From Lachnospiraceae bacterium (GTDB taxonomy: Bacteria > Bacillota > Clostridia > Lachnospirales > Lachnospiraceae), in contig JAGBMJ010000013.1 in assembly GCA_017634975.1 (NCBI GenBank), positions 1 to 64,000 on the forward strand: a DNA stretch of 64,000 bases, read 5' to 3'. Shown in pieces: positions 1 through 64,000 of this stretch; positions within the stretch are counted from its first letter, which is position 1, and every line of letters starts with the position of its first letter. The notes under the pieces are model-generated. The model ran no database searches. It saw only the letters and a program-made list of their open reading frames with translations, and was not told the origin of the DNA. The position numbers were made by a program, and so were the translations under genes.

Positions 1-1
1 C

Positions 2-115
2 ACTCACAATGTATTCTTTAGTAGTAAGCTGGAACTCGCTACTACCGTAGACAGCGCATTTGACGAATGGAGTAAGCCCAATGAGCAGCTTCGCACTTTA
101 TGCAGTTTTAAGTAA
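2..115 (+). CDS. 3' end of an unidentified gene (partial)
   Basis: An open frame enters from the left edge and runs 37 codons to a TAA at 113-115. The reading (ending AFDEWSKPNEQLRTLCSFK) has protein-like composition and ordinary codons, but it is too short to assign to a family. It could also be chance. The 65 bases between its stop and the next gene contain only that gene's ribosome site. Confidence 0.4.
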   Translation, partial: THNVFFSSKLELATTVDSAFDEWSKPNEQLRTLCSFK

Positions 116-180
116 AAATATTAATGTCGTTTACTATAACTATCTGCAAAAAACAGAAAATTTGAGAGGAGGCAGGGGTT

Positions 181-864
181 ATGGTAAGCAATATCTGTCA
201 GAATTGCGGGGGATTGATGGAATGGACAGGGGATCGCCGGAAGATGCGCTGTCCTTTTTGTATGTCGGAATTTCTGATCGAAGAGAGGGAGACGGATGCT
301 TTTGATAAGGCGAATGTGATCGATCCGCTGCTGTTCCGTTCCGAGTGGGATATCAGTAAACTGCGTGAAAAGAGTAACGGCAAGGATTTTATCACGGAAT
401 TCCTGACGGGCGTGAATGAAGTGGGTTCGGCGGAAAAGGAACAGGAGAACCTGTTTAAGATCCTGTCCAAGAGCGATAACAGTGATATGGCAACGGAATC
501 GATCCATCCGGAGCTGTTCAGGACTGCAGTACAGAGAGTGGCATCGGTGCTGGAACCGGGGGAGAAGCCTCTGGTATACCAGAACTCCGGTCTGTTCTCA
601 AAAGGAAAAGAGGGCAGCGTGATCACGGACCGCAGGACGATCACTTACGATACGAAAAAAGTCATGTTTGAACTGCACAAGGACATTCGTTCCTTGCAGC
701 TTGATAACGGTGGCGATATTCCTTCGATCCGTGTCAATGAGCAGTTTGCGGTACGTTTCTCGATGATCGGCACAGGATACAAAGGTACCGGTGCTGCTGC
801 GGCCATGATCTGCCTGTATGCGTTTGCGCAGGAGCCGGATCTGAAACAGATCCGACTGGTATAA
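181..864 (+). CDS. zinc-ribbon protein of unknown function
   Basis: 227 residues. The N-terminus has a CxxC-x14-CxxC zinc ribbon (Cys6, Cys9, Cys24, Cys27), the type found on many small Firmicute regulatory or membrane-associated proteins. A charged linker follows (about 30-110). The C-terminal half (about 120-227) is beta-rich, with VITDRRTITYD followed by a hydrophobic strand, and resembles bacterial PH-like (YokE/bPH) domains; that resemblance is by eye only. There is no signal peptide or convincing membrane segment, so it is probably cytosolic. The start is supported by GAGAGGAGG six to eight bases upstream. The next downstream sequence is an adhesin remnant, so there is no informative operon partner. 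Function unknown. Confidence 0.8.
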   Translation: MVSNICQNCGGLMEWTGDRRKMRCPFCMSEFLIEERETDAFDKANVIDPLLFRSEWDISKLREKSNGKDFITEFLTGVNEVGSAEKEQENLFKILSKSDNSDMATESIHPELFRTAVQRVASVLEPGEKPLVYQNSGLFSKGKEGSVITDRRTITYDTKKVMFELHKDIRSLQLDNGGDIPSIRVNEQFAVRFSMIGTGYKGTGAAAAMICLYAFAQEPDLKQIRLV

Positions 865-865
865 A

Positions 866-1066
866 ATGAAGCTCTGTCTGGTTGGCTCGTCCGGAGGGCA
901 TCTGCGTACGGATTACACCGGTTTCACCTATGATCCGAAGAACAAAGACAGATGGTATCATATCACCAATAGTCAGGTATGGGGCAACGGTGAGATCACC
1001 AATCAGAGCATCGAAGGCGGAGAGATCACACGCAAAGTAGTCAGCGGTGTGGTAGTCGATTGCTAA
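866..1066 (+). pseudogene. remnant of the C-terminal module of a BIG2-type surface protein
   Basis: From base 893 onward the reading matches the last ~58 residues of the giant surface protein ending at 14551: shared blocks include LRTDYTGFTYDP, WYHIT, QVWG, GEIT and QSIEGGEITR. The first nine codons (MKLCLVGSS) do not match, there is no ribosome site, and the frame starts one base after the previous stop. This is best read as the tail of a lost or rearranged paralogue rather than a working 66-residue gene. It ends at the same relative point as the full-length protein and is followed by two hairpins. Confidence 0.75.
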
Positions 1067-1087
1067 TTGTAGCATTTACACTTATGA

Positions 1088-1111
1088 GCGGCGGCTTATA
1101 CAAGCCGCCGC
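1088..1111. terminator. GC-rich hairpin after the adhesin remnant
   Basis: Perfect 10-bp stem (GCGGCGGCTT with AAGCCGCCGC) and a 4-base loop. No long T-run follows, so it may be an RNA stabiliser or a weak terminator inherited from the lost paralogue. Confidence 0.5.
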
Positions 1112-1130
1112 TGTTTGCAGGAATGATGTG

Positions 1131-1160
1131 AAAAGGATCCGGTATTACCGGATCCTTTTT
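1131..1160. terminator. bidirectional rho-independent terminator
   Basis: Near-perfect inverted repeat with A-run and T-run flanks (AAAAGGATCCGGT / ACCGGATCCTTTT). It lies between the plus-strand remnant and the converging minus-strand small gene and fits both. Confidence 0.8.
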
Positions 1161-1174
1161 AAGAATTACAGGTG

Positions 1175-1363
1175 TTACATAACATTCGGATCAATTCCAT
1201 TGGCCAGACATAACTGACGAAGTTTCTCCAAATCCGATCTGGCATCGTTGAACTCGGATTTTTGCATCGTATAGTGCAGCATCATGTCATTGCGCAGGGT
1301 TACAGATATTGTGCCGGTGGCATTTCTGTAAGTGTTTTTTGGGTTCTGGTTTGTTTTGCTCAT
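1175..1363 (-). CDS. small hypothetical protein (62 aa)
   Basis: Encodes a 62-residue, charged, soluble-looking protein; I do not recognise the family. The case for a real gene is the very good ribosome site on the minus strand (AAAGGAGGAG directly before ATG), an uninterrupted frame, and placement against a bidirectional terminator. The C-terminal half (roughly residues 36-58) reads as an amphipathic helix with DLEKLRQL. There is no signal peptide, membrane segment or cysteine motif. It is monocistronic and divergent from the exonuclease gene. Alternative reading: a leftover of a mobile element. Confidence 0.6.
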   Translation of the reverse strand: MSKTNQNPKNTYRNATGTISVTLRNDMMLHYTMQKSEFNDARSDLEKLRQLCLANGIDPNVM

Positions 1364-1445
1364 TTCTCCTCCTTTGATAAGATACGAAACGAAAGAGAAA
1401 AAGCAGAAAATGTCCTTCAGAAACTTTCGTTCCGCAGGTTGTTAT

Positions 1446-1474
1446 TTGCAAAATACACCGGACTGTGGTAAACT
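1446..1474 (+). promoter_or_regulatory. sigma-A-type promoter for exonuclease III gene
   Basis: TTGCAA, 17-base spacer, TAAACT, located 36 bases before the start codon. Confidence 0.55.
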
Positions 1475-1509
1475 AGACATTCATAGTATTTATTGATGGT
1501 GAGGTATTT

Positions 1510-2268
1510 ATGAGATTTATTTCCTGGAACGTCAACGGGCTGCGGGCCTGTGTCGGGAAAAACTTCACAGAGTATTTTACGGAAGCGGATGCGGATATCT
1601 TCTGCCTGCAGGAGACCAAGATGCAGGAGGGGCAGCTGGCGCTGGATACGCCGGGCTATCACCAGTATTGGAACTATGCGGAGAAGAAGGGCTATTCCGG
1701 AACGGCAATCTTTACGAAGATGGAACCGCTGTCGGTATCCTACGGCATCGGTGTGGAGGAACACGATCACGAAGGGCGCGTGATCACACTGGAATTTGGG
1801 GACTTTTACTTTATCACCGTGTATGTGCCCAATTCCCAGGACGGTCTGAAGCGTCTGGACTACCGTATGCGGTGGGAAGATGATTTCCTGGCATATATTA
1901 AGAAACTGGATAGGAAGAAACCGGTGATCTACTGCGGCGACCTGAACGTGGCCCACGAGGAGATCGACCTGAAGAATCCGAAGACTAATCATATGAATGC
2001 GGGCTTTACGGATGAAGAAAGGGCTAAGTTCGGCGCGGTGCTGAATGCCGGCTTTATCGATACCTTCCGCTACTTCTATCCGGAGCAGGCGGATATCTAT
2101 TCGTGGTGGTCCTATCGAATGCAGGCGCGGAGCAGGAACGCGGGCTGGCGCATCGATTACTTTGTGGTATCGGAGCGCCTGAAGGACCGGCTGGCGGATG
2201 CGAAGATCCACACGGAAGTGCTGGGCTCGGACCACTGCCCGGTGGAACTGGAATTAAAAGAGAAATAG
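1510..2268 (+). CDS. xth: exodeoxyribonuclease III (AP endonuclease)
   Basis: 252 residues, normal length for the ExoA/Xth family. These metal-dependent enzymes cut DNA 5' of abasic sites and remove 3' blocking groups in base-excision repair. Visible signatures: N-terminal SWNVNGLR, catalytic Glu35 in [16 protein letters not shown] (substrate/metal Asp and Asn) and the terminal GSDHCPV with the catalytic Asp-His. Start chosen at the ATG after GGTGAGG. A small membrane-protein gene follows after 15 bases, so the two may be co-transcribed. Confidence 0.95.
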
Positions 2269-2283
2269 TTCGGAGGTGTGTCT

Positions 2284-2481
2284 ATGATCTCAGGAAAAGT
2301 CGTGAAACAGGGATTGAAGAGAGTCATCGCAGCAAGTCCGATGATCGGGCTGGCTCTGGTTTCGGCGGTGATCACGAAGTATATTGTAGATGACATCAGG
2401 GAAAAACATGGAAAAAAGGATACGGATGACGTGGAGATCGTGATCCTGGATCCGGAAGAAGAGGATGATCAGAAGGACTGA
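2284..2481 (+). CDS. small membrane-associated hypothetical protein (65 aa)
   Basis: About 65 residues: a basic N-terminus, one hydrophobic stretch (roughly residues 14-33, SPMIGLALVSAVITKYI), then a highly acidic tail ending EEEDDQKD. The ATG is preferred over a GTG two codons earlier because CGGAGGTG lies at the right distance from it. It sits between exonuclease III and metG. No family recognised. Confidence 0.6.
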   Translation: MISGKVVKQGLKRVIAASPMIGLALVSAVITKYIVDDIREKHGKKDTDDVEIVILDPEEEDDQKD

Positions 2482-2551
2482 TCACACCGCATCCGTCGCC
2501 CGTGGCGACACAGGAATTAAGGAATAATAACAGAGGATAGGTGAAAGCAAC

Positions 2552-4603
2552 ATGACAAACAAAGGGAAATATTATTTAACAACGGCGATCGCATACACAT
2601 CCGGTAAGCCGCACATCGGCAACTGCTACGAGATCGTCCTGGCGGACAGCATCGTGCGTTACAAGAGAGCGGACGGATATGATGTGCATTTCCAGACCGG
2701 AAGCGACGAACATGGACAGAAGATCGAGACCCGTGCCATCGAAGAGGGCATGACGCCGAGAGAGTTTGTGGATATGACCGCAGGGACGATCAAGCATCTG
2801 TGGGATATGATGGGAACGTCCTATGACCGCTTCATCCGTACGACGGATCCGGATCATGAGCGGCAGATCCAGAAGATTTTCAAGAAAATGTATGACAAGG
2901 GCGATATTTACAAGGGTGCTTATGAAGGCAAGTATTGCACCGAGTGTGAGGCATTCTACACCGAGACGCAGCTGGTCGACGGCAAATGCCCGGTCTGCGG
3001 CGGCAACGTGCATGACGAAAAGGAAGAGGCTTATTTCTTCAAGATGAGCAAATATGCGGATCGCCTGATCGAGCATATCAATACTCATCCGGAGTTTATC
3101 CAGCCGGTATCGAGAAAGAATGAGATGATGAACAACTTCCTTCTGCCGGGCCTGCAGGATCTGTGCGTATCCCGTACCTCCTTTAAATGGGGCATCCCGG
3201 TGGATTTTGATGAGAAGCATGTCGTATATGTATGGCTGGATGCACTGAGCAACTACATCACCGGTATCGGTTATGATGCAGACGGCAACAGCAGTGATCT
3301 TTATAAGAAAAACTGGCCGGCAGATCTGCATCTGATCGGTAAGGATATCATCCGTTTCCATACCATTTACTGGCCGATCTTCCTGATGTCTCTGGATGAG
3401 CCGCTGCCGAAGCAGATCTTCGGGCATCCGTGGCTGCTGCAGGGCGGGGAGAAGATGAGTAAATCCAAGGGCAACGTGATCTATGTGGACGATCTGATCA
3501 ACATCTTCGGTCTTGATGCGGTGCGTTACTTCGTACTGCACGAGATGCCGTATGAAAACGACGGTACCATCACGTGGGAGCTGATGACGGAGCGTGTAAA
3601 TTCGGATCTGGCAAATACCCTGGGCAACCTGGTGAACCGAACCGTGGCGATGACTAACAAGTATTTCGGCTGCACGGCAGCAGATAAGGGTGTGGCAGAT
3701 GCGGCCATCGATGACGATCTGAAAGCAGTTGTGACCGGTGCCTATGATAAGGTAGAGAAGCTGATGGATACGCTGCATGTGGCAGATGCCCTGACGGAGA
3801 TATTCAATGTATTTAAGCGTCTGAACAAGTATATCGACGAGACGGAGCCGTGGAAACTGGCAAAGGATGAGGCTGCAAGCGACCGCCTGTCTACCGTACT
3901 CTATAATCTGTGCGAAGGTATTATGACCGGTGCATCCCTGCTGGCACCGTTTTTGCCGACGACGGCGGACAAGATCGCGGCACAGCTGGGAGCAAAGCTG
4001 CGTGCGTTTGATCAGCTGGGCACTTTCGGGCTGCAGGAGAACAAGAGCTTTCACGTGACCGATGCTCCGGAGATCCTGTTTGCAAGACTGGATAAGGAAG
4101 AGATCGCAAAGAAGGCGGAAGAGGTACAGGCACGTCAGCGTGAGGAATATGTGGCACACCAGAAGAAGGCGACCGCAAATCTGCTGGCAGCCGGCAAGAT
4201 CTCGCAGGAAGAGGCGGATGCGAAGCTGAAGGCACTGGGCGGAGCGGAAGAGAAGGCCGTGCACGTGGAGACAAAGGAAGAGATCACCTTTGATGACTTT
4301 GGAAAGCTGCAGTTTGTGGTGGGCGAGATCGTGAAGTGCGAGGAAGTGCCCAAGTCCAAGAAGCTGCTGTGCTCCCAGGTGAAGATCGGTGACCGTACGG
4401 TGCAGATCGTATCCGGCATCAAGGCCTGGTACAAAGCAGAGGAAATGGTGGGCAAGAAGGTCATGGTACTGCTGAACCTGAAGCCGGCCAAGCTGGCGGG
4501 CGTACTCAGCGAGGGCATGCTGCTGTGTGCCGAGGATGCGGAAGGCAACGTGGTCCTGATGACTCCGGAGAAGGACGTACCGTCCGGCTCCGAGATCGGT
4601 TGA
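2552..4603 (+). CDS. metG: methionyl-tRNA synthetase
   Basis: 683 residues. Charges tRNA-Met with methionine in the cytosol. Class I signatures: the HIGH-type motif as PHIGN near residue 22, a zinc knuckle with CTEC and CPVC near residues 130-150, and KMSKS (GEKMSKSKGN, about 305). The anticodon-binding helical domain follows, then a helical linker, and residues about 575-683 form the appended tRNA-binding EMAP/Trbp111-like OB fold that promotes dimerisation in the long bacterial form. Ribosome site GAGGATAGGTG lies upstream. There is no T-box or S-box leader in the 70-base gap; only a small GTCGCC/GGCGAC hairpin (about 2497-2511) is present. Confidence 0.97.
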   Translation: MTNKGKYYLTTAIAYTSGKPHIGNCYEIVLADSIVRYKRADGYDVHFQTGSDEHGQKIETRAIEEGMTPREFVDMTAGTIKHLWDMMGTSYDRFIRTTDPDHERQIQKIFKKMYDKGDIYKGAYEGKYCTECEAFYTETQLVDGKCPVCGGNVHDEKEEAYFFKMSKYADRLIEHINTHPEFIQPVSRKNEMMNNFLLPGLQDLCVSRTSFKWGIPVDFDEKHVVYVWLDALSNYITGIGYDADGNSSDLYKKNWPADLHLIGKDIIRFHTIYWPIFLMSLDEPLPKQIFGHPWLLQGGEKMSKSKGNVIYVDDLINIFGLDAVRYFVLHEMPYENDGTITWELMTERVNSDLANTLGNLVNRTVAMTNKYFGCTAADKGVADAAIDDDLKAVVTGAYDKVEKLMDTLHVADALTEIFNVFKRLNKYIDETEPWKLAKDEAASDRLSTVLYNLCEGIMTGASLLAPFLPTTADKIAAQLGAKLRAFDQLGTFGLQENKSFHVTDAPEILFARLDKEEIAKKAEEVQARQREEYVAHQKKATANLLAAGKISQEEADAKLKALGGAEEKAVHVETKEEITFDDFGKLQFVVGEIVKCEEVPKSKKLLCSQVKIGDRTVQIVSGIKAWYKAEEMVGKKVMVLLNLKPAKLAGVLSEGMLLCAEDAEGNVVLMTPEKDVPSGSEIG

Positions 4604-4620
4604 TTCAGGGAAATAAGAGT

Positions 4621-4854
4621 ATGAAAAGAGATGGAAACGGCGTCGGACTGGTCGTATTACTGATCTCGGTGCTTTTGCTGATTTATTTTGCGCTGACTTC
4701 GGCATCGAAGGAGCTGAACGAGCTGACGCAGACGCAGGATCAGATCAGTACCAATCAGGAAGAAGTTGAAGAGATGGGCGAGGCGATGCAGGGGATCAAG
4801 ACCCAGATCGAAGACGGCTACGATAACCTGGATAAGCAGATCGCCGATGAATAA
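4621..4854 (+). CDS. small single-pass membrane protein with coiled coil
   Basis: 77 residues: a short basic N-terminus, one membrane helix (residues about 8-25, VGLVVLLISVLLLIYFAL), then a heptad-rich coiled coil (SKELNELTQTQDQIS and onward). The layout resembles small anchored coiled-coil proteins, but no family is evident. The ATG follows the metG stop by 17 bases with only a weak GGGAA ribosome site, suggesting coupling to metG. The next gene starts 3 bases after its stop. Confidence 0.6.
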   Translation: MKRDGNGVGLVVLLISVLLLIYFALTSASKELNELTQTQDQISTNQEEVEEMGEAMQGIKTQIEDGYDNLDKQIADE

Positions 4855-4857
4855 ACC

Positions 4858-5418
4858 ATGTATTTTAGTGTATATGTAAAAGCCCTGAAGCAGCGGCGGA
4901 ATATCACGATCCTGCATGCTACGGAACAGGACTGGGAAGATGCGATGGCATTGTGCTGGCGTGTTTTCCGGAAGACGGATGCCAAAGATTATTCCGTGGA
5001 AGGCTGCGAGAGTTTTCTGCGTTTTATTTCTGACAATATGCTCAAGCGGATGTTTCTGCTGGGGCGGTATCGTATGTATGTGGCAAAGGACGCCGGCCGG
5101 ATCGTGGGAGTGATCTCCATCCGCGAGCATAATCATATCTCGCTTCTGTTTGTGGATGAGAGGTATGAGCACAGCGGTATCGGCCGGGCGCTGATCGGCT
5201 GTGTGATGGATTACCTTTGTGACCGAAAAGTACTGCCGCTGGACAATGAAGACGAGAAGATACCGGATATACTGTACGAAAAGGATCCGGGGGATTTCTG
5301 CACGGTCAATGCGGCACCGTATGCATGGGAATTCTATAAGAAACTTGGTTTTGAGCGTTTCGCCGATGCTTTCGAGCGGGAGGGGATCATTTCAGTTCCG
5401 ATGAAACTCCAAAAATAG
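4858..5418 (+). CDS. GNAT-family N-acetyltransferase
   Basis: 186 residues. The acetyl-CoA-binding core is visible: strand VGVISIREHNHISLLFVDERYEHSGIG, where the GIGRAL part fits motif A (Q/RxxGxG/A-like), and a late YKKLGFE that fits the usual final strand of GNAT proteins. Substrate unknown. There is no clear ribosome site; the start overlaps closely with the preceding stop, consistent with translational coupling in a metG-small protein-GNAT unit. Confidence 0.8.
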   Translation: MYFSVYVKALKQRRNITILHATEQDWEDAMALCWRVFRKTDAKDYSVEGCESFLRFISDNMLKRMFLLGRYRMYVAKDAGRIVGVISIREHNHISLLFVDERYEHSGIGRALIGCVMDYLCDRKVLPLDNEDEKIPDILYEKDPGDFCTVNAAPYAWEFYKKLGFERFADAFEREGIISVPMKLQK

Positions 5419-5421
5419 TGT

Positions 5422-5440
5422 TTTCGTCAATATGACGAAA
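5422..5440. promoter_or_regulatory. perfect palindrome, candidate operator
   Basis: TTTCGTCAATATGACGAAA: two 8-base arms around ATA, starting a few bases after the GNAT stop and about 30 bases upstream of the likely -35 of the sugar ABC ATPase gene. It lacks a T-run, so operator is more likely than terminator. Confidence 0.4.
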
Positions 5441-5470
5441 CGCGTACGCAGGATTTCGGCGCTCGGTCAA

Positions 5471-5499
5471 TGGAATTCTCTTATGTAATCCGTTATAAT
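5471..5499 (+). promoter_or_regulatory. promoter for the sugar ABC ATPase gene
   Basis: A consensus TATAAT at 5494-5499 with a weak -35 (TGGAAT) 17 bases upstream. Leader of about 65 bases to the start; AGGAGG ribosome site before the ATG. Confidence 0.5.
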
Positions 5500-5570
5500 C
5501 CCAAATAGTGAAACAAGTGCATTAATGCCGTGCTAACGGCGATCAAAAATACCTAGGAGGTAATATCAAA

Positions 5571-6683
5571 ATGGCAAGTCTTTCTTTGAAGAATGTCTGC
5601 AAGGTTTATCCGAACGGTTTCGAAGCTGTTAAGGATTTCAACCTGGAGATCGCAGACCAGGAATTCATCATCTTCGTAGGTCCTTCCGGATGTGGTAAGT
5701 CCACCACACTGCGTATGATCGCAGGTCTGGAAGACATCAGCTCCGGTGAGCTGCGCATCGGTGACCGTCTGGTAAACGACGTAGAGCCGAAGGATCGTGA
5801 TATCGCGATGGTATTCCAGAACTACGCTCTGTATCCGCATATGACCGTGTACGATAACATGGCATTCGGTCTGAAGCTTCGTAAGGTTCCTACCGATGAA
5901 ATCGATAAGATGGTTAAAGAAGCAGCTAAGATCCTGGATCTGGTTCCGTTGTTGGAGCGTAAGCCGAAGGCTTTGTCCGGTGGTCAGAGACAGCGTGTTG
6001 CTATGGGCCGTGCAATCGTTCGTAACCCGAAGGTATTCCTGATGGACGAGCCTCTGTCCAACCTGGATGCAAAACTTCGTGTACAGATGAGAATTGAGAT
6101 CGCTAAGCTGCACCAGAGACTGGGCACCACCATCATCTACGTAACACATGACCAGACCGAGGCTATGACACTTGGTACCCGTATCGTTGTTATGCGTGAC
6201 GGTGTGGTTCAGCAGGTAGATACCCCGCAGAACCTGTATGACAAGCCGGTGAACCTGTTCGTTGCAGGTTTCATGGGATCTCCGCAGATGAACTTCCTGG
6301 ATGCTGTAGTAGAAGTTCAGGGCGAGACCGCATACCTGAAGATCGCTGACAAGTCCATCCCTCTGAATGCAGAGAAGTCCAAGAAGATCATCGATGGTGG
6401 TTATGACGGCAAGACCGTTACCTTCGGTATCCGTCCGGAGGACGTATATGACAGCGAGATGATGGTAGAAGCTAATCCGCTGAGCGTATTCGAAGCTACC
6501 ATCCGTGTATACGAGCTTCTGGGTGCTGAAGTATTCCTGTACTTCGATCTGGATGAGTTCCCGATGACCGCACGTGTGGATCCGAGAACAACCGCAAGAC
6601 CGGGCGATGTAGTACGTTTCGCTTTCGATACCGACAAGATTCACGTATTCGACAAGGAAACCTCTCAGATCATCACCAACTAA
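5571..6683 (+). CDS. msmX: carbohydrate ABC transporter ATP-binding protein (MsmX/UgpC type)
   Basis: 370 residues. Energises sugar-uptake ABC permeases at the inner face of the membrane. ABC domain (1-235): Walker A GPSGCGKST, Q-loop, signature LSGGQRQRVAMGRA, Walker B VFLMDEPLSNLD, switch H in YVTHDQTEA. The C-terminal OB-like TOBE/MalK regulatory domain follows (about 240-370). No permease or binding-protein gene is adjacent, so it is probably a shared ATPase serving several distant sugar importers, as MsmX does in Bacillus. Codon use is shifted to GGT/CGT/GTT-type codons unlike its neighbours, suggesting high expression. Confidence 0.93.
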   Translation: MASLSLKNVCKVYPNGFEAVKDFNLEIADQEFIIFVGPSGCGKSTTLRMIAGLEDISSGELRIGDRLVNDVEPKDRDIAMVFQNYALYPHMTVYDNMAFGLKLRKVPTDEIDKMVKEAAKILDLVPLLERKPKALSGGQRQRVAMGRAIVRNPKVFLMDEPLSNLDAKLRVQMRIEIAKLHQRLGTTIIYVTHDQTEAMTLGTRIVVMRDGVVQQVDTPQNLYDKPVNLFVAGFMGSPQMNFLDAVVEVQGETAYLKIADKSIPLNAEKSKKIIDGGYDGKTVTFGIRPEDVYDSEMMVEANPLSVFEATIRVYELLGAEVFLYFDLDEFPMTARVDPRTTARPGDVVRFAFDTDKIHVFDKETSQIITN

Positions 6684-6705
6684 TCTTAAAAGAGAGACTT
6701 TTGAG

Positions 6706-6734
6706 CCGCCGGGCAGAGATGCCCGGCGGTTTTT
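6706..6734 (+). terminator. rho-independent terminator of the ABC ATPase gene
   Basis: CCGCCGGGCA / TGCCCGGCGG stem, 4-base loop, followed by TTTTT. Confidence 0.9.
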
Positions 6735-6793
6735 GTCATATAGGAAACAGCTCTGCTGGCGGAACGCTTTGAAAAGGACAGCTCCCTGCATAT

Positions 6794-6822
6794 TTGACAC
6801 ACTTATGGGGATGGCGTAAAAT
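6794..6822 (+). promoter_or_regulatory. strong sigma-A promoter for the PucR-type regulator
   Basis: Exact TTGACA, 17-base spacer, TAAAAT. The transcript would start near 6829 and contain the intergenic repeat before the coding region. Confidence 0.65.
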
Positions 6823-6837
6823 GAGTTATGTTGATGA

Positions 6838-6900
6838 TTCACCCCGGCTTCCCATGGAGGGTGCAGTGTGCCGGTAGAGCGAAACGCCGGATGAAGGGAA
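6838..6900. repeat. short intergenic hairpin repeat, copy 1
   Basis: Contains GGCTTCCCATGGAGGG followed by a GCCGG...CCGG hairpin and a GATGAAGGGAA tail. It is a diverged member of the family also seen at 37384-37435 and 41788-41828 (front arm CTTCCCC/GGGGAAG, tail GCTGAC(G/T)GATGAGGGG). Such elements are common between genes in Clostridia. Confidence 0.5.
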
Positions 6901-6928
6901 TCTGCAGATATAAAAAGGTATATAATAC

Positions 6929-7780
6929 ATGGACAGAACAAAACGATTGGAAACAGCATTAAGGGATCTGGAGGAAGCAGGACGCATCGGCTCTGCGGAG
7001 GTGGAGTATCTCCTGGAGGCGATGCAGCAGGAAGACAGCATAGAGCAGTTTTTTGAGGAACTGCTGCACGGACGGATTTCCGTAAACGAGAATGATCTGA
7101 TCCGGAGGGCGAAGAAACTGAATCTGGATTTGGAAGCGAAGTGGATCGTCTACCATATTCAGACGGCCTATCCGGCGGAAGCCCGCGAGCTTTTGGGACA
7201 GATGTATTCCGATCCGCAGGAAGCGGTTTTTCTGGACGGAAGCCCGGAGATGCTGCGCCTGCTCCTGATGGCTGCAGAGAAAGATGTGGAGCAGCAGGCA
7301 AAAGAGACGGCAGAGCAGATCGTGAGTATGATCAATACCGAGCTGATGGAAAAGGTCTATGTCGGATACAGCGATGTCTGTGAGACAATCACCCTGCAGG
7401 ATGCGGATGCCAAGGCGGGCATGGCGCTGGAGATCCTGCGGACCTTCTATGAGGAACGTTTGGAAGCCGGGTACGGATCCCTTGGCATCGGACGATTGAT
7501 CTACAGCATACAGAAGGAAGACTGCGAAGCATTTCTGGAAGAGTATTTTGGTGAAAAACACGAACTGGAGCTTTCCGAGGAAGAGCTGCAGACGGTGAAC
7601 AAATTCTTTGAGAAGAACTTAAATATTTCCGAGACTGCTCGGGATCTCTTTATGCACCGTAACACTCTGGTCTACCATCTGGAAAAACTCCAGAAAAAGA
7701 CCGGCCTGGACATTCGCCGCTTCGACGACGCCATGACGCTCAAGATCGCCCTGATGGTAGAGCGGTTTATCGAAAAGTAG
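6929..7780 (+). CDS. PucR/CdaR-type helix-turn-helix regulator
   Basis: 283 residues. The last ~60 residues match the PucR C-terminal DNA-binding domain: ISETARDLFMHRNTLVYH, then LEKLQKKTGLDIRRFDDAM. The preceding region (about 60-215) is a GGDEF-like/CdaR mid domain without catalytic motifs. Relatives control catabolic operons, such as sugar diacid, purine or amino-acid use, in response to small ligands. Placement directly after the sugar ABC ATPase suggests a role in carbohydrate transport, but the target is unknown. The ribosome site is weak (AAAAGG). Confidence 0.8.
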   Translation: MDRTKRLETALRDLEEAGRIGSAEVEYLLEAMQQEDSIEQFFEELLHGRISVNENDLIRRAKKLNLDLEAKWIVYHIQTAYPAEARELLGQMYSDPQEAVFLDGSPEMLRLLLMAAEKDVEQQAKETAEQIVSMINTELMEKVYVGYSDVCETITLQDADAKAGMALEILRTFYEERLEAGYGSLGIGRLIYSIQKEDCEAFLEEYFGEKHELELSEEELQTVNKFFEKNLNISETARDLFMHRNTLVYHLEKLQKKTGLDIRRFDDAMTLKIALMVERFIEK

Positions 7781-7783
7781 TGA

Positions 7784-8269
7784 CCGGCCCCCGGGCGGTA
7801 TGCACCGGCGCGAGCGTTCTGCAAGCGGAAAGAGCTTCTGGAGAAATGCAGACCGCTTTATGAATACTCCTGGCTGGTAGCAAAGATCCGCGAGTATAGT
7901 GCTCAAATGGAAGTGGAAAATGCTGTAGACCGGGTGCTGAAAGAAATGCCGGATAGCTTTGGAATCAAAACCTTTCTGGTGACGAATCGTGAGGAGGTGC
8001 GTATGAGTGTCTTGACAGAATATGATGAAGCACAAACGATGGCATATTTTAAGGAGGAAGGCAGAGAAGAAGGTGAGGAGCGGCAGCTCATCAAGCAGAT
8101 CTGTCGTAAATTGCAGAAGGGAAAGTCTGTGGAGCAGATCGCGGAAGATCTGGATGAGGATGAGGTGCGTATTCAGGTGCTGTGCGATGTGGCGGCAGAT
8201 TTTGCTCCCGATTATGATATTGATAAGGTTTTTGAAGCAGTTCTTGCACAAAAAAGGCATTCCTTGTAG
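7784..8269 (+). pseudogene. N-terminally truncated Rpn-family nuclease (PD-(D/E)XK transposase-like)
   Basis: Only the C-terminal part survives. An open frame without a start codon runs through CRPLYEYSWLVAKIREY and MEVENAVDRVLKEMPDSF, then LTEYDEAQTMAYFKEEG and a charged helix with IAEDLDEDEV. This order is typical of the C-terminal half of Rpn/'conserved hypothetical (putative transposase or invertase)' proteins in Clostridia. The N-terminal PD-(D/E)XK catalytic core is absent; the frame closes at the stop of the upstream regulator. A 120-residue product from ATG 7907 is possible but would lack the active site and has no good ribosome site. Confidence 0.75.
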
Positions 8270-8347
8270 AAAAGTAAGTTATAGGTGAACTGTCACCGTG
8301 GCTCGTCCTTTTCCGGCCCGGCTGTGGCAATATATCATTGATCTGTA

Positions 8348-8376
8348 GCGCTTTCCATGAAAATGGAGAGCGTTTT
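8348..8376 (+). terminator. rho-independent terminator
   Basis: GCGCTTTCCAT / ATGGAGAGCG stem with GAAA loop and six T residues. It insulates the adhesin promoter from upstream transcription. Confidence 0.8.
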
Positions 8377-8406
8377 TTAAGTAAAATTTTTGCAAAAATA
8401 AATGGG

Positions 8407-8455
8407 AAAATACATACTTTTGGCGGTAGTGGAAATATTTTTTCTGTGATAAAAT
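8407..8455 (+). promoter_or_regulatory. adhesin promoter with shared upstream element
   Basis: A 22-base element whose core is TACTTTTGGCGGTA (8415-8428) is followed by 21 bases and a -10 box TAAAAT (8450-8455). No good -35 is present, which suggests activator dependence. The same element and the same 21-base gap recur at 14550-14598. The leader to the ATG is about 57 bases. Confidence 0.65.
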
Positions 8456-8518
8456 CACGCAGATTGATCATCATGGTTGGCACGTGATGAGAATAAAATT
8501 CTAAACGGAGGGAAGAGA

Positions 8519-11500
8519 ATGAAGAAACTGAGACGATTTTTGGCAATGCTGTTGACGTTGCTCCTGTGTGTGGGTGAGTTTGCAGCCATGGGGCTTACGG
8601 TGCATGCAGCAAATGAGTATGACCTATGGGTCGGCGGTGTACGTGTTACCGATGATAACAAAGATGATATCGGCGGCGTTACCGGAGATGGTGCAAAGGC
8701 AAGCTATGATCCGGATACCAAGACTTTGTCTTTTAAGAATGTTACGGGGTTTGCCGGCACTCAAAATGATGCATATATATACACAAAAGATGACCTTACG
8801 ATCGAAGGAAATGTTTCAGCCGACTGCGATTATAATTATGGCATCCTGACAGAAAAAAGCGTGACAATAAAAGGGGATGTCGACTTTGACGAAACTGATA
8901 TTAGAGTGGAAGATCTTATTATAGATGGTGGTAGTCTTTCGGCGTCTAACAATGATATTGGTGCTGCATTAAATTGCTCAAATCTATGGGTCAAATCAGG
9001 AAAGGTTGCAGCAGGAAAAGGTAATCCTTATCCGGGCGGGGCAATTTCCGTAAAAAACTTAAAAATAGAAGATGGAAGTGTCATAGGAAATACTGTATAC
9101 TACGATACTGCAGTTTATGTGGGAAAACTGACGATGACAGGTGGTTTGTTGTATGCAGGCAATGATGATTGTGATGGTAATCCGTCTATAATAATAGGGG
9201 AGATTACTTCGGAAGAATCGATTGTAGTTCAAAAGCCGGTAGGAGGAAAAGTAGTAAAAGGTTCTTCCGGATATTGGATTGCTGATAGCGAGGGTAATAC
9301 TGCCCACGATGTTATTCTTATATACGGTGAATTTCTTGGACTTTGGGTCGGGGGTATACCCGTTACCAGTACGAACAAAGACGATATCCCCGGCGTTACC
9401 GGAGAAGGAGCAAAGGCAAGTTATGACCCGGATACCCAGACTTTAACGTTTGAGAATGTTACGGGTTTTGCCGGTACTTCCAGTGATGCATATATATACA
9501 CAAAGGATGACCTGACAATCGAAGGAAATGTTTCAGCCGACTGCGATTATAATTATGGCATCCTGGCAGAAAAAAGCGTGACAATAAAAGGAGATGTCGA
9601 CTTTGACGAAACTGATATTAGAGTGGAAGATCTTATTATAGAGGGTGGAAGTCTTTCTGCGTCTAACAATGATAGTGGTGCTGCATTAAATTGCTCAAAT
9701 CTATGGGTCAAATCAGGAAAGGTTGCAGCAGGAAAAGGTAATCCTTATCCGGGCGGGGCAATTTCCGTAAAAAACTTAAAAATAGAAGATGGAAGTGTCA
9801 TGGGAAATACTGCATACTACGATACTGCAGTTTATGTGGGAAAACTGACGATGACAGGTGGTTCGTTGTATGCAGGCAATGATGATTGTGAGGGTAATCC
9901 GCCTATAATAATAGGTGAAATTACTTCGGCAGATTTGATCACTGTCGAAACGCCTGTAGGCGGACAGATCATAAAAGGGGATCCCTGTTATTGGATTGCT
10001 GATAGTGAGGGCAATAATACGTCAGATGTCATTCTTAAGGGGAGCAAGGATTATAATCTCTGGGTAGGTGATAAGCGGGTTACATATGAAAACAAGGACG
10101 ATATCCTCGGGGATGGTAAGGCCAGTTTTGATCCGACAACACAAACGCTGAGTTTTGATAATGCAACAATTGCAACTGCCTACGATTATAAAGATGGCAG
10201 AAAAGCCGGAATCTATGCTGAAAAAATGTCACTCACCATTGACGGAAAAGTAAGCATTGTTCCGGAAGGCATTGATAGTACTTTCTTTGGCGTATACCTT
10301 AAAGGAACCGGAACGCAGAAACTGACTTTTGACGGTGATGTAACGATAAGTGGGTATAATAATGGTGTACTCGGGGAAAATGCGGAAATCGTTATTGCTG
10401 ACGGAAAGGTGGATATAGATTCAAAGAAGTGTGCTTATCAGAGCAATGTTGGGATCACTTTGGGAGAGGATGTGGAAGTGCTCTCTCCTGCCGGAACAGA
10501 ATTTAAGGTTCTGGATGGGTATTACTTCCTGGTTGATTCTGCGTCGGGAACAAGAATTGCAAAGGCGACGATCGGAACCACAAAAGAATCTTATACCGTA
10601 ACCTTTAATAAGAATGGTCATGGTGATGATATTGCTGCGGCTACGGTTAAGGAAGGAGAAAATGTATCGAAGCCTGAAGCTCCGACAGCAGCCGGATGGG
10701 TATTCGGTGGATGGTACACGGATGCAGATTGTACTACGGAGTATGACTTTACCAAGGCGGTAACAGGTGATCTGGAACTCTACGCAAAATGGACCAAAGA
10801 GAAAATCGATGTCTCCGGCGTAACGCTGGATAAGACAGCAGTATCGCTGGTGGAAGAAGAAACGGTAACGCTGGAGGCAACGGTAGCGCCGGACGATGCA
10901 ACAGACAAGACAGTGACCTGGTCTTCGAACAAGACAGGCGTAGCAACCGTAGATGCGGACGGTAAGGTAACAGCCGTAAAGGCCGGAACGGCAACGATCA
11001 CGGCGACAGCAACGAACGGAACGGATGCTGTAACGGATGACCAGACCGCGACCTGCACTGTGACGGTAACAGCTGCGGAGGAACCGAAGGTAGATGTGAC
11101 GGGTGTCACCCTGAACAAGATCACCATGGAATTGACGGAAGGAACGACCGGAACCTTAACGGCAACCGTGGTACCGACGGATGCAAGTGATAAGACCGTG
11201 ATCTGGTCTTCTGACAAGACAAGCGTAGCAACCGTAGATACGAACGGTAAGGTGACGGCAGTAAAAGCCGGAACGGCGATCATTACCGTAATGGCAACGA
11301 ACGGAACGGATGATGAGGCAGACGACAAGACTGCGACCTGCACTGTGACGGTAACGGCAGCGGAGGAACCGAAGGTAGATGTGACGGGTGTCAGCCTGAA
11401 CAAGACCACCATGGAATTGACGGAAGGAACGACAGGAACCTTGACGGCAACGGTAGCACCGGAGGATGCAAGTGATAAGACCGTGATCTGGTCTTCTGAC

Positions 11501-14500
11501 AAGACAAGCGTAGCAACCGTAAATACGGACGGTATGGTAACGGCAGTAAAAGCCGGAACGGCGATCATTACGGTAACGGCAACGAACGGAACGGATGATG
11601 AGGCAGACGACAAGACTGCGACCTGCACTGTGACGGTAACAGCTGCGGAGGAACCGAAGGTAGATGTGACGGGTGTCACCCTGAACAAGACCGCATTGGA
11701 ACTGACGGAAGGAACGAGCGGGACCCTGACGGCAACGGTAGCACCGGAGGATGCGACGGATACGACGGTGACATGGAAGTCAAGCGATGAGGCGGTAGCA
11801 ACGGTAGATAACAGTGGTAAGGTAACGGCAGTCGCAGCCGGAAGCGCAAAGATCACGGCAACGGCAACGAACGGAACCGAGGATACTGATGACGACAAGA
11901 CCGCGACCTGCACTGTGACCGTAACGGAAGAAGAAATACCGAAGGTAGATGTGACGGGTGTCACCCTGAACAAGACCGCATTGGAACTGACGGAAGGAAC
12001 GAGCGGAACCCTGATGGCAACGGTAGCCCCGGAGGATGCGACGGATGCGACTGTGACCTGGAAGTCGGATGATACGGGTGTGGCAACCGTGGATAATAGC
12101 GGTAAGGTAACGGCAATAAAGGCCGGAACGGCTACGATCACGGTAACGGCAACCAACGGAACCGATGATACAACGGATGACAAGACGGCGACCTGCAAGG
12201 TAACGGTAAAGGAAGCAGAAGTACCGAAGGTAGATGTATCGGGTGTCAGCCTGAACAAGACTACATTGGAACTACAGGAAGGCAAGACCGGAACGTTGAC
12301 GGCAACGGTAGCACCGGAGGATGCGACGGATGCGACCGTGACCTGGAAGTCGGATGATACGGGTGTGGCAACCGTGAATAACAGTGGCAAAGTAACGGCA
12401 GTAAAAGCCGGAACCGCAACCATCACGGTAACGGCAACGAACGGAACCGATGATACCAAAGATGATCAGACAGCAACTTGTACAGTAACGGTAACAGAAG
12501 CGGAGGCCCCGAAGGTAGATGTCTCTAAAGTGACGTTGGATCAGGATACCGTATCTCTTACAGAAGGAGAGAAGGTAACGCTGGAGGCAACAGTAGCACC
12601 GGACGATGCAACAGACAAGACAGTAACCTGCTCTTCGGATAAGGAAAGTGTAGCAACCGTAGATGAATCCGGTGTGGTAACGGCAGTAAAGGCCGGAACA
12701 GCAACGATCACAGTAACGGCAACGAACGGAACGGACGATACTGCAGATGACAAGACAGCAACCTGTACAGTAACGGTAACAGAGAAAGAAATCCCGAAGG
12801 TAGATGTGAGTGGTGTTACACTGAACAAGACAGAATTAACACTGCAGGAGGGAAAAACAGGAACACTGATCGCAACGGTAGCACCGGAGGACGCTGCCTG
12901 CAAAGATGTGATCTGGTCATCCGGCGATAAGACCGTAGCGATCGTCGATGCAGACGGTGTGGTCGCAGCAATGAAGGCCGGAACAGCAACGATCACAGTA
13001 ACGGCAACGAACGGAACGGACGATACTGCAGATGACAAGACTGCAACCTGTAAGGTAACTGTAACAAAAGAAGAAGTACCCACAGTAGATGTAACCGGTG
13101 TGATCCTGAACAAGGCGAAGCTGAACCTGACGGTTGGTGCAACATCTACGCTTACAGCATATGTAAAGCCGGTGGATGCAGCAGATCCGAGAGTCAGCTG
13201 GAGCAGCACGGATGAATCAGTAGCAACGGTAGATGAAAACGGAAAAGTAATGGCTGTTTCCGAAGGAACGACTAGCATCACAGTAAAGACTGTGGACGGT
13301 GGCTTCACGGCATCCTGTGAAGTGAATGTTACAAAGGAAGAAGTGAAACTGACCGGCATTAGTATCGATCCTACGGAACTGAAACTGGAGGAGGGCGAGA
13401 CAGCGACCCTGATCGTAGGCATGGTACCGGAGGATGCTACCGAGCAGAAGGTGGTATTCAGCAGCAGTGACGAAGCAGTCGCAACGGTAGATGCAGGCGG
13501 AAAGGTGACAGCAGCGGGAGCAGGTACGGCAACGATCACCGTAAAGACGGAGGACGAAGCATTTTCTGTTTCCTGTGAAGTGACGGTAGAAGCCAAGACG
13601 ACCGTAACAGTAACGGGTGTTAGCCTGAACAAAGTTGCCCTGGAACTGGCAGCCGGTAAGACGGCAGAACTGGTGGCAACCGTAGCACCGGAAGATGCGC
13701 CGAACAAGGATGTGACCTGGAGCAGCGACAAGCCTGCAGTGGCAACCGTAGATGAAAACGGTAAGGTAACGGCAGTCGCAGCTGGTGAGGCTACCATCAC
13801 CGTGACCACAGTGGAAGGGGAACAGAAGGCAAGCTGTACTGTCAATGTAGTGAAAAAGACGGAGATCAGCGCAAATACCTTCTCTCTGAAAGAGGCGGCA
13901 GAAGGTGTGCCTGTGATCAACAACAGCGATTATACCCTGATCGTGGTGATCGATCCTGAGAATGGTGCGATCAAGTCTGCAACGATCTATGGCCCGGATG
14001 GCAAGGTGGCAACGGAGATCGATTCCTATATCGTAAATATCGTTACCGAGTATGCTGCGGACGGAAAGACACCGAAGACCTTCTATTCACTGGTATTTAC
14101 GGACGGCAGGTGGGATACCAAATACGATTCTGCTACAAAGGGCGCGTATGAGTATAAGGGCGTAGAGTATTTTGTAGCCGGAGGTGTGGTAAACCAGAAT
14201 GCAAACGGTCTGATCTATACCGGCGCGGACGGCTGGAGATTCCTGGCTGCAGGCCACGTAGTTACAGATCACGAAGGTCTGGTAATGTATGCAAACGAGT
14301 GGTTCTGGATCGACAATGACGGCAAGTGTGATGATACCTATGCAGCAATCGTGAAGTGGAACGGAGCAGACTTCCTGGTACACGGCGGCAGACTGCGTAC
14401 GGATTATACCGGCTTCACCTACGATCCGCAGAACACGAGCAAGTGGTATCATATCACCGCCGGTCAGGTATGGGGCGAAGGTGAGATCACGGATCAGAGC

Positions 14501-14551
14501 ATCGAAGGCGGCGAGATCACACGCAATGTGGTAAAAGGTGCGGTTCAGTAA
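8519..14551 (+). CDS. giant secreted BIG2-domain surface protein
   Basis: 2010 residues. ATG chosen because GGAGGGAAG precedes it and it opens a classical signal peptide (basic MKKLRRF, hydrophobic core, cleavage after VHA at about 30). Order: two near-identical 239-residue repeats beginning LWVGG (about 35-512) and a shorter third (about 513-690), all repetitive and beta-rich; an InlB-type B repeat (about 690-760, GWVFGGWYTDADCTTEYDF); 11 BIG2 Ig-like domains (about 763-1780; the first eight ~95 residues, the last three ~86); and a C-terminal aromatic/Gly-rich module (about 1782-2010) reminiscent of cell-wall or glycan-binding repeats. No LPXTG motif or membrane anchor is present, so attachment probably depends on the C-terminal module. 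Likely an adhesin or surface-layer-associated protein. BIG2 number 7 has Cys in place of the conserved core Trp (VTCSSDK). Confidence 0.9.
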   Translation: MKKLRRFLAMLLTLLLCVGEFAAMGLTVHAANEYDLWVGGVRVTDDNKDDIGGVTGDGAKASYDPDTKTLSFKNVTGFAGTQNDAYIYTKDDLTIEGNVSADCDYNYGILTEKSVTIKGDVDFDETDIRVEDLIIDGGSLSASNNDIGAALNCSNLWVKSGKVAAGKGNPYPGGAISVKNLKIEDGSVIGNTVYYDTAVYVGKLTMTGGLLYAGNDDCDGNPSIIIGEITSEESIVVQKPVGGKVVKGSSGYWIADSEGNTAHDVILIYGEFLGLWVGGIPVTSTNKDDIPGVTGEGAKASYDPDTQTLTFENVTGFAGTSSDAYIYTKDDLTIEGNVSADCDYNYGILAEKSVTIKGDVDFDETDIRVEDLIIEGGSLSASNNDSGAALNCSNLWVKSGKVAAGKGNPYPGGAISVKNLKIEDGSVMGNTAYYDTAVYVGKLTMTGGSLYAGNDDCEGNPPIIIGEITSADLITVETPVGGQIIKGDPCYWIADSEGNNTSDVILKGSKDYNLWVGDKRVTYENKDDILGDGKASFDPTTQTLSFDNATIATAYDYKDGRKAGIYAEKMSLTIDGKVSIVPEGIDSTFFGVYLKGTGTQKLTFDGDVTISGYNNGVLGENAEIVIADGKVDIDSKKCAYQSNVGITLGEDVEVLSPAGTEFKVLDGYYFLVDSASGTRIAKATIGTTKESYTVTFNKNGHGDDIAAATVKEGENVSKPEAPTAAGWVFGGWYTDADCTTEYDFTKAVTGDLELYAKWTKEKIDVSGVTLDKTAVSLVEEETVTLEATVAPDDATDKTVTWSSNKTGVATVDADGKVTAVKAGTATITATATNGTDAVTDDQTATCTVTVTAAEEPKVDVTGVTLNKITMELTEGTTGTLTATVVPTDASDKTVIWSSDKTSVATVDTNGKVTAVKAGTAIITVMATNGTDDEADDKTATCTVTVTAAEEPKVDVTGVSLNKTTMELTEGTTGTLTATVAPEDASDKTVIWSSDKTSVATVNTDGMVTAVKAGTAIITVTATNGTDDEADDKTATCTVTVTAAEEPKVDVTGVTLNKTALELTEGTSGTLTATVAPEDATDTTVTWKSSDEAVATVDNSGKVTAVAAGSAKITATATNGTEDTDDDKTATCTVTVTEEEIPKVDVTGVTLNKTALELTEGTSGTLMATVAPEDATDATVTWKSDDTGVATVDNSGKVTAIKAGTATITVTATNGTDDTTDDKTATCKVTVKEAEVPKVDVSGVSLNKTTLELQEGKTGTLTATVAPEDATDATVTWKSDDTGVATVNNSGKVTAVKAGTATITVTATNGTDDTKDDQTATCTVTVTEAEAPKVDVSKVTLDQDTVSLTEGEKVTLEATVAPDDATDKTVTCSSDKESVATVDESGVVTAVKAGTATITVTATNGTDDTADDKTATCTVTVTEKEIPKVDVSGVTLNKTELTLQEGKTGTLIATVAPEDAACKDVIWSSGDKTVAIVDADGVVAAMKAGTATITVTATNGTDDTADDKTATCKVTVTKEEVPTVDVTGVILNKAKLNLTVGATSTLTAYVKPVDAADPRVSWSSTDESVATVDENGKVMAVSEGTTSITVKTVDGGFTASCEVNVTKEEVKLTGISIDPTELKLEEGETATLIVGMVPEDATEQKVVFSSSDEAVATVDAGGKVTAAGAGTATITVKTEDEAFSVSCEVTVEAKTTVTVTGVSLNKVALELAAGKTAELVATVAPEDAPNKDVTWSSDKPAVATVDENGKVTAVAAGEATITVTTVEGEQKASCTVNVVKKTEISANTFSLKEAAEGVPVINNSDYTLIVVIDPENGAIKSATIYGPDGKVATEIDSYIVNIVTEYAADGKTPKTFYSLVFTDGRWDTKYDSATKGAYEYKGVEYFVAGGVVNQNANGLIYTGADGWRFLAAGHVVTDHEGLVMYANEWFWIDNDGKCDDTYAAIVKWNGADFLVHGGRLRTDYTGFTYDPQNTSKWYHITAGQVWGEGEITDQSIEGGEITRNVVKGAVQ
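8621..10053 (+). repeat. 717-bp in-frame tandem duplication inside the adhesin gene
   Basis: Bases 8621-9337 and 9338-10054 are almost identical over long blocks at a constant offset of 717 (239 codons); a third, diverged and shorter unit begins at 10055 at the same offset. The high DNA identity of the first pair implies a recent duplication. Confidence 0.85.
10804..13862 (+). repeat. array of 11 BIG2-encoding repeats
   Basis: Units of about 285 bp (eight) then about 258 bp (three), each encoding V(D/T)V(T/S)GV.LNK through the closing TCTVTV-type strand. Several adjacent units share long identical DNA segments, which suggests expansion by recombination. The array is richer in GC than the 8.6-10.6 kb part of the same gene. 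Confidence 0.9.
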
Positions 14552-14598
14552 AATACCTACTTTTGGCGGTATCGCATCTCCGGATTCTATGATACTAT
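14550..14598 (+). promoter_or_regulatory. sensor-operon promoter with the same shared element
   Basis: The core TACTTTTGGCGGTA (14558-14571) is followed by 21 bases and a -10 box TACTAT (14593-14598). Over 22 bases the upstream element differs from the adhesin copy at one position. It starts at the final bases of the adhesin stop codon. Confidence 0.65.
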
Positions 14599-14621
14599 AT
14601 CAAAGAATCCGGAGATTTTTT
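14577..14621 (+). terminator. adhesin terminator overlapping the next promoter
   Basis: TCTCCGGATTCT (14577-14588) pairs with AGAATCCGGAGA (14604-14615), followed by TTTTTT. The left arm lies upstream of the predicted start of the sensor-operon transcript (about 14605), so only read-through RNA from the adhesin could form it. The GGAG in the right arm is the only ribosome-site candidate for the next gene. Confidence 0.75.
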
Positions 14622-14626
14622 ATATT

Positions 14627-16339
14627 ATGAACCGATTAAACTATGTAAATAAAAAGATCGCATTCCTGTTTGCCCTGCTGTTTCTCATGGGGATCGTATT
14701 CACGATGATCCCTGTGCATGGTCTGCGACCGCATCACATAGCGACTTTTGCCTATCTTGTCATGATCATGATGTGGTCGGTTACCATACAGACAAGGGTA
14801 ACAGACCGACAGATCGGCCGGCGCATCCTGATCGCCTGCTTTTTTATGGTATTGCTGTTTGTTCTCAGGATGTGCAAGTTTTCCTACTTTCCGAATGTGA
14901 CCATGGCCCGGCTTTATATATGGTATGCGTATTCGATCCCGCTGACGTTTATACCTCTTTTTTTCTTCCTTGCGGCGCTTTACGTGGAACCGGTCGAAAA
15001 TCGGGAAAGGGTTCGGAAGATCGAGAACGTATTGCTATTGACCAATGCGGCATTCGCCGTTGTGATCATGACGAATGAGCTGCATTCGTTTGTTTATAAG
15101 ATCACCGTATATCCGGACAAGGAATACACCCACGAATGGTTTTATTATATGCTGCTGTTTTGGAGGATCGCCCTGGCGATGGCGACGATCGTTATCCTGT
15201 TTCGGAAATGTTCTATTACTGCAGCCAGAAGGAAGTGGTACATTCCCGCGGTTTTTATTGCATTGAGTTCGGTGCTGCTCATATGGTATCTCATTAACGG
15301 CGGGGCACCGAAGATCGGTACACACAAGCTGTTTCAGTTCCATGAGGCTTTGTGCATTCCGTATATGATGGCGTTTGAAAGCATGATCCTGATCGGTATG
15401 ATACCGGCCAATTCCGGATACCGGATCCTGTTTGACCATTTAAGCATAGGAGCTGCGGTTTATGACAGTGAGGACCGGCAGGTCATGGCATCCCGTAAAT
15501 GGAGAGAAGACGGAGAAGATGAAGACCACCGTGTATGCAGGGAACCCATACAGGGAGGCTGTGTCCGATGGCTGCAGGATCTTTCGGCGGTAAATGAGAT
15601 CAATCGTTCCATCGAGACGGTAAAGGAAAGTCTGGAAGATGAAAATGAACTGATACGTCAGGAAAATGAGATACGCTCGGAGCGTATCCGTGTGGAAACC
15701 AGAAACCGGCTGTATAACCGGATCGCCGAGGCAGTCCGGACCCGCGCGATCCGTGTGGATGAACTGCTTGCGGGAATCTGCAGAAGTGCAGCATGGCCTT
15801 CCGAAGAAACGGAGAAATTTTTTACAGCCGGACAAGGTCAGGGAACAAAAAAGGAGGCGGAAGACACCAGGGACAGGATCGTATACGCAATGATCATGAG
15901 TGCGTACATCAAAAGGATGGGAAACCTGATCCTGCTTACCGATACCGGATCGCTTGTTTCCTCTGAAGAACTGGCGCTCGCCGTAAGTGAGTCACTGGAG
16001 TATCTGAAACTGAAAGGAAGCATGGTACAGATCTGTCGGGAAGGGAACATGGAACTTCCGCCGAGATTTGTATTGCTGGCCTACGAGTTGTTTGAAGAGA
16101 CGATCGAAGATATATGGCTTCGGATCAATACGGTCATGGTTTCTCTTATCTGCAGTGATGACTTTGAATTCCGGATCGCACTCGATGCGCCGGCAGAGGC
16201 AATCTCGTCCACATGGAAAGACAAAGAGCTGCGTTCGGCCGGAGCGAAGCTTACGGTGCGGTATGAAGATGAAACCTATTATATCAGTCTGAAGGTTTCG
16301 GCAGCCGCGCTTCGGGATAAGAAGGAGGTGGTACTATGA
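14627..16339 (+). CDS. 7TM sensor-like protein of an adhesin-linked signalling operon
   Basis: 570 residues. The N-terminal 245 residues contain about seven membrane helices in the pattern of the histidine-kinase N-terminal 7TM domain. A cytosolic part with a long coiled coil follows (about 325-365, SLEDENELIRQENEIRSERI). The C-terminal region (about 390-570) is laid out like a degenerate histidine-kinase core, but I see no H-box with a phosphorylatable His and no clear N or G boxes. It is probably a sensory partner of the next gene rather than an active kinase. The ribosome site is poor (GGAG 12 bases from the ATG, inside a hairpin arm). It overlaps the following kinase gene by four bases (ATGA). 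Confidence 0.75.
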   Translation: MNRLNYVNKKIAFLFALLFLMGIVFTMIPVHGLRPHHIATFAYLVMIMMWSVTIQTRVTDRQIGRRILIACFFMVLLFVLRMCKFSYFPNVTMARLYIWYAYSIPLTFIPLFFFLAALYVEPVENRERVRKIENVLLLTNAAFAVVIMTNELHSFVYKITVYPDKEYTHEWFYYMLLFWRIALAMATIVILFRKCSITAARRKWYIPAVFIALSSVLLIWYLINGGAPKIGTHKLFQFHEALCIPYMMAFESMILIGMIPANSGYRILFDHLSIGAAVYDSEDRQVMASRKWREDGEDEDHRVCREPIQGGCVRWLQDLSAVNEINRSIETVKESLEDENELIRQENEIRSERIRVETRNRLYNRIAEAVRTRAIRVDELLAGICRSAAWPSEETEKFFTAGQGQGTKKEAEDTRDRIVYAMIMSAYIKRMGNLILLTDTGSLVSSEELALAVSESLEYLKLKGSMVQICREGNMELPPRFVLLAYELFEETIEDIWLRINTVMVSLICSDDFEFRIALDAPAEAISSTWKDKELRSAGAKLTVRYEDETYYISLKVSAAALRDKKEVVL

Positions 16340-17583
16340 CTTATTCATCGCTTCCGGAAATCTACCGAACCGTTCTGCTGATTTTTGCAACGGTCATACT
16401 CATTGTATTGATCTATGCGATCGTACAGATCGTAGGACTTGCAGGCAGAAAACATTATCTCCTCTCTATGGTGGCGATGTTTCTGCTGACCTTTGTGCTT
16501 TATCAGGGAATGATCATGTATCAGGAAGGGGATATCGGATCGTTTGACGTTTCGCTTGCTATCCTGATCCCGCTGCTTTTGGGACTCTTTGCGGCTGCGC
16601 TTTTGGCACATGCGGGAATCCGGCGATGGCGTAGCGGGAACATCTCTGCAATGTCTGTAAAAGAGGCGGTAGACCGGCTGCCGGCAGGGGTCCTGTGTTA
16701 TACCGGGGACAAGATTCCCGTTATCGTAAATGAAAGCATGGATGTGATCAGCCGCAGACTGACCGGCAGATCGCTGACAGATGTGGAGGTGTTGTGGGAA
16801 GAGCTGGTGAAACGCTCCGGAAAGGAAAGCATATCCGAACATGACCCACTCATCATCAATGATGGGGAGAAAGCCTACAGCTTCCAAAGAAGTACCGTGC
16901 AGGTCAACGGCCTGGATGTGTACGAACTGTCTGCGGAGGATGTTACCGCAGAATACGAACTCGGAAGGGAACTGGAGGAGGCACGTAAACGGGCAGAGCT
17001 GATCAACAAGCGTTTGAAAGCTTTGATGGAATCGATCGATCATTTGAGTATGAACCGGGAACTGCTGGGGTTAAAGAGTGCACTCCATGATAATATCGGA
17101 CAGAGCATACTGATCGCAAGACGGTATCTCTATTCACCGGACAGTGTGGACCGGGAGCGGATGCTGCAGTTCTGGCAGGACAATATCCGGTATCTTGTAA
17201 GCGATGAGCATGAAAAATGGGAGCTGCCATACTACGCCATATCGAAGGAGGCAGACAGTCTCGGCATACACATCGATATCACGGGAAAGCTGCCGGACGA
17301 GCGGAGGCTGATTCCGGTGGTAGACACGGCGATCTCTGTGCAGATCGGCAATACATTGAAGCATACGAATGATACGACACTGATGATCCGTGTGAGTGAA
17401 ACGGAAGATACCTACCGGATATGTCTCACGAACGGGCAGGTGAGCCGGGTGGAACCAATCGTAGAAGGCGGCGGTCTCGGAAGCATGCGCAGCGAAGTGG
17501 AATCCGTGGGCGGAAGTATGGAGATCAAGACGGAACCGGTATTTGCAATCGAATTGACGCTTCCGAAGGGAGAGGAAGAGTAA
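16336..17583 (+). CDS. sensor histidine kinase (NarL/DesK-like)
   Basis: 415 residues. N-terminus with two to four membrane helices (about 13-35, 42-58, 67-92), a PAS-like middle (about 110-205), a coiled coil, then the H-box LKSALHDNIGQS with His251, typical of HisKA_3-type kinases. The ATP-binding end is recognisable: an N-box-like stretch (IGNTLKHTND) and a GGGLGSMRSEVESVGG G-box. It phosphorylates a response regulator, almost certainly the one encoded next. Start overlaps the stop of the 7TM gene; ribosome site GAAGGAGGTGG is strong. Confidence 0.85.
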   Translation: MTYSSLPEIYRTVLLIFATVILIVLIYAIVQIVGLAGRKHYLLSMVAMFLLTFVLYQGMIMYQEGDIGSFDVSLAILIPLLLGLFAAALLAHAGIRRWRSGNISAMSVKEAVDRLPAGVLCYTGDKIPVIVNESMDVISRRLTGRSLTDVEVLWEELVKRSGKESISEHDPLIINDGEKAYSFQRSTVQVNGLDVYELSAEDVTAEYELGRELEEARKRAELINKRLKALMESIDHLSMNRELLGLKSALHDNIGQSILIARRYLYSPDSVDRERMLQFWQDNIRYLVSDEHEKWELPYYAISKEADSLGIHIDITGKLPDERRLIPVVDTAISVQIGNTLKHTNDTTLMIRVSETEDTYRICLTNGQVSRVEPIVEGGGLGSMRSEVESVGGSMEIKTEPVFAIELTLPKGEEE

Positions 17584-17683
17584 GTGCAGCGGTTTGCAGA
17601 CATTGTGGCTGTAAATCGTAACAATCGTAGTGATTGAAAACAGAGCGGCGAGTGTGCTCTGTATAAGAAAGGCGAGTAAGAAA

Positions 17684-18313
17684 ATGGGAAAACCATACAG
17701 AGTGGTCATAGCGGAAGATTTTCGTATCATCCGGGAAGTGTTTGAAAGTGCGGTAAGGCAGAGCGAAGAATATACGCTGGAGGCATCCTTTCCGACGGCA
17801 AAGGATGCCGTAAAGTATCTGGAGTCACACGCAGCGGAACTTGTGCTGATGGATGTGCTGATCCCGGGGAGTATGGACGGGATCGAAGCGGCGGGAATGA
17901 TCAAGCGTATGAAGCCGGAGATCCGGATCATCATTGTCACTTCCATGCCGGAGCTGTCTTATGAGCGGAGAGCCAGAGAGATCGGCGTAGAGGGATTCTG
18001 GCAGAAGGAAGTGCAGGAGATCACCATCACGCAGATCATGGATCGTGTGATGGCCGGAGAGACGGTATATCCTGAGAGTCCGGTGGCGGTTCCGATCGGG
18101 GATGCGATCAGTACGGAGTTTACCGAGCGGGAGATCGAGATCTTACGGGAACTGGTAGCCGGAGCCTCCAATAAGGAGATCGCGGATAAGATGTGCCTGG
18201 AGGCTTCGACGGTCAAGATGCATATCTCCAATATGCTGCAAAAGACCGGTTACAAAAGCCGGCTGGAGCTGGCAGTCAAAGTAAGACACAACGGGCTGAT
18301 CATAAACAGCTGA
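17684..18313 (+). CDS. NarL/LuxR-family response regulator
   Basis: About 209 residues. Receiver domain (residues 1-120) with acidic residues near the N-terminus (VVIAEDFR), phospho-acceptor Asp57 (LVLMDVLIPG) and a late Lys. C-terminal LuxR-type HTH (about 145-205): FTEREIEILRELVAGASNKE then VKMHISNML. The ATG at 17684 is preferred to one 18 codons upstream because AAAGGCGAG precedes it and the receiver then has normal length. It follows the kinase gene by 100 bases. By position it is the best candidate for the factor that binds the shared TACTTTTGGCGGTA element. Confidence 0.9.
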   Translation: MGKPYRVVIAEDFRIIREVFESAVRQSEEYTLEASFPTAKDAVKYLESHAAELVLMDVLIPGSMDGIEAAGMIKRMKPEIRIIIVTSMPELSYERRAREIGVEGFWQKEVQEITITQIMDRVMAGETVYPESPVAVPIGDAISTEFTEREIEILRELVAGASNKEIADKMCLEASTVKMHISNMLQKTGYKSRLELAVKVRHNGLIINS

Positions 18314-18319
18314 CCGGGG

Positions 18320-19042
18320 TCAGAGAGAAACGCCGCGCAGTTCGGCATTCGGGATTGTTTCCCGTGCGATCTGCAGGAAGGTTTCGAGTTCCTCTGCGGA
18401 GAAAGCATCGAAATCCGTATCGGTGTGTGTCAGCAGACAGATCACGTTGTCACTCGGTTCGTAGGATTGAAGATAGTAGGCTTTGGCGCCGGCGATCCAT
18501 GCTGCGATATCACGCATATCTTCAGGTGTATGCAGACCTTTGACCAGCGTGGTGCGGAACTCATAGTCGATGCCGCTGTGCATCAGAAAATCCACACTTT
18601 CTTCATAAGGGAGCAGCAGATCCGCCGTGGGTGTTAAGCCTGCGGTTTTTGCATAATCCGCCCGTGAGGACTTGATATCCATCGCAACTTTATCGATCAG
18701 GCCGTCCTTATAGAACTGTTTTAACAGATCCGGGCGGAAACCGTTGGAATCCAGCTTGACCAAAAGTCCCAGCGCTTTGATCTGCTGCAGAAACTCCGGC
18801 AGATCGGGCTGCAATGTCGGTTCTCCTCCGCTGATGCATACCCCTTCCAGGACATGGGCGCGTTTTCGGATCTTTGCCAGTATGCTTTCCGGCGGAAGCG
18901 GCTCCTCAAAATGTTCCGGCAGTACCAGACCGCCGTTCTGACAGAACGGGCAGCGCATGTTACAGCCCTGTGTAAAAACCGTGCAGGCCAGTTTGCCGGG
19001 ATAGTCCAGTAATGTAGTTGGTAAGAATCCGCCGATGTTCAT
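18320..19042 (-). CDS. radical SAM activase (anaerobic ribonucleotide-reductase activating type)
   Basis: 240 residues. The radical-SAM motif CNMRCPFC (CxxxCxxC) lies near residue 27, followed by the glycine-rich CISGGEPTLQ. Members of this NrdG/PflA-like family use a 4Fe-4S cluster and S-adenosylmethionine to generate a glycyl radical in a partner enzyme. The N-terminal LLDYPGKLACTVFTQGC is typical of the NrdG2 subgroup. No nrdD is adjacent, so the partner is elsewhere. The ATG at 19042 is chosen over upstream starts because AAGGAG lies six bases before it. It converges on the response-regulator gene with only six bases between stops. Confidence 0.88.
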   Translation of the reverse strand: MNIGGFLPTTLLDYPGKLACTVFTQGCNMRCPFCQNGGLVLPEHFEEPLPPESILAKIRKRAHVLEGVCISGGEPTLQPDLPEFLQQIKALGLLVKLDSNGFRPDLLKQFYKDGLIDKVAMDIKSSRADYAKTAGLTPTADLLLPYEESVDFLMHSGIDYEFRTTLVKGLHTPEDMRDIAAWIAGAKAYYLQSYEPSDNVICLLTHTDTDFDAFSAEELETFLQIARETIPNAELRGVSL

Positions 19043-19058
19043 GCTTTGCTCCTTATCA

Positions 19059-19124
19059 GCCATGGGGACGGTTCTTATGGCAACAAGATCGAAGATCTTT
19101 AGCCACAAGAACCGTCCCCGTGGC
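19059..19124. repeat. GGGGACGG palindromic repeat, copy A
   Basis: Two 23-base arms (19059-19081 and 19102-19124; left begins GCCATGGGGACGG) with three mismatches, enclosing a second palindrome AAGATCGAAGATCTT. It ends right beside the ribosome site of the radical-SAM gene, so it forms the 5' leader or promoter region of that gene. Confidence 0.75.
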
Positions 19125-19178
19125 TGCTTTTTTCATCGGCAATATTATAACACAGACGTCCGTGTATGCAAACCACCG

Positions 19179-19338
19179 AAACCATGGGGACGGACCTGAT
19201 GGTTTTTGGTTGCGATTCACAGTTTTGACACATCGAAACACAGCATATATAATGGTGGCATTGACAGCAGAAAAACCGTGAGGTCCGTCCCCATGGTTTT
19301 TGACAGCAGAAAAACCATGAGGACCGTCCCCGTGGTTT
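19179..19338. repeat. GGGGACGG repeat, copy B, compound
   Basis: Left arm 19179-19207 (GAAACCATGGGGACGGACCT) and right arm 19271-19300 are inverted. A third arm (19310-19338) is a direct copy of the right arm at an exact 39-bp spacing. The loop carries a consensus promoter. The unit ends at the tadA ribosome site. Confidence 0.75.
19225..19253 (+). promoter_or_regulatory. consensus sigma-A promoter inside repeat copy B
   Basis: Exact TTGACA, 17-base spacer, exact TATAAT. It points at tadA and the O-acylation pair. The transcript would begin near 19260 and carry the two direct arms in its leader. Confidence 0.75.
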
Positions 19339-19348
19339 GGGAGATGAT

Positions 19349-19909
19349 ATGGCAGGAATGCGGGAGCGCCGGGCGAGAAGGCGTGCGGAAAAAGCGATCG
19401 CGGCGGAGGCGGAAGCCAAACGTCAGGAGGCTTTGGATGAAAAATATATGAAGGCGGCGATGAAGCAGGCGCAGAAGGCGGCGGAACTGGGGGAAGTGCC
19501 TATCGGCTGCGTGATCGTGCATGCGGAAAAGATCATCGGCCGCGGCTATAACCGTCGCAACACGGATAAGAGTACCTTGTCGCATGCCGAGATCACGGCG
19601 ATCCGTAAGGCGAGTAAGGTGATCGGAGACTGGCGGCTGGAGGATTGCACACTCTATGTGACCCTGGAACCCTGCCAGATGTGTGCCGGAGCTATCGTGC
19701 AGGCGCGGATCCCGCGTGTGGTGATGGGCTGCATGAACCCGAAAGCAGGATGTGCCGGCTCTGTTTTGAATATTCTGGAGATGAAGGAGTTTAATCATCA
19801 GGTGGATGTAACACGCGGTGTCTGCGAAGAGGAATGCAGCCGGATGCTGAAGGATTTTTTCACCGGGCTGAGGAAGCGTCTGAAGACGGAAGAGCGGAGG
19901 GAGAAATAA
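19349..19909 (+). CDS. tadA: tRNA-specific adenosine deaminase
   Basis: About 186 residues. Converts the wobble adenosine 34 of tRNA-Arg(ACG) to inosine. Zinc and catalytic motifs: SHAE (His ligand and proton-shuttling Glu) and PCQMC (the two Cys ligands), plus the normal C-terminal helix. The N-terminus has an extra ~35-residue charged stretch (RERRARRRAEKAI...) before the deaminase fold. The ATG at 19349 is preferred because GGGAG lies five bases upstream; a TTG four codons earlier lacks a site. The next gene starts one base after the stop, so tadA heads an operon with the O-acyltransferase pair. Confidence 0.93.
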   Translation: MAGMRERRARRRAEKAIAAEAEAKRQEALDEKYMKAAMKQAQKAAELGEVPIGCVIVHAEKIIGRGYNRRNTDKSTLSHAEITAIRKASKVIGDWRLEDCTLYVTLEPCQMCAGAIVQARIPRVVMGCMNPKAGCAGSVLNILEMKEFNHQVDVTRGVCEEECSRMLKDFFTGLRKRLKTEERREK

Positions 19910-19910
19910 G

Positions 19911-21302
19911 ATGGTTTTTTCGAGTATCATCTTTTTGTTCTGCTTCTTTTCCGTGGTTCTGTTTTTTTATTTCGGACCATGCCGGAAAAACATCACGGCA
20001 AAGAATATCTGTCTGCTGCTGGCCAGTCTGGTTTTTTATGCCTTTGGCGAAGGGCTGAACATACTGCTTTTGCTGTTCTCGATCGTTGTCAATTACGGCT
20101 TCGGACGTTTTCTGGCACCGGCGGATGGGGCAAAACACCGGAAGCTGCTGCTGACTCTGGCGGTAGCGATCGATCTGGGATTGTTGTTTGTCTATAAATA
20201 TCTGGATTTTTTCATTACCAATGTGAACCGTCTGTTTCGCCTGGAGATCCCGATGACGGGGATCGCGCTGCCCATCGGTATTTCGTTCTTTACCTTTCAG
20301 GCATTGTCCTACATCATCGACGTATACCGCGGCAAGGTACCGCCGCAGAAAAATCCGCTGTATACCGGGCTTTATATCTCATTGTTTCCGCAGCTGGTGG
20401 CCGGTCCGATCGTCCGATACGAGACGATCATGGAGCAGATCTATGACCGGAAGGAAACATTAAGCGATTTTGCAGCAGGCGTGAAGCGGTTTATCTGCGG
20501 TATGGGAAAGAAGATCCTGCTGGCGGATATCATGAGTTTATTTGCAGATCGCATCTTGGCAAAGGTAGTCGGCGGAGAGAGCATCACGGTATCATTCGCA
20601 TGGCTTGGAGCCCTGTGCTATACACTGCGTATCTATTATGATTTTGCCGGGTATTCCGATATGGCGATCGGTCTGGGACGGATGTTCGGCTTTACCTTTG
20701 AAGAGAATTTCAACTATCCGTACATCGCGAAGAACATCGGTGACTTCTGGCGCCGGTGGCATATCTCGCTGGCCAGCTGGTTCCGGGATTATGTGTATAT
20801 CCCGCTGGGGGGCAGCCGTGTGAGCCTGTGGAAACAGTACCGTAACATACTGATCGTGTGGGCACTGACCGGTCTGTGGCATGGTGCTGCCTGGAATTAT
20901 GTGCTGTGGGGACTTTACTATGCGATATTGCTTATGTTTGAGCGGGCCAGCGGGTACGGAAAGAAATGGCAGCTGCCGGATGTGCCGGCGCATATCGTCA
21001 CGATCTTTCTGACCCTGATCGGTATGACGATCTTTGCCTCCCCGACGCTGGCAACGATGGGAAGATATCTGGGCATGATGTTCGGGATCGGGGCAGCCGG
21101 GCTGAGCGATGCCACGACACTGTTCTACCTGAAGGATAACTGGCTGTTCTTTGCAGGGGCCGTCACCTTTGCAATGCCGGCCGGCAAGTGGCTGGAGAAG
21201 AAAACGTGGGTATACGAGATACTGCTGTGTGCAGTATTTGCGGTATGTATCATTTATATCATCAAGGGTAATTACAGTCCGTTCATCTATTTCAACTTTT
21301 GA
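19911..21302 (+). CDS. MBOAT-family O-acyltransferase (AlgI/DltB-like)
   Basis: 463 residues, polytopic (about 10-12 helices). MBOAT enzymes pass acyl groups, usually acetyl, across the membrane to extracytoplasmic polysaccharides. Signatures: FQALSYIIDVYRGK, NFNYPYIAKNIGDFWRRWHI, DYVYIPLGG, and the catalytic His in TGLWHGAAWNYVLWG. The partner gene overlaps it by four bases and encodes a DHHW protein, the standard AlgI-AlgJ/X arrangement. The acceptor polymer is not encoded here. Confidence 0.93.
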   Translation: MVFSSIIFLFCFFSVVLFFYFGPCRKNITAKNICLLLASLVFYAFGEGLNILLLLFSIVVNYGFGRFLAPADGAKHRKLLLTLAVAIDLGLLFVYKYLDFFITNVNRLFRLEIPMTGIALPIGISFFTFQALSYIIDVYRGKVPPQKNPLYTGLYISLFPQLVAGPIVRYETIMEQIYDRKETLSDFAAGVKRFICGMGKKILLADIMSLFADRILAKVVGGESITVSFAWLGALCYTLRIYYDFAGYSDMAIGLGRMFGFTFEENFNYPYIAKNIGDFWRRWHISLASWFRDYVYIPLGGSRVSLWKQYRNILIVWALTGLWHGAAWNYVLWGLYYAILLMFERASGYGKKWQLPDVPAHIVTIFLTLIGMTIFASPTLATMGRYLGMMFGIGAAGLSDATTLFYLKDNWLFFAGAVTFAMPAGKWLEKKTWVYEILLCAVFAVCIIYIIKGNYSPFIYFNF

Positions 21303-22447
21303 GTATGAAAAAAACAAAAAGCGAAGACAAGTTTATAGTAGTATTTTTCCTGGCGGTGATCTTTTTCTTCACCGCAGTCAATCTGTGGGAAATGGTGCGC
21401 AGTCTGGAACCGGACGGAAGGCGCAAAGGTCTGGAGAAGCTGGAACTGGTGCAGGATCATGCGATCAATGCCTGGGGAGCATTGCAGGCAGCGATGGGCA
21501 AGCGCCTGGCCTTTGGCAGTACGGTCTACGAAGATGTGACACTGCTGGATAACGGTGTGGCGACGATGGCAGACCAGTTCGGCGATATCACAGCGGGAAT
21601 CGCCGGTGCGGAGGAAGCTTATGCGTTTGCACAGGAGATCGGGGCTGAGTATCTGTTCGTGGCGGTACCGAGCAAGGAGCACAGTGAAGAAGACCTGCCG
21701 GAGGGCGTGATCAGCTATGCCAATCAAAAGTATTATAATATGGTGGCTGCCCTGGAGGAACGCAGTATTCCGCACATCGCAATGCGGGATGTGCTGGAAG
21801 CGGACGGCGGTGAGTGGTATTCCTATTATTACCGCAGCGATCATCACTGGAAGAACAATGCGGCTTTCCTGGCGTATCAGACCATTTCGGATTATATGTT
21901 TTCGATGGGGCTGGACGGCGGCAGGCGGGAAGAAGCCCTGTCGGAAGAAAACTACGAGAAGAGGATCTACGAGCAGGTATTCCTGGGCACCCACGGACGT
22001 ATGGCGGGCCGGTACTATACCGGACTGGATGACTACGATCTGTGGCTGCCGAAGTATGATACGGATTATACGCTGGACGTACCCTCGGAAGGGATCCATA
22101 AAGAAGGGACGTTCGAAGACTGTTTCGTAAACTATCAGAATGTAGCGCATTACAGTTTTGACTATTACGCATATTATACCTATCTGGATCGGGACTATGA
22201 CCACATCCGTATAACGAACCGTAAGAATCCGGACGGACCGAAGCTGGTGATCATCCGTGATTCCGTGGCCGTACCGGTATCGGTATTTCTCGCGAGTCAG
22301 TGCAGCAGTATCGACCTGATCGACCTGCGCTACCTGTCTGCTGAAGCTTCCGCCAGAGAGTGGATCCGCGGGATAGAGCCGGACCTGCTGATCGATATGT
22401 TCGGCCCCGGGTATCTCGGCGTAGAGAGTGCCGTGGATCTGAGGTAG
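21299..22447 (+). CDS. DHHW-family protein (AlgJ/AlgX-like, O-acetylation partner)
   Basis: 382 residues. One N-terminal membrane anchor (about 10-27, FIVVFFLAVIFFFTAVNL), then an extracytoplasmic SGNH-hydrolase-like domain. The family-defining DHHW is visible (YRSDHHWKNNAAF), with a later IRDSVAVPV strand that fits the nucleophile-Ser block. Such proteins complete O-acetyl transfer to cell-envelope polysaccharides with the MBOAT partner. Translation is coupled through a four-base overlap. Confidence 0.88.
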   Translation: MSMKKTKSEDKFIVVFFLAVIFFFTAVNLWEMVRSLEPDGRRKGLEKLELVQDHAINAWGALQAAMGKRLAFGSTVYEDVTLLDNGVATMADQFGDITAGIAGAEEAYAFAQEIGAEYLFVAVPSKEHSEEDLPEGVISYANQKYYNMVAALEERSIPHIAMRDVLEADGGEWYSYYYRSDHHWKNNAAFLAYQTISDYMFSMGLDGGRREEALSEENYEKRIYEQVFLGTHGRMAGRYYTGLDDYDLWLPKYDTDYTLDVPSEGIHKEGTFEDCFVNYQNVAHYSFDYYAYYTYLDRDYDHIRITNRKNPDGPKLVIIRDSVAVPVSVFLASQCSSIDLIDLRYLSAEASAREWIRGIEPDLLIDMFGPGYLGVESAVDLR

Positions 22448-22449
22448 AT

Positions 22450-22478
22450 TTGCAAGAACCTTGAGATTATAGTATAAT
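22450..22478 (+). promoter_or_regulatory. promoter for the citrate synthase gene
   Basis: TTGCAA, 17-base spacer, consensus TATAAT, just after the DHHW stop. Confidence 0.65.
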
Positions 22479-22574
22479 CGAGACGTTAAGTCTGCGCAAA
22501 AAACGGGGTTATTGCATGAAAAGTGTTATGGAATATACGGACTGAGATGACATATTATGCGAGGAGGAGAAGGA

Positions 22575-23918
22575 ATGTCTTATCACAAAACAATTCAGGA
22601 ATATGCGGAGAAAAAGGTACAGACCTGTATCGATCACGATACGATCTCGGATAAGCTGTTTGCCAAGTACGATGTAAAACGCGGATTGCGTGACATCAAC
22701 GGAAAAGGAGTTCTGACCGGTCTGACCAATATTTCCAAGATCGTGTCTATGAAGGAAGAGGGAGACAAGCGGATCCCGTGTGACGGTGAACTGTGGTATC
22801 GCGGTTATAATGTGCGTGACCTGGTGAAATGGACTTCCGGAAAACGATTCGGTTTTGAAAAGACCGCCTATCTGTTGCTGTTCGGTGAACTGCCGGATGA
22901 AGAAGAGGCAGCGGATTTTATCAGGCATCTGGCAAAGAGCCGGTCTCTGCCAACCAACTTCACCCGTGATGTCATTATGAAAGCGCCGGGCAAGGATATT
23001 ATGAACAGTATGACCAGAAGTATCCTGACGCTGGCCAGCTATGACCCGAACGCGCTGAGCAGTGAACTGACGGATAATCTGCGCCAGTGTATCATGCTGA
23101 TCGCTACCTTCCCGATGCTGGCGGTATACGGTTACCATGCATATAACCACTATGAGAATAATGCAAGTATGTACATTCATCAGCCGATGCCGCGCAAATC
23201 CACGGCGGAGAATATTCTGCGGCTGCTGCGGCCGGACGGGAAATATACCGAGACGGAGGCGGACGTACTGGATGTGGCACTGATGCTGCATATGGAGCAT
23301 GGCGGCGGTAACAACTCGTCGTTTACGACGCGCGTGGTCACTTCTTCCGGTTCGGATACCTATGCGACCATGGCGGCGGCAATGTCTTCCCTGAAAGGCC
23401 CCAGACACGGCGGTGCCAACATCAAGGTAATGGAGATGATGGAAGATGTGCGGGGACATATCCGGGACTATGAGGATGAAGACGAGATTCGCAAATATCT
23501 GACCAAAATGATCAACGGAGATGCCTTTGACGGCAAGGGACTGATCTATGGTATGGGACATGCGGTGTACTCCATCTCCGATCCGAGAGAGCAGATCTTT
23601 AAGGCATTTGTAGAAAAGCTGGCACAGGAGAAAGGGCGCTGTGATGAACTGCAGCTGTATAACAATATCGAAAAGATCGCGCCGGAAGTGATCGCGGAGA
23701 AACGTCATATCTATAAAGGGGTAAGTCCTAACGTGGATTTTTACAGCGGTTTTGTGTATAACATGCTGGGAATCCCCGTGGAACTGTATACCCCGCTCTT
23801 TGCGATCGCGCGTATCGCCGGCTGGAGTGCGCACCGGATCGAGGAACTGGTGGGCAACAGCAAGATCATCCGTCCGGCCTATATGAGTATCATGAAGGAA
23901 AGAAAGTTAAAGGTTTAA
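22575..23918 (+). CDS. gltA: citrate synthase family protein
   Basis: 447 residues. Condenses acetyl-CoA with oxaloacetate; some relatives use propionyl-CoA. Landmarks: WYRGYNVRDL near the N-terminus, a catalytic His in GPRHGGAN, the second His in GMGHAVY, and the catalytic Asp in PNVDFYSGFVYNMLGIP. ATG chosen at GGAGGAGAAGGA; an ATG six codons earlier has no site. No aconitase or isocitrate dehydrogenase genes are nearby, so the role (glutamate supply or methylcitrate chemistry) is not settled by context. The next gene follows after two bases. Confidence 0.9.
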   Translation: MSYHKTIQEYAEKKVQTCIDHDTISDKLFAKYDVKRGLRDINGKGVLTGLTNISKIVSMKEEGDKRIPCDGELWYRGYNVRDLVKWTSGKRFGFEKTAYLLLFGELPDEEEAADFIRHLAKSRSLPTNFTRDVIMKAPGKDIMNSMTRSILTLASYDPNALSSELTDNLRQCIMLIATFPMLAVYGYHAYNHYENNASMYIHQPMPRKSTAENILRLLRPDGKYTETEADVLDVALMLHMEHGGGNNSSFTTRVVTSSGSDTYATMAAAMSSLKGPRHGGANIKVMEMMEDVRGHIRDYEDEDEIRKYLTKMINGDAFDGKGLIYGMGHAVYSISDPREQIFKAFVEKLAQEKGRCDELQLYNNIEKIAPEVIAEKRHIYKGVSPNVDFYSGFVYNMLGIPVELYTPLFAIARIAGWSAHRIEELVGNSKIIRPAYMSIMKERKLKV

Positions 23919-23920
23919 AG

Positions 23921-24889
23921 ATGTCATACAGAGATGGAAGCAAACCGGTATGGTTTTACCACGCGGTAAGATATACGCTGCGCAGAAAGTTCCCGTTTCT
24001 GGACACGGACGGCAATTACTGCAAACGCCGTATGCTGGATCTGGAAGAGGGCAGTCATGCGATCGAAGACGCGATCCGGTCCGGAAAGCCGTTTATGGCA
24101 GGGCGTCTGGGCGGTTTCGAGCTGGCGGTGATGCGTATGTGCGAGTTCGGCATAAAGAAAAAATATGCGCTGACCGTACATAATGCATATATGTGCGCCG
24201 GTTTTTTTCCGGATGATACAACGTATGTGGAGCCTTTTACGGAAGTGATGCTGGATGCCTATCGTAATACGGATATCTTTGCCTGCTGCAGGCAGTTTCT
24301 GGAGCCGTATTTTGTGAACCGTTATGTGCCGAAGGAAAGTGTGTGTGTGAAAAACCTGGGGGTGTATGATGTGTTTGCGCTGGAGAACCATTGGACGAAG
24401 GCGCTGGCCGGTAAAAAAGTGCTGGTGGTCACGTCGTTTCCGGATTCGGTGCGGCAGCAGTATGCGAAGCGGGAGCAGATCTATCCGGGAACGGACATCC
24501 TGCCGGAGTTTGATCTGCAGGTTTACCGTTCGGTGCTGACGATCGGCGACCTGAAGGACGAGCGTTTCGGGACATGGTTTGAAGCACTGGACTTTATGAA
24601 AAAAGAGATCCTGGAGCTGGATTTTGATATCGCGCTTTTAAGCTGCGGCGCCTACGGTTTTCCGCTGGCATCTGAGATCAAAAAGGCCGGGCGGCAGGCC
24701 ATCTATGTCGGGGGCGTACTGCAGATCCTCTTCGGTATCCTGGGCAGACGCTGGGACGGTTCCCGTTTCGGCGGCATCGAGCATATGCCGGAAAAGCTGA
24801 AACCCTACTACAGTGATGCCTGGACCTATCCTGTTGAGGAGCGGCCCAAACAGGCGGATAACGTGGAATACGGGCCGTATTGGAAATAG
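23921..24889 (+). CDS. GT-D-fold glycosyltransferase-like protein
   Basis: 322 residues, soluble-looking. The pattern FMAGRLGGFELAVMR near residue 60, then LSCGAYGFPLASEIKKAG and QAIYVGGVLQILFG (about 245-280), resembles the DUF1792/GT-D group, where the first Gly-rich stretch and the late GG motif line the sugar-nucleotide site. The identification rests on motif memory, not alignment. Substrate unknown; the MBOAT/DHHW pair upstream makes an envelope-polysaccharide role plausible. It starts two bases after the citrate synthase stop and is probably co-transcribed with it. Confidence 0.6.
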   Translation: MSYRDGSKPVWFYHAVRYTLRRKFPFLDTDGNYCKRRMLDLEEGSHAIEDAIRSGKPFMAGRLGGFELAVMRMCEFGIKKKYALTVHNAYMCAGFFPDDTTYVEPFTEVMLDAYRNTDIFACCRQFLEPYFVNRYVPKESVCVKNLGVYDVFALENHWTKALAGKKVLVVTSFPDSVRQQYAKREQIYPGTDILPEFDLQVYRSVLTIGDLKDERFGTWFEALDFMKKEILELDFDIALLSCGAYGFPLASEIKKAGRQAIYVGGVLQILFGILGRRWDGSRFGGIEHMPEKLKPYYSDAWTYPVEERPKQADNVEYGPYWK

Positions 24890-25009
24890 AGTTCAACAAA
24901 TCTAACAAAATAGATGTCGTCAAACGGTTTTTTTTGTGTTATTATAAATAATAATGCTTTGCGTGCTAAACAGGCATTTAAAATGACTTGATAATGAGGA
25001 GGGTTGCCC

Positions 25010-26242
25010 ATGCTTGCGACACTGATCCCGTTGTTTGATCATACGATGAGTGTATGCGCCTATTCCGTTTTTGCGCAGAAAGAAAATTATCTGTTAAATC
25101 CCCGGATGCTCGGAATGGGCCGTTTTGACGGGGCTTCCAATGTGGTCGGTTTTGAACTGATCGAAAATATGGGACTCGAGACCGTAGCGGGAGATAAGCT
25201 GGTCTTCGTAGAACTCAATAACATCTCTTTCTTTGCGGAGATCGCAGAACAGTGTGATGCGCCGCATGACCGTGTGGTGCTTGTCCTGGATCGTGAGATC
25301 CCGTCGGAAGACCGCTACGTGGACCGTGTGAAGGAGTTGAAGGAGCAGGGGTACAAATTTGCAATCCGCAAGCTTCCGGTGAACCGTTTTGAAGAGTATC
25401 GCGAAATGCTTAAGCTGATGGATTTTATCATGCTGAACCATAAGCGTATCGATATCGGCAAGGCAAAGGTATATTTTTCCAAGGTATATCCGCAGATCAA
25501 ACTGGTAGCGGTCAATGTGGACTCCCAGGATGAATATGACCGTCTGAAAGAGGGCGGCGGGTATGATCTGTATGAAGGTGAATTTTTCCGTATGCCGGTT
25601 AAGAAGGGCACGGAGGATATCGCACCTTTGAAAGTCAACTATCTGGAACTTCTGCGCGTGGTCAACGATATCGACTTTGATCTGACCGATGCGGCAGAGG
25701 TCATTGAACGTGACCCGGCACTGGTGCTCTCGATGCTGGAGATGGTAAACCGTATGACCGTAAATGCCGGCATCAAGGATGTAAAGCATGCTGCAGCAAT
25801 GCTGGGGCAGAAGGAACTGAAGCGCTGGGTCAATATGGCAGCGACCAAGGAATTGTGCGTGGACCGTCCGAGCGAGATCATGCGTATGGCAATGATCCGT
25901 GCGCGTTTTGCGGAAAACCTGGCACCGGTCTTCCATATGGCAAGCCAGTCTTCGGAGCTGTTCCTGATGGGATTGTTCTCCGTACTGGATGTGATCATCG
26001 AAAAGCCGATGATGGTAGCACTCGATATGGTGCGTGTTTCCAAGGAGATCCGTTCGGCCCTGCTGGAACGCAACGGCCCGTTTGCGGGGCTTTATGACTT
26101 TATGCTGCATTATGAGACGGCCTCCTGGCAGGAGGTATCGCGGCTGATGGTGGTCGGCGATATCGATATCGATCCGGTGTACGAAGCCTATGTGGAATCA
26201 CTCAGGTGGTTCCGGGATCTGTTCGCACCACGGGAAGATTAA
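25010..26242 (+). CDS. EAL-HDOD signalling protein (YuxH-like)
   Basis: About 410 residues. The N-terminal 200 residues have the layout of an EAL domain (FVELNNISF, KFAIRKLPVNRFEEY, NHKRIDIGKAK) but the E-A-L and metal residues of active c-di-GMP phosphodiesterases are not evident. It is probably a non-catalytic binding module. Residues about 205-410 form an HDOD domain (YLELLRVVNDIDFDL, LGQKELKRWVNMA). YuxH-type EAL-HDOD proteins are two-domain scaffolds of uncertain function. The ATG after GAGGAGGG is chosen over a TTG two codons earlier. A hairpin follows the stop. Confidence 0.85.
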   Translation: MLATLIPLFDHTMSVCAYSVFAQKENYLLNPRMLGMGRFDGASNVVGFELIENMGLETVAGDKLVFVELNNISFFAEIAEQCDAPHDRVVLVLDREIPSEDRYVDRVKELKEQGYKFAIRKLPVNRFEEYREMLKLMDFIMLNHKRIDIGKAKVYFSKVYPQIKLVAVNVDSQDEYDRLKEGGGYDLYEGEFFRMPVKKGTEDIAPLKVNYLELLRVVNDIDFDLTDAAEVIERDPALVLSMLEMVNRMTVNAGIKDVKHAAAMLGQKELKRWVNMAATKELCVDRPSEIMRMAMIRARFAENLAPVFHMASQSSELFLMGLFSVLDVIIEKPMMVALDMVRVSKEIRSALLERNGPFAGLYDFMLHYETASWQEVSRLMVVGDIDIDPVYEAYVESLRWFRDLFAPRED

Positions 26243-26257
26243 GAAAACGATCGGAAA

Positions 26258-26294
26258 TAACGCCCTCAGGAACAGACGGTTCCCGGGGGCGTTA
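26258..26294 (+). terminator. hairpin after the EAL-HDOD gene
   Basis: TAACGCCC...GGAAC pairs with GTTCC...GGGCGTTA. The T-run is short, so termination may be weak. Confidence 0.6.
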
Positions 26295-26338
26295 GTGTAT
26301 TGGGGGAATCAGAAAAATAATACAAAGGAGGTATTGCT

Positions 26339-27814
26339 ATGCTGAAGGACTGGGTGAAAGGCGAGAGACCAGGTGACGAGGAGATCACGGAACGGCTCAA
26401 GAAGGCAAGGCTGGAGCTGGCCGGGCGGCAGATGGCCATCAAGGATAAGAAACTGCCGGTGCTGGTCATTTTTGACGGCTGGGGCGGTGCCGGAAAAGGC
26501 AGTGTACTCGGCAAGGTGATCAAGAATCTGGATCCGAGGTTTTATAAGACGGAGACATTATCCAAGCCGTCGGAAGATGAGCTGCGTCGGCCGTTTTTGT
26601 ACCGCTATTTTGTGCGCATCCCCGAAGCGGGAAAGTTTTCCTTCTTTGACGGGAGCTGGATGGATGAAGTGACGAAGAACCGGCTGCTGGAAATGACCGG
26701 TGCGGAGGATTACCGCAGACAGCTGACCAGCATCAAGCGTTTTGAACGGACGCTGTCCGATAACGGCTATCTGGTGATGAAGTTTTTCTTCCATATTTCC
26801 GAGAAGGAGCAGAAGAAACGGTTAGAAGAACTGGGGGAGGATAAGAGCACTTCCTGGCGTGTAGAGAAGTGGGACCGCTGGCAGAATAAGCATTACGATA
26901 AGTGCATGGATGTGTACGATGCGTATCTGGAGGCGACGAACCAGTTCATCGCACCGTGGTATTTCATCGATTCCAAGAGTCGTAAGTGGGCGGAACTGCA
27001 GGTCACGGAGCTGCTGGTGAAAAATATTGATATCGCCCTGCAGAATACGGGAAGGGCGGCAACGGTACTGCAGAATATCTTCCCTCTGAAGCAGATGCCG
27101 AAGCTGTCGGAGTATGATCTGGATAAGACCATCCCAGACGATGAGTACGAGGAGGAGCTGGAAGAACTGCAGGATAAGCTGGCAGATCTCCACAACCGGA
27201 TCTACCAGAAGAAGGTGCCTGTGATCATAGCCTATGAGGGCTGGGATGCGGCTGGTAAAGGCGGTAATATCAAGCGGCTGACGGCGGCATTGGATCCGCG
27301 CGGTTTTGAGGTGCATCCGATCGCATCGCCCGAGCCGCGTGAGAAGAACCGGCATTATCTGTGGCGCTTCTGGAACCGGCTGCCGAAGGACGGGCATATC
27401 GCGATCTTTGATCGTACCTGGTACGGCCGTGTGATGGTAGAACGGCTGGAAGGCTTCTGCACCGAAAATGACTGGCAGAGAGCGTATAACGAGATCAATG
27501 AGTTTGAAAAGGAGCTGTACGACTGGGGCGCGGTGATCGTAAAGTTCTGGGTGCAGATCGACAAGGAGACGCAGCTGGCACGCTTTACGGACCGCCAGAA
27601 CACGCCGGAGAAGCAGTGGAAGATCACGGAGGAGGACTGGCGCAATCGCGAAAAATGGGATCAGTACGAAGTGGCGATCGATGAGATGATCCAGAAGACC
27701 AGCACGGAATTTGCGCCCTGGCACATCCTGGAATCCAATGACAAGCATTATGCAAGGATCAAAGCGCTGAAGATCGTGATCGAAGAGATGGAAAAGAGAT
27801 TGCATAAGTCTTGA
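26339..27814 (+). CDS. pap: polyphosphate:AMP phosphotransferase (tandem PPK2)
   Basis: 491 residues, two PPK2 domains in one chain. Each has a Walker A-like loop: FDGWGGAGKGS (about 45-55) and EGWDAAGKGG (about 299-308). The second half also has FDRTWYGRVMVERLEGF, the lid/Walker B region, where the first half has FFDGSWMDEVTKNRL, which lacks the DRTWY residues and so probably is catalytically weak. The two-domain form is the class II PPK2 type, which phosphorylates AMP to ADP with polyphosphate. Start ATG follows AAAGGAGGTATTGCT. Confidence 0.88.
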   Translation: MLKDWVKGERPGDEEITERLKKARLELAGRQMAIKDKKLPVLVIFDGWGGAGKGSVLGKVIKNLDPRFYKTETLSKPSEDELRRPFLYRYFVRIPEAGKFSFFDGSWMDEVTKNRLLEMTGAEDYRRQLTSIKRFERTLSDNGYLVMKFFFHISEKEQKKRLEELGEDKSTSWRVEKWDRWQNKHYDKCMDVYDAYLEATNQFIAPWYFIDSKSRKWAELQVTELLVKNIDIALQNTGRAATVLQNIFPLKQMPKLSEYDLDKTIPDDEYEEELEELQDKLADLHNRIYQKKVPVIIAYEGWDAAGKGGNIKRLTAALDPRGFEVHPIASPEPREKNRHYLWRFWNRLPKDGHIAIFDRTWYGRVMVERLEGFCTENDWQRAYNEINEFEKELYDWGAVIVKFWVQIDKETQLARFTDRQNTPEKQWKITEEDWRNREKWDQYEVAIDEMIQKTSTEFAPWHILESNDKHYARIKALKIVIEEMEKRLHKS

Positions 27815-27829
27815 TCTTCGTGATAAAAT
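27800..27829 (+). promoter_or_regulatory. promoter for the MATE gene
   Basis: TTGCAT, 18-base spacer, TAAAAT. The predicted start of transcription (about 27836) coincides with the start codon at 27837. Confidence 0.45.
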
Positions 27830-27836
27830 ACCCCCT

Positions 27837-29219
27837 ATGAATACAAAAGAAGATCGATTTCAAAAAATGACAACGACGCCGGTACCGAAGCTGATCACGC
27901 AGCTTGCGGTACCGACGATCATCAGTATGCTGGTGACAGGGATCTATAACACGGTGGATACCTATTTTGTCGGACAGATCCCGGAGAATGATACTCAGGC
28001 CGTGGCGGCAGTCGGGCTGGTTTTTCCGATGATGGCGATCATACAGGCGATCGGTTTTTTCTTCGGACACGGTTCCGGCAATTTTTTGTCACGTATGCTG
28101 GGGGCCGGCGAAAAGGAAAAGGCATCCGAGATGGCGGCTACAGGCTTTGCGATGGCGGTGGGGACCGGTATCGTTGTGGCGCTGCTCGGAAACCTGTGGA
28201 TCGGACAGATCGTGTGGATGCTGGCATCCGGTGACGTTTCGGCGATCACCTTTGCGATGACGGAAGAATACGGTCGTATCATTTTGATCGGCGCGCCGTT
28301 TATGATGGCGCAGTTTGTGATCAACAACCAGCTCCGGTTTCAGGGCAGCGCGATGTATGCCATGGTAGGTCTGCTGTCCGGTGCAATCATCAATATGGGG
28401 CTGGATCCGCTGCTCATCCTGGTACTGGGCATGGGAGTACGCGGCGCTGCGATCGCGACGGTTTGCGGTCAGGCGACAAGCTTTCTGATCCTGCTGATCG
28501 GTTCAAGACGTGGAGAGAATCTGCGTCTGCACCGCAAAAACGTGCATATCAACGGATACTATATCCTGCAGATCACCAACGGCGGTCTGCCCAGTCTGTT
28601 CCGGCAGGGACTGGCTGCGGTCTCTACCACGCTTTTAAACCGGGCAGCCGGTACGTGGGGAGGAGATGCAGCGATTACCGGAATGACGATCACGACGAGA
28701 GTGTTTATGCTGATGAGCTGTGCGCTGATCGGTTTCGGACAGGGCTATCAGCCCGTGTGTTCCTTCAACTATGGAGCAGGTCTGCGCGGGCGCGTGAAGG
28801 AGGGCTACTGGTTCTGCGTGAAGTGGGGAACGGTATTCCTGACCTGTATCGCGACGATATGTTTTATCTTTGCTCCGCAGGTGATCGCTTTATTTCTGAA
28901 GAATAAGAACCCGGAAGCAATTGCGGTCGGGACGGTAGCCCTGCGCTGTCAGGCCTGTGTGCTGCCGTTGTCCGCATTCATCGTGATGAGCAATATGATG
29001 CTGCAGTCCATCGGGAAAGGCGTAAAAGCGACTATTACCGCGTCGGCGAGAAACGGACTCTGCTTCATCCCGATGATCCTGCTCCTGCCGAAACTGTTCG
29101 GACTGACCGGCGTGGAGATCTCCCAGACGGTGGCAGATGTGCTGGCACTGTTTGTTACCGTACCGCTGGCATTGTCCGAGATCCGGAAATGGAAGGAAGA
29201 GATCATTCCTTCCGAATGA
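27837..29219 (+). CDS. MATE-family efflux transporter
   Basis: 460 residues, about 12 membrane helices. MATE proteins export cationic drugs or metabolites against a Na+ or H+ gradient. Typical features: PKLITQLAVPTIISMLVTGIYNTVDTYFVG at the start of the first bundle, and the symmetric second-half AAVSTTLLNRAAGTWGG. No clear ribosome site is present: the gene starts 22 bases after the PPK2 stop, with CCCCCT directly before the ATG. Natural substrate unknown. Confidence 0.9.
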   Translation: MNTKEDRFQKMTTTPVPKLITQLAVPTIISMLVTGIYNTVDTYFVGQIPENDTQAVAAVGLVFPMMAIIQAIGFFFGHGSGNFLSRMLGAGEKEKASEMAATGFAMAVGTGIVVALLGNLWIGQIVWMLASGDVSAITFAMTEEYGRIILIGAPFMMAQFVINNQLRFQGSAMYAMVGLLSGAIINMGLDPLLILVLGMGVRGAAIATVCGQATSFLILLIGSRRGENLRLHRKNVHINGYYILQITNGGLPSLFRQGLAAVSTTLLNRAAGTWGGDAAITGMTITTRVFMLMSCALIGFGQGYQPVCSFNYGAGLRGRVKEGYWFCVKWGTVFLTCIATICFIFAPQVIALFLKNKNPEAIAVGTVALRCQACVLPLSAFIVMSNMMLQSIGKGVKATITASARNGLCFIPMILLLPKLFGLTGVEISQTVADVLALFVTVPLALSEIRKWKEEIIPSE

Positions 29220-29259
29220 TACCGGCTTATATGAACTACTATTGAAAGGGAAGCTTATA

Positions 29260-31920
29260 ATGATCTACTATTTTCATGGAATCGTGGTTTTGTCCGTCGT
29301 CCTGTCTTCCATATTCGTTCTTCGATGGCAAAGGGGGATTTCCGTACATTTTGCCATGATCTTTCTGTTCATACCGGTCATCAATCTCGGATATCTCAAG
29401 GTGGCAACGGCGCAGAGTGTATCGGAAGCATTGCTTGCAAACAGCATTGAGTATTTTGACGGATGCTTTTTGGAGCTTTTCTTTTTTTTATATGTCATGA
29501 ACTTTTGTAAATTGAAGATGCCAAGGATCTGTACGGCGATCCTTCTTACGATCGGTTCGCTCATTTTATTCTTTTCTCTCAATACCGGTGAGACGGGGCT
29601 GCTTTATAAAAGTGCGGAGCTTAAGACACTGGACGGGGTATCCTATCTGGTCAAGGAATACGGGCCGGTACACAGCTTTTATTATTTTATGATTGCTTTT
29701 TATCTCGTAGCCAACCTATCGGTCATCCTGTACAGCCTTACCAGAAAAAATATATCCAAGACCAATTCCGTTCTTTTGCTGGTCGTTTATCTTGTGATCA
29801 TTTTTTCCTTTCTGGGAGGCAAGATCTTTCATCCGGCCTTTGAACTGCTTCCGGCGTCTTACGTTTTTTCGCAGATCATGTTCCTGATCATCATGAGCAA
29901 GATCACGCTCTATGATGTTTCCGGTTCTTCCATTTCCAATCTTACAGAAAACGGAAGCATCGGTTTTGCTTCGTTTGATCTGAAACTCCGTTATCTCGGG
30001 TGTACGGATCCGGCTCTGGAATGTCTTCCGGAGCTGGATACACTCTATGTGGATCAGACGCTGACGGGAGAAAATCCGGTATTTGCGGATATTCTGAACT
30101 GTATCCGGAATCTGGATGAGAAACGGAGCGAAGCATTTTTTTACGTGACACAGAACGATATCGGATACAAGGTCACGGCGGATTATCTGTATACCGGAAA
30201 AAAGATCAGGGGATATCAGTTACGAACGGAAGACAATACACTGGAAACGAGACGGCTGGAGGCAATGAAGCTGAAAGAACGTCAACAGGAAATGGAGGCA
30301 GAGATCCTGCGGCTGGAAAAATCCTCAGCGGAGGCCGCCAATGAGGCAAAAAGCTCTTTTCTCGCGCAGATGTCGCACGAGATCCGCACCCCGATCAATG
30401 CCATTCTGGGAATGAACGAAATGGTGCTGCGTGAAAGCGATCAGCCGGAAATTCTGGAGTATGCCGCCAATATACAGAGCTCCGGAAGGACGCTGTTGTC
30501 GATTATCAATACGATCCTGGATTTTTCCAAGATCGAAGACGGAAAAATGGAGATCGTTCCGGTGGAATACGATACAGCTGTTCTGGTCAATGACCTGCAG
30601 AATTCGGTGGCGGAAAGAGCAAAAGAAAAAAATCTGGATCTGATCCTGAAGATCGACCGGGAACTGCCGGCAAAGATGAAAGGAGATGATGTGCGTATAC
30701 GTCAGGTGATCTCCAACCTGCTGACCAATGCCGTCAAGTATACGGAAAAAGGTTCGGTCACGCTCATTATCCGCAAGCAGAAAATCGAGAATAACGCGAT
30801 CCTGTTGTATGTGGAAGTGACCGATACCGGCATCGGGATCAAAGAAGAAGATCTTAATGCGCTGTTTGAATCCTTTAAGCGTCTGGATCTTGCGCATAAC
30901 CGTTCGATCGAAGGCACCGGCCTGGGTATGTCGATCGTGACCGGACTCCTGGATAAAATGCAGAGTCATCTGGAGGTGCAGAGTGTATATGGTCAGGGAT
31001 CTTCGTTTTCCTTTGCACTCCGACAGGAGATCGTTGATCCGCAGCCGATGGGAGATTACAATAAAGCCGTGCAGCCGGTCCTGGTGAATGCAGAGGAGGC
31101 TCTCCACGCACCTGATGCAGATGTTCTTGTAGTGGATGATAACGGGATGAATCTGAAGGTGGCGGACAAGCTGCTGGGAATCTTCGGAATCCATGCGGAT
31201 CTTTGCTCTTCCGGCAGGGAGTGTCTGGAAAGACTGAGGCAGCAGAAATACGATATCATCTTTTTAGATCATATGATGCCGGAAATGAACGGGTTTGAAA
31301 CCCTGGATGCGATCCATGAGCAGCATCTGATCCCGGATACTACGACGGTGGTTGCCCTTACGGCCAATGCCATAGCGGGCGTCCGGGATATGTATCTGTC
31401 CAAAGGGTTTGATGATTATCTTTCGAAGCCCATTGAAAGCCGGGAGCTGTGCCGGATCCTCGAAAAGCATCTGCCGGAGGAAAAAAAGGAAGCACCCGGT
31501 CAGGGAACGGTCCGGATCGATACGGAAGAGGCATCGTCATCGGAGGAAGATGTTTTTTCGGAAGCGGAACGAGAGCATTTGCTTGCGGTGTGTCCGCAGA
31601 TCGATCTCGAAACAGCGATGACATATTGTATGGAATCCAAAGAGTTTTTCTACGAAACGCTGCGCGTATTTGCGGAGGAAGAGAAATCTGTGGTACTTCA
31701 GCAGGCCTTTTCGGAGGAGGACTATAAAAAATACAGGATCACGGTTCATTCGATGAAGAGCTCCTTAAAGACCATCGGTGCTGTGAAGATCTCCGAAAAA
31801 GCAAAGCAGCTGGAGGATGCTTCCAAAGAAGGGGATACGGCATTTATCAAAACGCATCACGCCACCTTTGTGCAGGAATACAGAGAATTTCTGGAGGCGG
31901 TCAGAACAATATTAAGCTGA
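29260..31920 (+). CDS. hybrid sensor histidine kinase with receiver and Hpt domain
   Basis: 886 residues. N-terminal ~225 residues hold about seven membrane helices (histidine-kinase 7TM type), followed by a PAS-like segment and a coiled coil. The kinase core contains His373 (MSHEIRTPINAILG), an N-box NLLTNAVKYTEKG and G-box VTDTGIGIKEED. A receiver follows with Asp670 (IIFLDHMMPEMNG), then an Hpt domain with His830 (VHSMKSSLKTIG). This makes a complete His-Asp-His phosphorelay in one chain, with an output regulator elsewhere. ATG chosen at AAAGGGAAGC, 40 bases after the MATE stop. Confidence 0.92.
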   Translation: MIYYFHGIVVLSVVLSSIFVLRWQRGISVHFAMIFLFIPVINLGYLKVATAQSVSEALLANSIEYFDGCFLELFFFLYVMNFCKLKMPRICTAILLTIGSLILFFSLNTGETGLLYKSAELKTLDGVSYLVKEYGPVHSFYYFMIAFYLVANLSVILYSLTRKNISKTNSVLLLVVYLVIIFSFLGGKIFHPAFELLPASYVFSQIMFLIIMSKITLYDVSGSSISNLTENGSIGFASFDLKLRYLGCTDPALECLPELDTLYVDQTLTGENPVFADILNCIRNLDEKRSEAFFYVTQNDIGYKVTADYLYTGKKIRGYQLRTEDNTLETRRLEAMKLKERQQEMEAEILRLEKSSAEAANEAKSSFLAQMSHEIRTPINAILGMNEMVLRESDQPEILEYAANIQSSGRTLLSIINTILDFSKIEDGKMEIVPVEYDTAVLVNDLQNSVAERAKEKNLDLILKIDRELPAKMKGDDVRIRQVISNLLTNAVKYTEKGSVTLIIRKQKIENNAILLYVEVTDTGIGIKEEDLNALFESFKRLDLAHNRSIEGTGLGMSIVTGLLDKMQSHLEVQSVYGQGSSFSFALRQEIVDPQPMGDYNKAVQPVLVNAEEALHAPDADVLVVDDNGMNLKVADKLLGIFGIHADLCSSGRECLERLRQQKYDIIFLDHMMPEMNGFETLDAIHEQHLIPDTTTVVALTANAIAGVRDMYLSKGFDDYLSKPIESRELCRILEKHLPEEKKEAPGQGTVRIDTEEASSSEEDVFSEAEREHLLAVCPQIDLETAMTYCMESKEFFYETLRVFAEEEKSVVLQQAFSEEDYKKYRITVHSMKSSLKTIGAVKISEKAKQLEDASKEGDTAFIKTHHATFVQEYREFLEAVRTILS

Positions 31921-31975
31921 AGGGAGGATACATCATCCCTCCCAAAGCAGATCAGGAATACCGCATCCGTCGCCG

Positions 31976-32008
31976 GCCTTCTTCTTAAGAGGAAGGCTTA
32001 TTTTTTTC
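31976..32008 (+). terminator. rho-independent terminator of the hybrid kinase gene
   Basis: GCCTTCTTC / GAGGAAGGC stem with TTAA loop, then a run of T residues. A second hairpin, GGGAGGAT/ATCCCTCCC, begins a few bases after the kinase stop. Confidence 0.85.
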
Positions 32009-32010
32009 CG

Positions 32011-32073
32011 TTCACCACCGAAAAAGTGCATTTCACCACATTTTCGATTTTTATCGGGATCCGTATATATAAT
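32011..32073 (+). promoter_or_regulatory. peptidase-operon promoter with direct repeats (candidate LytTR site)
   Basis: TTCACCAC occurs at 32011-32018 and 32032-32039, start-to-start 21 bp (two helical turns). The second copy ends five bases before a poor -35 (CGATTT), and 17 bases later there is a consensus TATAAT (32068-32073). LytTR-family activators classically bind two such direct repeats next to a weak -35. Confidence 0.55.
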
Positions 32074-32121
32074 GGACAATGTTCAACAGTGCTGTAAAAA
32101 AGAAACAGAAGGGAAGAAATT

Positions 32122-34146
32122 ATGAAAAAGAGAGTGGCGGCAATGCTGCTGATGACATCCGTACTGCTGTCGGGCTGCGGGAGCGCAGATCCGGAGTTTT
32201 TTATGGAGGAGGAGCAGGAAACGGACGAAGAAGTCATTTTGGATCCGGCATCCATTCGTCCGCAGGATGACTTCAACGGTTATGTCAATGCGGAGTATCT
32301 GATGAGTGTGGATCTTGATGAGCATAGCGGAAGTTATGGATCGTTTGAAGCAGTGCAGGATATGGTGGATGAACAGCTCGAAGGGATCATCGAAGAGATC
32401 GTAAACGGTGACCGTGCTTCGTATGCGTCGGGGAGCAATGAGCAGCTGATCTACGATGCATACTATCAGCTACTGGAGGCGTCCTGCGGCGGAGAATTTA
32501 TGAACGAAGAAGATGTTTCCGATATGCAGGCAACGATCGAGAGGATTCAAAATACGCAGACGATCGAAGCGTTTCTGGAACTGAGCGGGGAACTATATAA
32601 AACGTGGAATGCGAATCCGATCTTCGGTCTCTCCGTAGATTCGGATATGCACAATTCTTCGGCGGGAAGTATCTGGCTGGAGCCGTTTTCGGATCCGGGC
32701 GGACAGAAACTGAAACAGATCTGTGTCGGCGGCCGGATGGGACAGACGGTAGCGATGTATTATCGCATCGCACTGAGCGACAGCGGAATGAATGCCGATG
32801 AGGCAAAAGAACGAAGCGTGGCAACCGCCCGGATGATCATCGACATTGCGCAGGCAACGGATCTGGATCTGATCGACCGTATGGAAAAAGACTGGAGCGT
32901 TGCAATGCAGACGGCACAGTACAAAACCGCTGCGGAGGTGGATGCGATCTGTCCGAACGTCGGGATGGCGGGATTGCTTAAGACGATGGGACTTCCGGCG
33001 GATGCAGCGGACGGTGTATATCTCTGGGATGCGGGACAGCTTGCAAAGATCGATTCGCTGCTTACGGAAGAGCATCTGAAGGAGTGGCAGGATATTGCGC
33101 TGATGGCTTATCGGAGCAGTATAGGCGATCTGCTTACCGAAGATTACGGCGGCCATCCGGTTCTGTATTTCAATAACAAATATGCATTGGACGGAGTGAA
33201 ATTTATCCTGGGAAAAGAACTCGGAGAGGAATATACGGAACGGTATTATGATGAGCAGACAGTCGAAGCGGTATGTGAGATCACGAAACAGATCACGGAA
33301 GAGTACAAAGTGATGATCGATGAATGCGACTGGCTCAGTGCAGAAGGGAAAAGCGCAATCCGGGGCAAACTGGATCATATGATGTATTTTATCGGTGCGG
33401 ATGAGCCGCATACGGTGGATCCGAAGGATGCAGCACTGATTGGACATTCGGTCTATGACACACAGCGGAGGTTCAACAGCAGGGATTATGAAGAACGGAT
33501 GGATGTGCTGCAGAACGGTGTGGAACGGAACGGTTTTCAAAACATGGCACCGATGTCAGTAAATGCCTGTTATTCCCCGGATATGAATGCGATCAATATC
33601 ACACCGGCGATCATGAATCCGCCTTTTTACAGCCCGGAGCAGACAGATGCGGAAAATCTCGGCGGGATCGGTGCAGTGGTGGGACACGAGATCTCCCACG
33701 CATTTGATAATCATGGGATGCTGTTTGACAGTAACGGAAATTATGAGCCCGACTGGATGCCGCAGGAAGACAGGGATGCGTTTGACGCTATGGCGGCACA
33801 GATCGAGGAATACTATTCACGACAGATGATCATGGGGATCCATCCGGTAGACGGGGAACTGACGCTGGGAGAAAATCTGGCGGATATCAGCGGGGTGGAC
33901 TGTATCCTGCGGCTGGCAAAGACAAACGAAGAACGAAAGGAGCTGCTGGAGAACTACGCAAGAGTATGGGCGTGTGTTTCCCAGAAGGACGGCGCGCTTG
34001 CACAGCTGTATTCGGATGTTCACAGTCCCGCGATCACACGCGTGAATGCAGTGGTGGCACTTTTTGATCCCTTCTATGAGATCTATGATGTAAAAGAAGG
34101 GGATGCAATGTATGTGGCTCCGGAAGAAAGGGTAACAAGGTGGTAG
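32122..34146 (+). CDS. M13-family (neprilysin/PepO-like) metallopeptidase, lipoprotein
   Basis: 674 residues. Signal peptide with lipobox LLSGCGS, so it is lipid-anchored on the outer face of the membrane. The zinc site is complete: His522-Glu-Ile-Ser-His526 (VGHEISHAFDNHG) and Glu584 in ENLADISG. The N-terminal PepO-like helical domain (PQDDFNGYVNAEYL) and the central NACYSPDMNAINITPAIMNPPFY block are characteristic. M13 enzymes cut oligopeptides of up to about 40 residues. It is the first gene of the locus with the ABC transporter and LytTR/GHKL system. ATG follows AAGGGAAG. Confidence 0.93.
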   Translation: MKKRVAAMLLMTSVLLSGCGSADPEFFMEEEQETDEEVILDPASIRPQDDFNGYVNAEYLMSVDLDEHSGSYGSFEAVQDMVDEQLEGIIEEIVNGDRASYASGSNEQLIYDAYYQLLEASCGGEFMNEEDVSDMQATIERIQNTQTIEAFLELSGELYKTWNANPIFGLSVDSDMHNSSAGSIWLEPFSDPGGQKLKQICVGGRMGQTVAMYYRIALSDSGMNADEAKERSVATARMIIDIAQATDLDLIDRMEKDWSVAMQTAQYKTAAEVDAICPNVGMAGLLKTMGLPADAADGVYLWDAGQLAKIDSLLTEEHLKEWQDIALMAYRSSIGDLLTEDYGGHPVLYFNNKYALDGVKFILGKELGEEYTERYYDEQTVEAVCEITKQITEEYKVMIDECDWLSAEGKSAIRGKLDHMMYFIGADEPHTVDPKDAALIGHSVYDTQRRFNSRDYEERMDVLQNGVERNGFQNMAPMSVNACYSPDMNAINITPAIMNPPFYSPEQTDAENLGGIGAVVGHEISHAFDNHGMLFDSNGNYEPDWMPQEDRDAFDAMAAQIEEYYSRQMIMGIHPVDGELTLGENLADISGVDCILRLAKTNEERKELLENYARVWACVSQKDGALAQLYSDVHSPAITRVNAVVALFDPFYEIYDVKEGDAMYVAPEERVTRW

Positions 34147-34185
34147 GACGAAGAAGGCGTCCTGCCGATACTATGGAGGATTAAC

Positions 34186-36666
34186 ATGGGTTTAATGATC
34201 AAACATTCTTTGAAAAATATTTTTGCGAAACCGTTCCGGCTGCTGCTGCTGGTAATCTGCATTACATTTGCATCCTTTACGGCACTGCTGGCGGTCGATA
34301 TGCGGAACAATATCACGTCTTTGATGAAGGGGTATATGATGGATATGATCGGCCAGATGGATATCCTTGCGTATAACTCTTCTGCGGAAACGATGGAGGG
34401 ACTGGATGAGATCGCAGCATTAAAAAAAGTCGGTGTTGCTTCGGCGCTTCAGTTTGAATACGAGAACGATCCTTCCGGTTACGAGTATTCGTATGAAACA
34501 AGGATCGAAGTGATGGCGTTTTCGGATTACAGTACAGCGTATGAGATGTCGTTTTTTCCGATACCGGTAGACCTGGACGAGCAGTCGGCTGTGATCACCC
34601 GGGAATATGCGGATACCTTCGGAACAGCGATCGGCGATACGATCCGGCTGCAGACCAGAGATGAAGAAGATATCGAACTGAAAGTGCAGGATATCGTGGA
34701 GCTGCAAAATGTAATTGTCAGAGGAGAAGCGGTGTTCGTAACCGATACGATCGTGCAGCGGATCGCCTGTACGAGAGATGCGGATTATGATGCCTGGCTG
34801 ATCGATGTGGAAGATGATACAAAGGTGTCCGATGTGGCGGATGCTTTGCGGAAAGCAGATCCGTCCGCAGAGCTGGAAGTAGTAAACGAGTTGATGGATG
34901 ATCCGGATATTGAGCAGATATATAACCTGTTTTACCTGCTGTTTCTGATCTCGTTTTTGCTGGTGATCTTTGTGACGGTATCTCTTGCAGAAAAGATCGT
35001 TAATGAACGGATGTCGGTGATCGGTACGCTCCGCAGTCTCGGAGTGACGCCGGGATTGACGACCTGTTTCCTGCTGATCGAAAACATCTTATATGCCGTG
35101 ATCGGAACAGGGATTGGAATCCTGCTGTATGTAAAGGTAAAACCGGTTATGCTGGGGGCCATGATCAATCTCAGCGAAGAGGGGGTAGATCCGAAACAGT
35201 ATATCGGTGCGACTCCGGTATGGGTGTATCTGCTTGTTCTGGCAGGGGCGATCCTCGTGGAATGTGCTTATCCGTTATATGAGCTCACCAGAGCGGTAAA
35301 GACTCCGATCCGCGATATTATTTTTGACAACAAAGATACGGCATTTCAGTATCGCTGGAGCAGACTGTATACCGGGATCGTGCTGGGAGCAGCGGCGATC
35401 GTTACCGGCCTGCTGGTGAAAAACTTTGTGACACTGGCGATATCTCTGGTCTGCGGGATCATCGCACTGGCAGTACTGATCCCCTTCCTGATCCGGATTC
35501 TGTCCAAAGGGATCGCAGCGATCTGCAGGAAGTCTGCATTTCCGGTGGCACAGCTGGCGGCGGAGAACATTTCCAGAAACCGTATCATAATGGGGACTGC
35601 GGTGCTTTGTGTGACATCACTGACCCTTTCCCTTTTGATCGGAAGTATGGGAGAAGCGCTTACCGGGGATCTCGAAAAAACGGATTATGATTGTGATGTG
35701 ATGGTCGATATCAGTGTGAACGATGAGTATCACAATTATCGCTATATCGGTGCGGTTGAGGGGGTGGAGGAAGCGGATTATATCTATCGTACTCCGGCAA
35801 ACCTGAAATTGGGAGAGGATAAACAAAGAGTCTTTTCCGCGGTTGCCGATACACCGCATACGATGCTTACAGACCTTCCGGCGGAGGGCTTTGCCCTGAA
35901 GGAAAATGAGATCATTATTTCCACAGCGGCAGCACAGCGGCTGGGGATCACGATCGGAGACGAGATCATGATCACGCTGGATGCGGATACGGATTTTCCG
36001 ATCGAAAAAAAGATGATCGTGAAGGATACGCTGCATATGGAAAAGATGGAGAGCTTCGGGATCTGGACGGTGATCATAAATCCGGATGTGTACGAGCATA
36101 TCTTCGGCGAAAAGATCCTCAGTATGGTACTGGTAAGATGCGCAGATCCGGATGCGGTAAAAGAAAGGATTGAAAAATGCAGTGAATCCGGTTCGCTCAG
36201 AGCCAGTACGATGGAAGAGATGATCGAAGAGGACAAGTCATCCAACAGCGGATTGCTGATGGTGATACGACTGATCGTTGCGGGAAGCGCAGGACTGACA
36301 CTGATCGGTATCGCCGGCAACCAGTCTCTCGGATTTCTGACCAGAAAGCGTGAAAATGCGCTTCTGTACTCGGTGGCACTGCCCAGAGGCGGACTTAAGA
36401 AAATGTTATTCCTGGAAAGCGTATTTTCTATGGGGATCTCAGCGGCCGTTGCAGCGATCACGGCACCGTTTCTCTACGGCGTGTTGGGACATCTGATGGA
36501 TGTGATCGGAGACGGTGAGATCAATATTCTGGAAAAAGGTATGACGGCGACCACAGACAGCCTGGCGTACCTGGGGATCATATTGGTGATCTATCTGCTG
36601 ACGACACTGATCCCGTTTAAATACCTGCGGAAGATGAATATTGCAGAAGAACTGAAATACGAATAA
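34186..36666 (+). CDS. ABC transporter permease (FtsX/MacB type)
   Basis: 826 residues. Tandem FtsX-like halves: a helix at about 15-35, a large extracytoplasmic domain (about 40-235), helices at about 243-263, 290-315, 345-370, 393-440, a second extracytoplasmic domain (about 490-690) and three final helices. This layout fits LolCDE/MacB and the larger BceB-like mechanotransmission or export permeases rather than an importer. ATP-binding partner is the next gene. Spacing of 39 bases from the peptidase, with a small GGACG/CGTCC hairpin between, and GGAGG before the ATG. Confidence 0.9.
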   Translation: MGLMIKHSLKNIFAKPFRLLLLVICITFASFTALLAVDMRNNITSLMKGYMMDMIGQMDILAYNSSAETMEGLDEIAALKKVGVASALQFEYENDPSGYEYSYETRIEVMAFSDYSTAYEMSFFPIPVDLDEQSAVITREYADTFGTAIGDTIRLQTRDEEDIELKVQDIVELQNVIVRGEAVFVTDTIVQRIACTRDADYDAWLIDVEDDTKVSDVADALRKADPSAELEVVNELMDDPDIEQIYNLFYLLFLISFLLVIFVTVSLAEKIVNERMSVIGTLRSLGVTPGLTTCFLLIENILYAVIGTGIGILLYVKVKPVMLGAMINLSEEGVDPKQYIGATPVWVYLLVLAGAILVECAYPLYELTRAVKTPIRDIIFDNKDTAFQYRWSRLYTGIVLGAAAIVTGLLVKNFVTLAISLVCGIIALAVLIPFLIRILSKGIAAICRKSAFPVAQLAAENISRNRIIMGTAVLCVTSLTLSLLIGSMGEALTGDLEKTDYDCDVMVDISVNDEYHNYRYIGAVEGVEEADYIYRTPANLKLGEDKQRVFSAVADTPHTMLTDLPAEGFALKENEIIISTAAAQRLGITIGDEIMITLDADTDFPIEKKMIVKDTLHMEKMESFGIWTVIINPDVYEHIFGEKILSMVLVRCADPDAVKERIEKCSESGSLRASTMEEMIEEDKSSNSGLLMVIRLIVAGSAGLTLIGIAGNQSLGFLTRKRENALLYSVALPRGGLKKMLFLESVFSMGISAAVAAITAPFLYGVLGHLMDVIGDGEINILEKGMTATTDSLAYLGIILVIYLLTTLIPFKYLRKMNIAEELKYE

Positions 36667-36691
36667 ATACCGGCTGATAAGGAGAAAAGTC

Positions 36692-37363
36692 ATGGATACA
36701 ATAATTACGGTTGATAATGTATATAAATCATTCGGGAAGGATGATCTGGAAGTAAAGGTATTGCAGGGGGCAGATCTGACGGTGCAGAGAGGGGAGTTTG
36801 TTTCCCTGATGGGGCCGTCCGGTTCCGGAAAGTCAACACTGTTATATCTGATCGGCGGTCTGGACCGGAATTTTACGGGAGATATTGTTGTATGCGGAGA
36901 AAACATCGGAAAACTGAAAGAGAAAAAACTTTCCGCGCTGCGTCTTAGCAAGATCGGTTTTATCTTCCAGTTCTACAATCTGGTGCAGAATCTGTCGGTG
37001 GAAGATAATATCACGCTGCCGCTGAAAGTGGCAAAGCGTTATGACAGCGCTGCGGAAAAGCGTTTGACGGAGATCCTGGATATCACCGGGATCGCGGATA
37101 AGCGCAAGGTCATGCCGGCGAAGCTTTCCGGCGGACAGCAGCAGCGTGTGGCTATCGCGCGTGCACTGATGGGAGAGCCGGAGATCATCCTGGCGGATGA
37201 GCCGACCGGAAATCTGGATAAGGAATCCGGCGAGACCATCATGGAACTGTTCAAAAAGATCAACGAGGAAAAGGGAATGACGATCATGCAGGTGACACAT
37301 TCCGAAAAGAACAGCCGATACGGCAGCCGGCTGGTAAATCTCGACAACGGCAAGCTTATCTGA
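36692..37363 (+). CDS. ABC transporter ATP-binding protein (MacB/LolD type)
   Basis: 223 residues. Walker [10 protein letters not shown], signature [15 protein letters not shown], Walker [13 protein letters not shown], switch His in [13 protein letters not shown]. The LSGGQQQR and ADEPTGNLD pattern is typical of the LolD/MacB subfamily that pairs with FtsX permeases. AAGGAG lies before the ATG; 25 bases separate it from the permease gene. Confidence 0.95.
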
Positions 37364-37383
37364 TATGATAAAGACACACTCTT

Positions 37384-37435
37384 GGCTTCACCCCTTGGGG
37401 GGAAGCTGTCAGCGAAGCTGACTGATGAGGGGGGA
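37384..37435. repeat. short intergenic hairpin repeat, copy 2
   Basis: CTTCACCCC/GGGGGGAAG arm pair, then CTGTCAGCGAAGCTGAC and a GATGAGGGGGG tail. Same family as the copies at 6838 and 41788. It separates the ATPase and LytTR genes. Confidence 0.65.
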
Positions 37436-37452
37436 ATTATCGGAGCCGTTAT

Positions 37453-38154
37453 ATGAAAATCGCAATATGTGATGATGAAAAAATATTTTTAGATAGTCTT
37501 GAGGAGAAGATCTACGGGATCCTTTCCAAACTGGATTGTGAAGTGATCGCGTTTGGCAGTGCGGAAGCGCTGCTGTCTTCTTCGATGGATTACGATCTCA
37601 TCTTTCTGGACATAGAGATGGGAGAACTGGACGGAATGGGCGCGGCAAAAAAGATCCGGGAAACGGATTTTGAAACGCCCATCGTATTCCTGACCAGTCA
37701 TATAGAGATGGCACTTGAAGGATATGAAGTAAATGCTTTCCGTTTTTTGAAGAAACCGGTAGAGGAAGAAAAGCTAAGGCAGACATTGCAGGACATTCAG
37801 TTGATGAAAGCTAGTCATAAAGGTGTCCTGATCAAGGCCGGAGGAGAAGAGATCGTGGTGATCCCATCGGAAGTTTTGTTCCTGGAATCGGACAATAATA
37901 ATGTGCGTATCATTACCTCCTCCGGTTCCATAACGACACGGTTAAAGCTCAGTGAAGCAATTGAAATCTTTAACCGCATCAATGATACGATACGGAAAGT
38001 GCATCGCTGCAGTGCGGTTAATCTGGATCATGTGGCGCGCCTCCGAGACCGGGAAGCAGTTCTCGATGACGGCAGTGTGATCGCTGTCAGCCGTTCCTGT
38101 TTTGCGGAATTTAAAAACGCACTTTACGAGTATGTGAAGAAAACTGTAAGATAA
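37453..38154 (+). CDS. LytTR-family response regulator
   Basis: 233 residues. Receiver domain with acidic pocket IAICDDEK, phospho-acceptor Asp53 ([13 protein letters not shown]), Thr at LTSH and Lys in [10 protein letters not shown]; LytTR DNA-binding domain at about 140-230 ([28 protein letters not shown]). Members bind paired 9-bp direct repeats about 12 bp apart. GGAG seven bases before the ATG. Expected target: the repeats upstream of the M13 peptidase, which would make the locus self-regulated. Confidence 0.92.
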
Positions 38155-39315
38155 ATGATATATTACGCTTTACCCACTATAATACTTTTATTTGTTGCCG
38201 CATTTTTAATGTGGTTTTTTATCTTTGGAAGAAAAGCGGTACAAAAAGAGGAGCTTGCTTCTTTGATACAAAAAAGCATGCATATTCTTTCGGCTGTTTT
38301 TTGTGTCCTGTTAAGTGTACTCATCGGTTACGAAATCCATAAGGCATTTACGTTTTTGGAAATTTTCGGCAATGCGGAATTGCTGCATGCTTTGTTTTAT
38401 CCGGTCAGCGCACTGGCAGTTGTTTTTCTGATGATCCCGTTTGCAGTGGCCTGCGCGAAAAGAGAACCGGTGATTCCGGGGATCTCTGCGATATTTTTAT
38501 CTTTCCTGGTAGTTCTGCTTTTGGATCTGCTGTGCTACTGTGTGATCCGTGAACATGATACGATCTCTGCGCCGCTTTGCTATCTGGTATCGGCGCTGCT
38601 TTCGTGTATGGCAGTTTATTATACGCCGCGATTATCGAATGACCGCTATCAGGCAGAACTGAAAAAGATCGACAGGATGCTTGCGGATGCGCGGAATGCA
38701 CATTATGAAGCGATCAAAAAAAGCAGTATGGAAACCAGACGCAGCCGCCATGATATGAAGAATCATCTGATCGCAATGAAAGAACTGGCGATGCAGGAAC
38801 GCAAAGAAGAACTGATCGCCTATATTGATAATATCGCGGAGCAGATCGAAGCCGCAGCACCGCCTTATCGCAGCGGAAATGACATTGCGGATGTTATTAT
38901 CGCAGATAAACATGCAAAGGCGCAAAAACGTGGATTGGAGCTGTGCATTTCCGGCAACCTTGCAGGCCTGGATATCGAGACCGCGGATCTGGTCACGATC
39001 CTTTCCAATCTGCTGGATAATGCGATCGAAGCCGTAAGCCGGCTGTATGGAAAAGATCTTCCGGCAGAGGATAAAAAAATCCATCTGGAGTTTAAAAAGA
39101 GCGCGAATTTTCTTATGATCGTGCAAAAGAATAAGAGCATGACAAAACTGGTACCCGGAAAGATCGTATCCTCCAAAAATTCACCGGATCACGGTTTCGG
39201 AATCAGCAATATCAAAAGGGCTGTAAAGAAATACGGCGGTGAGTATAATATCAATTGCAGCAGGGAAGGAGAGATCTATCTGGTTGAGATGGAGATCGTA
39301 TTGCCGCTGCTATAG
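38155..39315 (+). CDS. GHKL-type sensor histidine kinase (AgrC/VirS-like)
   Basis: 386 residues. About five N-terminal membrane helices (first 165 residues) form the sensor. The cytosolic part has His199 in RSRHDMKNHLIAMKE, an N-box NLLDNAIEAV and a C-terminal HGFGISNIKRAVKKYGG G-box. GHKL kinases of this kind sense extracellular peptides and phosphorylate LytTR regulators. It starts on the base after the regulator stop and has no clear ribosome site, consistent with coupling. Confidence 0.9.
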   Translation: MIYYALPTIILLFVAAFLMWFFIFGRKAVQKEELASLIQKSMHILSAVFCVLLSVLIGYEIHKAFTFLEIFGNAELLHALFYPVSALAVVFLMIPFAVACAKREPVIPGISAIFLSFLVVLLLDLLCYCVIREHDTISAPLCYLVSALLSCMAVYYTPRLSNDRYQAELKKIDRMLADARNAHYEAIKKSSMETRRSRHDMKNHLIAMKELAMQERKEELIAYIDNIAEQIEAAAPPYRSGNDIADVIIADKHAKAQKRGLELCISGNLAGLDIETADLVTILSNLLDNAIEAVSRLYGKDLPAEDKKIHLEFKKSANFLMIVQKNKSMTKLVPGKIVSSKNSPDHGFGISNIKRAVKKYGGEYNINCSREGEIYLVEMEIVLPLL

Positions 39316-39329
39316 AAGAAGGAGAAGCA

Positions 39330-40439
39330 ATGAATAGCGGAAAAAAGACAGGCATATCAACAGTTTTATTAGTAGCTTTATCAGTTCTTTTTGCATTTGC
39401 TTGTTTACATATTCTATCATTTCTGTATGACTGGCGTTTTCGGGATCATCCCAAAAAGCCGGATGATGAGCTGTCATCATTATTGTCCGATCAGCATGGA
39501 GACAAGTTTTATTATAATGGTTCCTATACTAGTCCCGATGGAGGGAAAGTATATTCGTTTATAGAGCATGGATTTTTTAGCACCGAAGAATTGTATGCTT
39601 TTATAGGCAGTATTAATGATTTCATATCAGGATCGAAGGAAAAGGTATGTATACGTTTATGCTATAGCAATCCGGGACGCTACGTGCTTCCAGAGGTGAG
39701 TTTAAGCAACTACTCAGATGAAGCGTTACCTGAAGCAGATTATCAGGGGCTGTATTCTGTGACTGTATATTCCGAGGCGGTGGATAGTATATGGTATTCT
39801 CCGGAAACATATATGGGGATGAAAGGGATAAGGAGATTAGTGATCAATGAACGCAATCTTAGAGATAATGCTATATTTAAAGGCATAAACTGGAGAAGCG
39901 TATGGCCGGAAATAGAATATGTATCCGTATGCCGGGATGGTCGTTATGATACAGGTAGTGCTATTATCGTACCCGGTAGTAAAGATATGGTATATAAATT
40001 GGGTGGAGATCCGGATGCAAAATGTCATATAAAACTGGCGGAAGAGTCAGACCGTGCTGTTTTTTTGGTATATCTGGATGATGATTCCAATTGTTTGTTG
40101 AAAAAAGATATTGAATATTCGGAAGGGGATGTTTTTGAGATTTTTCTTTTTGAAACACACAGAGATGTACATAAATATAAATTATTCATATACAATACTA
40201 CGGAGAAGGATGGCATAATAAATTACGAGTATAAGTTGATCCGTTTTGATGAGGACGGAAAAGAAGTCGTAGAGGATCAGACGAGTGTCTGTGGAGATCG
40301 TAATGATCCCGGTGTAAAGAAGGATATGGAAGACTTTATTATAAGTGCGTATTTTTATAAGGACAATGGTATGTTTTTTGCTAAGGTCGAAGGAGATCAG
40401 TGCATTTTCAGCATTAATGACAACGAAAGCATCAGGTGA
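39330..40439 (+). CDS. membrane-anchored protein of unknown function
   Basis: 369 residues. One N-terminal helix (about 9-30, TVLLVALSVLFAFACLHILSF) then an extracytoplasmic, mainly beta-rich, acidic domain. No family is recognised. It follows the kinase by 14 bases with GAAGGAG before the ATG, so it belongs to the peptidase/ABC/two-component locus and could be a ligand-binding or immunity-like partner. Its codons are clearly more A/T-rich than those of the flanking genes, suggesting separate acquisition. Four cysteines or more are scattered through it. Alternative: an orphan lineage-specific protein. Confidence 0.7.
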   Translation: MNSGKKTGISTVLLVALSVLFAFACLHILSFLYDWRFRDHPKKPDDELSSLLSDQHGDKFYYNGSYTSPDGGKVYSFIEHGFFSTEELYAFIGSINDFISGSKEKVCIRLCYSNPGRYVLPEVSLSNYSDEALPEADYQGLYSVTVYSEAVDSIWYSPETYMGMKGIRRLVINERNLRDNAIFKGINWRSVWPEIEYVSVCRDGRYDTGSAIIVPGSKDMVYKLGGDPDAKCHIKLAEESDRAVFLVYLDDDSNCLLKKDIEYSEGDVFEIFLFETHRDVHKYKLFIYNTTEKDGIINYEYKLIRFDEDGKEVVEDQTSVCGDRNDPGVKKDMEDFIISAYFYKDNGMFFAKVEGDQCIFSINDNESIR

Positions 40440-40670
40440 CACTGGTGTTTTTCTCTTGCATTTTTCCGGGACATACAGTAAAATGACAATGGTTCCGGCA
40501 CTACGTGCCGGGGCTGAGAAAGGAAGATTTGCCATACGGCAAATCACAGAAGCGCCTCAAAGTTCCAAGCTCCGCCAGGAGCGCGACAAGGATTTCGAAG
40601 AAATCCCGATTGGATTTCGAAGAAATCCCGATAAAAGGCGCGGGCTCCCCCGCACGAAGTGCGGGGGCAG
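40440..40670. other. hairpin-dense non-coding stretch upstream of the riboswitch
   Basis: No convincing gene. It holds CCGGCACTACGTGCCGG, ATTTGCCATACGGCAAAT, two identical 21-base copies of GGATTTCGAAGAAATCCCGA(T) at 40590-40610 and 40612-40632 (each a small palindrome), and CCCCCGCACGAAGTGCGGGGG. This is typical of nested intergenic repeats in Clostridia. It may also act as the terminator of the peptidase locus. Confidence 0.6.
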
Positions 40671-40760
40671 AGATATGTGACTGACGGAAAGCCCGGTATA
40701 CGGGATAGTGGAGTTCACCACATGGAGCATATCTTGGAAGTAAGAAACCGACCGTCTGGG
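40671..40760 (+). promoter_or_regulatory. ZTP (pfl) riboswitch aptamer
   Basis: P1: AGATATG (40671-40677) pairs with CATATCT (40728-40734). The conserved TGACTGACGG lies 5' and GTGG/CCAC (40708-40711, 40718-40721) forms the second stem. The CCGACCGTCTGGG block closes the motif; GACGG (40683-40687) can form the pseudoknot with CCGTC (40752-40756). A small CCCG/CGGG hairpin is inserted after ACGGAAA. Known role: binding ZTP/ZMP (AICAR phosphates) turns on folate/purine genes when one-carbon supply is short. The downstream gene is purO. Confidence 0.85.
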
Positions 40761-40786
40761 TACCATGTGGTTCCCGGACGGTTTTT
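40749..40786 (+). terminator. riboswitch expression-platform terminator
   Basis: ACCGTCTGGG (40751-40760) pairs with CCCGGACGGT (40773-40782), then TTTTT. The left arm is the 3' block of the aptamer, so ligand binding and termination exclude each other. Confidence 0.85.
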
Positions 40787-40885
40787 GTATTCACAGAGAC
40801 ATAATAATTTTATGGGGAACCGACAATGTAACCTTTAACTGCGGTGTGATGCCGCCAATGCTTTTTAAGAAAAGGAGAAAAGAGC

Positions 40886-41602
40886 ATGAAGAAAAATGAC
40901 ATTGTGGAACTGTTGAAGAACAACGCGTATCCCGGACGCGGGATCATTCTGGGCGAGTCCCCGAGTGGAAAGTATGCAGTAACGGCATATTTCATCATGG
41001 GACGCAGCGAGAACAGCCGTAACCGTGTGTTTGTTGAGGACGGTGAAGGCATCCGTACCCAGGCGTTTGATCCGGCGAAGCTGTCCGATCCCAGCCTGAT
41101 CATCTATGCACCGGTACGTGTACTGGGCAATAAGACTATCGTGACAAACGGCGACCAGACCGATACGATCTATGACGGAATGGACAAACAGCTGACCTTT
41201 GAACAGTCCCTGCGCAGCCGCGAGTTTGAGCCGGACGGCCCGAACTACACACCGCGTATTTCCGGTGTGATGCACATTGAGGCAGGCAAGTACAGCTATG
41301 CAATGTCCATCTTAAAGAGCAATCAGGGTGATGCTTCTGCATGCAACCGCTTTACCTTTGCTTATGAGAATCCGATCAAGGGTGAGGGCAGATTTATCCA
41401 TACTTATATGAACGACGGCAATCCGCTGCCTTCCTTCGAAGGGGAACCGGAATGGATCGGCATCCCGACCGAGGATATCGATGAGCTGACCGGGATCCTG
41501 TGGGATGCGCTGAATGAAGAGAACAAGGTATCTCTGTTTGTTCGCTACATCGATATCGCAAGCGGCAAGTACGAGACGAGAATCGTTAACAAGAATAAGT
41601 GA
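40886..41602 (+). CDS. purO: IMP cyclohydrolase (PurO type)
   Basis: 238 residues. Closes the ring of formyl-AICAR to IMP, the last step of purine synthesis. The sequence matches the PurO/IMP_cyclohyd family first known from archaea: NNAYPGRGIILGESPSGKYAVTAYFIMGRSENSRNRVF near the N-terminus and AYENPIKGEGRFIHTY later. It replaces the cyclohydrolase domain of the usual bifunctional PurH. Strong ribosome site AAAAGGAGAAAAG. Controlled by the ZTP riboswitch upstream; partner AICAR transformylase lies 258 bases downstream. Confidence 0.9.
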   Translation: MKKNDIVELLKNNAYPGRGIILGESPSGKYAVTAYFIMGRSENSRNRVFVEDGEGIRTQAFDPAKLSDPSLIIYAPVRVLGNKTIVTNGDQTDTIYDGMDKQLTFEQSLRSREFEPDGPNYTPRISGVMHIEAGKYSYAMSILKSNQGDASACNRFTFAYENPIKGEGRFIHTYMNDGNPLPSFEGEPEWIGIPTEDIDELTGILWDALNEENKVSLFVRYIDIASGKYETRIVNKNK

Positions 41603-41606
41603 TCAA

Positions 41607-41769
41607 CTAAGGAACTGTTACAAAATAACTTTACAATTTGCCCTGTCTTTCTGCCCATCTGCGTCATCGAAAAATCTTGACGTAGCCCGCTACGCCTGCG
41701 ATTTTTCTCTTAGCAGCTGAACAGAAATCCTTCGGCAAATTTGTAAATTTATTTATGAACAGCTCCTAA
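41607..41769. mobile_element. MITE-like long palindrome
   Basis: About 163 bp with terminal inverted repeats: left end CTAAGGAACTGTTACAAAA, right end reading CTTAGGAGCTGTTCATAAA on the other strand. Pairing continues through TTTACAATTTGCC / GGCAAATTTGTAAA, and a central AAATCTTGACGTAGC/ TACGCCTGCGATTT palindrome. No coding capacity. CAA flanks both sides and may be a target duplication. Confidence 0.75.
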
Positions 41770-41787
41770 GCAAGAATGATAAATTTT

Positions 41788-41828
41788 TCCCTGGTTTCCC
41801 CATGGGGGAAGCTGACGGATGAAGGGAA
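41788..41828. repeat. short intergenic hairpin repeat, copy 3
   Basis: GGTTTCCCC / GGGGGAAGC hairpin, then GCTGACGGATGAAGGGAA. Same family as the copies at 6838 and 37384. It lies 32 bases before the next start codon and its AGGAGG site. Confidence 0.65.
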
Positions 41829-41860
41829 TAAGCAGATAATATATAGGAGGTTTTATTGCA

Positions 41861-43039
41861 ATGAAAGAATTAGAATTGAAATATGGCTGTAACCCGAACC
41901 AGAAACCGTCCAAGATCTTTGTGAATGACGGACGCGAGCTGCCCATCGAAGTGCTGAACGGCAAGCCGGGCTACATCAACTTTATGGATGCGTTTAACGG
42001 CTGGCAGCTGGTGAAGGAGCTCAAGGCAGCAACCGATCTGCCGGCAGCAACCTCCTTTAAGCACGTATCTCCGGCAGGCGCTGCCGTAGGTATCCCGCTG
42101 GATGATGTGCTGAAGAAGATCTATTTTGTAGATGAGACCATTGAACTGTCCCCGCTGGCCTGTGCATATGCAAGAGCACGTGGCGCAGACCGTATGTCTT
42201 CTTTTGGTGATTTTATTGCTCTGTCCGATGTATGTGATGTGGCTACCGCAAAACTGATCAAGCCGGAAGTATCCGATGGTATCATTGCTCCGGGATATGA
42301 GCCGGAAGCATTGGAAATCTTAAAAGGCAAGAAGCGCGGCACCTACAATGTGATTCAGATCGATCCGTCCTATACACCGCAGCCGGTAGAGCATAAGGAT
42401 GTGTTCGGCATCACCTTTGAGCAGGGCAGAAACGAGCTGAAGATCGACAAGGATATGCTTAAGGATATCGTGACCGAAAAGAAGGAACTGTCTGAGCAGG
42501 CCAAGATCGATCTGGTGATCGCCCTGATCACATTGAAATATACGCAGTCCAATTCCGTATGCTATACCAAGGGCGGACAGGCTATCGGTATCGGTGCAGG
42601 ACAGCAGTCCCGTATCCACTGCACCCGTCTGGCAGGCAGCAAGGCTGACAACTGGCTGCTGCGTCAGTGCCCGAAGGTACTGGACCTGCAGTTTGTAGAC
42701 GGCATCAGCCGGGCAGACCGTGACAACTCCATTGACCTCTATATCGGTGAGGACTATATGGATGTGCTGGCAGAAGGCGCTTGGCAGAATATCTTCAAGG
42801 TAAAACCGGAAGTGTTTACGAAGGAAGAGAAAAAGGCATGGCTGGCACAGATGACCGATGTGGCACTTGGCTCGGATGCATTTTTCCCGTTTTCCGATAA
42901 CGTAGAGCGTGCAAGCCGTTCCGGCGTGAAGTATATCGCACAGCCGGGTGGTTCCAAGCGTGATGATCTGGTGATCGAGGCCTGCAACAAGCTTGGTATC
43001 GTAATGGCATTCACCGGTATCCGTCTGTTCCATCACTAA
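41861..43039 (+). CDS. purH: stand-alone AICAR transformylase (PurH C-terminal domain type)
   Basis: 392 residues. Transfers a formyl group from 10-formyl-THF to AICAR. The family core is plain: LKYGCNPNQKPS at the N-terminus, ATSFKHVSPAGAAVG, TQSNSVCY, GAGQQSRIHC TRLAG and SGVKYIAQPGGS. The N-terminal IMP-cyclohydrolase domain of bifunctional PurH is absent, which is explained by purO upstream. AGGAGG ribosome site before the ATG. Expression may read through from purO or start from its own promoter; none stands out. Confidence 0.93.
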   Translation: MKELELKYGCNPNQKPSKIFVNDGRELPIEVLNGKPGYINFMDAFNGWQLVKELKAATDLPAATSFKHVSPAGAAVGIPLDDVLKKIYFVDETIELSPLACAYARARGADRMSSFGDFIALSDVCDVATAKLIKPEVSDGIIAPGYEPEALEILKGKKRGTYNVIQIDPSYTPQPVEHKDVFGITFEQGRNELKIDKDMLKDIVTEKKELSEQAKIDLVIALITLKYTQSNSVCYTKGGQAIGIGAGQQSRIHCTRLAGSKADNWLLRQCPKVLDLQFVDGISRADRDNSIDLYIGEDYMDVLAEGAWQNIFKVKPEVFTKEEKKAWLAQMTDVALGSDAFFPFSDNVERASRSGVKYIAQPGGSKRDDLVIEACNKLGIVMAFTGIRLFHH

Positions 43040-43065
43040 GACGAAAAAAACGGGGGAACCAGGGG

Positions 43066-43147
43066 AAAACCAGGGGAAAACCAGGGGGACGGACCTAGTG
43101 GTACTTCAGTACCACTAGGTCCGTCCCCCTGGTTTTCCCCTGGTTTT
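43066..43147. repeat. GGGGACGG repeat, copy C: perfect 40-bp hairpin
   Basis: Arms 43066-43105 and 43108-43147 are perfectly complementary with a two-base loop. Inside each arm AAAACCAGGGG occurs twice. It lies between the convergent purH and ABC-2 permease genes and overlaps the permease stop codon, so it should terminate both. Confidence 0.9.
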
Positions 43148-44826
43148 CAGTACAATTCTTCCATATTTTTCAGGATGATCTTTTTGCCGAAGATCACGGC
43201 GATGAAATCCAGGATGACCAACAGAATCAGGATCAGCAGATGCACCGGCAGGATCCCTAACGGCGTTAGTTCAAATGCCAGAAAAGCAATACCGCAGACA
43301 AAGATCGCAAGCACCATGATCACTGCCATATTGAAGAAGCTGTTCAGATTGCCGCGCAGGGCACTGTATTCGTCATCCCAGAGGGTGAACGGTGCGGCAG
43401 AGTCCATAGACAGCCCGATGACGATGGAAAGGATCAAAGCGCTCAATGCCAGCAGGCAATAATAGAGACTCCACGGAACGGACCAGCCGACATAAAAGGA
43501 AGCTATGATCACAGTCAGGACCAGAGCCGGATAGGTGACGAGGAGAGCGACGGCAGCCTTGGCATACATCTGGGTCTCGTAGGGAACCGGAATGTACTTG
43601 ATGATATCCACATGAGCGCCTTCTCTGGTGAAAGCGGTGGAAGACAGGCTGTTGAGCGCGGAAGCAACAAAGGCGGTAAAGATGACGACCAGAAGCAAAA
43701 TGAGTGCAGCCCTGGAGTAACCTTCGCGATACAGATTCAGGAAATGCTGAATGTTCTCATTGTTTTTTGACAGCGAAAAGAGGATCACGATCCCGATCGG
43801 CCAAAGCAGATTGATGTAAAAACAGTTGGAGGCATAGGCACGTGTGCGCAGGAGCACCTTTATTTCCTTTTTTATATACGCCCTTAAAACGGAAGTTGAT
43901 TTTAAATTTAATTTATCTGTATCTGCCTTCTTTTTCTGACTTCCGAGAGCTCCGGCCGTATACAATCCTTCCTGATACAGAAGGTAGCCGAGGAAGAGCA
44001 TAATGCCTACGACAACGGCATTGCCCAGCAGATACAGGATCAGGGAGAGAAGGCTGCCGGAGCCGATGGCGTTTCCGAGCAGCGGAACCGTAAAGAATAA
44101 AATATTGCAGATCTGTAAAAACAGATTGGAACCGCCGGCAAGGGAATCCATGTAGTTATTCACATTAACGCCTCCCATCCCACGGAAGGAAAGCAGGAAA
44201 ATTGCAACAAAAACCAGCAGCAAAACCGTAGATAAATGATAAAAGACTTTAATGTTGCGTACCTTCTTCAAGACAGACATTAAAACAAGACTTAATATCG
44301 TGCAGTAAGCAAGCGGCAACAGAGGAGTTACGAGAGTGCCTATAAGTGCTGCAGCGATCTGTACGGGACCGAGAACGCCCCGGATGCCAAAGCTCTGCAC
44401 AGCAGCAGCAAAATGGCCGATGAACATGGAAAAGAGTACCATAAATTCCATGATACTTTCTGCCATATAGGTGTGCCAGAATTTGGCGGACAAAAGCTGC
44501 CAGTGGGAAAGCGGAAGCGTGACCATATGCTCACGGTCGGACGAAAAGAACAGGACATTGAATACCACCAGCATACTGAAGATCATGGAGAAGGCGGAAA
44601 TGATGTGGACCTCCGAAAGCAGAGCGTTCATCGTATTATTTTCCACCATCAGCGCAAGAGACATGATATAGGTGATATATCCGACGATCAGACAGCAGGG
44701 AAGCATGATGCAGCTGAACGCTATGAGACCGAAAGCGAGATAAAGACTTCCTTTTAATCCTTTTTTCGGTGTGGGCATTTCAAAATTGGCTCGATAGACG
44801 TTGAAAAGAGTGCGGACATTATTCAT
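43147..44826 (-). CDS. ABC-2-type exporter membrane protein
   Basis: 559 residues, about 12 predicted helices in two clusters separated by a cytosolic loop (around 300-335). Looks like the long ABC-2/YhaP-like exporter permeases of Firmicutes. Together with the upstream ATPase gene it forms a transporter for an unknown substrate. GATAAAGGAGTTCTT gives a good ribosome site. The stop is a TGA embedded in the copy C hairpin. Confidence 0.85.
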   Translation of the reverse strand: MNNVRTLFNVYRANFEMPTPKKGLKGSLYLAFGLIAFSCIMLPCCLIVGYITYIMSLALMVENNTMNALLSEVHIISAFSMIFSMLVVFNVLFFSSDREHMVTLPLSHWQLLSAKFWHTYMAESIMEFMVLFSMFIGHFAAAVQSFGIRGVLGPVQIAAALIGTLVTPLLPLAYCTILSLVLMSVLKKVRNIKVFYHLSTVLLLVFVAIFLLSFRGMGGVNVNNYMDSLAGGSNLFLQICNILFFTVPLLGNAIGSGSLLSLILYLLGNAVVVGIMLFLGYLLYQEGLYTAGALGSQKKKADTDKLNLKSTSVLRAYIKKEIKVLLRTRAYASNCFYINLLWPIGIVILFSLSKNNENIQHFLNLYREGYSRAALILLLVVIFTAFVASALNSLSSTAFTREGAHVDIIKYIPVPYETQMYAKAAVALLVTYPALVLTVIIASFYVGWSVPWSLYYCLLALSALILSIVIGLSMDSAAPFTLWDDEYSALRGNLNSFFNMAVIMVLAIFVCGIAFLAFELTPLGILPVHLLILILLVILDFIAVIFGKKIILKNMEELY

Positions 44827-44880
44827 AAGAACTCCTTTATCACTGCTTCGGTCGGTTCAAGGCTTCCAAGAGCAGAAAGC

Positions 44881-45636
44881 TTATTTTTTGTAACGGATCA
44901 TCTCCAGGAAGATCTCTTCCAGGTCCTGACCGGGATGTGCAGCGGAGAGATCCTCTACGGTACCCTGATAGAGGGATTGGCCATAGTTCATGATGATGAT
45001 GTGGTCGCATAGTTTTTCGGCAACCTCCAGTACATGGGTCGAAAACAGTACACAATTACCTTTTGCGGCGTGTTCCCGCATCATCTGTTTGAGCTCATAA
45101 GCAGCAGACGGATCCAGACCGGTCATCGGTTCGTCCAAAATCCACGCAGGCGGATTGTGCGTCAGCGCCGCGATGACCATCAGTTTCTGCCGCATTCCGT
45201 GGGAGTATTCCCGCATAGGGGTCTCCAGGGCGTCGAATATACCGAAGCGGGCAGCAAGATCCTTTACACGGGGAGCCCGCTCTTCTTCCGGGATCTTATA
45301 GATATCAGCCACAAAGTTGATATATTCCAGTCCGGTGAGCTGCAGCAAAACATCGGGATTGTCGGCAACGTAAGCGAAAGACTGTTTTGCTGCAAGAGGT
45401 TCCTTTACGATATCGTGGCCTGCGATCAGGGCGCGTCCGGTTACCGGTCGCAGTATCCCGGTCAGCATCTTGATCACGGTGGTTTTGCCGGCGCCGTTTG
45501 GACCGGCAAAACCGACGATTTCCCCTGCTTTGATGGAAAAACTCATATCATCCACGGCTTTATGGTCACTCCCGTAGATCATGCTGAGATTTTCTGCCTG
45601 AATTAAGATCGTATCCTGAATTGAAGTGTTCTCCAT
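44881..45636 (-). CDS. ABC transporter ATP-binding protein (ABC-2 exporter)
   Basis: About 251 residues. Walker A GPNGAGKTT, signature YSHGMRQKL (in place of LSGGQ; usual in ABC-2 exporters), Walker B AWILDEPMTGLDPSAA, switch His in FSTHVLEVAE. The pattern fits the CcmA/EcsA-like ATPases that pair with ABC-2 permeases. ATG chosen over the GTG one codon earlier, with AAAGGA six bases upstream. The permease gene follows after 54 bases. A T/A-rich region of about 190 bases precedes it, divergent from the next gene. Confidence 0.92.
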   Translation of the reverse strand: MENTSIQDTILIQAENLSMIYGSDHKAVDDMSFSIKAGEIVGFAGPNGAGKTTVIKMLTGILRPVTGRALIAGHDIVKEPLAAKQSFAYVADNPDVLLQLTGLEYINFVADIYKIPEEERAPRVKDLAARFGIFDALETPMREYSHGMRQKLMVIAALTHNPPAWILDEPMTGLDPSAAYELKQMMREHAAKGNCVLFSTHVLEVAEKLCDHIIIMNYGQSLYQGTVEDLSAAHPGQDLEEIFLEMIRYKK

Positions 45637-45896
45637 CACAGATCCTTTCTGAATAGTAGAAAATGAATGTTACTATCACAGTCCTGAAAGACCGCTAACC
45701 GTAAATGGGGTATATGCCCAAAGAGTTATAAAATATTATAAAGTATTTGATCTTATTTGTCAGCAGGGGGATTTGTGAGCTTTTTGTGTCTTGTATCAGA
45801 GGGATAAATCGGATATAATAAAACGGTATGGGCAGAAGAAAACGGGAGATTTTTTCGGCCCGATATTCGGAAGAATGTTCTGAAAGGGGAAAGAAC

Positions 45897-46505
45897 ATGG
45901 GAATTCAGAAAAAGTTTTTTGCGGCACTGAGGTATATCGTTCCTTCCGAAATGGAAACGTATCTGGAAGAAATGAGTGCAAACGGACAGATCCTCAGACC
46001 GGTAGGGGAGAGCGGTTTGTTTTATTTTGAGTTTATTGAGGAAAAGCCGCAGAAAACCAGGTTCATCGTGGATCACAGCGGAATGTCCAAGGTAGCGTAT
46101 ATGCAAACGGCTGTAGATAGTGGCTGGGATTATATGGGAAAAAGCTTTAACTGTGAAATCTGGCGTAAGAACTACGAAGACAGCAACCGTCCGCCGGCGT
46201 TTACAGATCAGGAGGGCGTACAGAAGCATTGTCTGCGGCAGGGGCTGGTGATGGCGGCAATGGCTTTGGTGTGTCTTGCTCTGGCGGTTGCCATTGTATA
46301 TTTTATGCGTGAAGAACGCCTGCAGGGAATCTCGGCACATACGGTTCAGTATGCGATCATGCTCATCACGCAGCTTCCGTTTATTCTGTATTTTGCCTGG
46401 GCAGGTCGTAAGCTTTTGGCGGAAGCGGCACATCTGAAAGAAGTGATCGCCAGGGGGGCCATCCGGAAAAGGGCTTCTGTGATTAGCGAGAGCGAAGACG
46501 AATAA
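45897..46505 (+). CDS. DUF2812-like membrane protein
   Basis: 202 residues. N-terminal ~100 residues are soluble and end in GWDYMGKSFNCEIWRK, matching the usual 'G W . . . G . . . I . . K' end of DUF2812 domains. Two membrane helices follow (about 122-145 and 157-180). The ATG with GAAAGGGGAAAG upstream is chosen; an in-frame ATG 23 codons earlier lies without a site. DUF2812 proteins are often next to PadR regulators, but none is present. Function unknown. Confidence 0.7.
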   Translation: MGIQKKFFAALRYIVPSEMETYLEEMSANGQILRPVGESGLFYFEFIEEKPQKTRFIVDHSGMSKVAYMQTAVDSGWDYMGKSFNCEIWRKNYEDSNRPPAFTDQEGVQKHCLRQGLVMAAMALVCLALAVAIVYFMREERLQGISAHTVQYAIMLITQLPFILYFAWAGRKLLAEAAHLKEVIARGAIRKRASVISESEDE

Positions 46506-46528
46506 TCGGAACAGATCTTATATACAGG

Positions 46529-46555
46529 CAGGCGCCCATCGGGTGCCTGTTTTTT
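46529..46555 (+). terminator. rho-independent terminator
   Basis: AGGCGCCC / GGGTGCCT stem, ATC loop, six T residues, just after the DUF2812-like gene. Confidence 0.9.
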
Positions 46556-46578
46556 GATAAATTCAATGTTTGCCGAGC

Positions 46579-46650
46579 TACCCGTCCCCGCGTTCTCTGA
46601 ATCATGAGGACAAAAGGACCGTCCCCGCGTCCTCAAACATGATTTGAGGG
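46579..46650. repeat. GGGGACGG repeat, copy D (degenerate)
   Basis: Contains CCGTCCCCGCGT twice in direct orientation (about 46582 and 46619) with GAGGAC and GTCCTC on either side of the second and an imperfect TCAAACATGATTTGA hairpin at the end. Confidence 0.6.
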
Positions 46651-46654
46651 AACA

Positions 46655-46985
46655 TAAAATTATTACGTTAATTCAGGAGAAAAAGAGAAAGAATGGAAGA
46701 ATGGTATACATAAGTGGAATAAGTAAATACGTGAGAGAAGTTGTCTGCAGTCAACATAAATCGGAGAAGAAGTAGAAATTAAATCAGGAATAAATATAAA
46801 GATGAGGGAGGAATAAAGACAAAAGAAAATCCGAAAATTGACCAAAATGGTCTGACAGGGAAAGTGATAATAATTTTATAAACAATAGTTAACGATAATA
46901 AAATCAAAGAGAAGAGAATGCCGGGTAACATAAATACAGAAGTAAACATAATATTTGGAGGGAGCAGGGAAGATCAGTTGACGTA
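46655..46985. other. purine-rich non-coding stretch
   Basis: About 330 bases with a strong A/G excess on the plus strand and very little C. No open frame with a ribosome site was found. One small hairpin (GACCAAAATGGTC at about 46839) is present. The 1 kb before it and the gene after it lack this skew. Confidence 0.6.
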
Positions 46986-47024
46986 AGATATAGACATAAA
47001 GGGTTGACAGAAAGGGATTATGTC

Positions 47025-47053
47025 TTGAAACGTACGTTCTGTTATGCTAGTAT
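47025..47053 (+). promoter_or_regulatory. promoter for the nuclease-helicase gene
   Basis: TTGAAA, 17-base spacer, TAGTAT. The predicted transcription start (about 47060) coincides with the first ATG (47061). Confidence 0.45.
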
Positions 47054-47060
47054 TGAGAGC

Positions 47061-49643
47061 ATGGGTGCAGACAATGAGCAGGTGACAATTAAAGAACTTA
47101 ACGAAACAGTAGTGAAGCCTTCGTTTGTTATTCCGATCTCGGTCCGGCAGCTGGTGGAGTTTATGCTCCGGTCGGGGGATATCGATAACCGGAGGACAAT
47201 GTCACCGGAAAAAGCGATGCAGGAGGGGAGCCGTCTGCATCGCAAACTGCAGCGGAGTCAGGGGCCGGAGTACAGTGCCGAGGTGATGCTGCGGTATGAG
47301 TATGTGACGGAAAACTATGTGGTGCGCATCGAGGGGCGGGCAGACGGCATCATAAACGAGAGCCTTGCCAGACCACAGGAACCGGATATACAGGCAAATC
47401 AAATTTCGTTAAATCAATATTTAATAAACGAGGAATTTGATCAGATCACGATCGATGAGATCAAGTGCGTACACAGGAAACTGGACCGGATGACGGCGCC
47501 GGAACCGGTGCATCTGGCGCAGGCGAAGGTGTACGCATATATTTATGCATTGCAGAACAGGCTGCCTCTGATCCGGGTGCGGATGACCTATTGCAATGCG
47601 GAGACGGAGGAACTGAAGTACTTCTTTGAGGAGTACGCCTGGAATGAGATCCGGGACTGGTTTGAGGATCTGATGCAGGGGTATCGCAAGTGGGCGGACT
47701 TTGCCTTTGCGTGGAGAGAGACCAGGCAGATATCGATCGGAGGACTGGAGTTTCCTTTTTCGTACCGGGAAGGACAGCGGCAGCTGGCGGTATATGTGTA
47801 TCAGACGATAAGGGAGCGGAAGAAACTTTTTCTGGAAGCACCCACGGGAGTCGGCAAGACCGTAACCACCCTGTTTCCGGCCATCAAGGCAATGGGGGAG
47901 AATCTGACGGACCGGATCTTTTACTTAACTGCCAAAACGATCACCAGAACAGTGGCATGTGATACACTGCAGATCATGCGTAAGCAGGGGCTGCGGCTGA
48001 AAAGTATTGAGATCACGGCAAAGGAAAAGATCTGTCCTTTGGAAAAGACGGAGTGCAATCCGGAAGCATGTCCGTATGCAAAAGGGCATTTTGACCGTAT
48101 CAATGATGCGATCTACGATGCTGTCATGAATTATGACGGGATGGACCGGGATACGGTAAGCGAGATCTCGGAAAAGTATCAGGTATGCCCGTTCGAACTG
48201 AGTCTGGATCTGAGTCTGTTCTGCGATACCATCATCTGTGATTATAATTATGCATTTGATCCGCATGTGGCTCTGAAGAGGTACTTTGCGGACGGAAACA
48301 GCGGAGAATATACCTTCCTGGTAGACGAGGCACACAACCTGGTCGATCGCGGGAGGGATATGTATAGCGCGGCATTATTTAAAGAAGATTTTCTTTCACT
48401 GAAGCGGGTGCTGAATGAGGTGACGGAAAAGGCGGCAAACGGGGAACTGAAAAGCAAAAAGAAAACAAAAGGGATCCCGCTTCTGTTCAAGGTGATCCGC
48501 GGACTGGATAAGTGCAACCGGGAGATGCTGCGTCTGAAACGGGACTGTGAGAAAGTGAATGTTTTGGGGGAGATCGATGCTTTTGCCGGGCTGGTACAGG
48601 GACTGAACACTTCGTTGACGGAATTTCTGGAAGAGGAAGAGAATACCGGCGTAAAGGATGAAGTGCTGGAATTCTATTTTCTGATCGGACATTTTCTGAC
48701 CATCTATGAGAAGCTGGATGAGAACTATCGCATCTATACGGAGCTTATGGAAGACGGGAAGTTTATGCTGAAACTCTTATGCGTCGACCCGGGGAAGAAT
48801 CTGGCAGAATGTATGGCAAAGGGACGCAGCAGTATCCTGTTTTCGGCAACCCTGCTGCCGATCCAATACTATAAAAAGCTTTTGGGCGGTGAAAATACGG
48901 ATTATGAAGTGTATGCAAAATCCTCTTTTAACCGGGATAAACTGGGGGTTTTTATCGGAAGGGATGTGACGAGCAAATATTCCAGAAGAAACGAAAAGAC
49001 CTATTTCAACATCGCCAGACATATTTCCGAGATCGTATCGGTCAAAGAGGGCAATTACATGATCTTTTTCCCGTCGTTTGCCTTTATGAAGGAAGTGCAG
49101 CAATGCTATGAACAGTACTTCCTTGAAGAAGGTGTGACGGAATGTATCTCACAGAAGGAGAGGATGAACGAAAGCGAACGGGAAGAGTTCCTTTCGAGAT
49201 TTGTTAAAACAGGCCTGGTTCTGCCGGAAGCAGCGGGGAAGACAAGGGTGCCGGACACCCTTCTGGGATTCTGCGTATTGGGAGGGATCTTTTCCGAGGG
49301 GATCGATCTGAAGGAGGATGCCCTGATCGGAAGTATCATCATAGGTGTCGGTTTTCCGCAGATCTGCAGTGAACGGGAGATCATAAAAGAATTCTTTGAC
49401 GAAAAAGGATTTGATTATGCCTACCGCTATCCGGGAATGAACAAGGTATTGCAGGCGGCCGGCCGTGTGATCCGAACGGAAAAGGATCAGGGGATCGTGG
49501 CACTTCTGGACGAACGTTTTCTGGAGTATTCCTACCAGAGGATGTTTCCGAGAGAATGGCAGGGGTTTTCGGTAACGAACGTGAACGGGATCGGAAATGC
49601 AGTAAGTGCCTTTTGGGAGATGCAGCTTGGCGAAGAACAGTGA
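47061..49643 (+). CDS. PD-(D/E)XK nuclease-XPD/DinG-like helicase fusion
   Basis: About 860 residues from this ATG. Residues ~20-220 carry a RecB/Cas4-like nuclease motif: ISVRQLVEFMLRSGDIDNRR, then Asp95 in GRADGII, Glu133-x-Lys135 in IDEIK, and LAQAKVYAYIYA. The rest is a superfamily 2 XPD/DinG-type helicase: Walker A PTGVGKTVTT (about 260), four cysteines (CPLEKTECNPEACPYA and YQVCPFE) for a 4Fe-4S cluster, VDEAHNL (Asp422-His425), motif VI around VLQAAGRVIRTEKD. A nuclease-helicase for DNA repair is the likely role. ATG 47061 has a poor ribosome site; TTG 47025, with AAAGGG eight bases upstream, would add 12 residues. Confidence 0.85.
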   Translation: MGADNEQVTIKELNETVVKPSFVIPISVRQLVEFMLRSGDIDNRRTMSPEKAMQEGSRLHRKLQRSQGPEYSAEVMLRYEYVTENYVVRIEGRADGIINESLARPQEPDIQANQISLNQYLINEEFDQITIDEIKCVHRKLDRMTAPEPVHLAQAKVYAYIYALQNRLPLIRVRMTYCNAETEELKYFFEEYAWNEIRDWFEDLMQGYRKWADFAFAWRETRQISIGGLEFPFSYREGQRQLAVYVYQTIRERKKLFLEAPTGVGKTVTTLFPAIKAMGENLTDRIFYLTAKTITRTVACDTLQIMRKQGLRLKSIEITAKEKICPLEKTECNPEACPYAKGHFDRINDAIYDAVMNYDGMDRDTVSEISEKYQVCPFELSLDLSLFCDTIICDYNYAFDPHVALKRYFADGNSGEYTFLVDEAHNLVDRGRDMYSAALFKEDFLSLKRVLNEVTEKAANGELKSKKKTKGIPLLFKVIRGLDKCNREMLRLKRDCEKVNVLGEIDAFAGLVQGLNTSLTEFLEEEENTGVKDEVLEFYFLIGHFLTIYEKLDENYRIYTELMEDGKFMLKLLCVDPGKNLAECMAKGRSSILFSATLLPIQYYKKLLGGENTDYEVYAKSSFNRDKLGVFIGRDVTSKYSRRNEKTYFNIARHISEIVSVKEGNYMIFFPSFAFMKEVQQCYEQYFLEEGVTECISQKERMNESEREEFLSRFVKTGLVLPEAAGKTRVPDTLLGFCVLGGIFSEGIDLKEDALIGSIIIGVGFPQICSEREIIKEFFDEKGFDYAYRYPGMNKVLQAAGRVIRTEKDQGIVALLDERFLEYSYQRMFPREWQGFSVTNVNGIGNAVSAFWEMQLGEEQ

Positions 49644-49764
49644 AACAGTTTATAAAGCAAAAAAAGCGTGCAGAGTGCAGCATTCTGTGATAAAATAATC
49701 AATTATGTATTTGCCGTAACAGGGCATTTGCTATTTGACAGAATAAAACGGGAGGAGACTTGCC

Positions 49765-51078
49765 ATGTGGGCTTACGAGAGTGTATTCTATCAGATCTAT
49801 CCGCTGGGATTCTGCGGGGCACCGTATGAAAACGATGGGGTAGCACAGTCGAGGATCCTGAAAGTGCTGGATTGGATTCCGCACATCAGGAAGCTGGGCT
49901 GTAATGCGATCTACTTTTCGCCGGTCTTTGAATCGGATACGCACGGGTACAATACGCGGGATTACACAAAGCTGGATACCAGACTCGGTACGAACGAGGA
50001 TTTTGCGCGAGTCTGCAGTGAATTGCATAAGGAAGGGATCAAAGTTGTCCTGGACGGTGTGTTCAATCATGTGGGGCGTGGATTCTGGGCATTTCAGGAT
50101 GTGCTTCACAACCGTGAATCTTCTCCGTATGTAAGCTGGTTCAACCGTATTGATTTTGGCGGCAACTCCAATTACAACGACGGCCTGTGGTATGAGGGCT
50201 GGGAAGGCAATTATGATCTGGTCAAGCTGAACCTGCATAATGAAGATGTGATACAGCACATCTTCCATGCGGTCGAGGGCTGGATCAAAGAGTTTGACAT
50301 CGACGGGATCCGGCTGGATGTGGCATATTGTCTGGATCACGAGTTCCTGCGCAGACTGCGGGAGTTTACGGACAGCAAAAAAGAGGATTTCTACTTATTA
50401 GGAGAGGTATTGCACGGAGAGTACGGCCGGATGCTGAATGAGATGCACCTGCATTCGCTGACCAATTACCAGTGCTATAAGGGGATCCATTCCGGATTTA
50501 ATTCCTGCAATATGTTTGAGATCGTTCACAGCCTGATGCGGCTGTTCGGACCGGAAGACTGGACCGTCTGCCGCGGTGCGCATCTGTTATCCTTTGCGGA
50601 TAATCATGATGTGTCCCGTATCGCATCGCTGATCCAGGATCCGAACTGTCTGCCACTGGTCTATGCGATGGTATTCGGTATGCCGGGCATCCCCTGTGTC
50701 TACTACGGCAGTGAATGGGGGACGAAGGCGGACAAATCCCAGGGGGATCCGGCACTGCGGCCTTCCTTTGATGCGCCGGAGTGGAATGCGCTTACGGACT
50801 ATATCGCAAAGCTGGCCGCAGCAAAGAAAAACAGCAAGGCGCTCAATTACGGCGGTATGCGCAATGTCCTGCTGCAGAATAAACAATGTATCTTTGAGAG
50901 AAAAACGGATGGCGAGCGCGTGATGGTTGCAATCAACATGGACAGCAATCCGTACTGGGCGCACTTTGATGCGGGCTGCGGACAGGCCACGGATCTGATC
51001 ACGGGACAGCTGCACGATTTCGGAGGCGGCAGTGAGCTTCCGCCGTACAGCGCGGCGTTCTGGCTGATGGAGAGATAA
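49765..51078 (+). CDS. GH13 alpha-amylase-family enzyme
   Basis: 437 residues, no signal peptide, so intracellular. GH13 blocks: VLDGVFNHVG, the nucleophile Asp in GIRLDVAYC, the acid Glu in LLGEVLHGEYG, and Asp in FADNHDVSR. Intracellular GH13 enzymes of this length act on maltodextrins, isomalto- or related oligosaccharides. Subfamily is not resolved by eye. It could work with the MsmX-type ATPase but is not adjacent. Ribosome site GGAGGAG. Confidence 0.9.
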   Translation: MWAYESVFYQIYPLGFCGAPYENDGVAQSRILKVLDWIPHIRKLGCNAIYFSPVFESDTHGYNTRDYTKLDTRLGTNEDFARVCSELHKEGIKVVLDGVFNHVGRGFWAFQDVLHNRESSPYVSWFNRIDFGGNSNYNDGLWYEGWEGNYDLVKLNLHNEDVIQHIFHAVEGWIKEFDIDGIRLDVAYCLDHEFLRRLREFTDSKKEDFYLLGEVLHGEYGRMLNEMHLHSLTNYQCYKGIHSGFNSCNMFEIVHSLMRLFGPEDWTVCRGAHLLSFADNHDVSRIASLIQDPNCLPLVYAMVFGMPGIPCVYYGSEWGTKADKSQGDPALRPSFDAPEWNALTDYIAKLAAAKKNSKALNYGGMRNVLLQNKQCIFERKTDGERVMVAINMDSNPYWAHFDAGCGQATDLITGQLHDFGGGSELPPYSAAFWLMER

Positions 51079-51118
51079 TCATTGATAAATATTATATAGA
51101 AGAAAGAGGAAACACAAA

Positions 51119-53779
51119 ATGGCAAAAGAACTGGCAAAAACCTATGATCCCAGTGGGATCGAAGACCGGCTGTATCAGAAATGGCTGGATAAGAAGTACT
51201 TCCATGCGGAAGTGGATGAGAGTAAGAAACCGTTCACGATCGTGATCCCGCCCCCAAATATCACGGGACAGCTGCATATGGGGCACGCACTGGACAATAC
51301 CCTGCAGGATATCCTGATCCGCTTCAAACGTATGCAGGGCTATAATGCGCTGTGGCAGCCGGGTACGGACCATGCTTCCATCGCGACGGAAGTGAAGATC
51401 ATTGAGAAGCTGAAAGAGGAAGGTATCCGGAAGGAAGATCTGGGACGTGAGGGTTTTCTGGAACGTGCCTGGGCCTGGAGAAAAGAGTACGGCGGACGTA
51501 TCGTATCCCAGTTAAAGAAGATGGGATCTTCCTGTGACTGGGACCGTGAACGTTTCACTATGGATGAAGGCTGCAACAAGGCGGTCAACGAAGTATTTGT
51601 TAAGATGTACGAGAAAGGCTACATCTACAAAGGCTCCCGTATCATCAACTGGTGTCCGGTATGCAACACTTCGATCTCGGATGCGGAAGTAGAGTACCAG
51701 GAGCAGGCAGGGCATTTCTGGCATATCAAGTATCCGATCTTAAACGATGATGATACCGAGAGTGGGGAATATCTGATCTTTGCTACCACACGTCCGGAGA
51801 CGATGCTGGGCGATACCGCTGTGGCGGTACATCCGGAAGATGAGCGCTACAAGCATCTGATCGGTAAGAATCTGATGCTGCCGCTGATGAACCGCAAGAT
51901 CCCGGTAGTGGCAGATGAATATGTAGACCGTGAATTCGGTACCGGTGTCGTAAAGATCACCCCGGGACATGACCCGAACGACTTTGAGGTGGGCAAGCGT
52001 CACAATCTGCCGATCATCAATATCATGAACGATAATGCAACGATCAATGCGAACGGCGGAAAGTACGAGGGCATGGACCGTTACGAAGCCAGAGAAGCCA
52101 TCGTGAAAGAACTGGATGCCATGGGACTGCTGGTAAAGATCGAGGACCATGTACATAACGTAGGTACCCATGACCGCTGCAAGACGACGGTAGAGCCGCT
52201 GGTAAAAGCGCAGTGGTTTGTAAAGATGGACGAACTGATCAAGCCGGCGCAGAAGGCGGTAAGAGAAGGCGAGATCCGTCTGGTACCGGAGAGCATGCAG
52301 AAAACCTATTTCAACTGGACCGACAATATCCGTGACTGGTGTATTTCCAGACAGCTGTGGTGGGGCCACCGGATCCCGGCGTACTATTGTGATAAGTGCG
52401 GCGAGACGGTTGTGGCAAAGACGGCTCCGGAGAAGTGTCCAAAGTGCGGGGAGACACATTTTACGCAGGATCCGGATACACTGGATACCTGGTTTTCTTC
52501 AGCGCTGTGGCCGTTTTCAACCCTGGGCTGGCCGGAGCAGACGAAGGAACTGAAGTACTTCTATCCGACGGATGTGCTGGTAACGGGCTATGATATCATC
52601 TTCTTCTGGGTCATCCGTATGATCTTCTCGGGCTACGAGCAGATGGGCGAGAAGCCGTTTAAGACGGTGCTGTTCCACGGGCTGGTAAGAGATGACAAGG
52701 GCCGCAAGATGAGCAAATCTCTGGGCAATGGTATCGATCCGCTGGAGATCATCAGGCAGTATGGTGCAGATGCGCTGCGTCTGACGCTGGTGACCGGTAA
52801 TGCACCGGGTAACGATATGCGTTTCTACTATGAAAAAGTAGAGGCAAACCGTAATTTTGCAAACAAGATCTGGAATGCTTCCCGATTCATTATGATGAAT
52901 ATGGAAGATACACAGCCGACGAAGCCGGAAGTGGCAGATCTGAAGCCGGCAGACCGCTGGATCACTTCCCGTGTGAACCGTCTGATCAAAGATGTGACGG
53001 AGAATATGGAGAAGTACGAGCTGGGTGTGGCAGTACAGAAGATCTACGACTTTATCTGGGATGAATTCTGCGACTGGTACATTGAGATGGTGAAGCCGCG
53101 TCTGTATGCAAAGGATGATGCAACGTCCCGAAATGCTGCGCTGTATACCTTAAAGACTGTGCTCATTGATGCGCTGAAACTGCTGCATCCGTATATGCCG
53201 TTCGTAACGGAGGAGATCTTCTGCACGCTGCAGGAGGAAGAAGAATCCATTATGGTTTCCGATTGGCCGGTCTATGACGAGGCGAGAAATTTTGCAAAGG
53301 AAGAAGCGGAGATCGAGACCATCAAAGAAGCCATCCGCGGTATCCGTAACGTACGTACGGAGATGAATGTGCCGCCTTCAAAGAAAGCACAGGTATTTGT
53401 GGTTTCCGATTCGGAAGAGAAGCGTGCGGTATTTACCGGCAACAATGACTTCTTTAAGACCCTGGCGTATGCATCCGAAGTGATCGTACAGGCGGATAAG
53501 ACCGGCATTGCTGACGATGCGGTATCCGTAGTGATCGCACATGTCAATATCTATATGCCGCTGGGAGATCTGGTGGATCTGGAGAAAGAACTGGAGCGCC
53601 TGAAGAAAGAGGAACAGCGTCTGGAGGGCGAATTGAAACGTGTCAACGGTATGCTTTCCAATGAGAAGTTTGTTTCCAAGGCGCCGGAAGCCAAGATTGC
53701 CGAAGAGAAGGCAAAACTGGAAAAGTACACGAAGATGATGGAGCAGGTGAAGGCACAGATCGCGAACCTGGAAAAATAA
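51119..53779 (+). CDS. valS: valyl-tRNA synthetase
   Basis: 886 residues. Class I synthetase: [20 protein letters not shown] (HMGH-type HIGH motif, near residue 45), [19 protein letters not shown] editing/catalytic region, [10 protein letters not shown] (KMSKS, about 525), and a C-terminal coiled coil (from about 840, [12 protein letters not shown]). A zinc-binding cysteine set (CDKCG and CPKCG, about 425-440) is present. The 40-base gap from the amylase gene leaves no room for a T-box leader. Confidence 0.97.
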
Positions 53780-53809
53780 AAAAGTAAAAATACACAAAAA
53801 ACACAAAAA

Positions 53810-53849
53810 AACGGGAAAAATTGATGCGGGGGCATTGATTTTTCCCGTT
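53810..53849. terminator. hairpin after valS
   Basis: AACGGGAAAAA / TTTTTCCCGTT inverted repeat with an 18-base loop. The A-run upstream makes it look bidirectional. T-run at the end of the stem is limited. Confidence 0.6.
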
Positions 53850-53908
53850 GATTTCTGTATAGTAATTTTGTATGTGTGAAAGTGGATTTGTGAACGGAGC
53901 AGTCGAAG

Positions 53909-54076
53909 TTGATCATATTTGAAGAAGAATTAAAAAAATTCAGCAGGAGTCTGGAGATAGCGGATACGGAAGATGCGGTATACAGCGAAGATCTGACGGA
54001 TATGATGAGCATCTTTATCAATCTCGCAAATGATTATGACGAGACGCCCGTGGATGTGGATGTAGAAGACGAATAG
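53909..54076 (+). CDS. small acidic protein (55 aa), TTG start
   Basis: 55 residues (MIIFEEELKKFSRSLEIA at the start, PVDVDVEDE at the end), strongly acidic and probably helical. A TTG start is proposed because an in-frame stop lies six codons upstream; GGAG lies nine to ten bases before. It ends 11 bases before the TPR gene, whose AGGAG site overlaps its stop region, implying co-expression. Not recognised. Confidence 0.55.
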   Translation: MIIFEEELKKFSRSLEIADTEDAVYSEDLTDMMSIFINLANDYDETPVDVDVEDE

Positions 54077-54087
54077 GAGATAAGGGG

Positions 54088-55500
54088 ATGGAGTGTTACA
54101 ATTGTGGTTTCCCCTTATCGGAGTTGGGCTATTGCACCAGCTGCGGAGCGGACGTGCGTAAATATAAAAAGATCATGTTTACGGCAAACCGTTTATACAA
54201 TGACGGTTTGGATCGCGCAAGTGTGCGGGATCTGTCCGGAGCGATCAGATCCCTGCGGGGAGCATTGCGTTGTAACAAAAATCATATCGATGCAAGAAAT
54301 CTTTTGGGACTGGTCTATTATGAAATGGGTGAGGCGGTCGCAGCTTTTGTAGAGTGGGTGATCAGCAAGAACATTCGCCCGGAAAAGAACCTTGCAGATG
54401 AATATATCAATATGGTACAGTCGGATAAAGGCCGGCTGGATACCATCGGAGCCACATTAAAGAAGTATAATGTTGCATTGGATCTTTGCAATCAGGGGGA
54501 GCGCAGCTACGATCTGGCTGTGATCCAGCTGAAAAAAGTATTGAGTCTCAATCCGAAATATGTAAAAGCACGTAAACTGCTGGCGTTGTTGTATCTGAAT
54601 AAAGGGGATTATGACAAAGCGCTGAAAGGGTTAGAAGCCTGTCGGGATATCGATTGCGGTGACGTGGATACGCTCCGCTATCTGCAGGAAGCGGAATTAG
54701 GAATGTATGGCGGGGATCCCGCCGGCGGAAAAAAGCGTAGAGAGAAGAAGGAACCGGTTGCGGCAGTCAGCTTCAGCAGCGGTAATGATACGGTCATTCA
54801 GCCGGTAAGGCACAAAGAGTCTATGGGACTGACGGCATTGCTGGAGATCGCACTGGGCATTCTGGTCGGTGTATTGGTCACGTATTTTCTGATCGTGCCG
54901 GGGCGTGAAGCGGCGGTTCGTACGCAGAGTAACGAACAGCAGGCACTTTTGGGCGAACAGATGGATGCCAAGAATGCCGAGATCGCTGATATGAATGCAC
55001 GTATCCGTGAACTGGAACAGACGATCACGGATCAGCGTATGGAATTGGACGGCTATACGGGAAGCAATGGTATTCTTTCTGTATATGATCATCTGCAGGC
55101 GGCAGCCAGTGCCTATCTGGACAGTTCGGAAAGTGCACTGACGGTGGAGCAGTATCTGGGGATGATACCGGAATCGTATCTGGAAACAGCATCGCCGGAA
55201 TTCCGGGAGCTGTATACGCAGCTGAAGGCGGAGATCGGAGATTCTGTGGCGGAAAGCTACTACGATGCCGGTCTGGAAGCCTACCGGCAGCAGGACTATA
55301 CGGTAGCGATCAGCAGCCTGGAAAAAGCATGTACATATGACCCGGGGAATGATGATGCATTGTATTATCTGGGTGTATGCTATTATGATAGCGGTAATGT
55401 GAGCACAGCATCGGAGAAGTTTAATCAGCTGCTGGCACGTTTTCCGGAAAGCGCTCAGGCAGATAAAGCAAGACAGCGTCTGGAAGAGATCGGGGAATAG
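54088..55500 (+). CDS. zinc-ribbon, TPR-repeat membrane protein
   Basis: 470 residues. A CxxC-x9-CxxC zinc ribbon at the N-terminus (Cys3, Cys6, Cys16, Cys19), cytosolic TPR units (about 30-210; FTANRLYNDGL, NPKYVKARKLLALLYLNKGD), one membrane helix (about 247-269), an outside coiled coil, and a C-terminal TPR pair (about 385-465; SYYDAGLEAYRQQDY, DDALYYLGVCYYDSGN). TPR modules on both sides of the membrane suggest a scaffold. Start at AGGAGATAAGGGG. Confidence 0.75.
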   Translation: MECYNCGFPLSELGYCTSCGADVRKYKKIMFTANRLYNDGLDRASVRDLSGAIRSLRGALRCNKNHIDARNLLGLVYYEMGEAVAAFVEWVISKNIRPEKNLADEYINMVQSDKGRLDTIGATLKKYNVALDLCNQGERSYDLAVIQLKKVLSLNPKYVKARKLLALLYLNKGDYDKALKGLEACRDIDCGDVDTLRYLQEAELGMYGGDPAGGKKRREKKEPVAAVSFSSGNDTVIQPVRHKESMGLTALLEIALGILVGVLVTYFLIVPGREAAVRTQSNEQQALLGEQMDAKNAEIADMNARIRELEQTITDQRMELDGYTGSNGILSVYDHLQAAASAYLDSSESALTVEQYLGMIPESYLETASPEFRELYTQLKAEIGDSVAESYYDAGLEAYRQQDYTVAISSLEKACTYDPGNDDALYYLGVCYYDSGNVSTASEKFNQLLARFPESAQADKARQRLEEIGE

Positions 55501-55504
55501 GTAT

Positions 55505-55533
55505 TTGTAAGATATGTCACTTCTTTATATCAT
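55505..55533 (+). promoter_or_regulatory. possible promoter upstream of the 191-aa gene
   Basis: TTGTAA, 17-base spacer, TATCAT. Moderate match. Confidence 0.35.
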
Positions 55534-55558
55534 ACAATTTTAGGAGGAATGAACAAAG

Positions 55559-56134
55559 ATGAAGACAGTAAAGGTAAAGCAGAAAAAGAATGAGGAAAAG
55601 AAGGATATTGCGGGGCGCATAGTCGGTCTCATCTTTCTGACATTGCTGATCGCAGTTGGTTATTATATGTACGACATGTTCCGGCCTCTTTCGATTGATT
55701 CGGATACAACAGCCGGTGACTGGCATCATACGGCGGAGATGAATGAGAAGAGAACCGAGCATTGGGTGTTTAACAATGACGGAACCGCGATGAGCTATAC
55801 CATGAACAATGAAACCAAGATGATGGAAGATGAGGTCACCTATGACTATTATATATGTATTGCACAGGAAACCTATCAGCAGTACATTGATCAGGGTATC
55901 CTGAAGAAAGCGGCATCCGGCGGCTATGAGGACAGCAACGGCGTAAAGTATTCCACGCTGGATTCCGATAAGACACAGGCAGAAATGGTGCTGACCACAT
56001 CCCATGTCAGAAAAGCGGACGAGAAAACGCTCCGAATCCGTGTGACGCATCTGAGCAAGGTAGAAATGGATGTTATATTTATCAATGATCGTTGGACTAC
56101 GACTACCACACGTTTGACAAAGAATCTGTTCTAA
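55559..56134 (+). CDS. single-pass membrane protein, unknown function
   Basis: 191 residues. Lys-rich cytosolic tail, one helix at about 18-40 (AGRIVGLIFLTLLIAVGYYMY), then an outside domain of roughly 145 residues with tryptophan and repeated T/N/D residues. It resembles lipocalin-like 'DUF' proteins of Lachnospiraceae that end in a hydrophobic strand pair, but no family is certain. AGGAGGAAT precedes the ATG. Monocistronic, closed by the following terminator. Confidence 0.65.
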   Translation: MKTVKVKQKKNEEKKDIAGRIVGLIFLTLLIAVGYYMYDMFRPLSIDSDTTAGDWHHTAEMNEKRTEHWVFNNDGTAMSYTMNNETKMMEDEVTYDYYICIAQETYQQYIDQGILKKAASGGYEDSNGVKYSTLDSDKTQAEMVLTTSHVRKADEKTLRIRVTHLSKVEMDVIFINDRWTTTTTRLTKNLF

Positions 56135-56150
56135 GGGAAACATAGGATCA

Positions 56151-56201
56151 AATACCCTTGCAGTCGGGAAAGGCAAAATGCCTGTGTGCAGGGGTATTTT
56201 T
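56151..56201 (+). terminator. rho-independent terminator
   Basis: ATACCCTTGCA pairs with TGCAGGGGTAT, with an inner GGCAAAATGCC hairpin, then TTTT. Confidence 0.85.
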
Positions 56202-56242
56202 ATGCCCTGAAATTTTGAGACGATGTGTAAAGAGGCTTAAAT

Positions 56243-56989
56243 GTGAATACAGAAGAAAAACGGTCGAATGACCGGGGACAACAGTTCAGAGAAGGTTTTC
56301 GCGATGGAGTTCCCATAGCGTTGGGATATCTTGCGGTAGCATTTACATTAGGGATACAGGCAAAGGAAGCCGGGATGAGTGTCTGGGAGGCGACGGTGAT
56401 GTCACTGGTAAATGTGACTTCGGCCGGAGAATTTGCGGCTTTGACGATCATCAGCTCGGCATCGTCATATCTGGAGATGGCGATCTCCCAATTGATCATC
56501 AATCTGCGCTATATGCTGATGAGTTTTGCACTGTCCCAAAAAGTGTCGCCGGAATTGAGCGTTCCGCACCGTATGGGCATGGCGTTTGGCGTGACGGATG
56601 AGATCTTCGGCATATCCGTCGGCCGCGACGGGGCACTTAGCCCGTTTTATAACTATGGTGCTATGAGTATTGCACTTCCCGGGTGGACGGTCGGAACGGC
56701 ACTGGGGGTAGTGATGGGGAATGTCCTGCCGGATAGCGTGGTGAGCGCACTCAGTCTGGCCCTATACGGGATGTTCCTTGCGATCATCATCCCGAAAGCG
56801 AGAGAGGACAAGCATGTACTGGCGGCGGTGATCGTAGCGATGGCGGCCAGCTGGCTGTGTACAAAGCTGCCGGTGGTCCGGGAGATTTCGGCGGGAACGC
56901 GCATCATTTTGCTGACCGTGATCATCTCGCTGATCGCAGCCTTGGTATTTCCGGTAAAAGATGAACAGGAGGCAGGAGAACATGAATGA
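56243..56989 (+). CDS. azlC: AzlC-family branched-chain amino-acid exporter subunit
   Basis: 248 residues, about seven helices. GVPIALGYLAVAFTLGIQAKEAG at the N-terminus and NLRYMLMSFAL are AzlC hallmarks. With AzlD it exports branched-chain amino acids (valine, leucine or analogues). GTG start with AGAGGC upstream; it follows a terminator. Overlaps azlD by eight bases. Confidence 0.9.
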   Translation: MNTEEKRSNDRGQQFREGFRDGVPIALGYLAVAFTLGIQAKEAGMSVWEATVMSLVNVTSAGEFAALTIISSASSYLEMAISQLIINLRYMLMSFALSQKVSPELSVPHRMGMAFGVTDEIFGISVGRDGALSPFYNYGAMSIALPGWTVGTALGVVMGNVLPDSVVSALSLALYGMFLAIIIPKAREDKHVLAAVIVAMAASWLCTKLPVVREISAGTRIILLTVIISLIAALVFPVKDEQEAGEHE

Positions 56990-57299
56990 TCTGTGGCATA
57001 ATGTATGGATCTATATAGCGATCATGGCGGTGGTGACTTACCTGATCCGTATGCTGCCCCTGACGCTGCTGCGTAAGGAGATCCAAAACCGGACACTGAA
57101 ATCGTTTCTGTACTATGTGCCGTATGTGACGTTGTCCGTAATGACTTTTCCGGCGATCCTGCATGCGACACAGAGCATTTATTCGGGAGCTGCAGGCTTT
57201 TTTACGGCACTTTTGCTTGCCTACCGGAAAAAGAGTCTTCCGGTCGTGGCGGTATGTGCGTGCACGGTGGTCTTTGTGCTGGAACTGGCAGGAATATGA
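56982..57299 (+). CDS. azlD: AzlD-family subunit
   Basis: 105 residues with four helices; VVTYLIRMLPLTLL is the AzlD signature. Small partner of AzlC. The ATG at 56982 is preceded by GGAGGCAGGAG and is favoured over an earlier ATG. No regulator of the Lrp type is adjacent. Confidence 0.88.
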   Translation: MNDLWHNVWIYIAIMAVVTYLIRMLPLTLLRKEIQNRTLKSFLYYVPYVTLSVMTFPAILHATQSIYSGAAGFFTALLLAYRKKSLPVVAVCACTVVFVLELAGI

Positions 57300-57392
57300 G
57301 GATACGACGGTACGACCCGGCCACGAGCTGCGCACCGGCCGATGAGTTGTAACGATGCAACTATAAGTTGCGGCTTTGCAACCAATTCTTTC

Positions 57393-57421
57393 TTGCCAAA
57401 CAGGTATTTATTATATATAAT
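57393..57421 (+). promoter_or_regulatory. promoter for the DUF5684-like gene
   Basis: TTGCCA, 17-base spacer, consensus TATAAT. Upstream (about 57343-57383) are overlapping GTTGCAA-type small hairpins. Confidence 0.6.
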
Positions 57422-57476
57422 GTGCTTGTTACAAGAAAGTTCACAAAAATATCACAAATCAAGGAGGGGTAACAAA

Positions 57477-57854
57477 ATGGATAATGAAGCAATGGCGGAG
57501 GCAATAGGCGGAGCGGTTTCCGGCACATCTCTGGTGTTCAGTCTGGTAGTGCTTGTGCTTATGGTAATTGCTTACTGGAAGATGTTTGAGAAGGCAGGCG
57601 TGGAAGGATGGAAGAGTCTGATCCCGCTCTATAATCTGTACATCCTGTTCCAACTGGCCTGGGGCAATGGACTTTTGTTCCTGTTAATGCTGATTCCCTG
57701 CGTAAACATTGTAGTTGGTCTTATTCTGGATTGGAAAATCTGCAAGGCTTATGGCCAGGGAGTTGGTATCTTTGTACTGATGCTGTTCCTTCCGAACGTT
57801 GCATGGCTGTACCTGGGCTTCAGCAATAATGTTCAGTACATCGGGCCGCAGTAA
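57477..57854 (+). CDS. DUF5684-like small membrane protein
   Basis: 125 residues, three to four helices, with a conserved-looking WKMFEKAGVEGWKSLIPLYN motif, which occurs in the DUF5684 family of small membrane proteins next to signal peptidase-like genes. ATG chosen at GGAGGGGTAAC. Function unknown. It is followed after 22 bases by another small membrane gene. Confidence 0.75.
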   Translation: MDNEAMAEAIGGAVSGTSLVFSLVVLVLMVIAYWKMFEKAGVEGWKSLIPLYNLYILFQLAWGNGLLFLLMLIPCVNIVVGLILDWKICKAYGQGVGIFVLMLFLPNVAWLYLGFSNNVQYIGPQ

Positions 57855-57876
57855 GGTCTGAAGAAAGGATACGACT

Positions 57877-58227
57877 ATGATGATCAAAGAACGTAACATT
57901 GCAGTATGTGTGGTACTTTCCATCGTGACCTGCGGTATTTACGGTATTTACTGGCTGTATAAGATGGTGGAGGAAGCAGATTACCTGACGGGGAATCCGA
58001 ATCCGCAGCCACCGATCGTAGTGATCCTGCTGAGTATCGTGACCTGCTCGATCTACCTGATCATCTGGCTGTACAATACCGGCAAGCGTTTCGATGAGAT
58101 GAGTGTACGGGAAGGCAGAGGGGAAGGCAACAACGGGATCCTGTTCCTGCTGCTTGCGATCTTCGGATTGGCGATCGTGGACTATGTGCTGATCCAGGAT
58201 AACCTGAACAAGCATGCAAATGCGTAA
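57877..58227 (+). CDS. DUF4234-domain membrane protein
   Basis: 116 residues with two SIVTC.IY repeats (SIVTCGIYGIYWLYKMVEE; SIVTCSIYLIIWLYNTGKR) that define the DUF4234 fold, plus a third helix near the end. Function unknown. AAAGGA seven bases before the ATG; closes the two-gene unit before a terminator. Confidence 0.8.
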   Translation: MMIKERNIAVCVVLSIVTCGIYGIYWLYKMVEEADYLTGNPNPQPPIVVILLSIVTCSIYLIIWLYNTGKRFDEMSVREGRGEGNNGILFLLLAIFGLAIVDYVLIQDNLNKHANA

Positions 58228-58251
58228 AAACTGTATTTGTTAAAAAAGTAG

Positions 58252-58286
58252 AAAGGATCCGGGGGTATATCTTCCGGATCCTTTTT
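58252..58286 (+). terminator. rho-independent terminator
   Basis: AAAGGATCCGG / CCGGATCCTTT stem followed by T residues. Confidence 0.88.
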
Positions 58287-58323
58287 GTCAGAAGACACCG
58301 GAATGTGCGAGAATCCCAAGTAC

Positions 58324-58352
58324 TTGAAATTTTGGATGTTTTGTGTTATAAA
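58324..58352 (+). promoter_or_regulatory. promoter for the giant activase gene
   Basis: TTGAAA, 17-base spacer, TATAAA. Confidence 0.55.
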
Positions 58353-58402
58353 TATTGTGTTTTTTGGTAACCGTGAATTTGAGCAGATGAGAGAGTTTTG
58401 AA

Positions 58403-61400
58403 GTGGAAGAGAATAAGAAGATTTATCATGTGGGATTGGATATCGGTTCAACAACCGTAAAAGTAGTGGCTATTGATCCGGAAGGAAAAGTGGTCTATTC
58501 GGAGTACCGCAGACATCATGCTGAGGTACGTCAGGTATTGGAACAATTACTGGGAGAATTGATGGATACCATCGGAAATGCCCAGTGTACCATAGAGATT
58601 ACCGGAAGCGGCGGCCTGCAGCTGGCAGAGCGTCTGCAGATCCCGTTTGTGCAGGAGGTCGTAGCGGTCGTAGGTGCGGTACGACAGCTGTACCCGCAGA
58701 CGGATGTGATCATTGAGCTGGGCGGAGAAGATGCAAAGCTGGTGTATCTGACCGGCGGTGTGGAACAGCGTATGAACGGCATCTGCGCCGGCGGTACCGG
58801 TGCGTTTATCGATCAGATGGCATCCCTGATCCAGACGGATGCAGCCGGACTGGATCTGCTGGCAAAGGATGCACATGCAAAGTATCCGATCGCGGCTCGC
58901 TGCGGCGTGTTTGCAAAGACGGATATCCAGCCGCTCATTAACGATGGTGTAGCAAGAGAGGATCTGGCGATCAGTATCTTTCAGGCGGTGGTGGATCAGA
59001 CCATTTCCGGTCTGGCATGCGGCCGTCGTATCAAGGGAAAAGTGGCATTTCTGGGCGGACCTCTGCATTTCCTGCCGAGACTCCGTGAACGTTTTGCGGA
59101 TACCCTGCATCTGGGACCGGATGAGCAGATCGTGCCGGAGAACGGACATCTGTTTGCAGCACATGGTGCGGCGATCCACGGCCAGCGCGGAGGTGCGGTA
59201 TCGCTCGGAGAGATCAGGGAAAACCTGGCACATGTCGGTACCGGCATGGAACTGGAGCATCTGCAGTGTCTGTTTGAAACGGAAGCGGATCTGGAAGCAT
59301 TCCGTGAGAGACAGCGGAGCAATAAGGCACCGGCCGGAGATATCAAAGAGTATCATGGCAACTGTTTTCTGGGCATAGACGGCGGTTCTACAACAACCAA
59401 GATGGCACTGCTGTCCGAGGACGGAAAGCTTCTGTATTCCTATTACGGAAATAACAAAGGTGACCCGGTCGGCTGCGTGAAAGAAGCGATCCGCGGCCTG
59501 GCGGAGGTGATGCCGAAAGACGCAAAGATCGCACATGCATGCTCTACCGGATACGGTGAAAAACTGTTAAAAGAAGCATTCGGCCTGGATGAGGGCGAGG
59601 TGGAGACCATTGCGCACTACTATGCAGCGCGCTTTGTGGATCCGGAAGCCGATTGTATCATCGATATCGGCGGACAGGATATGAAGTGCATCCGTATCAA
59701 GAACGGCAGTGTGGATTCCATTCTGCTGAACGAAGCGTGTTCTTCGGGATGCGGCTCTTTTATAGAAAACTTTGCGGATTCCATGGGATACACGGCGAAG
59801 AGCTTCTCGGAACTGGCGCTGAAGTCCAAGATGCCGCTGGATCTGGGAACCCGTTGTACCATTTTTATGAACTCCAACGTAAAGCAGGCACAGAAGGAAG
59901 GTGCGGCAGTTGAGGATATTGCAGCCGGACTGGCATATTCGGTTGTAAAAAATGCGTTGTTTAAGGTGATCCGTATGACGGATCCGGCGCAGCTGGGCGA
60001 GCATATCATCGCACAGGGCGGTACGTTCTTAAGCGATGCGATATTGCGATGCTTTGAACTGGTATCCGGGCGCGAAGTGATCCGGCCGGCAGAAGCAGGT
60101 CTGATGGGGGCCATGGGTGCGGCGCTGATCGCAAAAGAACGCTGGACCGGTGGCGTATCTTCCATGCTCTCCTTTGAAGAGATCGCGGATCTGACCTTTA
60201 CCACATCGCAGTCCAGATGCAAGGGCTGCCAGAACCGTTGCCGCCTGACGATCGGCCAGTTCTCCAACGGTCACAGATATATTACCGGTAACCGCTGTGA
60301 ACGTGTTGTGGGTGGCGGCGGAAAGAAGAACGATGCGCCGAACCTGTTCGAATTCAAACGTAAGAGGATGTTTGACTATGAGCCTTTGGAGGCAACCCAG
60401 GCACCCAGAGGCGTGATCGGTATTCCGCGCGTTCTGAATATGTATGAGAATTATCCGTTCTGGGCGGAGTTCTTCAAACATCTTGGATTCCGTGTGGTGA
60501 TCTCGCCGTTCTCGGATCAGAATCTGTATCGTCTGGGTATGGATTCGATCCCGAGTGAATCCGAGTGCTATCCGGCAAAGATGGTACACGGTCATATCAC
60601 CTGGCTTGTGGAGCAGGGCGTGGACCGGATCTTCTATCCGTGCGTTTATTATGAGCGAAAAGAAAATGCGAATGCGCAGAACCATTATAACTGTCCGATG
60701 GTCATTTCCTATCCGGAAAACGTCCGCAACAATATGCAGATCATTTCGGAGAAGAACATCAATCTGATCTCGCCATTCATTGCATTTACCGATGAGCAGG
60801 TGCTGACGAAGTGCCTGGAAAGCGTAATGCATGAAAACTTTGAGATCAGTAAAAAAGAGGTTCGGGAAGCGGTGCATATCGGCTGGGAAGCTCTACTTAA
60901 GTGCAAGGCCGATATCACGGAGGAAGGCCGCAAGACGGTTGCCTGGCTGAAAGAACACAAAGCACATGGTATCGTACTGGCCGGACGTCCGTATCATCTG
61001 GATCCGGAGATCAACCATGGTATTCCCGAGATGATCCAGAGTCTCGGCTTTGCGGTATTGACGGAAGACAGCGTAGCTGCACTTGCAGAGGTAGAGAGCG
61101 GTCTGCGTGTGACGAATCAGTGGACCTACCATGCAAGACTGTATGCCGCAGCGGAATATGTGGCGACACAGGATGTGCTGGATCTGATCCAGCTCAACTC
61201 CTTCGGCTGTGGTCTGGATGCCGTAACGGCAGATCAGGTACGTGAACTGCTGGAAAAGAGAAACCGTCTGTATGCATTACTGAAGATCGATGAGATCAGC
61301 AACCTGGGTGCGGCACGTATCCGTGTGCGTTCCCTGGCAGCAGCGATCCGTTCCAGAGACAGCGGTCCGCAGAAAAAAGTGACTCCGGTGGAATATCCGA

Positions 61401-62647
61401 GAGTGGAATATACGAAAGAGATGAACGACGCGGGATATACGATCCTGTGTCCGGAAATGTCCCCGCACCATTTCGAACTGGCCAAGGCGGCATTTGAAAC
61501 CTGCGGTTATCGTCTGGCATTGATGAAGAATGAAAACCACAATGTCATCGATATGGGACAGCGCTATGTCAATCATGATGCATGTTATCCGGCGATGATC
61601 GTGACCGGTCAGATCATGGATGCGGTATCTTCGGGGGATTATGATACGAAGCGCCTGGCCGTGATGATGGTACAGACCGGCGGCGGCTGTCGTGCATCCA
61701 ATTATGTGGGCTTTATCCGCAAGGCGCTGAAGGAAGGCGGCTACGGACATATCCCCGTGATCTCACTGAATGTAAACGGTATGGAGACCAACTCCGGTTT
61801 CACGCCGTCCGTGACCCTGCTGTATAAGGTGATGCAGGCCGCTATGTACGGTGACCTGATGGCAAATATGCGCTATCATGCCAAGGCGTATGAAGTGGAA
61901 GAGGGTGCTACGGAAGCCATGTACGATAAATGGCAGAAGAAGTGCATTGAGTCGATCCGGCAACACAGCAGCATGCATACTTTCTATAAACTCTGCCGTC
62001 AGATGGTCAATGATTTTGACTCGATCGAACTGCGCACGGATATCGTGAAGCCGAAGGTCGGTATCGTAGGCGAAGTACTTGTAAAATACATGCCGCTTGC
62101 AAACGAGCATCTGGCGGATCAGCTGGAGAAAGAAGGCGCGGAAGTGGTAATGACCGAAATGGTTACCTTCCTGGAATACTGCTTCTCCGGTGCGATCTAC
62201 CGAGGAAAGAAGCTGGGCAAGAGCAAGAAGGCGGCTATGGCGGCACGTTTTGGTCTGGGACTGGTCGACAGCATCAAGAAGAAGACCGATAAGATGCTGG
62301 AGGAAAGCAAACACTTTACCCCGGCGGGACGGCTAAGTCAGATCAAGAGTTTTGCGATGGAGATCCTGCAGCAGGGTAACCAGACCGGAGAAGGCTGGTA
62401 TCTGCCGGGCGAGATGATCGAGCTGATCCATCAGGGCGTGAACAATATCGTCTGTGTGCAGCCGTTCGGATGTCTGCCGAACCACATCGTGGGTAAGGGC
62501 GTTACCAAAAAGGTCAAGGAGAAATATCCTGAGGCCAATATCGTAGCGATCGATTACGACCCTTCCGCAAGTAAGGTGAACCAGCTGAACCGTCTGCGCC
62601 TGATGCTGGAAGTGGCGCAGGAAATGCTGCGAAACGAAGGAAAGTAA
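58403..62647 (+). CDS. 2-hydroxyacyl-CoA dehydratase activase, double-ASKHA giant form
   Basis: 1414 residues. Two BcrA/BadF/HgdC-type ATPase modules: first at about 5-270 (LDIGSTTVKVVAID), second at about 323-590 (GIDGGSTTTKMALL). Each keeps the Cys pair that holds a 4Fe-4S cluster: Cys128 and Cys167, then Cys446 and Cys485, both pairs 39 apart. The C-terminal half has the DUF2229-type region (IGIPRVLNMYENYPFWAEFF) and a dehydratase-like domain. Family role: ATP-driven low-potential electron transfer to radical dehydratases. No dehydratase subunit genes are adjacent, so the substrate is unknown. GTG start; ribosome site weak. Confidence 0.88.
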   Translation: MEENKKIYHVGLDIGSTTVKVVAIDPEGKVVYSEYRRHHAEVRQVLEQLLGELMDTIGNAQCTIEITGSGGLQLAERLQIPFVQEVVAVVGAVRQLYPQTDVIIELGGEDAKLVYLTGGVEQRMNGICAGGTGAFIDQMASLIQTDAAGLDLLAKDAHAKYPIAARCGVFAKTDIQPLINDGVAREDLAISIFQAVVDQTISGLACGRRIKGKVAFLGGPLHFLPRLRERFADTLHLGPDEQIVPENGHLFAAHGAAIHGQRGGAVSLGEIRENLAHVGTGMELEHLQCLFETEADLEAFRERQRSNKAPAGDIKEYHGNCFLGIDGGSTTTKMALLSEDGKLLYSYYGNNKGDPVGCVKEAIRGLAEVMPKDAKIAHACSTGYGEKLLKEAFGLDEGEVETIAHYYAARFVDPEADCIIDIGGQDMKCIRIKNGSVDSILLNEACSSGCGSFIENFADSMGYTAKSFSELALKSKMPLDLGTRCTIFMNSNVKQAQKEGAAVEDIAAGLAYSVVKNALFKVIRMTDPAQLGEHIIAQGGTFLSDAILRCFELVSGREVIRPAEAGLMGAMGAALIAKERWTGGVSSMLSFEEIADLTFTTSQSRCKGCQNRCRLTIGQFSNGHRYITGNRCERVVGGGGKKNDAPNLFEFKRKRMFDYEPLEATQAPRGVIGIPRVLNMYENYPFWAEFFKHLGFRVVISPFSDQNLYRLGMDSIPSESECYPAKMVHGHITWLVEQGVDRIFYPCVYYERKENANAQNHYNCPMVISYPENVRNNMQIISEKNINLISPFIAFTDEQVLTKCLESVMHENFEISKKEVREAVHIGWEALLKCKADITEEGRKTVAWLKEHKAHGIVLAGRPYHLDPEINHGIPEMIQSLGFAVLTEDSVAALAEVESGLRVTNQWTYHARLYAAAEYVATQDVLDLIQLNSFGCGLDAVTADQVRELLEKRNRLYALLKIDEISNLGAARIRVRSLAAAIRSRDSGPQKKVTPVEYPRVEYTKEMNDAGYTILCPEMSPHHFELAKAAFETCGYRLALMKNENHNVIDMGQRYVNHDACYPAMIVTGQIMDAVSSGDYDTKRLAVMMVQTGGGCRASNYVGFIRKALKEGGYGHIPVISLNVNGMETNSGFTPSVTLLYKVMQAAMYGDLMANMRYHAKAYEVEEGATEAMYDKWQKKCIESIRQHSSMHTFYKLCRQMVNDFDSIELRTDIVKPKVGIVGEVLVKYMPLANEHLADQLEKEGAEVVMTEMVTFLEYCFSGAIYRGKKLGKSKKAAMAARFGLGLVDSIKKKTDKMLEESKHFTPAGRLSQIKSFAMEILQQGNQTGEGWYLPGEMIELIHQGVNNIVCVQPFGCLPNHIVGKGVTKKVKEKYPEANIVAIDYDPSASKVNQLNRLRLMLEVAQEMLRNEGK

Positions 62648-62677
62648 AAAAAGGCAAAGCCTGGGGGCATAGAAGGG

Positions 62678-63544
62678 ATGAGCAAACAGCAGAGAAGAAA
62701 TATCATCATCGTATCGATTCTGTTTCTGGCGGCGATCATTGCAGGGATTGTAATGATGCCGCAGCCGGAAAAGCATGAGACGATCAAGGCTGCCATGCGT
62801 GACGCTGTTCTGCACGACGAGAATAAGATCGCTTTCTTTGGTTTTGCCGTGGATCCGTCCCTGGTATCCGGCTACATTGTTACGGCGGTGCTTTTGTTCA
62901 TCGCACTGCTGATCCGGATTTTTGCCATCCCGAAGTTTCAGATGGTGCCGGGCAGATTCCAGTTTCTGATCGAGCAGTGGGTAGGTATCTTTGACGGCCT
63001 GGCAAAGACAAACTCCCCGCATAAAAACGGCGCGCTGGGCGCCTATATCTTCGGTGCCGGTACCTATATCTTTGCCGGTACCATGTTTGAACTCTTCGGT
63101 ATTCAGGGTATCACCACCGAAGGGCACAGTATTTCTCTGCCGGCACCGCTGGCAAATATCAACGGTGCGATCTGTATGGGCTTTCTGTCCTATCTGTTTA
63201 TTTTATCCGGCGGTATTTTGGTGAATAAGGTAAAGGGCGTGGGGAAGACACTGAAAGAGTTTTCCCTTCCGGTTTCCATGACCTTCCGATTGTTCGGAGC
63301 CCTGCTTTCCGGTATGCTGACGACGGAACTCGTGTATTATTACATCAATCTGAGTTTTGTCCTGCCGGTGATCGTAGGACTTTTGTTCACGGTGCTGCAT
63401 GCATTGATCCAGGCCTATGTCCTGACAATGCTGACCAGTGTATATTACGGTGAAGTGACAGAGGTCAGTGAACAGAAACCGAAAAAGAAGAAAAAGAACA
63501 AACCGAACAAACTGAACAATGATGCGGAAATCGCAGAAGCATAA
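62678..63544 (+). CDS. atpB: F1Fo ATP synthase subunit a
   Basis: 288 residues, five to six helices. Forms the stator half-channel of Fo. The essential Arg lies in SMTFRLFGALLSG, and the C-terminal YVLTMLTSVYYGE helix is typical. The C-terminus carries a Lys-rich tail (KPKKKKKNKPNKLNN). First gene of an atp operon; the c-subunit gene follows after 26 bases with the order atpB-atpE. Ribosome site GAAGGG close to the ATG, GGGGG ten bases before. Confidence 0.92.
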   Translation: MSKQQRRNIIIVSILFLAAIIAGIVMMPQPEKHETIKAAMRDAVLHDENKIAFFGFAVDPSLVSGYIVTAVLLFIALLIRIFAIPKFQMVPGRFQFLIEQWVGIFDGLAKTNSPHKNGALGAYIFGAGTYIFAGTMFELFGIQGITTEGHSISLPAPLANINGAICMGFLSYLFILSGGILVNKVKGVGKTLKEFSLPVSMTFRLFGALLSGMLTTELVYYYINLSFVLPVIVGLLFTVLHALIQAYVLTMLTSVYYGEVTEVSEQKPKKKKKNKPNKLNNDAEIAEA

Positions 63545-63570
63545 AAGAACAGATAACGGAGGATAAAAAA

Positions 63571-63942
63571 ATGAAACAGTTAAAGAAGATGGCAGTAATG
63601 TTGGCAGCAGTGATCCTGCTCATCGGTGCGGTGGCATCGGTAAGCGCTTTGCAGGCGAATGCAGCGGACAGTGCAGAGACAGCTGTGGCAGCAGAGGCAC
63701 AGGCAGGCGCGGACAGCAGCACGGGCATGAAAGCACTGGCAGCTTCCATCGCCATCGGTCTGGCAGGTATCGGCGGTACCATTGCCATGGGTATGGCGAT
63801 CGCAAAGTCCAACGAAGGTGTAGCAAGACAGCCGGAAGCAGCCGGCAAGATCCAGACGCAGCTGATGCTCGGCCTGGTATTTATCGAGACCGTTGTTATT
63901 TATGCATTGATCGTAGCGATCCTGATCGTCTTCGTATTATAA
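63571..63942 (+). CDS. atpE: F1Fo ATP synthase subunit c, with N-terminal extension
   Basis: 123 residues. The two-helix c subunit (about 52-123) has the conserved loop ARQPEA and the ion-binding Glu in FIETVVIY on helix 2. An extra ~48 residues precede it: a signal-like hydrophobic segment (AVMLAAVILLIGAVASVSALQANA) then an acidic/Ala-rich linker. Most c subunits lack this. At the position of the Na+-ligand Gln there is Met, and Thr replaces Ser after the Glu, so H+ versus Na+ use is not clear. GGAGG site. Confidence 0.9.
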   Translation: MKQLKKMAVMLAAVILLIGAVASVSALQANAADSAETAVAAEAQAGADSSTGMKALAASIAIGLAGIGGTIAMGMAIAKSNEGVARQPEAAGKIQTQLMLGLVFIETVVIYALIVAILIVFVL

Positions 63943-63981
63943 AAAAAGGTCTATTATTGAACGATTCGGAGGTTTTGTGTT

Positions 63982-64000
63982 ATGCCGTTGGGAATTGACT
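63982..64000 (+). CDS. start of the next atp gene (partial), probably atpF
   Basis: ATG with CGGAGG upstream, first residues MPLGID, cut by the window end. By standard gene order this should be subunit b, but the visible residues cannot prove it. Confidence 0.5.

Follow-up and report, generated by a model that had tools for sequence, protein, structure and literature searches.

In the DNA analysed here, a 64,000-nucleotide stretch from a Lachnospiraceae bacterium (the window), the gene for a giant secreted protein and the sensor operon behind it carry the same operator-like element at the same distance from a -10 box. We consider it very probable that both belong to an autoregulated class II activator regulon through which a NarL-type two-component system controls Lachnospiraceae surface proteins; regulator binding, phosphorylation, activation, the signal and the transcription starts are predicted from sequence. 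The features are:

8347 to 8374, forward strand: terminator-like hairpin with a 12-bp stem and a T run, upstream of operator 1 (terminator scan), probably belonging to the gene that precedes operator 1
8411 to 8428, forward strand: operator 1, TACATACTTTTGGCGGTA (sequence match, pattern search)
8450 to 8455, forward strand: -10 box TAAAAT, 21 nt past operator 1 (5/6 match)
8519 to 14551, forward strand: putative giant adhesin, a secreted Big_2 repeat protein of 2010 aa (start ATG at 8519)
14554 to 14571, forward strand: operator 2, TACCTACTTTTGGCGGTA (sequence match, pattern search)
14576 to 14621, forward strand: terminator hairpin with its T run, which overlaps both the -10 box and the predicted sensor-operon start
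14593 to 14598, forward strand: -10 box TACTAT in the hairpin tip, 21 nt past operator 2 (4/6 match)
14627 to 16339, forward strand: S1, a 570-aa membrane protein (HisKA_7TM in 12/22 aligned members, the window one not among them)
16336 to 17583, forward strand: M2, histidine kinase (HDNIGQ box, HATPase_c, profile matches)
17684 to 18313, forward strand: NarL/FixJ-type response regulator, proposed operator binder (Response_reg and GerE; orthologues)

A preliminary description had reported a 14-base core, TACTTTTGGCGGTA, twice within a 22-base match with one mismatch. The core is present at 8415-8428 and 14558-14571, and 8407-8428 and 14550-14571 are identical at 21 of 22 bases. Operator 2, at 14554, begins two bases past the stop codon that ends the gene before it. 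The genome-wide check proposed at that time was run as a pattern search, and the exact core had two matches in the 4,358,770-base assembly, both at the known sites (reversed core, none in the whole assembly). A degenerate operator followed by exactly 21 nt and TANNNT likewise matched only the two window sites in this genome, with no control match. Four more 18-mer matches with three mismatches each were set aside as chance; they have no -10 box at 21 nt, and the control gave nine. Rfam, at its gathering threshold, had no match at either operator site; its sole match in the window is a ZTP riboswitch at 40667-40768.

The interval of exactly 21 bases between core and -10 box described for both promoters was confirmed, with TAAAAT at 8450-8455 and TACTAT at 14593-14598. 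Hexamers 15-19 nt upstream of either -10 box match TTGACA at no more than 3/6, and the description of both promoters as having no good -35 is therefore right. Transcription of the giant-protein unit would start near 8462 and that of the sensor operon near 14604-14605. In relatives the dyad is an 18-bp imperfect inverted repeat, TACCnnC-N4-GnnGGTA, made of two heptamers and a 4-bp spacer; the left half of operator 1, TACA, is off this pattern. Relative to the predicted starts, its centre would lie near -42.5. Among 28 non-redundant genus copies picked by motif alone (34 copies minus 6 redundant), the -10 box lies exactly 21 nt away in 21, with a match of 5/6 or better in 19 of these, against a mean of 1.5 copies with a -10 box at other offsets. 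The earlier view that the shared geometry is hard to get by chance thus gains from a core found only twice in 4.36 Mb and from the 21-nt spacing kept in relatives.

The operon downstream of operator 2 encodes a two-component system, with a histidine kinase having an H-box and an ATP-binding domain next to the regulator gene. The HDNIGQ box of M2 is invariant in 22/22 aligned rows and HATPase_c was detected in 13/22 members; window M2 alone had no Pfam match. Profile matches of M2 were VraS (2.2e-9), DevS and DesK. S1 has no recognised kinase catalytic domain, showed no similarity to M2 by profile comparison, and had no significant match among solved structures (best E 0.15). The regulator combines a Response_reg receiver (4.1e-18) with a LuxR-type HTH, GerE (1.2e-16), the NarL/FixJ arrangement, and the Asp of VLMDVLIP (D56 in the alignment), which we take to be the phospho-acceptor, is invariant in 9/9 rows. 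An alternative GTG start lies at 17630, but orthologues favour 17684. One regulator match was found in this genome at E ≤ 1e-40.

In the proposed mechanism, M2 would phosphorylate the regulator, with S1 as a 7TM co-sensor, and thereby trigger operator binding. A dimer of the NarL-family response regulator would bind the 18-bp dyad at the -35 position and, by class II activation, recruit RNA polymerase to the -10 box that lies 21 nt further downstream. Two units would be driven in this genome, the Big_2 giant protein and the S1-M2-regulator operon; because the latter lies under its own operator, the regulator would be positively autoregulated.

The common activator suggested earlier is supported by the -10 spacing conserved in relatives and by co-occurrence. 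The promoter pattern was found in 9/9 genus genomes with a regulator orthologue of at least 70% versus 1/26 without (P 1.4e-7), and genus-wide there were 36 matches versus 4 for the reversed control. Cultured Butyrivibrio isolates that carry the regulator include INlla16, VCD2006 and XPD2006. Across 250 family genomes (249 genera), matches outside the genus were at or below control (12 versus 26). At S1, the dyad lies upstream in 22/30 distinct orthologous sensor operons, 20 of the 22 at 21 nt; the 30 are 41 rows minus 8 duplicate contigs and 3 distant S1 (27-28% identity), with the near-identical pairs L188/L189 and L176/L178 counted as separate loci. The other 8/30 loci have no dyad under the relaxed pattern, and two of them, L183 and L201, have apparent degenerate forms by eye. 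We regard a shared activator-type site as strongly supported.

The site could instead be bound by another regulator encoded elsewhere, with the two-component operon merely one of its targets. The predicted site is assigned to the regulator by co-occurrence and linkage, and some regulator-bearing genomes have no recognisable sites: G226, with a 70% regulator, has no match to the strict pattern. G012, which has the regulator, carries the second motif form only, the first being absent at up to 2 mismatches, and no site was found in the sequence stretches examined around distant regulators (50-57%, L204-L208). We nevertheless judge a different binder unlikely given the 9/9 versus 1/26 co-occurrence, the NarL-like half-site, and the fact that 22/30 loci have the site at the promoter of the operon itself and that in one case (L065, at 11893) it immediately precedes the regulator gene. 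The same patterns detected sites in 4/4 orthologue regions and 0/14 paralogous-regulator regions; the first motif form alone found none even in the four orthologue regions, and the comparison used other forms. The regulator helix reads STVKMHISNM in orthologues and mostly NTVKRHIQNM in paralogues. In one regulator clade with 100/100 support, TAGAC is the left half of the S1 sites and of those at genes for secreted proteins or lipoproteins, although at the linked S1 promoter descent alone would also be expected to make site class track regulator phylogeny. The NarL-type regulator at 17684-18313, named in the preliminary description as the plausible binder, is thus a well-supported candidate, the support being indirect: the site at its own operon, the 14/14 paralogue regions without one, and the form of the half-site.

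A second question is the sign of control. A dyad that overlaps the -35 region, covering about -51 to -34, could fit either repression by a bound dimer that blocks polymerase or activation. A repressor is expected to tolerate variable spacing, however, and here the -10 distance is fixed at 21 nt, as with an activator that touches polymerase; neither window promoter has a -35-like hexamer. Repression is therefore quite improbable in our judgement. A site over the -35 region, a fixed distance to the -10 box and no -35 consensus are the features of class II activator-dependent promoters, and from this geometry we predict that both window promoters are of that type.

The second -10 box lies within a terminator hairpin, an arrangement absent from the preliminary description. 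The arms, 14576-14594 and 14598-14616, span 19 bp with 95% complementarity and are followed by a T run. With TACTAT matching at only 4/6 inside this hairpin, the second copy might simply belong to the giant gene as part of its 3' end and terminator, the -10-like hexamer being there by chance. We think this highly unlikely, as the operator recurs at orthologous S1 loci, mostly at 21 nt and nearly always with a better -10 box, and the terminator overlap is seen again at other promoters of the set. In 24 promoters scanned for terminators, a chosen set in which three non-S1 promoters (two from L054, one from L063) were picked after a hairpin had already been seen there, some are merged with the preceding gene's intrinsic terminator, and elsewhere an operator half-site is a terminator arm. 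These cases may represent a fused operator, promoter and terminator device, though we hold this to be rather unlikely. In such a device, either the regulator-bound half-site would be the 5' arm of the upstream terminator or the terminator would swallow the -10 box and start, and bound regulator would set both downstream initiation and upstream read-through. Transcripts started within the hairpin would not be terminated there and would present a ribosome site that is hidden in read-through RNA. If true, the fusion would be a compact insulation of the promoter from read-through.

A dispersed repeat, a recombination or attachment site, or a chance 22-base match, as the near-identical 22-mers on either side of one large gene could suggest, is extremely improbable, because the genome holds only two copies of the core and relatives keep operator and -10 box at fixed spacing while the surrounding sequence otherwise differs. 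Because the element combines a NarL-like dyad with a -10 box of sigma-70 type, LytTR, ECF and sigma-54 readings were dropped.

A close parallel is NarL of the NarX/NarL nitrate system of Escherichia coli, which has the same receiver and LuxR-type HTH and binds inverted heptamers; the half-site here is close to the engineered NarL site TACCCCTAAAGGGGTA (PMC4549865). However, the NarL spacer is 2 bp, versus 4 bp here, so that the 7-2-7 arrangement is absent, and the regulator here would, judging from predicted downstream genes, control mostly secreted surface-protein genes, unlike NarL. It does not qualify as an orthologue of the nitrate regulator, scoring 77.6 bits against an NCBIfam NarL cut-off of 250; FimZ, the best NCBIfam match, also fell under its cut-off (90.4 versus 271). 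In a PDB search, the best named matches of the regulator, DesR and VraR, both outscored NarL. The VraSR and DesKR systems of Bacillota share the kinase catalytic region, which here matches VraS, DevS and DesK, but the present system has the additional 7TM protein S1, and its operator and target genes differ from those of VraR and DesR. LuxR is an autoinducer-binding protein rather than a response regulator. The lux box is an inverted repeat centred at -42.5, the same centre as predicted here, but spans 20 bp versus 18 bp for the dyad (PMC3376562). A search of open-licence papers retrieved no description of this regulon.

The giant protein has a signal-peptide-like N-terminus, 11 Big_2 stretches with repeats present, and Flg_new; its label as an adhesin is putative and comes from domains only. 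In relatives, other dyad copies mostly precede genes for secreted repeat proteins or lipoproteins, and the target set includes Big_2, InlB-repeat and beta-helix proteins as well as lipoproteins. This set comprises 27 compiled downstream genes, some homologous to one another, of which 17 were run against Pfam; it leaves out S1 and regulator sites, near-duplicates, palindromic sites read a second time in reverse, and sites judged to be chance or lacking a credible gene or -10 box (L056, L066, L069, L151, L176, L183).

If true, the regulon would provide a readable operator code and a downstream gene list for giant secreted proteins of Lachnospiraceae, including Butyrivibrio isolates, and a target set for an unnamed family of 7TM-sensor two-component systems. 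The same sign stands before a giant surface gene and before the sensor genes, and likewise before secreted-protein genes in sensor-bearing relatives, and thus looks like a self-controlled surface switch of gut Lachnospiraceae.

The core TACTTTTGGCGGTA occurs at 8415-8428 and 14558-14571, and a search of the whole 4.36-Mb assembly found no third copy. Each copy is followed by exactly 21 nt and then a -10 box, as the preliminary description had observed, and a degenerate operator-spacer-(-10) pattern returned the same two places only in the window's genome, with no matches for the control (the reversed motif searched in the same DNA). The genes that follow the two operators are:

8519-14551, secreted-type giant gene (2010 aa) downstream of the first operator; its product opens with a signal-peptide-like sequence and holds 11 Big_2 stretches
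14627-16339, S1, membrane protein, first gene of the three-gene operon after the second operator
16336-17583, M2, predicted histidine kinase, second gene of this operon
17684-18313, NarL/FixJ-type regulator, third gene of this operon

The second operator begins two bases past the stop codon of the giant gene. Two sets of 300-base repeats lie within this gene: a direct repeat spaced by 717 bp (8624-9640, 89% alike) and, at 10801-13095, eight copies spaced by 285 bp, each 69-79% alike to the reference. A GTG at 17630 could also start the regulator ORF, 54 bases upstream of the ATG (17684) that orthologues favour. A ZMP/ZTP riboswitch lies elsewhere in the window, at 40667-40768 (+; 51.1 bits).

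Within the genus (35 genomes searched), exact copies of the core numbered 15 (3 for the control), and the longer TACCTACTTTTGGCGGTA, at up to two mismatches, had 34 matches (11 for the control). The flanks of the motif copies reveal an 18-bp imperfect dyad, TACCnnC-N4-GnnGGTA. Copies were picked whatever lay downstream, and six redundant ones were dropped. Of the 28 left, 21 are followed at precisely 21 nt by a match to the -10 box, which in 19 cases agrees at five or more of the six bases; the mean at other offsets was 1.5 matches. If the -10 box is taken as -12 to -7, the dyad spans -51 to -34, with its centre at -42.5. Class II activators occupy the position centred near -42.5. On the same placement of the -10 box, the dyad shares its centre with the lux box of LuxR, placed at -42.5 by PMC3376562.

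The promoter pattern TACCNNCNNNNGGNGGTA-N19-22-TANNNT gave 36 matches in the genus genomes versus 4 for the control, not all of them independent (one in genome G017 is the reverse reading of a near-palindromic site, and G022 contributes two near-duplicate pairs). All but one of the 36 fell in the 9 genomes encoding an orthologue of the regulator (at least 70% identity), and one in the other 26 (Fisher P 1.4e-7 for pattern versus orthologue presence). Strict sites number two in the window's genome, at the small end of the range, and eight in G011. In a search of 250 family genomes from 249 genera, matches outside the genus numbered 12 versus 26 for the control, no more than the control level; G226, among these genomes, encodes a 70% regulator and had no match. 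A regulator-alignment search of named genomes returned 37 loci; the titles give Lachnospiraceae or Butyrivibrio for 36 and an uncultured Eubacterium for the remaining one, and several mention rumen samples.

Paralogous regulators in the genus (39-50% identity) mostly carry the helix NTVKRHIQNM, and orthologues STVKMHISNM. TACC- or TAGAC-form sites were present in 4/4 orthologue regions versus 0/14 paralogue regions examined. Several genus genomes carry paralogous S1-M2-regulator systems, at times more than one each, without the present operator (L132-L145). The operator half-site resembles that of NarL, as judged from the engineered NarL site TACCCCTAAAGGGGTA (PMC4549865).

We scanned up to 500 nt upstream of orthologous S1 genes at 30 distinct loci with the relaxed pattern C-N4-G[GA]NGGTA plus a -10 box. 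An operator was found in 22, with spacings of 21 nt (20 loci), 20 nt (one) and 22 nt (one); none was found in the other eight. Four forms occur:

Forms of the operator
First: TACCTAC-TTTT-GGCGGTA
Second: TACCCCC-AAAT-GGCGGTA
Third: TACCGCC-TTTT-GGCGGTA, perfectly inverted heptamers (L181)
Fourth: TAGAC-nTTT-GGnGGTA

In the regulator tree, the second-class rows group together (four rows, support 97/99), as do four of the six first-class rows (97/92), the window's own row having no resolved placement; the fourth class is grouped at 100/100 (11 rows, one without a site and one with a degenerate site). Because the altered left half of the fourth class recurs before secreted-protein or lipoprotein genes as well as S1, these sites point to a common binder. 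Such genes lie behind the operon in L184, L188 and L191 and elsewhere in the locus in L199, each with its site 21 nt from the -10 box. In L202, one more fourth-class match stands 22 nt from a weaker -10 box, and no gene behind it is convincing. The fixed spacing in relatives, the co-occurrence with the regulator orthologue and the site at S1 promoters support, at the level of sequence, the earlier proposal of a regulon under a common activator, plausibly the NarL-type regulator.

By eye, the products of 25 of 27 downstream genes inspected begin like a signal peptide or a lipoprotein, which for a few holds only when an internal start is taken. The two remaining cases are a TIR-domain protein (L051) and a site that lacks a convincing gene. 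A signal peptide similar to KRFLAMLLTLxLCVGEFxxTGLxV is common to several products. Pfam comparison of 17 of the 27 matched ten to Big_2, Listeria-Bacteroides or InlB-type repeats, beta-helix or related domains (L051, L052, one of L054, L055, L059, two of L060, L061, L070 and L130), one to TIR, one to DUF5067 and five to nothing. The TIR-domain protein (796 aa; L051 3607-5994, -) has an operator copy at 6046 with a perfect TATAAT at 21 nt; apart from it and the sensor operon, no downstream gene seen was clearly non-secreted.

A hairpin and T run in the window (14576-14621) enclose the sensor operon's -10 box and its inferred start. Computed folding gave -25.1 kcal/mol for 14572-14622 and -0.7 for 14605-14622, the part that would be contained in RNA started near 14605. 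Such RNA would keep only the 3' arm, so that termination at this point would not be expected, nor masking of the GGAG before S1. A strict scan of the stretch from operator to early leader found a hairpin with T run in 12 of 24 promoters, a chosen set in which three positives were picked because the hairpin had already been seen, versus 22 of 2000 random windows, a contrast that is overstated because these windows are mostly coding and gene ends normally carry terminators. Nine of the 20 S1 promoters in the set were positive; the window's own was missed because of a mismatch. In 8 of the 12, the right half-site forms the 5' arm (GGCGGTA/TACCGCC or GGGGGTA/TACCCCC), and the partner arm varies in step with it. 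A regulatory use of this overlap is speculation. At eight loci (L062, L179, L186, L192, L193, L194, L196 and L197) S1 starts 32-34 nt past the operator, at about the inferred +1, so these sensor mRNAs are possibly leaderless.

M2 is, by its sequence, a histidine kinase: HDNIGQ is invariant in 22/22 aligned rows, HATPase_c is matched in 13 of them, and its profile matches VraS, DevS and DesK. Twelve of 22 S1 rows, the window's own not among them, match the 7TM region of histidine kinases; no recognised kinase domain was found in S1, nor any similarity to M2 by profile comparison, and S1 would act as a co-sensor. A search of open-licence papers found no description of the operator and regulon; the proposed mechanism is of a known kind.
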